The notes under the pieces are model-generated. The model did no database searches and was not told where the DNA came from. It worked only from the letters and a program-made list of their open reading frames with translations. This document shows, one piece after another, positions 1 to 25,921 of a stretch of DNA of 25,921 nt. The position numbers were made by a program, and so were the translations under genes. Where the stretch lies: positions 1 through 25,921 of the IMG/VR virus record IMGVR_UViG_3300042465_005358, one strand, 5' to 3'. Numbering within the stretch: the stretch's first letter is position 1; every line of letters starts with the position of its first letter. This DNA is from a virus.

Positions 1-295
1 CCGCGTAGTCGTTCTCGGCCTGCGGAGGCAGCACGGCCACCGCGACCATCATGTCCCCGGGGCAGGCGTATGCGTACTTCCACATGGTGTACGGCATCGT
101 CACCTGCGCGAGGCTCACGCGGCGCGATGCGAACGACCAGTTGTGCATCTGGAGGAGCGTGTCCCGTGCGATGGGGTAGAACCGCTGGCAGTGCTCTGCC
201 TGCGGCGATCCCTCTGGCGGGTTGATGCTCGCGACCGTGGCATCGTCGCCGAGGTACGCGAGGGCGAGGTTGCAGATTTCCACTTCCGACGCCAT
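1..295 (-). CDS. Tail tubular protein A-like (partial, cut by window edge)
   Basis: The first 98 codons of a minus-strand gene are visible and the rest lies beyond the left edge. The protein begins MASEVEICNLALAYLGDDA and continues with PPEGSPQAEHCQRFYPIARD and a NWSFASRR segment. From family knowledge this N-terminus is typical of podoviral tail tubular protein A (T7 gp11-like), which forms the ring between portal and nozzle. The start ATG (295-293) follows a near-perfect ribosome site, AAGGAGGT, with six bases between. It is the next gene after the capsid cement and 69-residue genes, which fits the usual head-to-tail order. The family call rests on memory of similar sequences, not a search. 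Confidence 0.75.
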   Translation of the reverse strand, partial: MASEVEICNLALAYLGDDATVASINPPEGSPQAEHCQRFYPIARDTLLQMHNWSFASRRVSLAQVTMPYTMWKYAYACPGDMMVAVAVLPPQAENDYA

Positions 296-312
296 GCCGA
301 CCTCCTTGTGAG

Positions 313-349
313 AGGAGGGGAGCCGTGGTTTCCCGCCGACTCCCCTCCT
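313..349 (-). terminator. Inverted repeat before the tail tubular gene
   Basis: A 9-bp perfect stem (313-321 with 341-349, AGGAGGGGA/TCCCCTCCT) lies between the 69-residue gene and the tail tubular gene. No clear T-run follows on the minus strand, so it could be a weak terminator, an RNA-processing site or a structure that exposes the downstream ribosome site. The role is inferred. Confidence 0.4.
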
Positions 350-371
350 TGTTCACAGACTCAACATCGGA

Positions 372-581
372 TCACTCCGTGGCGCTGGCCTCGGCCTTGG
401 GCTTCCGTCCGCGCAGCTTGGGCATGGGCGCCTCCGACGAATCGGCGGCGCGCTCCGGCTGCTTGGCAGCCTCGAGATACTCGAGGTGCTTGTTGTACGG
501 ACCGTCGTAGTCGAACGTGTCCCCGGGCTGCCGGAGGCCGTTGTCCACGAAGCAGAGAACCTTTGCCTTGACCTTCGCCAT
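372..581 (-). CDS. Small hypothetical head/tail-region protein (69 aa)
   Basis: A 69-residue protein begins MAKVKAKVLCFVDNGLRQPG. Its N-terminal half (to about residue 40) looks folded, and its C-terminal half is charged and Ala/Glu/Pro-rich (KLRGRKPKAEASATE). The ATG at 581 has an AGGAGCAC ribosome site eight or so bases upstream. It sits 12 bp after the cement protein gene and before the tail tubular gene, in the late transcript. Proteins of this size and start occur at this position in related podoviruses, but I know of no assigned function. The basic GRKPK stretch could bind nucleic acid, which is only a guess. Confidence 0.65.
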   Translation of the reverse strand: MAKVKAKVLCFVDNGLRQPGDTFDYDGPYNKHLEYLEAAKQPERAADSSEAPMPKLRGRKPKAEASATE

Positions 582-593
582 TGGGTGCTCCTA

Positions 594-1112
594 TCAGGCC
601 ACCGTGAAGCCGGAGGCATACGCCGTGCGGCCGTCCTGGATGTCCATGACGATGTCCGCGCTGATGACGCCGGCAGTGTGGGTGCCGGTGGTCACGACCT
701 GCGCACCGAGGTAGCGCAGGGCCGTGGCAGCGATCTGCTGCTGGCTGACGCGGACCACGACCTGCCGGCCAGCGGCGAGGTTTGCGGTGGTGATGACACC
801 GACCTCGCCGACCACGATGTTGCCCGAGGCAAGCGTGGAGGACGAGGACGCGACCACCTGGAAGGTGGCGTTCGTGCCGCCCGCGAGGGCGGTGGTGACG
901 GTGAACACGACGTACAGGTCGCGTCCCTCGCCGATGTCACGGTTCTGGGTTCCCTGCGCGACGGTGTAGAGCGTGCCGCTGGCCGTGGCCGAGTAGGCGG
1001 TGCCGCTCTGGAGGTCAACGACATCCGGGGTACCGCTGGTCCCGGTGATGTAGGTGGCGGCCGAGGTGATCGCCCCGGTGTTGCCGAGACGAAGGTTGTT
1101 GTCAAGAATCAT
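594..1112 (-). CDS. Bbp16-like capsid cement/decoration protein
   Basis: This 172-residue, Ser/Thr/Ala/Val-rich protein begins MILDNNLRLGNTGAITSAAT and has no membrane segment or charged tail. Its composition, length and place directly downstream of the major capsid gene match the Bbp16 cement proteins of the BPP-1 group, which bind the outside of the capsid and stabilise it. Recognisable features are the MILD start, the GRDLYVVFTVTTAL strand and the C-terminal GTHTAGVISADIVMDIQDGR segment. The ATG at 1112 follows AAAGGAA at about nine bases. The gene is co-oriented with the capsid gene and separated from it by 28 bp. The family call is from recollection. Confidence 0.75.
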   Translation of the reverse strand: MILDNNLRLGNTGAITSAATYITGTSGTPDVVDLQSGTAYSATASGTLYTVAQGTQNRDIGEGRDLYVVFTVTTALAGGTNATFQVVASSSSTLASGNIVVGEVGVITTANLAAGRQVVVRVSQQQIAATALRYLGAQVVTTGTHTAGVISADIVMDIQDGRTAYASGFTVA

Positions 1113-1140
1113 TTCGTGGTTTCCTTTCTGCCTTCACCTA

Positions 1141-2163
1141 TCAGGTGAGGCGGGCTTCTGCGTTGATGAGGGCGTCCACGCGGCGGCACGGAACGCCGAG
1201 GAACGACAGCCAGCTGTACGGGGTGCCGAACTGCGACAGACCCTGGTTCACGGCCAGGACGTTCTGTGCGCGGTCCATCGCCTGGATGGCGAGGCCCGAG
1301 TGAACGGTCCGGTTCATGTAGAACGCCGCACGGCCGGCCGACATGTTCGGGATGCGGTACATGGCGCGAGCCATCAGCTTGATGAGGGCGGTCGCCGCGG
1401 ACGAGAGCTGCGTGCCGGTCGCGCCGACGAGATCGCTCACGTCGATGTTCGCGATGCGGACCACGTAGCGCCAGTCCTTCACGACGAGGCCGTTCTTCCA
1501 CTGGTAGCGCGTGGCGTACGCCTGAAGGCGGTTGCTGCCGTCGTACACGGTCTGCTCGCCGAGATCCTCATGCATGAGGCCGGCGGTCGATCCCTTCGGG
1601 AACGGGCAGTAGACGGTGTTGTCGCCCCACACCACCAGGTAGACGCTGGTGTTGTCGGTGGACGTGCCGCCGCCCTCGATGATGTTCTGGCCGATGCCCG
1701 AGCTGCCGGGGGCAGCCGAGTACCGCGCCGCGAGGCCGAGGAACGACTTCGGCTCGATGGCGGGGTTGCCGTAGAACATCGTGGTCGCCTGCGTCTGGTT
1801 CATGGCCTCAAGGAAGGCCACGTCCTCGGACAGGCGGAACTGCGCGGTGTTGCCGTTCAGCATGGCGAGATCCTTATCGACCTCGCTGCGGGCCTCAAGG
1901 ATGCCGCACGCCTCATCGACCTGCGCGGTCGTGGACTTGCTGTTCGGGATGCCCTGGTTGAGGGCGCGCCAGTACACGGCGGGGAGGCCCGTGCGGATCA
2001 CGACGCGCTCGCCGGTGGGGAGGTTGCCCTCCTTGAACACGCAATCCTCGAGGATCTCGTTGGACTGCGACAGGAGTTCCGCGATGACCGGGACGCGGCC
2101 CTCGGGATCGGTGCGCTTCGCCCAGTCGGCGAGCGTCAGGTTGCTGCTAGAGAGAACTGCCAT
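1141..2163 (-). CDS. Major capsid protein (BPP-1 Bbp17-like, HK97 fold expected)
   Basis: This 340-residue protein begins MAVLSSSNLTLADWAKRTDP. The segments EILEDCVFKEGNLPTGERVV (about 37-56) and LPAVYWRALNQGIPNSKST (about 60-78), and the C-terminal MNRTVHSGLAIQA and LGVPCRRVDAL, are characteristic of the major capsid proteins of BPP-1-type podoviruses. The family has the HK97 fold and forms the icosahedral shell. The ATG has a strong AAGGAG ribosome site. It lies just after the scaffold gene and just before the cement gene, the expected assembly cassette. Length is complete and no frameshift is seen. Confidence 0.9.
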   Translation of the reverse strand: MAVLSSSNLTLADWAKRTDPEGRVPVIAELLSQSNEILEDCVFKEGNLPTGERVVIRTGLPAVYWRALNQGIPNSKSTTAQVDEACGILEARSEVDKDLAMLNGNTAQFRLSEDVAFLEAMNQTQATTMFYGNPAIEPKSFLGLAARYSAAPGSSGIGQNIIEGGGTSTDNTSVYLVVWGDNTVYCPFPKGSTAGLMHEDLGEQTVYDGSNRLQAYATRYQWKNGLVVKDWRYVVRIANIDVSDLVGATGTQLSSAATALIKLMARAMYRIPNMSAGRAAFYMNRTVHSGLAIQAMDRAQNVLAVNQGLSQFGTPYSWLSFLGVPCRRVDALINAEARLT

Positions 2164-2184
2164 TGTGGTGGCTCCTTGTGGTGG

Positions 2185-2865
2185 TTAGGTGCTGTAGAGA
2201 GCGTCGGCGAGATCGGCGAACGACTTCGGCCCGGGCTTGGCCGTGGCGGCCGCACCCGTGATGACCTTGTCCTCGCTGATGGCCTTGCCGGCGCGGTACA
2301 TGAACCGGATCACCTCGGGGTGGTTCCCGAGGCCCGATTCGTTCAACAGGTCGCGCAGTTCGGAAGTCCCGAACTGATCGAGCGCCTTCTTCGCAACGCC
2401 AAGATTTTCGGTCAGCTTCTCGCCGCCGAACTCCTTGTCGGCCTTTGAGCTGTCGGCCCAGCCGTTGCGAACGGCCTCGATCTGCGCCGCTTGACGTTCC
2501 GCCAGCTTGGGGCCAACGGAGTCGAGGACGCGCTGCGCGGCTTCCTGCGACAGGTTCAGTTCCTTTGCCACCTTCGAGTACTCGGCGATGACCTCGGGGT
2601 CGAACGCTCGACCCTCCGGTGCCTTGAACTCGTAGGTTTCCGGCGCTGCCTTGGCCTCGGCGGGTGCCTCGGTCTTGGCGGCGTCGGCCGGCGCAGGTTC
2701 CTTACCAGCAGCGGCCGCATCGGCGGCTTGCTGGCCCTGGGTCGCGGTCGCCTTGGTGTCCCCGTACAGCTTGTCGGCCGTCGCCGCAACTGCATCGGGG
2801 ACCGAGGATGGGGAAGCGCCTTCAGTGGTCGTTGCGGCTGCTTCCATCATCGTTGGTTCCGTCAT
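2185..2865 (-). CDS. Capsid scaffolding protein
   Basis: This 226-residue protein has a long disordered N-terminus rich in Ala, Thr, Glu and Pro (about 1-75). The middle part begins TYEFKAPEGRAFDPEVIAEY and continues KELNLSQEAAQRVLDSVGPK. An Ala/Gln-rich helical part, ERQAAQIEAVRNGWADSSKA, follows, and the C-terminus is compact (PKSFADLADALYST). This is the usual pattern of scaffold proteins encoded just before BPP-1-like capsid genes. Such proteins guide procapsid assembly and are then removed. The gene overlaps the preceding Bbp19-like gene by 44 bp, which points to translational coupling. No protease active-site motif was recognised. Confidence 0.8.
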   Translation of the reverse strand: MTEPTMMEAAATTTEGASPSSVPDAVAATADKLYGDTKATATQGQQAADAAAAGKEPAPADAAKTEAPAEAKAAPETYEFKAPEGRAFDPEVIAEYSKVAKELNLSQEAAQRVLDSVGPKLAERQAAQIEAVRNGWADSSKADKEFGGEKLTENLGVAKKALDQFGTSELRDLLNESGLGNHPEVIRFMYRAGKAISEDKVITGAAATAKPGPKSFADLADALYST

Positions 2866-3172
2866 GGGTTGCTTGTTCCTTCATCATTGCCGGGTACTGC
2901 TCCGGGCAGAGCGCGTGGACCATGGCGAGCATTCGCAGTCCTTGGTTTCTTCCGCCCTCCGCGAATGCCATTGTCATCGCGTTGGTGTTGAAGGAACTTC
3001 GGAACACGCCCGCCTGGTCCAGTTGCCGCCACACGATGCGGCGGCCGCGCTTGCTGGACATGAGCCACTTGATGTCCGACTCCTCGGCCTGCCGTTCCAG
3101 ACGCTCACGCAGCTCGCGTTCGGCCTTGTCGCGCTCCTGGCCCCGCAGATCGAGGGGGTCGTACGTGCTCAC
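2822..3172 (-). CDS. Bbp19-like phage protein
   Basis: This 116-residue protein contains DIKWLMSSKRGRRIVWRQLD (about 33-52), then AGVFRSSF, GGRNQGLRML and CPEQYPAMMKEQ. That combination is the signature of the Bbp19-like domain found between portal and scaffold genes in BPP-1-type phages. Its role is unknown, probably in head assembly. The start is GTG at 3172, without a strong ribosome site. It lies 21 nt after a 17-nt motif (3194-3210) shared with two other late-gene starts, so this gene may begin a transcript. Its 3' end overlaps the scaffold gene. Confidence 0.8.
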   Translation of the reverse strand: MSTYDPLDLRGQERDKAERELRERLERQAEESDIKWLMSSKRGRRIVWRQLDQAGVFRSSFNTNAMTMAFAEGGRNQGLRMLAMVHALCPEQYPAMMKEQATHDGTNDDGSSRNDH

Positions 3173-3193
3173 GGGCGGAATGTATCCCTGTGT

Positions 3194-3210
3194 CTAATGC
3201 TTACGGGTAC
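3194..3210 (-). promoter_or_regulatory. Candidate late promoter motif, copy 2
   Basis: On the minus strand this reads GTACCCGTA-AGCA-TTAG. It lies in the gap between the staple-like gene (ends 3213) and the Bbp19-like gene (starts 3172). The same GTACCCGTA-N4-YTAG arrangement occurs at 6031-6047 and 25869-25885. Copies 1 and 2 also share AGGRATACAKTCCG downstream. It does not look like a sigma70 promoter. Confidence 0.6.
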
Positions 3211-3212
3211 TC

Positions 3213-3500
3213 TCATCCGCCGTACAGCATGGTGGCTGCGCTGCCCATCGTGTTGCCGGCGGCGACGGACATGTCGGTGATCTGGAGTTCGATGCTCGGC
3301 TCGACGCCGCCCTCAACCATCGTCGTGCTCGCCTCCTTGACGTAGGCGCGTGCGGTGATCGTGACCTCGGTTCCGACCCGCATGGGGGCGTTGATCCCGA
3401 GCTTGGAGAGCTGCTCGGCCTCGAGTTCGATGCACAGCTCCTCGGGGTACATCTCGCCTTCGTTCTCGTCCGACTCCATCTTCATGTTGACCATTGCCAT
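3213..3500 (-). CDS. Capsid staple-like protein (95 aa)
   Basis: This 95-residue protein begins MAMVNMKMESDENEGEMYPE and continues ELCIELEAEQLSKLGINAP, GTEVTITARAYVKEAS and SIELQITDMSVAAG. Proteins with this MVNMKM start, a 'LGI..P..VGT..TI.ARA' middle and an 'LQITDM' C-terminal strand occur directly downstream of podoviral portal genes. Recent phage annotations call them capsid staple proteins, thought to hold capsid subunits together. The gene follows the portal gene with no gap. Function is by family resemblance recalled from memory; a small head-completion protein is the alternative. Confidence 0.6.
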   Translation of the reverse strand: MAMVNMKMESDENEGEMYPEELCIELEAEQLSKLGINAPMRVGTEVTITARAYVKEASTTMVEGGVEPSIELQITDMSVAAGNTMGSAATMLYGG

Positions 3501-5213
3501 TTAGACCTCAATCGCCGAGGGCGAGTTGTAACCGCTGAACATGTTCACCACGTCGGTGAGCGCGTTCTGTCCCTGCGTTGGCGCCTGCGCCATGTTCTTC
3601 ACCGTCTGCGACTGCTGCTGCATGACGGCGGCCTGCTCCTTGGCGGCGAGCGCCTGGTTGCGGGCGTTGCGCAGCAGGGCCACGTCCTTGTCGGCAACGA
3701 TGAGCGACGGGTCCACGCCGAGCATGTCGGCGTAGATGTCGGCCCACTGGTCCTGGTCGAACTTGTCGAGGATGTCGGGCTTCATCTGCGCGATGGCGCC
3801 GAGGTTTCCGACGAAGCGGTCAACGGCGTTGGTGCCGATGGCGCGCTGCGCCTGCGCGAGCATGCTGACGAACTCGATGTTCAGGTCCATGCCCTGCAAT
3901 TCCTGCGGGGCGGGCGGGATCAGGCCGGACGAGATCATGCGCGTGAACGTCATGTCCACGAGCGGGGAAAGCAGCTCGTTGTGCAGGCGCTCGAGCACGG
4001 GCCCAAGCATGATGAGCTTCTCCTCGTGGCGCTCGGCGACCTCGGTGGCGGTCATGCGCGTGTTCGGCATGTTCGCCAGCATGAGGAACAGGTCGGCGTA
4101 GAACGCGCCGCGGACGCGCTCGCGGCAGTCCACGATGTCGTTCAGCAGGTACTGGAGGTTGAGGTTCACCTCGAACGCGGTCTTGATCCCGTTCGATGCG
4201 CCGTCGTAGTACGAGATCCCGCCCGGGAGCGTCTCCACGTCGCGGTTCTTCATGGCGGCCGGCACCTGGAGCGGCGGCTTCGTCTGGTAGTCGATGGCCT
4301 GCGCCTTGCGGAGCTGCTCGTGCTGGAGTTGCTTGATGTCGCCGAGCGACTCCATGCCGGGGCTGTTTCCGTAGATGTCGCCGCCGACCACGGACCAGCG
4401 CGGGCACAGCGCCGGGAACTGCATGAACCCGCTCTCGCGCAGGAACTGACCGTCCTCGCCGCCGACCTCGAAGTACCACGACCCGAACGGCATGTTCTTG
4501 CTGTCGCGCTTGCCGATGTCGCGGTCGGCCCTCGGCTCGATGGCGTGGATGACGGGCACCCACTGGTCGAGGCTGCCCGTGCGGTACATGTTCTGCACGC
4601 TCACGGAGCAGTTCTCGAGCCCGAACTCCTTGACCATCTGCGAGACGGTCATGTCGAACTCGCGGTACAGGGTGCAGACGCGGCCCTTGGCGTCGGTTGA
4701 GATGCAGTACTCGCCGCACGTCAGCGGGTAGTGGTGGATCACGTCCTGGAAGTCCGGGAGCATGATCGAGGACGCGGTGCCGAAGCACCCCAGTTCCTCA
4801 TACATCTGGTGCAGGCTGCGGTAGGTGTTCGACTTCTGGAACACGCGCTGCATGCGCTTGGTCACGTCATCGAGCCACAGCTTCACGGGCGTGAACGAGT
4901 TCAGATCGGGGTCGGGCGTGGCGAGCCGGAACCACTGGCGTGCGGGGCTCGTGGCTCCAGACATCATGCCGGCGCCGAGCGTGCGGAGCGCCCGCGTCCC
5001 GGTGTTGTCGTAGATGTTGTTGTGCCGGCGGTAGCCGCGGTTGCGGTCCTGCACGAAGTAGCGGCCGTTGCGCGGCAGGATGTACGACGTGAGTTCCTGC
5101 CAGTGTGCGTACCAGGAGGCGCGCTCGCTCTTGAGCTGGCCCCAGCGGGTGAACAGCCGATCCCGCGTGGGCGCGTTGGGGTACGAGGATGCGTCTCCGG
5201 TGTACTGGCTCAC
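3501..5213 (-). CDS. Portal protein (podoviral head-to-tail connector)
   Basis: This 570-residue protein matches the length and layout of podoviral head-to-tail connecting proteins, which form the dodecameric DNA gate at one capsid vertex. Visible features are the N-terminal RDRLFTRWGQLKSERASWY helix, LTSYILPRNGRYF, the GAGMMSGATSPARQWF loop typical of the family, and MTATEVAERHEEKLIMLGP near residue 385. The start is GTG at 5213, seven bases after GGAGG. The gene lies one base after the preceding 114-residue gene. It sits between the terminase and capsid genes, as expected. Confidence 0.93.
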   Translation of the reverse strand: MSQYTGDASSYPNAPTRDRLFTRWGQLKSERASWYAHWQELTSYILPRNGRYFVQDRNRGYRRHNNIYDNTGTRALRTLGAGMMSGATSPARQWFRLATPDPDLNSFTPVKLWLDDVTKRMQRVFQKSNTYRSLHQMYEELGCFGTASSIMLPDFQDVIHHYPLTCGEYCISTDAKGRVCTLYREFDMTVSQMVKEFGLENCSVSVQNMYRTGSLDQWVPVIHAIEPRADRDIGKRDSKNMPFGSWYFEVGGEDGQFLRESGFMQFPALCPRWSVVGGDIYGNSPGMESLGDIKQLQHEQLRKAQAIDYQTKPPLQVPAAMKNRDVETLPGGISYYDGASNGIKTAFEVNLNLQYLLNDIVDCRERVRGAFYADLFLMLANMPNTRMTATEVAERHEEKLIMLGPVLERLHNELLSPLVDMTFTRMISSGLIPPAPQELQGMDLNIEFVSMLAQAQRAIGTNAVDRFVGNLGAIAQMKPDILDKFDQDQWADIYADMLGVDPSLIVADKDVALLRNARNQALAAKEQAAVMQQQSQTVKNMAQAPTQGQNALTDVVNMFSGYNSPSAIEV

Positions 5214-5214
5214 G

Positions 5215-5559
5215 TCAACCTCCGAGGAGCGACGAGCGCCCGAGCTGGAGATCCTGCGGGTTCACGCCCATCGGCCCGGTGAGCATGGTGCTGGCGGGGC
5301 CGCCGGCGCCTTCGGCCGCGGCGCGTCCCATGATCCCGGCGACATCGGGTTCGGCGCGGTTGGCGGCGGCCATCGCCTGCTGGCTACGTCGCTGCTGCGA
5401 ACGGGCCGAGGCGGCGGCGGCCTGCTGGGCCTGACGCTGCTCTCCCATCGCCTGCTGCTGCATGGACGCGCCACGCTCGCCCGCGACGATGGCGTACCCG
5501 GTCCCTGCGGCTGCGGCACCTGCGGCGATGCCTGCGAGGATGGACGAAATCGCTGCCAT
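5215..5559 (-). CDS. Small Ala-rich protein before the portal (114 aa)
   Basis: The first 25 or so residues form a hydrophobic, small-residue segment beginning MAAISSILAGIAAGAAAAG. A helical Gln/Ala/Arg-rich region (about 30-68, with RQAQQAAAASARSQQRRSQ) follows, then a Gly/Pro/Met-rich tail ending RSSLLGG. This resembles small internal or ejection-associated proteins near podoviral portal genes. I cannot assign a function with confidence. It lies 1 bp after the acetyltransferase gene and 1 bp before the portal gene, so it is part of the late operon. Confidence 0.65.
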   Translation of the reverse strand: MAAISSILAGIAAGAAAAGTGYAIVAGERGASMQQQAMGEQRQAQQAAAASARSQQRRSQQAMAAANRAEPDVAGIMGRAAAEGAGGPASTMLTGPMGVNPQDLQLGRSSLLGG

Positions 5560-5560
5560 G

Positions 5561-6013
5561 TCAGATCTCCCTTACGTGCGTTCGTTCGGTGTTCACGTAT
5601 CCCATGCGCCCGAGCATCTTTGCAACGGGCGTCGTGCCTTCGATGACGAGTTCGCTCATGCACATGAGCTGCGCGCCGCGCTCCTTGCCCCACGCCTCAA
5701 GCGCGTGCATGAGCCGGAACGGGATGCGCGTCATGCGATGCGCGGGGTCCACCCACCATGCCAGTTCGACGGCGGCCGTGACGCTCGGCGCAAACCACAT
5801 GGGCGCCACGACGCCGACCACGGCCCCGACGATGCGTTCGCCGACCTCGGCCACGAACACGACGCCGGCCGTCAGCACGGCCCGGAGGCCAGCACGGATG
5901 TCATCGTCGGACGGCGCGATCATCGTGCCGTACGCGCTGTAGGCGAGGAACTCGCGGGCCATTGCGGTCAATGCGTCGATGTCCTGCTCGGTGGCGTGGC
6001 GAATGATGCTCAC
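5561..6013 (-). CDS. GNAT-family N-acetyltransferase
   Basis: This 150-residue protein has a GNAT layout: an N-terminal beta strand with IRHATEQDIDAL, the acceptor-side helix, VVFVAEVGERIVGAVVG (strands 2-4), AVELAWWVDPAHR with the acetyl-CoA-side pattern, and MHALEAWGKERGAQLM. The C-terminus is MLGRMGYVNTERTHVRE. GNAT enzymes transfer acetyl from acetyl-CoA to amines or protein lysines; the substrate here is unknown. The start is GTG at 6013 with AGGA upstream. The gene lies between terminase and portal, an accessory insert also seen in some related phages. A 17-nt motif upstream (6031-6047) suggests a transcript start. Confidence 0.85.
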   Translation of the reverse strand: MSIIRHATEQDIDALTAMAREFLAYSAYGTMIAPSDDDIRAGLRAVLTAGVVFVAEVGERIVGAVVGVVAPMWFAPSVTAAVELAWWVDPAHRMTRIPFRLMHALEAWGKERGAQLMCMSELVIEGTTPVAKMLGRMGYVNTERTHVREI

Positions 6014-6030
6014 GGACTGTATTCCTCGCG

Positions 6031-6047
6031 CTAGTCGTTACGGGTAC
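6031..6047 (-). promoter_or_regulatory. Candidate late promoter motif, copy 1
   Basis: On the minus strand this reads GTACCCGTA-ACGA-CTAG, directly after the large terminase stop codon (gene ends 6048) and 17 nt before the GNAT start. Its spacing is identical to the copies at 3194-3210 and 25869-25885. It would drive the acetyltransferase, portal and staple genes. Confidence 0.6.
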
Positions 6048-7379
6048 TCACATGTCCTCGTACGGGTCGTGATCCTCGCGGCGCGGCGACAGCTTCTCGC
6101 GCACCTCTCGCGGCAGCATCTTGGCGACCGGGTAGGCGAACGTGAGCGCGAGCGCGTCGGCGATGTCCGGGCTGCCGCCGCCTTGGAGCCGCTTCTTGAC
6201 CTCGTCCTTGGACTCGAGGACGCGCTTGCCCACGTTGTCGTACCAGTACAGCGGGGTGGACAGTTCCTGCTTCAGGTCGGTGCGGTCAGGGATCGCGCCG
6301 CCCTGGTCGATCCATTCCTTGATGGCCCACCACATCTCGGTGCGCTTGTTCACGAACAGGTTCGGGAACGTGGCCTTGCCGCCGAACGGCACCTCGGTCA
6401 CCTCGTAGCCAAGTTGCCGCAGACGGTCGATCACGCCCGCGCCGGCTCCCGCGTCGATGAACACGGCGTCCGGGTCGCGCTCCTCGATGACGTTGGCGAC
6501 TGCCGCCGCTAGCGCCATGTTGTCGATGCCCGTATAGATTCGTGGGTTCTCCATGCGGAGCCCTTGCCGCAGGACGATGGCGCTGCGGTCATCGCCGAAC
6601 CGTGCCGGGTCCACGCCAATGACGAGCGGGGCGTCAATCACGTCGCCGTCCTGGTACTCGCGCTCGGCGGCGCTGTCGGCGTCGGACAGGCTGATGAGCT
6701 GGTCATCGCCTGCGGCACTGAAGTCGCACAGGTACTCGCGTGCGAACGCCTGCTCGGGCATGTCGCGCTGAAGGCGAGCGACCTCGTCAAGATCGAGCGC
6801 GTCGGTGTCGTGGACCGTATATCGGGCCGCATACCAGTCTGGCAGGCTGCCTGCGCGGTAGAACAGCTCGCTGAACAGGTTGATGCCTGCGGGCGTGCCG
6901 ATGAACATGGCCCAGCCCTTGCGGTCGGAGAGGGCGGGCTGGATGATGTCGTTCCAGACCTCGGGCTTGATCTGGGCGACCTCGTCGATGACGCACCCGT
7001 CCAGGCGCACGCCGCGCAGGGCGTCGGGGTTGTCGCCCCCGAACAGGCGGATCGTGGCCTTGTTGTGCTTGAACGTGACGGCGAGGTCGGCCTCGTTGAC
7101 GTCCACGGCGCCCGTGCGGATGAACGGGTCGATCTTCTGCTTCAGGCGCGCCCAGGCGATGGCCTTGGCCTGCTTGAGGTACGGCGCGGTGTAGACGAAG
7201 AACCCGAGGTCGCCCGTGAACTTGAGGGCGGCGTTGAGGAGCTGCATTATGGCGAGCTCCGTCTTGCCGGCACGGCGGTGCAGGGCGAGGACCGTGAACC
7301 GCTTGCGTTCCTTGTGGCACTTGCGCTGCCACGTGCGCGGGACGTACCCGAGCGTGACGGTTTCAGCCTTCGTCGGCAT
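6048..7379 (-). CDS. terL: Terminase large subunit (DNA-packaging ATPase/nuclease)
   Basis: This 443-residue protein carries the full set of terminase motifs. The Walker A box is LHRRAGKTE (about 33-41), the Walker B box is CVIDEV (about 129-134), and the coupling motif begins GTP (161-163). The RNase H-like nuclease domain has acidic residues in VIGVDPARFGDD (D257), FIDAGAGAG (D309) and SPDIADAL (D405). It pumps DNA into the procapsid and cuts concatemers. The ATG at 7379 overlaps the end of the small subunit gene by 17 bp. All catalytic residues are present, so it is likely functional. Confidence 0.95.
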   Translation of the reverse strand: MPTKAETVTLGYVPRTWQRKCHKERKRFTVLALHRRAGKTELAIMQLLNAALKFTGDLGFFVYTAPYLKQAKAIAWARLKQKIDPFIRTGAVDVNEADLAVTFKHNKATIRLFGGDNPDALRGVRLDGCVIDEVAQIKPEVWNDIIQPALSDRKGWAMFIGTPAGINLFSELFYRAGSLPDWYAARYTVHDTDALDLDEVARLQRDMPEQAFAREYLCDFSAAGDDQLISLSDADSAAEREYQDGDVIDAPLVIGVDPARFGDDRSAIVLRQGLRMENPRIYTGIDNMALAAAVANVIEERDPDAVFIDAGAGAGVIDRLRQLGYEVTEVPFGGKATFPNLFVNKRTEMWWAIKEWIDQGGAIPDRTDLKQELSTPLYWYDNVGKRVLESKDEVKKRLQGGGSPDIADALALTFAYPVAKMLPREVREKLSPRREDHDPYEDM

Positions 7380-7944
7380 CCGGCACGCCCGTGATGACGT
7401 TCAGGGTCACGCCGCCAGCATGATCCACGGACACCTTTTCGGCATACCTGGCGGGGTTCGTCATGCGGAGGATCTTGAGTTTGGTGTCGATCTGGTACTT
7501 GCGCCAGGTGGCCTGCACGGGCGTTTCCGGCTCGATGTCGGCGATCTCCTCGCACCGCTCAAGGGCCGCCTCCTGCCCCTGCTCGCGGGCCGCCTTGTAG
7601 TGACAAGCAAATTTCTCGTCCGCCTCCAACCAAAGCATCACGGTCTGCCGGGTCGGCTTACCGGGTTGCTCGCAGAATGACAGCAGGGTCTTGCCCTTTG
7701 TGAGCCACGCAAGTATCTCGCTGGCGAAGGGTTCCGGTGCCTTCTCAAGCCGCGGTCGGCCCCTCGGTCGCTTCGGGGACGCGCTCCCATCGGCGGGGGA
7801 CGGCGACGCGGCGTTGGTACTTCGCGATCTTGGCGACGGTGTACCAGGCGAGCCCGAGGTGCTTTGCGATGCGGCGGTAGCCCCATCCGTGGTCTTCGTG
7901 GAGTTCGCGGATTTCATCGACGATGGCTTGCGGGATCGTGGCAT
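7363..7944 (-). CDS. terS: Terminase small subunit (start uncertain; 5' part overlaps HTH gene)
   Basis: The conserved part runs from about codon 60 (PRGRPRLEKAPEPF) through an HTH-like ASEILAWLTKGKTLLSFCEQ region. It continues with TRQTVMLWLEADEKFACHYK, ALERCEEIADIEPET and KILRMTNPARYAEK, matching small terminases that bind the packaging site. The gene overlaps terL by 17 bp. Upstream of codon 60 the frame is low-complexity Ser/Thr/Pro and runs antiphase through the HTH gene at 7745-8002. The only ATGs are at 7944 and 7917. No ATG or GTG occurs in frame again until codons 102-103, inside the conserved domain. Either the protein has an overprinted N-terminus or it is made by +1 frameshifting. 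Confidence 0.75.
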   Translation of the reverse strand: MPRSRKPSSMKSANSTKTTDGATAASQSTSGSPGTPSPRSRSTNAASPSPADGSASPKRPRGRPRLEKAPEPFASEILAWLTKGKTLLSFCEQPGKPTRQTVMLWLEADEKFACHYKAAREQGQEAALERCEEIADIEPETPVQATWRKYQIDTKLKILRMTNPARYAEKVSVDHAGGVTLNVITGVPDADEG

Positions 7945-8002
7945 GGTGGTGGCTTTCCCCTACCCGTCGCCCGTTCTCGCCGTAGGCGACGAGGCGGGTC
8001 AC
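7745..8002 (-). CDS. HTH DNA-binding protein before terminase (85 aa)
   Basis: The core, IVDEIRELHEDHGWGYRRI followed by AKHLGLAWYTVAKIAKYQRR (about 27-65), is a clear helix-turn-helix of the resolvase/transposase-like type. It may regulate transcription or bind the packaging site. The start is GTG at 8002, overlapping the stop of the preceding small gene (GTGA). The stop codon at 7747-7745 lies inside the conserved beginning of the small terminase frame. Two CCC proline codons near the end (one at 7798-7796, in a run of five C) lie where a +1 shift would enter the terminase frame. Confidence 0.75.
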   Translation of the reverse strand: MTRLVAYGENGRRVGESHHHATIPQAIVDEIRELHEDHGWGYRRIAKHLGLAWYTVAKIAKYQRRVAVPRRWERVPEATEGPTAA

Positions 8003-8145
8003 TTCTTGCGGGCCTTGGACTTGCGGGCGTCGGCGCGGTTGAACTTCTTCGCGACGGACATGGGCACGCCGACCTTCTTGGCGAAGGCTGCGGAGTGTGC
8101 GGCGGCGGCCATCATGCGGCGCTGGGCGGGTGACTTACTCGGCAT
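7999..8145 (-). CDS. Small basic phage protein (48 aa)
   Basis: This 48-residue Lys/Arg-rich protein begins MPSKSPAQRRMMAAAAHSAA and continues FAKKVGVPMSVAKKFNRAD. Short proteins with this 'KSPAQ..MAAAAH..AFAKKVG.P..VAKEF' pattern recur in phages and prophages and have no known function. The ATG at 8145 has AAGGAAG six bases upstream. The frame is open further upstream but antisense-like there, so this start is preferred. It overlaps the preceding regulator gene by 11 bp and the following HTH gene by 4 bp. Confidence 0.75.
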   Translation of the reverse strand: MPSKSPAQRRMMAAAAHSAAFAKKVGVPMSVAKKFNRADARKSKARKK

Positions 8146-8386
8146 TGGCTTCCTTGGGGGTGAGGGTGAGTTCGAGCCCTGCGGCGTCTGCGAGCTTGAG
8201 GACGGAGTCGAACGACGGCTTCCGCCGGCCGATGACGGGGGCGGTGGACAGGAGGCACATGACGGTATGTGCGCGGAGGGCGCCCTGCTGCTCGAGGCGT
8301 CGTGCGACGGAGCACCGGGTTTCGCCCTTCGATTCCACGGCCGTGGTGACTGCGGCCTTGAAATCGTCATACGTTCGGATATTCAT
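8135..8386 (-). CDS. Putative HTH regulator (83 aa), leaderless
   Basis: The protein begins MNIRTYDDFKAAVTTAVES, with RCSVARRLEQQGALRAHTVM in the middle and KPSFDSVLKLADAAGLELTL near the C-terminus. This resembles small phage and antitoxin-type HTH proteins, with the 'SVLKLADAAGLELTL' pattern typical of that class. The role is probably transcriptional control but this is inferred. A TATACT -10 box (minus, 8399-8394) lies exactly seven bases before the ATG and no ribosome site is present, so the mRNA is probably leaderless. It leads a string of overlapping small genes running into the terminase genes. Confidence 0.7.
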   Translation of the reverse strand: MNIRTYDDFKAAVTTAVESKGETRCSVARRLEQQGALRAHTVMCLLSTAPVIGRRKPSFDSVLKLADAAGLELTLTPKEANAE

Positions 8387-8393
8387 TGCGCGC

Positions 8394-8399
8394 AGTATA
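8394..8399 (-). promoter_or_regulatory. -10 box TATACT of leaderless gene at 8386
   Basis: TATACT on the minus strand, seven bases before ATG (8386). No good -35 box is seen 16-18 bases upstream, so an activator or a different -35 is possible. Confidence 0.5.
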
Positions 8400-8402
8400 T
8401 CG

Positions 8403-8678
8403 TCATGGGTTGACGCACTGCCCGAAATCCTCGCTGGTTGCTGCCCAGATGAGGCGCGGGGTTCCTGGTCCCATTTCGTTGGTTTCGATGTTGTCGGTGA
8501 CGAAGGCGCGAGCTTCGGGGAGGGTGAGGTTGTGGTTGTCGCGCAGTCGTGCGGCGATCATGTCGGCGCTGTATACGGCGACGGGTATACCGGATCGTTC
8601 GGTGGCCTTGGGGTACATGACTCCGAGGAGGCAGTCATCAAGGTTGGCGAGCAGGATCGGGTTCTTTCGCCGCGCCAT
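8403..8678 (-). CDS. Hypothetical protein (91 aa), leaderless
   Basis: From the chosen ATG the protein begins MARRKNPILLANLDDCLLGV and continues GIPVAVYSADMIAARLRDNH, LPEARAFVTDNIETNEMG and RLIWAATSEDFGQCVNP. I do not recognise the family. A longer frame opens at 8771 but crosses the inverted repeat at 8700-8731 and has no ribosome site. At 8678 a TAGACT -10 box lies exactly seven bases upstream, matching other solitary genes here. The gene ends 16 bases before the next gene's ATG (8386), within that gene's promoter. Confidence 0.6.
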   Translation of the reverse strand: MARRKNPILLANLDDCLLGVMYPKATERSGIPVAVYSADMIAARLRDNHNLTLPEARAFVTDNIETNEMGPGTPRLIWAATSEDFGQCVNP

Positions 8679-8685
8679 GCGGTGC

Positions 8686-8691
8686 AGTCTA
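8686..8691 (-). promoter_or_regulatory. -10 box TAGACT of leaderless gene at 8678
   Basis: TAGACT on the minus strand, seven bases before ATG (8678). A weak -35 match (CTGCCT) lies 16 bases further upstream, inside the inverted repeat at 8700-8731. Confidence 0.45.
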
Positions 8692-8699
8692 CCGACGAG

Positions 8700-8731
8700 A
8701 ACGCCGCAGGCAGATTTTTGCCTACGGCGTT
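8700..8731 (-). terminator. Inverted repeat, possible terminator after the 188-aa gene
   Basis: Stem AACGCCG...GGCA with TGCC...CGGCGTT (8700-8712 with 8719-8731, about 12 bp with one mismatch, loop GATTTT). It lies about 20 bp past the stop codon at 8752. Tails are TTCTCG on minus and TTTCG on plus, so termination may be weak. Confidence 0.5.
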
Positions 8732-8751
8732 TCGTGGAGACGGCGTTGTGT

Positions 8752-9318
8752 TCAGCCTGCTTCGGGTTCAAGTTCGGGCGGCATGATTCCGGCGTTCTTG
8801 TGCACCCATTCGCGGAACTCCTCGTACTGGGTCCGCATGCCTCGGCGGTCGCTGTTCCACTGGTCTGTGTCGTACTGTTCGACGGTTTCGGACCACTCGT
8901 CCATCAGCTTCTCGGCGTGCTTGGTGGCCTTCACCACGTCATCGGCCTGAACGATGGCAAGCACGGTGCGGTGCTTGGCGGTGCCATCTTCCTTGTCGCC
9001 GTAATGCCACCACCATTCGCCGTCCCCGAAGTATTCCATCTTCGGCGCTTCGTGCTCGGGCACGACGCCGACTCGAGCGTAGTACTCGTTTGACACGGCC
9101 GTGATGCGGCTCCGGCCGTCCGCCTCAAAGGCTGGGATGCCATCGCCCCAGGTGCGATTCCACTCGTAGACAAGTCGCGTGGCCAAATTGTCTCCACGGA
9201 TTCCCAGTTTGACGAACAGCGTTTCTTCGTTGTCCACGCACCACTTGTTGAAGTTCGGGACGTTGATCGAGCACGTGCGATGCGTGTCTTCTCGCCAGAC
9301 GATTGCATACCAAGCCAT
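8752..9318 (-). CDS. Hypothetical protein (188 aa)
   Basis: This 188-residue, acidic and Trp-rich protein begins MAWYAIVWREDTHRTCSINV and contains DGEWWWHYGDKEDGTAKHR and ATKHAEKLMDEWSETVEQYD. I do not recognise a family or catalytic motif. The ATG at 9318 follows AGAGGAA at about seven bases. A good sigma70 promoter lies upstream on the same strand (TTGATT, 16 bp, TATACT; 9376-9349), giving a leader of roughly 25-30 nt. This gene therefore has a normal leader, unlike its neighbours. An inverted repeat follows its stop. Confidence 0.75.
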   Translation of the reverse strand: MAWYAIVWREDTHRTCSINVPNFNKWCVDNEETLFVKLGIRGDNLATRLVYEWNRTWGDGIPAFEADGRSRITAVSNEYYARVGVVPEHEAPKMEYFGDGEWWWHYGDKEDGTAKHRTVLAIVQADDVVKATKHAEKLMDEWSETVEQYDTDQWNSDRRGMRTQYEEFREWVHKNAGIMPPELEPEAG

Positions 9319-9348
9319 GTGAGTTCCTCTCGTTAGGGGTGAGCGGGC

Positions 9349-9376
9349 AGTATACGCCAGCGTATCAACGAATCAA
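9349..9376 (-). promoter_or_regulatory. Sigma70 promoter for the 188-aa gene
   Basis: On the minus strand, -35 TTGATT (9376-9371), 16-bp spacer, -10 TATACT (9354-9349). It overlaps the 3' end of the upstream 150-residue gene (ends 9365). Confidence 0.75.
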
Positions 9377-9817
9377 GGGGGGATTCTTCCGGCAGTATTC
9401 GACGGCGATGGCGAGGAACCGTCGCGCCGTGAACGTGAGCCCGAGCCGTTCGTGTACCTCGCGGATCTCGGCGTCGCTTGCGGTGGCGAGCAGTTCCTCG
9501 GCCCACGCTTCCCATTCCTCGAGTTCCTCGGGCGTCGGCCCCACGCATCGGTCGGCCTGCCGGCGCGTGCGCGAGGCGTCGGGGATGTTGGTCGGTCGGT
9601 CCTGCCCGGTGATCGCGCAGTACTTCTTGTGGATCGCGGCGATGTCCGGCTTCGAGTCGCGCTCGAGGCGGTGCTGGCGGATGCAGTCGCGCAATTTGTC
9701 CTGGTGGAGCGCCTGCCACTTCTCGTACACGATGTCGCGCAGCGCCTTGTCCATCTGAAACTTCGGCCACAGTTCAGCTACCAGCGCCATGTTCTCGAGG
9801 AAGGTCGGGGTGGTCAT
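9365..9817 (-). CDS. Hypothetical protein (150 aa), leaderless
   Basis: This 150-residue, mostly helical protein contains KALRDIVYEKWQALHQDKLR, PTPEELEEWEAWAEELLATA and ERLGLTFTARRFLAIAVEYC. I do not recognise the family. Its promoter is the clearest leaderless one in the window: TTGACG (9852-9847), 16 bp, TATACT (9830-9825), then seven bases and the ATG at 9817-9815. No ribosome site exists. It is the outermost minus-strand gene facing the small-RNA array. Confidence 0.75.
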   Translation of the reverse strand: MTTPTFLENMALVAELWPKFQMDKALRDIVYEKWQALHQDKLRDCIRQHRLERDSKPDIAAIHKKYCAITGQDRPTNIPDASRTRRQADRCVGPTPEELEEWEAWAEELLATASDAEIREVHERLGLTFTARRFLAIAVEYCRKNPPLIR

Positions 9818-9824
9818 ACGCGCA

Positions 9825-9852
9825 AGTATACAAGTCTGCGTTCCCGCGTCAA
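9825..9852 (-). promoter_or_regulatory. Sigma70 promoter of leaderless gene at 9817
   Basis: On the minus strand, -35 TTGACG and -10 TATACT with a 16-bp spacer. The expected +1 falls at or next to the A of the start codon. Confidence 0.8.
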
Positions 9853-10190
9853 CGATGCAGGGCGGGTGCCGGCGTCGCGGCGTGGCCCGACGTTCGGGAA
9901 GAAATCGGTTCGGATCTCTATGCAGGTGTTATTCCCGAGCCGGAGCCGCCGATGCCCGGGCTTTCAGTCTGCATGGTGAGCGCAGAGGGAGCGTGACCCC
10001 GCAATGGGGCCACGATCAACCAGCCCGCACGGAGCCGCGCTGTCGGTCGATGCCACGAATTTCACCATTTCGCTGGAGGACTGCCAGCCGCTTCAATCGT
10101 GGGTGAGCGCACCTTTCGGTGGCGCAGGGTAGGGTCACTCGGCCCTGCGTCTACATCCATGCTCCCCTACCGCGCCGGGAGCTTCATGCG
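9853..10190. other. Intergenic region with several hairpins, no gene seen
   Basis: No protein frame here looks genuine. Several short inverted repeats are visible: CCCGACGTTCGGG near 9888, GACCCC/GGGGCC near 10005, GCTGG/CCAGC near 10074, a GCGCACC...GGTGGCGC pair near 10108, and GCAGGG/CCCTGC near 10126. No convincing promoter was found. It could hold another structured RNA or a control site upstream of the array. Confidence 0.4.
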
Positions 10191-10196
10191 GCATTG

Positions 10197-10224
10197 TTGC
10201 CCCTGAAGGCACGTTCGCTACAAT
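10197..10224 (+). promoter_or_regulatory. Sigma70 promoter P1 of small-RNA array
   Basis: -35 TTGCCC (10197-10202), 16-bp spacer, -10 TACAAT (10219-10224). No start codon with a ribosome site follows. Confidence 0.65.
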
Positions 10225-10230
10225 GCAAGC

Positions 10231-10326
10231 GCGATTGGTTGACCAGCGAGCAGCATAGCGACCTTGTCGCCGACTGCGAGCAAAATTTGCAGGCACCCGC
10301 AAGTTCGCTTGCGGGTGTTCTGTTTC
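10231..10326 (+). ncRNA. Putative small RNA 1 of array
   Basis: A transcript of about 95 nt is predicted from promoter P1 to a perfect intrinsic terminator. It contains a GCGAC-CTT-GTCGC hairpin and a short AAATTT palindrome before the terminator stem. No ribosome site with a start codon is present, and no tRNA-like fold (7-bp acceptor with T-arm) was seen. Function is unknown. Confidence 0.6.
10294..10326 (+). terminator. Intrinsic terminator of small RNA 1
   Basis: A 10-bp perfect stem CACCCGCAAG/CTTGCGGGTG closed by a TTCG tetraloop, followed by TTCTGTTTC. The 3' arm also contains the next -35 box. Confidence 0.85.
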
Positions 10327-10336
10327 AGGGTATAGT
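10309..10336 (+). promoter_or_regulatory. Sigma70 promoter P2 of small-RNA array
   Basis: -35 TTGCGG (10309-10314), 16-bp spacer, -10 TATAGT (10331-10336). The -35 lies inside the terminator stem of small RNA 1. Confidence 0.7.
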
Positions 10337-10342
10337 GCTCCC

Positions 10343-10434
10343 GTCTGGCGTGCCTCTCTGACGAGGCGAGGCGGCTTGTGCCGCCAAGCGCGGCGCGACC
10401 GGACATTTGGTGCCACGGACGGCACCTTCTTCTG
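10343..10434 (+). ncRNA. Putative small RNA 2 of array
   Basis: A transcript of about 90 nt is predicted. It folds into GCCTC/GAGGC and GGCGGC-TTGT-GCCGCC hairpins followed by a GGTGCC/GGCACC terminator. A second terminator-like hairpin at 10445-10476 may give a longer form. No coding capacity is evident. Confidence 0.6.
10409..10434 (+). terminator. Intrinsic terminator of small RNA 2
   Basis: GGTGCC, loop ACGGAC, GGCACC, then TTCTTCT. Confidence 0.7.
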
Positions 10435-10444
10435 CCCCCGGAAG

Positions 10445-10484
10445 CTCGCCGCGTTGATCGCAAGATCCGCGGCGAGTTTGTTTG
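10445..10484 (+). terminator. Second terminator-like hairpin
   Basis: A 9-bp stem CTCGCCGCG (10445-10453) with CGCGGCGAG (10468-10476), a 14-nt loop, then TTTGTTTG. It may back up the terminator of small RNA 2 or end an unrecognised short transcript. Confidence 0.7.
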
Positions 10485-10506
10485 ATATCATGTCGCCAAC
10501 TAACAC

Positions 10507-10614
10507 GCGTCTCGCCCCAGACGCTGCATATCGCCAAATGGCGACGCGAGAAATCGCGCACAGCATGGCGCAAGGCTCTGGCGCACGACAGCCCCCTACG
10601 CGGGGCTGTTTCGT
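10507..10614 (+). ncRNA. Putative small RNA 3 of array (promoter unclear)
   Basis: This segment folds well (ATCGCC-AAAT-GGCGA-type and CGCGA-GAAA-TCGCG hairpins) and ends in the ACAGCCCC/GGGGCTGT terminator. A weak promoter (TTGTTT at 10478-10483, 17 bp, TAACAC) is the best I can find, so the 5' end is uncertain. The block CCCAGACGCTGCATATCGC here recurs with one change at 10924-10942. Confidence 0.45.
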
Positions 10615-10616
10615 TT
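10588..10616 (+). terminator. Intrinsic terminator of small RNA 3
   Basis: An 8-bp stem ACAGCCCC (10588-10595) with GGGGCTGT (10602-10609), loop CTACGC, then TTCGTTT. The T-tract forms part of the next -35 box. Confidence 0.85.
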
Positions 10617-10642
10617 GACGGGCGCATGGCGAAGCGTATACT
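10615..10642 (+). promoter_or_regulatory. Sigma70 promoter P4 of small-RNA array
   Basis: -35 TTGACG (10615-10620), 16-bp spacer, -10 TATACT (10637-10642), directly after the preceding terminator. Confidence 0.85.
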
Positions 10643-10648
10643 CATTGC

Positions 10649-10748
10649 AGACATCCGAACCGCGGCGACCGACTCCGCGTGATTGCACTTATGGTGCGTC
10701 CCCCAGGCAAAAGGGGGAGAAACAGCCCCCTACGCGGGGTTGTTTCGT
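10649..10748 (+). ncRNA. Putative small RNA 4 of array
   Basis: A transcript of about 100 nt is predicted. Hairpins visible are CGCGG/CCGCG near 10663-10678, TGCAC/GTGCG near 10685, and CCCCC/GGGGG with an AGGCAAAA loop near 10700-10717, followed by a terminator. No ribosome site with an open frame is present. Confidence 0.65.
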
Positions 10749-10750
10749 TT
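10721..10750 (+). terminator. Intrinsic terminator of small RNA 4
   Basis: Stem AACAGCCCC (10721-10729) with GGGGTTGTT (10736-10744, one G-T pair), loop CTACGC, then TCGTTT. It is near-identical to the small RNA 3 terminator. Confidence 0.85.
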
Positions 10751-10776
10751 GACAGGCGCATGGTGCGGCGTATACT
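10749..10776 (+). promoter_or_regulatory. Sigma70 promoter P5 of small-RNA array
   Basis: -35 TTGACA (10749-10754), 16-bp spacer, -10 TATACT (10771-10776). It has a near-consensus -35 and lies directly after the preceding terminator. Confidence 0.9.
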
Positions 10777-10782
10777 CGCGAA

Positions 10783-10918
10783 ACAAAACCTCCGTGGGCC
10801 GTCCACGGTGCATAGTCGGGAAACCGACCAACCTTCCGCAAGGACTGGCGGACGCCGAAAGGCGAGTGAACAGGTCGAAGTTCACCATACAGCCCCTCAC
10901 GCGGGGCTGTTTTGTTTT
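10783..10918 (+). ncRNA. Putative small RNA 5 of array (highly structured)
   Basis: A transcript of about 135 nt with at least five hairpins in series. They are CCGTGG/CCACGG (10792-10808), GTCGG-GAAA-CCGAC (10815-10828), TCCGC/GCGGA (10835-10852), CGCC-GAAA-GGCG (10853-10864) and GTGAAC/GTTCAC (10866-10885), then the terminator. Two GAAA tetraloops suggest tertiary or protein contacts. The unpaired 5' leader holds ACCTCC, identical to the anti-Shine-Dalgarno core. It does not match any ribozyme, tRNA or tmRNA pattern I know. Confidence 0.7.
10889..10918 (+). terminator. Intrinsic terminator of small RNA 5
   Basis: ACAGCCCC (10889-10896), loop TCACGC, GGGGCTGT (10903-10910), then TTTGTTTT. 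It has the best T-tract in the array. Confidence 0.9.
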
Positions 10919-10951
10919 CCGGTCCCAAACGCTGCATATCGCAAGATCCGC

Positions 10952-10957
10952 TACACT
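10952..10957 (+). promoter_or_regulatory. -10 box of small-RNA unit 6
   Basis: TACACT with no clear -35 box at normal spacing. The context ATCCGCTACACYTG is repeated at 11090-11103, which suggests a shared control element. Confidence 0.45.
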
Positions 10958-10963
10958 TGAGAA

Positions 10964-11073
10964 GCCGCCTCCCGAGGGTGAGCAGTGTGAAGGACACCAG
11001 CATGGTTTCCGTCACGAGATAAGCGCAGGGCTTCGTTAGCGCACGACAACCCCGACAGGGGTTGTTTCGTTTC
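10964..11073 (+). ncRNA. Putative small RNA 6 of array, with mini-ORF
   Basis: A transcript of about 110 nt ends in an ACAACCCC/GGGGTTGT terminator. Unlike the other units it has a ribosome site (AAGGA) eight bases before an ATG opening a six-codon frame, MVSVTR then TAA (11002-11022). It could be a small RNA, a leader-peptide RNA or both. Confidence 0.55.
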
Positions 11074-11076
11074 GTT
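11046..11076 (+). terminator. Intrinsic terminator of small RNA 6
   Basis: ACAACCCC (11046-11053), loop GACA, GGGGTTGT (11058-11065), then TTCGTTTCGTT. Confidence 0.85.
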
Positions 11077-11306
11077 CGTATGTGAGCGAATCCGCTACAC
11101 CTGTGTAGTTCTGTAGTCACGTCGCGCCATGACTAGCACATTCGTCACGTGGGACAGCGCACGAGCTTCGTCGTGCCTGCCCCTGGGCGGGAGGTTGTTC
11201 CTACCCCAATGCGTGGCCTGCCGGCGGTCGTACCTCGCGGCCTTGTGCGCCGGCGCATGTGGGTGTTTGGCTCCGACACCGCAGATTCACGTCTCCGCAC
11301 CGCTAG
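11077..11306 (+). other. Intergenic region with hairpins before the gene at 11320
   Basis: No protein gene is supported here. It holds CTACACCTGTGTAG (11095-11108, an inverted repeat that could be an operator), a GCACGA/TCGTGC hairpin near 11160-11177 and a GGTGT/ACACC hairpin near 11262-11280. A seventh structured RNA is possible but no terminator with a T-run was found. Confidence 0.4.
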
Positions 11307-11312
11307 TATACG
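11307..11312 (+). promoter_or_regulatory. -10 box TATACG of leaderless gene at 11320
   Basis: TATACG lies exactly seven bases before the ATG, the same arrangement as three minus-strand genes. No -35 match is seen at 15-18 bp. Confidence 0.45.
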
Positions 11313-11319
11313 CAGACCT

Positions 11320-11889
11320 ATGCCTCGCCACGCCAATCTCCCGTTTCACCTGTACGTCCACGTAGATAATCGCGCCCTCGGGCCCACGATGCCCGCAGGG
11401 ACCACGCGAGGCATTTGGCACGCCGTGTACGCCCGACCAGCGCAGATCGTCATGGCGCACGTCCTGCTCGAGACGGGCGCAGAATGGTGCGGCATCCCGC
11501 TGCACCAGCTCGCAAGCGATCCCAAAGCGTTCGAGCGCGACGAAACCGCGGTCGCGCCATGCGCCGGCGACCTCCAGCCGTGGGGCGCGATGGGTGAATG
11601 CATAGAAGCCGTGCATATGCACTACCTCGAGGGACTGCTCACGATGGGCAGCGGCGTCGGGCCGGGGTTCACGGGCCGGCACACGGGCATCGTCATCGAC
11701 TGGGCGGATGGGTTCAGCCGCTACCCCCAGGAACACAAGCCGCTCAACCTCGTGGAACGGTGGGACGGGCGCTTCCTGCTGTACCCCAACAACTACTGCC
11801 GCTTCCTCGACAAGCACTTCACGAGCGAGAAGCGAAGCGAGGACTTGAAGCACTACCGCCGTGGCGAGCGTGTGTACTGGGAGGAATAG
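11320..11889 (+). CDS. Conserved phage protein of unknown function (189 aa)
   Basis: From ATG 11320 the protein begins MPRHANLPFHLYVHVDNRAL and contains GIWHAVYARPAQIVMAHVLL, ETGAEWCGIPLHQLASD, QPWGAMGECIEAVHMHYLEG, GFTGRHTGIVIDWADGFSRY and PLNLVERWDGRFLLYPNNY. This codon phase is convincingly coding, and the patterns recall uncharacterised proteins in environmental phages. No catalytic motif is assigned. The frame is open upstream to 11149, but that stretch reads like non-coding DNA. With no ribosome site and a TATACG box seven bases away, a leaderless start is likely. It faces the minus-strand gene ending at 12029. Confidence 0.7.
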   Translation: MPRHANLPFHLYVHVDNRALGPTMPAGTTRGIWHAVYARPAQIVMAHVLLETGAEWCGIPLHQLASDPKAFERDETAVAPCAGDLQPWGAMGECIEAVHMHYLEGLLTMGSGVGPGFTGRHTGIVIDWADGFSRYPQEHKPLNLVERWDGRFLLYPNNYCRFLDKHFTSEKRSEDLKHYRRGERVYWEE

Positions 11890-12011
11890 TGATCCCGCGT
11901 ACACGTCCCGATAAGGTGTACAGAAGTTCCACTTTGTTGAACTTGATTGCGGATCGTTAACCGATCTGTATGCGTTTCGGTGAACGGAAGCAACCGCGTA
12001 AGCGGAAAGAA
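11890..12011. other. Short intergenic region between convergent genes
   Basis: It contains GATCG-TTAAC-CGATC near 11951-11967 and CCGC-GTAA-GCGG (tetraloop hairpin) near 11994-12005. No gene or convincing promoter was found. Confidence 0.35.
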
Positions 12012-12038
12012 CAACCTGTAAGAGTTTCTTACGGGTTG
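12012..12038 (-). terminator. Terminator of the SprT-like gene
   Basis: A 12-bp stem (12012-12023 with 12027-12038, one G-T pair) with a 3-base loop. On the minus strand it is followed by TTGTTCTTT, so it should end the transcript of the 12289-12029 gene. The TAA stop of that gene lies inside the stem. Confidence 0.75.
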
Positions 12039-12289
12039 CGCCTGTACCGGAGCCGCCAAAGTAGGCGCGACAGGTCGTTGGCCGTCGCGTGGACCGCTGC
12101 TTCGTCTAACAGGGGCAGCGAGGCGTGCAGTGCTTCGTGGATGATGGTGTCCAACTGCTCTTCCTCGCTCTGCCAACTTCCAATGCGGATCAACCGCCCT
12201 TCGGCCTTGCCGGGGTCGGTGATGTCGCCGTAGTCATTGATGGCAGAGAAGCGCAGCCGCCAGTATTTGCCGCCGAGCCGTACGCGCAT
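12029..12289 (-). CDS. Small HExxH (SprT-like) putative metalloprotein, 86 aa
   Basis: The protein begins MRVRLGGKYWRLRFSAINDY and has GRLIRIGSWQSEEEQLDTII followed by HEALHASLPLLDEAAVHATA and a basic C-terminus. IIHEALHA (about 49-56) is an HExxH zinc motif as in SprT/WSS1-type and phage metalloprotease-like proteins. At 86 residues it is far shorter than cellular SprT. The ATG at 12289 follows AAGGAC at five bases. It lies just downstream of the metallophosphoesterase gene on the same strand (23 bp apart). Protease activity is not established. Confidence 0.7.
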   Translation of the reverse strand: MRVRLGGKYWRLRFSAINDYGDITDPGKAEGRLIRIGSWQSEEEQLDTIIHEALHASLPLLDEAAVHATANDLSRLLWRLRYRRNP

Positions 12290-12312
12290 GTCTGTCCTTC
12301 TGAAACGGCTAG

Positions 12313-13266
12313 TTACTGCGCTTCGCGCACCTCGTACCGCAACACGCGGTTCGACTGGCCCGTCTGCTCGTGGCGAGAATTGTCCATGTAGAAGCGTAGC
12401 CAGAGCGCACCCTTGGGCTTGGGCGGCATCCCCTTCTCGACGGCCCACCCGGCCTGCTCGCTGAACTCGTCCTTGTATCCGGGCGACCGCACGTGGGTCA
12501 CGCGGTCGAGGTACGGACGCCCGTGCGGTGACAGGCGCGCACGTTGGATCGGCATGATCCACTCGTCGTGGGTGTGGCCCGTCCAGATGATGTCGGCATC
12601 GGGCAGGTAGACCGCCATGCGCGAGGTCTGGATCGTGCCGCGGGTCACGGGGCCGCCGCCGCCGTAGCCGTGGTGCATGTACATCACGACGCTGCCGCCG
12701 ACGAGCTGCCGGCGCGACTTGTTCCGCACCAGGAACCGCACCCAGTTGGCGTACTTGCCCGCATACGCTTGGCAGTCTGCGGGCCTGCGATGGCGCAGCG
12801 CCTCCACGAGCCGCTCGTTCATGTCCGTCTCGTGGCGCTTGCGAATGGCCGTCTCGTGATTCCCGGGCGCGAACAAGAGCGCCATGTCGGCGTGCGGGGC
12901 AACATAGTCGGCGGTCGTGCTGATGACCGAGTCGAGGTAGCGGCCCTGCTGATGCTCCGGCCGGCATGCCGAGGTGTCGGAACGCAGGTCGTACTTGCCC
13001 TGCATAAGGCACAGGAAGTCACCGTTCGACAACCACTTCCCGCCGCGCTCGCGGCACTGCCGCATGTGGCGCTCAAACATCCCGCGATCCGCGTGTGCGT
13101 TGTCGATGTGGGCGTCGGACACCAGCAGGAAATACTGCTCCCAGTCTCTGCTCGGGATGTTGCTATCGCGCTCCTCGGTCATTTCGACCGTGAACGATCC
13201 GGGGTGGTGCTGCGTGATGCTCACACCCATCCGACTGCACCCTACCAACACTTGGGCGCATTTCAC
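12313..13266 (-). CDS. Calcineurin-like metallophosphoesterase
   Basis: The metal-binding motifs of the family are in order: VSDAHID (about 48-54), NGDFLC (about 81-86), APGNHETAIRKRHE (about 133-146), MYMHHGYGGGG (about 195-205) and WTGHTHDEWIMP (about 228-239). These bind two metal ions and cleave phosphodiesters or phosphomonoesters. The substrate is unknown; phage members are proposed to act on nucleotides or nucleic acid ends. Starts at 13266 and 13230 are both possible, with no clear ribosome site at either. It diverges from the plus-strand early operon. Confidence 0.85.
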   Translation of the reverse strand: MKCAQVLVGCSRMGVSITQHHPGSFTVEMTEERDSNIPSRDWEQYFLLVSDAHIDNAHADRGMFERHMRQCRERGGKWLSNGDFLCLMQGKYDLRSDTSACRPEHQQGRYLDSVISTTADYVAPHADMALLFAPGNHETAIRKRHETDMNERLVEALRHRRPADCQAYAGKYANWVRFLVRNKSRRQLVGGSVVMYMHHGYGGGGPVTRGTIQTSRMAVYLPDADIIWTGHTHDEWIMPIQRARLSPHGRPYLDRVTHVRSPGYKDEFSEQAGWAVEKGMPPKPKGALWLRFYMDNSRHEQTGQSNRVLRYEVREAQ

Positions 13267-13388
13267 GTCGGCAAGAATATTTCTGATTTTTTCTCACGTT
13301 CTCCCCTTGCGCGGTCGATATACACCGATGTACACCACGCATGTCGGCCGAGGCGTGTTGCCGAGGCCGCCAACAACGAGAGGACACC
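13267..13388. promoter_or_regulatory. Divergent control region before the early operon
   Basis: About 120 bp separates the divergent metallophosphoesterase and early operon. An AT-rich stretch (13272-13296), rare in this GC-rich genome, holds a possible minus -10 (TATTCT). On the plus strand TATACA (13319-13324) is a likely -10 with a weak -35. This is the best candidate for the main early promoter or an origin-proximal site. Confidence 0.45.
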
Positions 13389-13592
13389 ATGGACCGCAGC
13401 CGATTCATCGCCGAGATTCTGGAGTCGCAGGAGAAGGCCCGCAAGTTGCTCGATGCCCAGCGCAGGCACACGGAGCTGGAGGCGCAAGTGTTCGCGATGG
13501 TTGATCTCGAGATCAAGCGCCGCGCCGAGCAGGACCGCCCCGCCGCTGACCGTTGCCCCATCTGCGGCGACGAGTACGGGAGCCTGTCGTGA
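13389..13592 (+). CDS. Small CxxC protein, first gene of early operon (67 aa)
   Basis: It begins MDRSRFIAEILESQEKARKL, is helical to about residue 50, and ends in RCPICGDEYGSLS. That single CPIC pair could bind zinc as a dimer. The ATG at 13389 follows AGAGGA at eight bases. The frame extends to an ATG at 13341, but that has no ribosome site and the extra residues look non-coding. The next gene starts inside the stop (GTGA), showing translational coupling. Function is unknown. Confidence 0.65.
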   Translation: MDRSRFIAEILESQEKARKLLDAQRRHTELEAQVFAMVDLEIKRRAEQDRPAADRCPICGDEYGSLS

Positions 13593-13834
13593 GTAACTCC
13601 ACCGCACAGCTCGTCAAGCGCGTCTGCTCGCTCGTCCGCACCCTTGACCGCGCCCCGCGGACCCGTGCTGACCTGGCGCGGGATTGGGGCTGCACCACGC
13701 GCAACGTGAACCACACCATCGACCGCGCCCGGAAACTGTTCCGGGTGCGGCTTGAGCACGTGCCGGGGCAGGGATACGTCCTGCATGACGCCGGCATCCT
13801 GAACCGCGACGTGGTTGCCCGGAGGTCCAAGTGA
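13589..13834 (+). CDS. Winged-helix DNA-binding protein (81 aa)
   Basis: The chosen start is the GTG at 13589, whose GTGA overlaps the previous stop. The protein carries APRTRADLARDWGCTTRNVN and HTIDRARKLFRVRLEHVPGQ, then GYVLHDAG. This is a winged-helix layout: a helix-turn-helix followed by a two-strand wing. It is probably an early regulator or replication-associated DNA-binding protein. It overlaps the next gene by 4 bp (GTGA). Confidence 0.75.
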   Translation: MSNSTAQLVKRVCSLVRTLDRAPRTRADLARDWGCTTRNVNHTIDRARKLFRVRLEHVPGQGYVLHDAGILNRDVVARRSK

Positions 13835-14136
13835 ACCTCTTCGACCACGCCGAGGCCCAGCGCCGCAAGGAGGTCGGGAAGGCGCTCGCCGCCGACCGCC
13901 GGCACGAACTGCTCGCGGCCGCCCGCGGGTTCGCCGCGTTCATCGCCCGGGAATACGGCACCGTCACGGCCGACGATGTCGCCGAGCTCATGGCCGCCAA
14001 CAACCTGGACTACGCGGACCTCGGGAACGCGGCCGGGTCGGTGTTCGACGCCAAGTTCCAGTGGACGGGCCGGGTCATCCCGAGCAAGCGACCGTCCACC
14101 CACGGCCGCCTCATCCGCGAATGGAGCCTCGCATGA
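13831..14136 (+). CDS. Conserved early phage protein (101 aa)
   Basis: It begins (GTG start) MNLFDHAEAQRRKEVGKAL and contains GTVTADDVAELMAANNLDYA, LGNAAGSVFDAKFQWTGRVI and STHGRLIREWSL. The 'LGNAAGSVF...F.WTG....S...HG..IR.W' pattern recurs in uncharacterised phage proteins near replication genes. The function is not known. Starts and stops overlap with both neighbours (GTGA and ATGA), so it is coupled to them. Confidence 0.75.
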   Translation: MNLFDHAEAQRRKEVGKALAADRRHELLAAARGFAAFIAREYGTVTADDVAELMAANNLDYADLGNAAGSVFDAKFQWTGRVIPSKRPSTHGRLIREWSLA

Positions 14137-14474
14137 TGCTCTCCACCGAAGTTACTGTCGAAGTGTCGGACGCGCTGTTCGGACCTGACGCGGCCGTGCT
14201 CGAGTACCTCGCGGCTCACCAGGTCGAGGCGATCCTCGACGTGCGGTGGGAACGCGAGGACGTTGAACGATTCCACCAGCACGGCAGCGTCGTTCGCGAG
14301 GCGTGGGAGGTGCGGTTCTGGCACCCGTTCAGGATCATCCTCGACGGCGTCGCGTTGGATCACCCATCCAAGGTGCCGAGCGATTTCCCCATGCAGGAGA
14401 TCCTGAAGGCGCTCGAGTCGGCCGAGGTCGCCAAGATGTTGCGCGCCGCCGGCGTGGAAGCGAGGAGGGCGTGA
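14133..14474 (+). CDS. Hypothetical early protein (113 aa)
   Basis: It begins MMLSTEVTVEVSDALFGPD and contains VLEYLAAHQVEAILDVRWER, WHPFRIILDGVALDHPSK and EILKALESAEVAKMLRAAG. The ATG at 14133 overlaps the previous stop (ATGA). I do not recognise a family. It appears to be a mixed alpha/beta protein with acidic patches. Confidence 0.65.
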   Translation: MMLSTEVTVEVSDALFGPDAAVLEYLAAHQVEAILDVRWEREDVERFHQHGSVVREAWEVRFWHPFRIILDGVALDHPSKVPSDFPMQEILKALESAEVAKMLRAAGVEARRA

Positions 14475-14794
14475 TGGATTCACCTACGGGTCAAGTCGCC
14501 ATGACGCTTCGGCACGGCCAGAGCGTGTCGCTCGTCCACCCGGACGGCACCGTGTGCGTCGTGGCGCCGACGCCGAAGCAGATCGGGAAATGCCATATCG
14601 TCATCATCGCACCGAAGGCGGTGCGGATTGAGCGAGACAAAGAAACCGCCGACGAGATCGAACGGCTGCGCGCCGAGCGCGACGAGGCGAGGCGGATGTA
14701 TCTTGCCAGCACCTGTAGCGAAGATGAAATCATTCACGAAATGAAGCGCCATGGTTGGGACTGCTTCAAGGAGGACGGCAAGCCATGCCAGTAG
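14474..14794 (+). CDS. Small coiled-coil protein with WDCFKE motif, paralog A (106 aa)
   Basis: The N-terminal half contains MTLRHGQSVSLVHPDGTVCV. A coiled-coil block TADEIERLRAERDEARRMYL and a C-terminal GWDCFKEDGKPCQ follow. The coiled-coil and WDCFKE modules recur in the proteins at 14960 and 15402, including long identical DNA stretches. The ATG (14474) overlaps the previous stop (TGATG), with GGAGG seven bases upstream. Function is unknown. Confidence 0.7.
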   Translation: MDSPTGQVAMTLRHGQSVSLVHPDGTVCVVAPTPKQIGKCHIVIIAPKAVRIERDKETADEIERLRAERDEARRMYLASTCSEDEIIHEMKRHGWDCFKEDGKPCQ

Positions 14795-14976
14795 GCGGTA
14801 GATACAAGCACACGAAGTACGGGAGGAGCGCATCTGGCGACGATGTGTTCTTCATCCTCATCCCGATCTTCGCCGTCATCCTGCTCATTGCGATGATTGG
14901 CGAGGCACGGAGATCAAGTAGCGGCACGAACCACAGAACCACACAGAAGGAGACTTGCAATGACCACAACGACTGA
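14785..14976 (+). CDS. Small single-span membrane protein (63 aa)
   Basis: It begins MPVGGRYKHTKYGRSASGDD and has one hydrophobic segment, VFFILIPIFAVILLIAMIG (about 21-39), then a polar tail. The N-terminus is basic, so it probably lies in the cytoplasm. It overlaps its neighbours at both ends. A role at the host membrane early in infection, such as exclusion, is possible but not shown. A lysis role is less likely given the early operon. Confidence 0.55.
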   Translation: MPVGGRYKHTKYGRSASGDDVFFILIPIFAVILLIAMIGEARRSSSGTNHRTTQKETCNDHND

Positions 14977-15229
14977 CACTTCCGCCATGACTCTCGCACA
15001 GAAGTCCGACCGAATCCTCGCCCAGACGCGGGGCTTGAGCGGCGCAACCCCCAACGCCACGCGATTGATTGAGGAGTTGCGATTGGCGTTGGAATCAAAC
15101 AGAAACGATGTTCAACGCCTCACCGCCGAGCGCGACGAGGCGAGGCGAGAGGTGTGCAATCTGTCCATCCACCTACCGCGTGACTATGCGCTCAAGCGCG
15201 GCTGGGACTGCTTCAAGGAGGAGCCATGA
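14960..15229 (+). CDS. Small coiled-coil protein with WDCFKE motif, paralog B (89 aa)
   Basis: It begins MTTTTDTSAMTLAQKSDRIL, has QRLTAERDEARREVCNL in the middle, and ends in LKRGWDCFKEEP. It shares the AERDEARR block and the C-terminal GWDCFKE with the gene at 14474. The ATG at 14960 has a strong AGAAGGAG site. It overlaps the previous gene by 17 bp and the next by 4 bp (ATGA). Confidence 0.7.
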   Translation: MTTTTDTSAMTLAQKSDRILAQTRGLSGATPNATRLIEELRLALESNRNDVQRLTAERDEARREVCNLSIHLPRDYALKRGWDCFKEEP

Positions 15230-15405
15230 CCGAACGAGACAAGATGGCGATTGAAATGCTCCGCGTAGTTTTGCAGACCACCAAAGACTGGAATGAAAAT
15301 GCGCTCAATGAATGGTATTGGGATGGCACGGCCAGTGCAGCGGACCTTGCATATCGCATGGCAGACGCCATGCTGCGCGCACAAAAGGAGGAGCAAACCA
15401 CATGA
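15226..15405 (+). CDS. Small hypothetical early protein (59 aa)
   Basis: It begins MTERDKMAIEMLRVVLQTTK and contains NEWYWDGTASAADLAYRMAD before an Ala/Gln-rich end. It is helical, with no recognised family. The ATG at 15226 overlaps the previous stop (ATGA) and follows AAGGAGGA. It ends in the ATGA overlap with the next gene. Confidence 0.7.
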   Translation: MTERDKMAIEMLRVVLQTTKDWNENALNEWYWDGTASAADLAYRMADAMLRAQKEEQTT

Positions 15406-15653
15406 CCGACTTGGACATCGTCACCCGGCTGCGAGCATTGGCTGCTGCATTAGCACAGGGTGAGTGGGTTGCGCTAACAACCACATGTTCTACTGCCGCC
15501 GACGAGATCGAACGGCTGCGGGCCGAATGCGAACGCCTGCGTAAAGACGGCCTGCGCCACATTGATACGTTGGTAGCTGAGCGCGATGAGGCGCGGGCAA
15601 GAAACGTGCGATTGCTCTCGCAGTTGCAGGAATACGAAGTGAGGGAACTCTGA
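15402..15653 (+). CDS. Small coiled-coil protein, paralog C (83 aa)
   Basis: It begins MTDLDIVTRLRALAAALAQ and has AADEIERLRAECERLRKDGL followed by VAERDEARARNVRLLSQL. These repeat the DEIERLRAE and AERDEAR modules of the genes at 14474 and 14960, but the WDCFKE end is missing. A strong AAGGAGGA ribosome site precedes the ATG. Function is unknown. Confidence 0.7.
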   Translation: MTDLDIVTRLRALAAALAQGEWVALTTTCSTAADEIERLRAECERLRKDGLRHIDTLVAERDEARARNVRLLSQLQEYEVREL

Positions 15654-15856
15654 TGCCGAACCCCGACTACGTTCTTGCAATGGTGCGCCAGCGCGCCAAC
15701 GCCAAGCTCGCCGCCGCCGAGAAACAACCTGCGAAGCACGCCGACTTCGCCGAGTCGTGCCGCGCCGAGGCCGCGTTCTACTGGCGCATCGCCGACGCGA
15801 TGGAGGAACTCATGCGCGAAGCCGCGGACGCACGGAGGGAGGCCATCCGTGCGTGA
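15653..15856 (+). CDS. Small helical early protein (67 aa)
   Basis: It begins MPNPDYVLAMVRQRANAKLA and contains CRAEAAFYWRIADAMEELMR. It is Ala/Glu/Arg-rich and likely one or two helices. The ATG overlaps the previous stop (TGATG), and the end overlaps the next gene by 8 bp. No family recognised. Confidence 0.65.
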   Translation: MPNPDYVLAMVRQRANAKLAAAEKQPAKHADFAESCRAEAAFYWRIADAMEELMREAADARREAIRA

Positions 15857-16097
15857 CTACGGCGACGAGCACACCGCACCTTCGTGTTATGGAGAGCCTG
15901 GGGGCGGGGCGTTCCCGCCCCCGGGCGCTGACATATGCGAACGCCTCGCCATCACGTGGGTCGGCATGGGCGAGATGGCGAACGCCGAACGCGCCGAGGC
16001 ACGCGCCGAGATCCTGCGCCTGCGCGCCGACCTCGAGTTGTGCCAGCGGTGCCTGCCGACGCACATCGCGAAGATCCTGTACGAGGGGAGCGGCTGA
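15849..16097 (+). CDS. Small hypothetical early protein (82 aa)
   Basis: The chosen start is GTG at 15849, which has GGAGG upstream and overlaps the previous gene. The protein has a Gly/Pro-rich N-terminal part (GEPGGGAFPPPGADIC) and a helical end, NAERAEARAEILRLRADLEL. The cysteine in LCQRCLPTH forms a CxxC pair. Function is unknown. The downstream gene overlaps by one base (TGATG). Confidence 0.6.
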   Translation: MRDYGDEHTAPSCYGEPGGGAFPPPGADICERLAITWVGMGEMANAERAEARAEILRLRADLELCQRCLPTHIAKILYEGSG

Positions 16098-16285
16098 TGA
16101 AACCCGGGAGAGGCGAGACGGAAGAGGACGTTGTGGACCGCGTACGGGCGAGCGGGACAGACGATCCGCTCACCCTCGAGCTCATGCAGGAGGTCGTGTA
16201 CCTGCGGCACGAACTGGCGAAGGCGCTGCGTCGGGTGAACGATTACGTGCTGCGAGAGACGAACCACAGGAGGCGAGATGATTAG
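16097..16285 (+). CDS. Small helical early protein (62 aa)
   Basis: It begins MKPGRGETEEDVVDRVRASG and has LTLELMQEVVYLRHELAKAL before a basic end. It is a short helical protein with no recognised family. The ATG overlaps the previous stop, and it overlaps the RusA gene by 8 bp. It is part of the same polycistronic transcript. Confidence 0.65.
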   Translation: MKPGRGETEEDVVDRVRASGTDDPLTLELMQEVVYLRHELAKALRRVNDYVLRETNHRRRDD

Positions 16286-16688
16286 TTTCACCGTGCCGGG
16301 ACTGGCCGCGCCGCAGGGAAGCAAGCGGGCGATCCGGCTCCGCAGCGGGCGCGTCGCGCTCGTGGAGTCATCCGCGAAGGTAAAGCCATATCGCGCCGTG
16401 TTCGCGCTGGCGGCGAGGCAGGCGTGGACCGAACCGCCGGCCGATGACGCGGTCGCCGTCGAACTGCTGTTCCGGTTCCCGCGCCCCAGGTCGCACTACA
16501 CAAGCACTGGCATGCTGCGCTCAAGCGCGCCGCGTGCGCCAGGGCGCCCGGACCTCGACAAGCTGTGCAGAGCTGCTTTGGACGCCATGACCGGGGTCGT
16601 GTACGTGGATGACGCGCAGGTCGCCATCCTGTCGGCAGCCAAGGAATGGGGAGACACGGCGGAAACTTTGGTAAAGGTCTGGGCGTGA
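16278..16688 (+). CDS. rusA: RusA-family Holliday-junction resolvase
   Basis: This 136-residue protein matches the RusA length. The signature GRPDLDKLCRAALDAMTG (about 89-106) followed by VVYVDDAQVAILSAAK (about 107-122) contains the acidic residues D92, D94 and D111 that correspond to the catalytic metal ligands of Escherichia coli RusA. The enzyme cuts four-way junctions made during replication and recombination, which helps clear DNA for packaging. It ends the chain of overlapping early genes and lies upstream of a separate annealing-protein unit. Confidence 0.9.
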   Translation: MISFTVPGLAAPQGSKRAIRLRSGRVALVESSAKVKPYRAVFALAARQAWTEPPADDAVAVELLFRFPRPRSHYTSTGMLRSSAPRAPGRPDLDKLCRAALDAMTGVVYVDDAQVAILSAAKEWGDTAETLVKVWA

Positions 16689-16704
16689 CCACTACCATGT
16701 GTCC

Positions 16705-17286
16705 ATGCGACAAGACCTGAAACTCACGGTACTTCAGAAGCAATTCGATACGTTGAAGCAATCGCTTCGACGTTCACGTGTTTCGTCGCATACCCACAAT
16801 CTTGGCGATTTGGAACAAAGTGGGGCAACGGCCGGAAACGTCGTTACATGGAATGGACTCATTTGGGAACCTGCGGTGGTTCCGTCGCCTGTCATTGCGT
16901 TGACTCACTCCTCTGCGTTCTTGGCAGCCAACGTCTCCATGCCGGCCGCGAACACGTGGTACGACGGACCTGTATTGTCCCTTGCGGACGGAACATGGTT
17001 GGTTATGGCGAGCGCAACCATCGGGCGCACGGGAACCACTGCTGGGAACTACAACATTCGCATTTCCACCGGAACGACGCACTATGCCAGCGTGCAGCAA
17101 TATCACGCGAGCGTGGCGAACAATTATGCGGCTCTCAGCTGCAATGCCATCGTGACGCTTGGCCAAACCACGACGATCAAATTGCAGGCCGCCGGATCTA
17201 TCACGGCCGACATTCTGCGCGCTGATACGCCAAATAATGCATCCGGCCTCAATGCCACTGGCCTCGTGGCGATCAAGATCGCTTGA
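16705..17286 (+). CDS. Tail-fibre-like beta protein on the early strand (193 aa)
   Basis: The N-terminus is a short coiled coil (MRQDLKLTVLQKQFDTLKQS). HTHNLGDLEQSGATAGNVVTW and NGLIWEPA follow, a motif typical of phage tail-fibre and receptor-binding proteins. The rest is beta-rich with Ser/Thr/Asn and a TWLVMASATIGRTGTTAG pattern like C1q/TNF-type trimer heads. The ATG at 16705 lies six bases after TACCAT, so it may be leaderless; a GTG at 16699 is the alternative. It is AT-richer than its neighbours, which suggests separate acquisition. Its place outside the late blocks is odd. Confidence 0.6.
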   Translation: MRQDLKLTVLQKQFDTLKQSLRRSRVSSHTHNLGDLEQSGATAGNVVTWNGLIWEPAVVPSPVIALTHSSAFLAANVSMPAANTWYDGPVLSLADGTWLVMASATIGRTGTTAGNYNIRISTGTTHYASVQQYHASVANNYAALSCNAIVTLGQTTTIKLQAAGSITADILRADTPNNASGLNATGLVAIKIA

Positions 17287-17287
17287 C

Positions 17288-17315
17288 TTGACAACCTTAT
17301 ACCGGGGCGTATACT
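17288..17315 (+). promoter_or_regulatory. Strong sigma70 promoter for the annealing-protein unit
   Basis: -35 TTGACA (17288-17293, perfect), 16-bp spacer, -10 TATACT (17310-17315). It gives a leader of about 50 nt with a good AGAGGAGA ribosome site. Confidence 0.9.
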
Positions 17316-17371
17316 GACCACGTCAGCGGTGGGCGCGTTGCCCATCGCAACACTCACGAGAGGAGATCACG

Positions 17372-18397
17372 ATGACTGCATTGGCACGACTTGATGACGA
17401 GAAGCGCGAGCTGCTCGCCCGCACCCTGTGCGCGGGCGCGAGCCGCGACGAGATGGAACTGTTCTTCAGCGTCTGCGACCGTACCGGGCTGGACCCGTTC
17501 GCTCGCCAGATTTACGCCGTCAAGCGGTGGGACAGCCGCGCCGGCCGCGACGTGATGCAGACGCAGGTCAGCATCGACGGGTTCCGCCTGGTTGCCCAGC
17601 GCAGCGGCGAGTACGCTGGCCAGACCTCGGTGGCGTTCTGCGGCACGGACGGGCAGTGGACCGACGTATGGCTCCACGACGAGCCGCCCGCCGCCGCCCG
17701 TGTCGGGGTCTACCGCAAGGGGTTTGTCGAGGCGGTCACCGCCGTCGCCCTGTTCCGCGAGTACGCGCAGCGCAAGAAGGACGGCGGCCTCACGGGCATG
17801 TGGGGCAAGATGCCGTCCGTGATGATCGCCAAGTGCGCCGAGGCGCTCGCCCTCCGCAAGGCGTTCCCTGCCGAACTGTCCGGGCTCTATACCGCCGAGG
17901 AGATGTCGCAGGCGGATAACCCGCCCGCGGCCCCCGCCCCGCAGTCCCACGTCGTGGCCGTCCTGCCGCCCCCGGCCGCAGAACCCGCCACGATGCCCCA
18001 GGACGCGCCGGCAGTCGCCGATGCCCCCAAGCCCGTCCGCAAGGCCCGGAAGCCGCAGGAGGCGCCTGCGGCCAAGCCGAGCCCCAACGATGTGCCCGTC
18101 GCGGGCCCGACCGACTCCTACCCCGACGAGTACGAGGGATCGTTTCGCATCCACCGCGTCGTGCGCCGCCCGGGCCGCGCCATCGCCATCGAGGCCACGG
18201 GCCAGCACGGGCCCGCTTGGATCGCCACCACCGTCCGGGAGTACGCGGACCTCGCCGAGGAGTCGATCAACGGCAGCCTCACGATGGACGTGGCCCGCGT
18301 CGGCAAGGCGCTCACCGTCATGCGCGTGCTGCGCTCCGAGCAGCCGCCGGCCCCCGAACCCGCTCCCGTCACGGACGGCAGCGATCTCCCCTTCTGA
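17372..18397 (+). CDS. bet: Bet/RecT-family single-strand annealing protein with SSB-like tail
   Basis: Residues about 1-190 carry the Bet-family core: LFFSVCDRTGLDPFARQIYA followed by VKRW, then QVSIDGFRLVAQRSGEYAGQ and GMWGKMPSVMIAKCAEALAL with RKAFPAELSGLY. These proteins anneal complementary single strands and promote phage recombination. A Pro/Ala linker (about 190-250) and a small C-terminal domain (about 250-325) follow. The last residues are GSDLPF, close to the acidic C-terminal tip of SSB (DDDIPF). No partner exonuclease is visible in the window. It has its own strong promoter and precedes the Gp157-family gene. Confidence 0.9.
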   Translation: MTALARLDDEKRELLARTLCAGASRDEMELFFSVCDRTGLDPFARQIYAVKRWDSRAGRDVMQTQVSIDGFRLVAQRSGEYAGQTSVAFCGTDGQWTDVWLHDEPPAAARVGVYRKGFVEAVTAVALFREYAQRKKDGGLTGMWGKMPSVMIAKCAEALALRKAFPAELSGLYTAEEMSQADNPPAAPAPQSHVVAVLPPPAAEPATMPQDAPAVADAPKPVRKARKPQEAPAAKPSPNDVPVAGPTDSYPDEYEGSFRIHRVVRRPGRAIAIEATGQHGPAWIATTVREYADLAEESINGSLTMDVARVGKALTVMRVLRSEQPPAPEPAPVTDGSDLPF

Positions 18398-18418
18398 CCC
18401 TACCCGGAGGAATACACC

Positions 18419-18919
18419 ATGAGTCTCTACGCCATCCAGAACGAGATCACCGACATCGTGGACGCCATCCTCGACGGGGGCGACGCCGAGGCGCAGCAGG
18501 CGCTCGAGGCGCACCTCGCCGGCTTGGACGCGGCGCTCGACGAGAAGGCCGACGATTACGCGGCGCTCATCCAGCACCTCATCGCCCGGGCCGACGCCCG
18601 CCGCGTCGAGGCCCAGCGCATGCGCGACCTGGCCGCCACCGACGAGGCGCTCGCCGACCGCCTCAAGGCGCGCCTGAAGGAAGCGATGGAAACGACCGGG
18701 CGCACCAAGCTGGACACGGCGCGGTTCCGCTTGTCGGTCGCGGGCAACGGCGGGAAGCAGCCGCTGTCCGTGACGTGCGACGCCACCACGCTCCCCAAGG
18801 AACTGACCACGGTGACCGTGGCGGCCAACAAGGACGCGATTCGTCAGGCGCTCGAGAACGGCGCTAGCATCGCCGGCTGCGAGCTCCTGCCTCGCGGCAC
18901 AAGCCTGCGAATCCGCTGA
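18419..18919 (+). CDS. Gp157-family phage protein (166 aa)
   Basis: The protein begins MSLYAIQNEITDIVDAILDG and has a long coiled-coil region (about 35-95, with KADDYAALIQHLIARADARR). A conserved LKEAMETTGRTKLDTARFRL segment and a C-terminal PKELTTVTVAANKDAIRQAL follow. This matches the siphovirus Gp157 family, found beside recombination genes; its biochemical role is unknown. GGAGGAATACACC precedes the ATG. It is co-transcribed with the annealing protein. Confidence 0.85.
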   Translation: MSLYAIQNEITDIVDAILDGGDAEAQQALEAHLAGLDAALDEKADDYAALIQHLIARADARRVEAQRMRDLAATDEALADRLKARLKEAMETTGRTKLDTARFRLSVAGNGGKQPLSVTCDATTLPKELTTVTVAANKDAIRQALENGASIAGCELLPRGTSLRIR

Positions 18920-18938
18920 ACCGCAAGTCCATCCTCTC

Positions 18939-18982
18939 CCCCCTCGTCGGATTCCGCAGGATGCGGTCACCCGGCGAGGGGG
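18939..18982 (+). terminator. Terminator of the early unit
   Basis: An 8-bp stem CCCCCTCG (18939-18946) with CGAGGGGG (18975-18982) enclosing a GC-rich inner hairpin, then TTTCCTTT. It lies about 20 bases after the Gp157-family gene and separates it from the convergent late block. Confidence 0.7.
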
Positions 18983-19059
18983 TTTCCTTTGGCAAAGCGG
19001 GCGCAGCCCGAAGGCCACGCCCGCCAGCAGTGCCGTTGGCGCGAACGCCTCCGGGCTGG

Positions 19060-19173
19060 TCAGAACTTGAAGCGGTGCCCATGCTTGCCCTTCAGGTACC
19101 ACCCGGCCGCGAGGCCGACGATGGCGACAAGAGCGGTGAACCACACGGTGCCGAGTGCGTCTGCAAGGATCAT
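19060..19173 (-). CDS. Small membrane protein (37 aa)
   Basis: A 37-residue peptide begins MILADALGTVWFTALVAIVG and ends LKGKHGHRFKF. It has one membrane-spanning segment (about 7-25) and a basic tail. The ATG overlaps the stop of the upstream gene (ATGA), so translation is coupled. Being last in the late block it may be a lysis-related or membrane-associated peptide. The role is inferred. Confidence 0.55.
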   Translation of the reverse strand: MILADALGTVWFTALVAIVGLAAGWYLKGKHGHRFKF

Positions 19174-19652
19174 TCCTGTGTCTTTCTGCGCTTCTGCGCT
19201 TTGCGGAACGCGGCATCGAACTCCGGGTCCACCCGGAGCGCCGCCACCAGTTCGCGGTCATTCTCCGGCCGCGAGTCATCAAGGGTATCAAGTGCCAGTT
19301 CGGCTGCGGCGACCTTCCGCCTGGGCAACCATCCGACCGCGATGCGGATGGCCGTGAACGCCCCAGACTGCCACAGCACGAACGCCACGGCCACGACCGC
19401 GACCGCGATGCCCCACCACTGGAGGGTGGAGAGCCACGCCGGCACCTTGTTCGTCACGTTCGGCAGCTCGTCGTGGATGCCCGCCGCAAGGCCGTCGATG
19501 CGCTCCGCGCCGGCCACGACCACGGGGTCGCCGATGGCCTGGCCGTGTTCACCGAGCGCCTGCGCCTCCGTGCGGATGGCGTTCGCGTGGTTCGAGATGC
19601 GCTGCACCGGGTTGCACCCGACGAGCAGCAGGCCGATCAGCAGCGCCCTCAT
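19170..19652 (-). CDS. Lipoprotein with internal membrane span, candidate unimolecular spanin (160 aa)
   Basis: The N-terminus has a signal with lipobox LVGC (about 10-13). A soluble stretch (about 14-75) and a hydrophobic segment QWWGIAVAVVAVAFVLW (about 78-94) follow, then a charged helical tail (about 110-160, ending KAQKRRKTQE). A lipobox plus a later membrane span is the layout of unimolecular spanins that join inner and outer membranes in the last step of lysis. Known u-spanins have the span at the very C-terminus, so the long charged tail is unusual. A structural membrane protein is the alternative. It overlaps both neighbours by 4 bp. Confidence 0.5.
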   Translation of the reverse strand: MRALLIGLLLVGCNPVQRISNHANAIRTEAQALGEHGQAIGDPVVVAGAERIDGLAAGIHDELPNVTNKVPAWLSTLQWWGIAVAVVAVAFVLWQSGAFTAIRIAVGWLPRRKVAAAELALDTLDDSRPENDRELVAALRVDPEFDAAFRKAQKRRKTQE

Positions 19653-19951
19653 GCGAACACGCGGTAGGGGATGCTCGGCAGCGGGTCGAACGTCGGCAGC
19701 GCGGCGACCTGCTCCTCGGTCAGTTCAATCGTCACCCGGAGGTTCGCGTGGTACTCGGGGTGCCCCGGCTTCACGATGTTGCCGTCCGCGTCGTACTGGG
19801 GCGGGATCGGCCCGATGCGGTCGAGGTACGCGCCGGGGACGGGCATCAGGGCAAGTTCGCCCTCGCCCATGTCCTGCTCAACGAGGATGCCTGCGGCTTC
19901 GAGCGCATCGTCCATCTGCGCCTCGGTGGTGGTTCGGAGGAGGTAGTCCAT
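19649..19951 (-). CDS. Conserved tail-region protein (100 aa)
   Basis: It begins MDYLLRTTTEAQMDDALEAA and contains LDRIGPIPPQYDADGNIVKP and TIELTEEQVAALPTFDPLPS. Such 'RTTTEA.MD.AL...G', 'DRIGPIPP' and 'ELTEEQ.AALP' patterns recur in phage proteins near tail-fibre genes, with no assigned role. The ATG lies four bases after the previous stop, so re-initiation coupling is likely. It overlaps the lipoprotein gene by 4 bp. Confidence 0.7.
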   Translation of the reverse strand: MDYLLRTTTEAQMDDALEAAGILVEQDMGEGELALMPVPGAYLDRIGPIPPQYDADGNIVKPGHPEYHANLRVTIELTEEQVAALPTFDPLPSIPYRVFA

Positions 19952-19955
19952 GTGG

Positions 19956-21176
19956 TTACAGAGTCGTAAGGGCGTTCAGTTGCGACTGCGCCATTGCGAA
20001 CGGAAAGAACTTGATTTGGCGAATGGTTCCAAACATGACCGATCCGGGCGATGCATCGCCACTACACCCAACACCCATGTGAGTGACCTGCGATGCAAGC
20101 GCAGAAGGTGCCGTGGTTGTCCCACTACCAGTCAGGCCGTCATACGAACCAAGGAATGCCGACGAATCAACAGCCACAGCCAATTTGTGGCGGCTGTTGT
20201 ATGCAAGCCCAGACGCTAGCGAGCGGTCCGTGTTTGTTGAGGCATTTATCTTTCGTTGCGATGTCATCGTTGAAGAACCGTAGTAGTACAGTTCCGTTCC
20301 GTAATTAAACGTGCCCCCAGCGGTACGGTCGAATAGCCTCACGATGTCAAGAAAGGCCGCGCTTGGGTTCGCAGGGATGCACTCCGCGAACAGCGTCTGT
20401 GGGTACAGCGGCCCCGTGATGAACGAGGAAGTCGGGATCGTGCAGAAATCCGCCAATCTCTGCACCGTGCTCGCCACGGTCGGGATGTAGGAGGAGGCAC
20501 CGGAACCTGCTTCGAGTTGTGCTCCCCAAAGTTCGATGCTGTCGCCGCTCGTCACAATGCGGATGCCGACGCGCTGCGCTGCCGTGGTCGCAGCGAACGT
20601 GTAGCGAACCCATGATGATGTGATCGCCTGCGTCGTGTAGGTAGATCCGTTGTCAAGCGTGTAGTCGATGTTCCCGGTCCCGCTCACTCTCCGCAGCCAG
20701 ATGCTAAAGGTTCGCGCAGCGGATGTTCCCATTGCGGCCGTGCTGATGATCGTGCCATTTCCTGCCGAAGCCGTCACACGCAGCGCAGTCGTTCCGTTCG
20801 CGGGATCGGTATTGTTCGTGCTGTTGCGTGTGATATTGGTATCGGCCCAATCGTTGCTTGCACCGCCGGATGTAGCGAACGACTCGGACCAGTTCAGGAG
20901 GTTCGTCGCCGTCCCCTCGATCAGCAGTCCTTTGGGTGCCAGCGTGGTCGGGTCGTAGTCGAAACGGGCCACGTTGTTCGATGCCGTGGCAACGTTCCCG
21001 CTAGCGTTGATGAACGTCCCCGTGCTCGCCCGCGTGAACGTCAGGCGCGAATCAAGGACGCCCGTGGTGAAGTCAAGGGTGAGCGTGGATCCGTCGCCCA
21101 GGCTGATGAGGCTCATCAGCTGGCCTTCCGTCGAACGACGCATCGGGCGTCGGAACCTGCCTACGTCGTACCGCAT
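19956..21176 (-). CDS. Virion-type protein with lectin-like fold (406 aa)
   Basis: The N-terminus after about residue 20 contains LTLDFTTGVLDSRLTFTRAS and FDYDPTTLAPKGLLIEGTAT. A jelly-roll-like stretch around 145-215 follows, with TFSIWLRRVSGTGNIDYTL and TTQAITSSWVRYTF. The C-terminal half looks like a laminin G/concanavalin fold (KINASTNTDRSLASG...). Such proteins are found on phage tails and appendages and bind sugars. GGAGG precedes the ATG at 21176 by six bases. Binding to the host surface is inferred. Confidence 0.7.
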   Translation of the reverse strand: MRYDVGRFRRPMRRSTEGQLMSLISLGDGSTLTLDFTTGVLDSRLTFTRASTGTFINASGNVATASNNVARFDYDPTTLAPKGLLIEGTATNLLNWSESFATSGGASNDWADTNITRNSTNNTDPANGTTALRVTASAGNGTIISTAAMGTSAARTFSIWLRRVSGTGNIDYTLDNGSTYTTQAITSSWVRYTFAATTAAQRVGIRIVTSGDSIELWGAQLEAGSGASSYIPTVASTVQRLADFCTIPTSSFITGPLYPQTLFAECIPANPSAAFLDIVRLFDRTAGGTFNYGTELYYYGSSTMTSQRKINASTNTDRSLASGLAYNSRHKLAVAVDSSAFLGSYDGLTGSGTTTAPSALASQVTHMGVGCSGDASPGSVMFGTIRQIKFFPFAMAQSQLNALTTL

Positions 21177-21188
21177 CGCGGCCTCCGA

Positions 21189-21731
21189 TCAGAGGAATGC
21201 GTAGAACGCGCCCATCGTCCCCGTCGAGGACTCAAACTGGAGCGTCACGTACTGCACGCCGATGGTGTCGATCACCACGCCAGCGGGCGGCGTGCCGGCA
21301 GCAGCGGCCGTGCCGGGGCTGTACACGTTCACCGTGGGCACGCCCGTGCCGACCGTGATCGCATGGAAGAAGTGCTGCGTCGTGCCGTTCACAGACAGGC
21401 TCGGGATGCTTCCGGCCGTCGCATTGTACGCGCACGCCAGGTCGGCGAGAAGCGTCGGGACGTAGATCGGCGTGCCGTTCGTCTGCACGTACGTGGTCCA
21501 GCCGATCACGCGCATGCTCGGAGTGGTCGCGTTGTTCGCGCTGTGGAACGGGATGAGCCGGATCAAACTCGGCTTGTCGCCGAGGTTCGTCGGGACCAGG
21601 AACGTCTGGCCCGTCGTGGACGGGATCGTGGCGGTCGGGACGGCGTTGTCGTAGGTTCCGCTCGAGGCGGTGATGAGGCCGCTGGTGCGGTACTCCGGCT
21701 TGTCTGTGGCGATGACGATGTCCATTGGCAT
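21189..21731 (-). CDS. Virion-associated hypothetical protein (180 aa)
   Basis: It begins MPMDIVIATDKPEYRTSGLI and is Thr/Ser/Ala/Val-rich with many likely beta strands (QTFLVPTNLGDKPSLIRLIP, MRVIGWTTYVQ, GVQYVTLQFESSTGTMGAFY). No family was recognised. The composition and location between tail-type genes suggest a structural or tail-tip protein. The ATG follows AAGGA at about eight bases. Confidence 0.6.
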   Translation of the reverse strand: MPMDIVIATDKPEYRTSGLITASSGTYDNAVPTATIPSTTGQTFLVPTNLGDKPSLIRLIPFHSANNATTPSMRVIGWTTYVQTNGTPIYVPTLLADLACAYNATAGSIPSLSVNGTTQHFFHAITVGTGVPTVNVYSPGTAAAAGTPPAGVVIDTIGVQYVTLQFESSTGTMGAFYAFL

Positions 21732-21742
21732 TGGCGTGTCCT

Positions 21743-21967
21743 TTAGGCGAAGTGCTTGATGAGGTAGTTGGCGGCCAGGCTCATGCCGGCCCCGATGGCC
21801 GCGCTCCAGCCGAGCATGTAGCCGCGTGAGTGCTCGAGTGATCGGATGCGTGCGTCGTGCGCCTTCAGCTCGTCGTTCTGCCGCGACTGTTGCGACAGGA
21901 TCGAATCGACCTTGCCCTCAAGGCGGCCGATGGCGAGGAACAGTTCGTCGTGGTGGGGGGAGGTCAT
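21743..21967 (-). CDS. Candidate holin (XhlA-like, 74 aa)
   Basis: The chosen ATG at 21967 gives a protein with an N-terminal coiled coil (ELFLAIGRLEGKVDSILSQQ and DARIRSLEHSRGY) and one C-terminal membrane span, MLGWSAAIGAGMSLAANYL (about 51-69), ending KHFA. That is the pattern of phage XhlA-type holin-like proteins, which sit in the inner membrane. The frame is open further upstream but overlaps the tailspike gene. A membrane anchor for another virion protein is the alternative. Confidence 0.5.
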   Translation of the reverse strand: MTSPHHDELFLAIGRLEGKVDSILSQQSRQNDELKAHDARIRSLEHSRGYMLGWSAAIGAGMSLAANYLIKHFA

Positions 21968-21981
21968 TGGAATGACTTTCG

Positions 21982-23658
21982 TTAAACGGAAATCGCTCCG
22001 AATGTCTTGAATGTTCCGGGCGTCCCCGCTGTCGTGCATACCCATCCGATGGTGCCACCGGCAGTCGGCGCTGAATTGAACACAACGTCTCCAACTCGAT
22101 GCGTTCCAGACACTGGCGCTGCTGATGCTGATGGAAGTCCGCGAGCAAGTGTTGGATCTGAAACAATGACTTGCGTGCCGACATTGTTTCGGCACGTCAA
22201 TGCACCACCGGAACCGGCCTGCCATTCAATCACGCCGGTTGTAACGTTATCAATGATTGAACCAGCGGTATAGATCGTGCTTGACGTTGAATACAAAGTT
22301 CGATTGTTGGTTGCTCCGATGCCCGACAACACGTTTGATGCGACGAGCAGGTTGGCAACCGTTCCAGGAAGCGATGGGTTGGAACTTTGGATTGACAGGA
22401 TGCCGTTTGTAATCATCTGATGACCGACGCAGACATTGCCGCATAGCGTCATTGATGACACAGACGCGGAATCCAGCAACGAAACGTAAATTGCCGGCCC
22501 GTTTTTTGCGACGCCTCCGCTGTCCGTGATTCTGTTGTTTGCGATGGTTACGTTGTTACTTGAAACGGACACATAGATTCCGTATCGACCGGAGTTGCGG
22601 ATGACATTGTTTGTAATGGTGCAATCGCTGACGTATTCCACGACGATCCCATCGGGAGTAGTTCCAGCGCCAACAATCGTGTCAACGATGTTTCCATCAA
22701 TCACGACGTTGAAGATCGTGGACGCAACGCCGCCGACGAGGATTCCAAGTCCGACATTCTTCAGGACATTGTTGCTGAAGATGATGTTTCTGCACAATCC
22801 CTGAGCCTGCATGGCATTGAATCCAACGACACGATTGTTGGAATACATGTTTCCGTCAATTACTGCATCAGAACATGTTTCCAGCTTTATGAGATTGCGG
22901 TCACAATCGTCGCCGTAATTGGCGGAAACAATCACCCCATCGTAATTCGTCGTGACGATTGCATTCGCATTCACCGCACCCGCAACATACAGACTCTTGA
23001 ACGTGCATCCAACGACACTCGCATTGACTGTTCGCGTGGTGCTGAATCCGTAAAGAAAGCATCCTTCAAGGTTCGAGTCGAAGAACGTGCTGTTACGGAT
23101 CGCGACGTTGTTCACACTGCGCGTTGCGACCGATGCTGCATAGAACTGCGTGAACCGGCATTCGCTGACGAGAATCCCGGACAGCGTCGTAGTCAGAACG
23201 CCATCCATGACGATGGCCGCACGGTTGCTCTTGCCAGTCCCGTTCGCCCCGGTATTCCAGGAATCCGAGAATCCGTCAGCGGGCTGGTTGGCGCGGTTGC
23301 CGTCGAACGACAGGCCAATGAACTCGACGTTGTTCCCGGTGACGTTGAAGCACGGGGAGAAGTCCAGCGATGCCAGCTGCTTCAGTTTCACGGTCGCGCT
23401 GCGCGAGCCGGAAATGCGGCGGCCACTTCCAACGGTGACGTTGCGGACGATGTAGGTTCCGTCAGGAAAGTAGATGTCCTGCGCTGCGTTGATGGCAGCC
23501 TGCACCGCAACGGTGTCATCCGCAACCCCATCCCCGACCGCGCCGAAGTCCTTGACGCTCACGACATCGCGGAGCCTGTCCAGCACCGTGCGCTGCGACG
23601 CGCCCGAGCCGGCGGCGAGGAACGTGACCTGTTCAGAGGTTGGCTTGGTCATGGGCAT
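21982..23658 (-). CDS. Tailspike/tail protein with parallel beta-helix (558 aa)
   Basis: A short N-terminal part contains TFLAAGSGASQRTVLDRLRD and leads into VVSVKDFGAVGDGVADDTVA (about 32-51), the start motif of pectate-lyase-fold tailspikes. The rest is a long right-handed beta-helix with Asn- and Ser-rich turns such as NNVEFIGLSFDGN, NNVAIRNSTFF and NVVIDGNIVDTI. The C-terminus is compact (GDVVFNSAPTAGGTIGWVCT). Such proteins bind or cut surface polysaccharide. It lacks a long attachment domain, so it may dock on the upstream fibre. The catalytic residues could not be placed. Confidence 0.8.
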   Translation of the reverse strand: MPMTKPTSEQVTFLAAGSGASQRTVLDRLRDVVSVKDFGAVGDGVADDTVAVQAAINAAQDIYFPDGTYIVRNVTVGSGRRISGSRSATVKLKQLASLDFSPCFNVTGNNVEFIGLSFDGNRANQPADGFSDSWNTGANGTGKSNRAAIVMDGVLTTTLSGILVSECRFTQFYAASVATRSVNNVAIRNSTFFDSNLEGCFLYGFSTTRTVNASVVGCTFKSLYVAGAVNANAIVTTNYDGVIVSANYGDDCDRNLIKLETCSDAVIDGNMYSNNRVVGFNAMQAQGLCRNIIFSNNVLKNVGLGILVGGVASTIFNVVIDGNIVDTIVGAGTTPDGIVVEYVSDCTITNNVIRNSGRYGIYVSVSSNNVTIANNRITDSGGVAKNGPAIYVSLLDSASVSSMTLCGNVCVGHQMITNGILSIQSSNPSLPGTVANLLVASNVLSGIGATNNRTLYSTSSTIYTAGSIIDNVTTGVIEWQAGSGGALTCRNNVGTQVIVSDPTLARGLPSASAAPVSGTHRVGDVVFNSAPTAGGTIGWVCTTAGTPGTFKTFGAISV

Positions 23659-23690
23659 GGGTTAGGCCAATTCGTTGTGGTGGGGAAAGG

Positions 23691-25844
23691 TCATGGCGTG
23701 GTGAGATATCGAAGTTGTCCAGACAGATTCCACGCTCTGCCAGATGCTCCTGCTGAAAACACATCGGTCAGGGTGACAAAGCCGTTGTTGTTGAAATTTT
23801 CCAGTGGCCCGTTGAATGTGTCTGAGCCAGTAATTGATACCTGTCCAGCGAGATAATTCGTTCCCGTTATCGCTGGTGCAAATCCCGTGATGTACAGCTT
23901 GAAATTCGACGCATCAATCTGGTTTCTTGTCATCGTGACGGTGAAGAACACGTCAACCACGTTCCCGACACGAGACACTGTTGATGTCTGATTCGTCAGG
24001 ACATAGTTGAAATCCGCCGTATTCCGGAATGTCAAAGTTGCCGAAGATGTGGTGGCATTCTGCCCGGAATATCCGAGCGATGTCCAATCAAAAGTTCCGC
24101 TCTGCACGAAGTTGCTCGCTCCAAGCAAGAATGCTTGTGCGCCACCACTCCCGGAAACCGTGCAGATGTTTCCTCCACCACCAGAATTGACGCCGATTGC
24201 GAGTAGTTTCCCGGTTGAACCAAGAGCAATAACAGGCGTTCCATTGAACGTGGTGTTGATTACCAGGATTGTGTGCGTGTTTCCGGCAACCGCCTCAATA
24301 TCGTTTCCGGTGTTCAGCTCAAACCATGAGTTCTGGATGGTGGTTCCAAGCGCAGCAAATCCATCGCCGACCAATACACCCGTAGCTCCTGTGGTAATTC
24401 CCTGAACGACGCAGCCATCTATGTATGTCGGGCCGCCGCCTTGCGTCCTGATTGCATTTGAAGTAGTACGAGTGAAATCGCACTTTTCAATTTTTGCAAC
24501 GAAACTATAGTCGGTCAATCCTGCATTCTGCCGGAGCAGAACGCCACCGCCGGCAATATCCGCGAATACGCACATGAAAATGTATGTGCCATAGGCGCGG
24601 TTGTTATCAATGCACCACGTTGCCGACGATGACGTGAAATGACATCGTTCGATCACCGTATTGACGGCATCCTGCGTTCCTCCGCCAATTTCGATAAACG
24701 AAGAAGGAACATTTGTAACGTTAGAGAACGCCAGCCCAGAAATGGTCATTCGCAACGATTGCGTTGCATAAGTTGGCTGATACGAAATTGCCGCGCCGGT
24801 GGTGTTGAAAATCAATTCTGACGAAATTTCTTCACCAATGATCGCAATCGAAGAAGTGATGATCAGCGACGTGAGTGCATATCTCCCGGAAGGAACAATG
24901 ATTGTTCCACCTCCGAGCGCACTTCTGGTTTGTGCATATGCAATCGCATTCTGAAACGCCGCCGTGTCATCGGTGACCCCGTCGCCGACAGCCCCGAAAT
25001 CCTTGACGCTGACCGTATCACCGAACTTGCTCGCGGCGCTGCGGGCGACCGCGCCCGTCCCGGTCGGCGTGTAGGTGACGAGATCCGCGCTCGTCGCGCC
25101 GATGTTGCTCGTCAGGAAGTTGATGAACTCGATGTTGTCGGTCCCGGCGACCGGGGCCGCCGAGAACGTCAGCGTCGTGCCGGCAATCGTGTACGTGCTG
25201 CGCTGCTGGTACACGCCGCCGATGTAGACCTGGGCGCTGTTACCGAGCGCGCCGGGGTCAGAGGCAAGCGTGAACACCGTCTGCGACCCCGTGCCGCTGA
25301 ACACCTGCCGCGTGATCGTGGCCGGCGCACCGCTCGAGCCCGCCGTCACCACCGAAGGCAGGCCGTTGGCGTCGAACGACAGGAACGAGTTCGCACGCTC
25401 CGCAGCCGTCGGCAGCTCCATGTTCAGGCTGCCGTCAGTGATCGGGATCTTGAGCGTCCGGTCACCGATATCGCTGATCTGCTGGATCTGAATCGTCGCC
25501 CGGTCCAGCGCGTCCGTGATGACCTCGGGGTAGAACCCGCCCTGGTTCGTCAGGTCCGTGGGCTGGAGGTTCGCGATGTCCGAAGTGATGACGAGCGTAG
25601 AGCCCGTGGCGAGGGCGCCCGCGAGCAGCGTGATGCTGCCGCCCGGGTTCGAGTTCTGGTCGCCGTTCAGGGTGACGCTGTAGTCCGAGTTCAGAACGAG
25701 CGTCGTTTCAACGCCCGTTGAAATGTTCAGGCGCACGACATCAAGGTCGGCGGCGGCGAACACCTTGAACGTGAACGGGAACACGGTCGCCGTTCCGTTG
25801 CCGACAAACGGCCCTGCAATGCGCGTCGTAGAGCTGATGGTCAT
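23691..25844 (-). CDS. Tail fibre/tailspike with T7-type attachment domain and beta-helix (717 aa)
   Basis: The N-terminus (about 1-150) carries RIAGPFVGNGTATVFPFTFK, LNSDYSVTLNGDQNSNPGGS and TDALDRATIQIQQISDIGDR, the attachment domain of podoviral tail fibres that binds the tail. A second module (about 170-250, RQVFSGTGSQTVFTL and VYIGGVYQQRSTY) follows. Then VSVKDFGAVGDGVTDDTAAF (about 276-295) opens a beta-helix domain to about residue 560. The last part is beta-rich (RVGNVVDVFFTVTMTRNQ). It probably binds host surface sugar. A late-promoter-like motif lies 24 bases before its ATG. The second tailspike follows with the same VSVKDFGAVGDGV motif. Confidence 0.88.
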   Translation of the reverse strand: MTISSTTRIAGPFVGNGTATVFPFTFKVFAAADLDVVRLNISTGVETTLVLNSDYSVTLNGDQNSNPGGSITLLAGALATGSTLVITSDIANLQPTDLTNQGGFYPEVITDALDRATIQIQQISDIGDRTLKIPITDGSLNMELPTAAERANSFLSFDANGLPSVVTAGSSGAPATITRQVFSGTGSQTVFTLASDPGALGNSAQVYIGGVYQQRSTYTIAGTTLTFSAAPVAGTDNIEFINFLTSNIGATSADLVTYTPTGTGAVARSAASKFGDTVSVKDFGAVGDGVTDDTAAFQNAIAYAQTRSALGGGTIIVPSGRYALTSLIITSSIAIIGEEISSELIFNTTGAAISYQPTYATQSLRMTISGLAFSNVTNVPSSFIEIGGGTQDAVNTVIERCHFTSSSATWCIDNNRAYGTYIFMCVFADIAGGGVLLRQNAGLTDYSFVAKIEKCDFTRTTSNAIRTQGGGPTYIDGCVVQGITTGATGVLVGDGFAALGTTIQNSWFELNTGNDIEAVAGNTHTILVINTTFNGTPVIALGSTGKLLAIGVNSGGGGNICTVSGSGGAQAFLLGASNFVQSGTFDWTSLGYSGQNATTSSATLTFRNTADFNYVLTNQTSTVSRVGNVVDVFFTVTMTRNQIDASNFKLYITGFAPAITGTNYLAGQVSITGSDTFNGPLENFNNNGFVTLTDVFSAGASGRAWNLSGQLRYLTTP

Positions 25845-25868
25845 GGATGCGGAGCCTCGTTGGTCAGA

Positions 25869-25897
25869 CTAGGAAATACGGGTACGGATACGGGTAC
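25869..25897 (-). promoter_or_regulatory. Candidate late promoter motif, copy 3 (with duplicate half)
   Basis: On the minus strand, GTACCCGTA-TTTC-CTAG (25885-25869) lies 24 bases before the tail-fibre ATG. A second GTACCCGTA (25897-25889) precedes it by three bases. The spacing to YTAG matches the copies at 3194-3210 and 6031-6047. Confidence 0.6.
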
Positions 25898-25921
25898 TAG
25901 CGTTGCACCCCGGTGAGCGGC

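Follow-up and report, generated by a model that had tools for sequence, protein, structure and literature searches.

A putative small terminase gene start within an upstream helix-turn-helix gene of a viral contig, conserved together with an open +1 frame

The window analyzed here, a 25,921-nt viral stretch (IMG/VR record IMGVR_UViG_3300042465_005358), has a series of overlapping minus-strand genes. An ORF at 8386-8135 and a 48-aa ORF at 8145-7999 are followed by a gene for a helix-turn-helix (HTH) protein and by the terS and terL genes for the small and large terminase subunits (Table 1). The terS frame is +1 relative to the HTH frame, and the first in-frame ATG of terS (ATG1) is located 58 nt past the HTH start, a position it occupies in every one of the 53 unique sequences considered below. 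The 48-aa product (MPSKSPAQRRMMAAAAHSAAF...) is basic; its ORF (7999-8145, minus strand) overlaps both neighbours, and several relatives have a similar end. Downstream of terL, a minus-strand ORF at 5561-6013 resembles a GNAT acetyltransferase, and an acetyltransferase is annotated in the matching place in phages ctQRb9 and ctEw122.

Table 1. Features of the HTH/terS/terL region (window coordinates).
Feature	Coordinates	Strand	Remarks
HTH gene	7745..8002	-	85 aa; GTG 8002 to TGA 7745; GTG overlaps TGA of preceding gene
terS, small terminase subunit	7363..7944	-	193 aa; ATG 7944 to stop 7363; matches Sf6_terminase PF20901, phrog_1482 and Sf6 gp1 structures
terL, large terminase subunit	6048..7379	-	phrog_2, E=3.1e-53; 17-nt overlap with terS end
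HTH/terS out-of-frame overlap	7745..7944	-	200 nt; terS codons 1-66
Putative terS start codon ATG1	7942..7944	-	formed by HTH codon 20 (CAT/AAT) and codon 21 (GCC); 53/53 unique sequences
Overprinted TerS N-terminal tail, residues 1-58	7771..7944	-	predicted disordered; composition a by-product of HTH codons
Weak Shine-Dalgarno-like sequence, GGGTAGGGGAAAG	7947..7967	-	precedes ATG 7944; incompletely conserved among relatives
CCC codon, proposed +1 slippery site	7796..7798	-	not conserved: CCC-C in 8/53

AlphaFold2 predicted a helix-turn-helix fold for the HTH protein (helices at residues 25-37, 42-49 and 53-64, with pLDDT of 76-86 there), and comparison with Pfam gave weak HTH_21 and HTH_23 matches. 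The terS product is better defined. Its residues 73-173 match Sf6_terminase (PF20901) with E=1.7e-19 and 70.2 bits against a curated cut-off of 27, the protein matches phrog_1482 (E=1.7e-21), and residues 61-177 match Sf6 gp1 in the PDB by sequence (E about 3e-13). The predicted fold is similar to that of Sf6 gp1, including the N-terminal HTH (Foldseek E=5.8e-6 to 2.3e-5 to 4dzp, 4dzj and 3hef; TMt 0.61-0.67), and terS directly precedes terL, as is expected of an Sf6-type small terminase. Judged by these matches and the structural model, TerS has a body of the ordinary Sf6 gp1 type, which is intact, conserved and equipped with its own N-terminal HTH. A sequence-only reading of the locus had placed the small terminase start within the HTH gene, as can indeed be seen in Table 1, and had suggested overprinting or a +1 frameshift, the latter yielding an HTH-terminase fusion that adds a DNA-binding domain to the packaging protein. 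Since the TerS body already has an Sf6 gp1-like HTH, such a fusion is unnecessary, and this suggestion is not upheld.

The same reading had correctly recognized that ATG 7944 (codon 1) and ATG 7917 (codon 10) are the only upstream in-frame ATGs, and that the next ATG or GTG is found at codons 102-103, within the Sf6_terminase domain. TTG is likewise absent from the terS frame of the window between 7917 and codon 102. Relatives with the same gene arrangement were gathered by scans of viral contigs, which retrieved many such contigs, while a scan of genome contigs retrieved none; the conservation set consisted of 53 unique HTH sequences aligned over 75 codons. No ATG, GTG or TTG is present between terS codon 11 and the GRP motif in 16 of them, the window included. 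Another 34 have a possible later start (ATG, GTG or TTG), usually a GTG or ATG within codons 57-61; they keep ATG1 and the open terS frame as well. In the remaining three, a ParB/methyltransferase gene is located downstream in place of terS.

Both frames are conserved in 53/53 unique relatives, as expected of an overprinted pair: each keeps ATG1 and a terS frame that is open through the overlap. HTH codon 20 is CAT in 9 and AAT in 44 sequences, followed by GCC, so that it ends in T in every case. T-ending His/Asn codons make up 4.8% in 49 pooled terL genes, and the other two-fold sites of the 53 HTH sequences show 228 C vs 7 T before the overlap and 350 C vs 72 T within it. In a single sequence with random synonymous codons, ATG1 and the open frame occur together with a probability of 5-25%, a value obtained with a codon table that overstates T and that also underlies the tests of mRNA structure and tail composition and the genome-usage version of the frame-openness test.

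A null simulation was evaluated on the HTH tree under HTH-only constraint, with terL codon usage and with branches scaled to the observed third-position divergence of 0.30; it superseded earlier versions that overpredicted control-frame stops. ATG1 survived on average in 12-14 of the 53 tips and was never retained in all of them (0/600 runs). The terS frame stayed open in all 53 tips in 2/600 runs, and ATG1 and the open frame were both retained in 0/600. The calibration is rough and imperfect, with control-frame stops in 16-23 simulated tips vs 11 observed; the tips are related, recombination is present, and the root was fixed to observed sequences. When HTH codon usage was used instead, frame openness alone was unsurprising and is weak evidence. 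By this comparison, the start codon and the openness of the second frame are maintained by selection beyond that acting on the HTH protein. The simulation was constrained by HTH because the HTH frame dominates, its third positions varying most within the overlap.

Conservation of the start and the frame does not extend far into the sequence of the tail. TerS residues 1-5 and 7-55 have pLDDT below 50 and are predicted to be disordered. Amino-acid difference is 0.37 for the tail vs 0.23 for HTH, and when terS and terL are compared at matching protein identity, synonymous codons of the overlap prove only slightly more conserved than theirs. Selection on tail composition, suggested at first by fewer hydrophobic residues than random, was considered and rejected: third-position T is rare genome-wide, and low tail hydrophobicity is a by-product of genome codon use. 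The tail sequence thus appears to be under little constraint. DNA binding by Sf6 TerS depends on a lysine of its unstructured N-terminus (PMC11331095), and by analogy a basic disordered tail could aid DNA binding here. A more elaborate proposal, that the tail is a functional long basic DNA-binding arm and that the shared 200 nt couple HTH and TerS amounts from one mRNA, seems to us unlikely.

A conserved Shine-Dalgarno sequence upstream of ATG1 was looked for and rejected. The match in the window is -6.5 kcal/mol at a long spacing of 13, the same test gave -1.7 to -2.1 in L041, L047 and L011, and several subclades have no match. Selection for low mRNA structure around ATG1 was not detected either, as structure was not below expectation; the dip near ATG1 is due to the HTH amino acids. 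Initiation at ATG1 is possible via coupling to HTH translation.

Other relatives have overlaps of other lengths. The shortest, of 4-22 nt, belong to ctQRb9, ctEw122 and Limnohabitans phage DC33, where terS starts close to the HTH end; further classes have overlaps of 35-62 nt, of 119-140 nt (L165, L188 and possibly the L078 clade) and, in the main clade, of about 197-233 nt. (The DC33 record, PQ492659, is classed as Inoviridae yet carries tailed-phage terminase genes, probably a taxonomy error.) In the HTH tree, the long-overlap main clade is grouped with 97/98 support and the deeper forks are weak, so a short-to-long direction of change is an inference. The L078 clade could be read as loss of ATG1 with a new ATG at the His codon of RELHEE; we do not rely on this reading, as GTG starts near the HTH end are also present.

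The downstream part of the locus changes while the HTH gene and the tail stay: several TerS types and the ParB/methyltransferase gene are joined near codons 57-62. In L013-L020, a swapped TerS body, about 60% identical to that of the window (7762-7363), follows an HTH gene and tail almost the same as in the window, which indicates a recombination junction near the GRP motif. L108, L125 and L126 carry the HTH gene and overprinted tail followed, from terS-frame codons 57-58 onward, by a ParB-like/DNA methyltransferase gene. L126 has a different small gene ahead of terL. These three keep ATG1 and the open frame even though the next gene has its own ATG. Such conservation is unexplained by terS and counts against the explanation we favor.

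Several explanations of the overlap other than initiation at ATG1 have to be weighed. The +1 frameshift would occur at CCC-C (7798-7795) or near the HTH stop and produce an HTH-TerS fusion. As the sequence-only reading had pointed out, a +1 shift does lead from the HTH frame into the terS frame, and the window CCC lies in a run of five C. An alignment of the regions upstream of terS in related phages, which that reading had proposed as a check, speaks for overprinting, with ATG1 in every sequence, and against frameshifting. Codon 69 is CCC in 33, CCA in 19 and CCT in 1 of the 53 sequences, and no other conserved slippery column exists near the HTH end. The position of the HTH stop is not fixed (L010 reads 45 codons further), and terS is in another frame relative to HTH in L162 and L211; the conserved slippery site or stop context and the constant frame relation that mark programmed +1 frameshifting are therefore both lacking. 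Distant relatives, L162 and L211 among them, start terS with an ATG at the HTH end. Frameshifting also leaves the conservation of ATG1 unexplained and, since ATG1 is kept by selection, is not needed; we regard it as very improbable. Least probable of all is that an assembly or sequencing indel split one HTH-TerS gene. L039, with frame breaks in both HTH and terS that are probably assembly errors or decay, looks like such a case, but independent assemblies gave 53 unique sequences with both frames unbroken, and no relative checked has HTH and terS in one frame, so that the comparison already refutes this reading.

The other two alternatives concern the place of the start. terS might use a weak or non-standard start codon close to the GRP motif, at about codons 57-61, leaving the upstream open frame untranslated. 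In distant relatives terS does begin 6-10 residues ahead of GRP, and an ATG or GTG within codons 57-61 occurs in many members of the main clade. In the window, however, a search of codons 11-64 for ATG, GTG, TTG, CTG and ATH found none, codon 61 being AGG, and ATG1 and the open frame persist beyond chance even where a later start is available; we give this possibility little credence. A start at ATG 7917 appears slightly less credible still: this in-frame ATG is shared by the window and its closest relatives, but it is missing outside that subclade and no Shine-Dalgarno match is found upstream of it.

We consider it highly probable from the sequence comparison that TerS is made from its own ATG 7944 in the +1 frame, inside the HTH gene, and that the overlap grew by 5′ elongation of terS. 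Besides the three relatives with a ParB/methyltransferase gene, the points that speak against this are the weak and unevenly distributed Shine-Dalgarno match, mRNA structure that is not reduced around ATG1, the possible later starts in 34 relatives and the slight constraint on the tail. HTH and terS would share 200 nt on one mRNA. An ancestral terS start at the HTH end would have been replaced by starts progressively deeper in the HTH gene, and this elongation would have added a 58-residue disordered tail onto an ordinary Sf6 gp1-type TerS. We infer ribosome initiation at ATG1, a short-to-long direction of evolution and the production of both proteins from what the comparison establishes at the sequence level, namely the position and conservation of ATG1, the open frame and selection on both, together with the lack of any other start in the window and 15 other unique relatives and of any conserved slippery site.

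Lambda Rz/Rz1 is a familiar phage case in which a gene starts inside another in the +1 frame by separate initiation, likewise proposed here for HTH/terS. Rz1 is a small lipoprotein in its own right, whereas in HTH/terS overprinting is confined to the N-terminal tail of a conserved protein. The body of TerS resembles Shigella phage Sf6 gp1 (PF20901; PDB 3hef, 4dzp) in sequence, in fold and in having its own N-terminal HTH; the matched part of gp1 begins at its residue 7-10, so gp1 has no 55-60-residue overprinted tail like that of the window TerS. Long same-strand phase-1 overlaps arising by 5′ elongation of the downstream gene are a described class (review PMC3887535; phase bias PMC2542354), and the HTH/terS pair shares with it the same strand, the +1 phase and an explanation by loss of the old start and use of an upstream start inside the neighbour. 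A survey of 715 co-directional overlaps in prokaryotic genomes found no genuine case longer than 60 nt and attributed those to misannotation (PMC2478687). In contrast, the HTH/terS overlap is 200 nt long, its start is conserved in 53 sequences and selected, and intermediates exist. It is of a known kind, longer and better supported than the described cases. A partial literature search found no papers on this gene pair.

The overlap described here takes up 200 nt of an essential packaging gene and is backed by start-codon selection and by 16 unique sequences without another start. terS is unannotated in ctQRb9 and ctEw122, the two nearest GenBank phages; in the GenBank phages L161 (MW202722) and L162 (MW202640), the terS frame is clear yet unannotated. 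Annotation that forbids long overlaps would shorten or lose terS in this clade, and the relatives with shorter overlaps show how a long overlap can grow.
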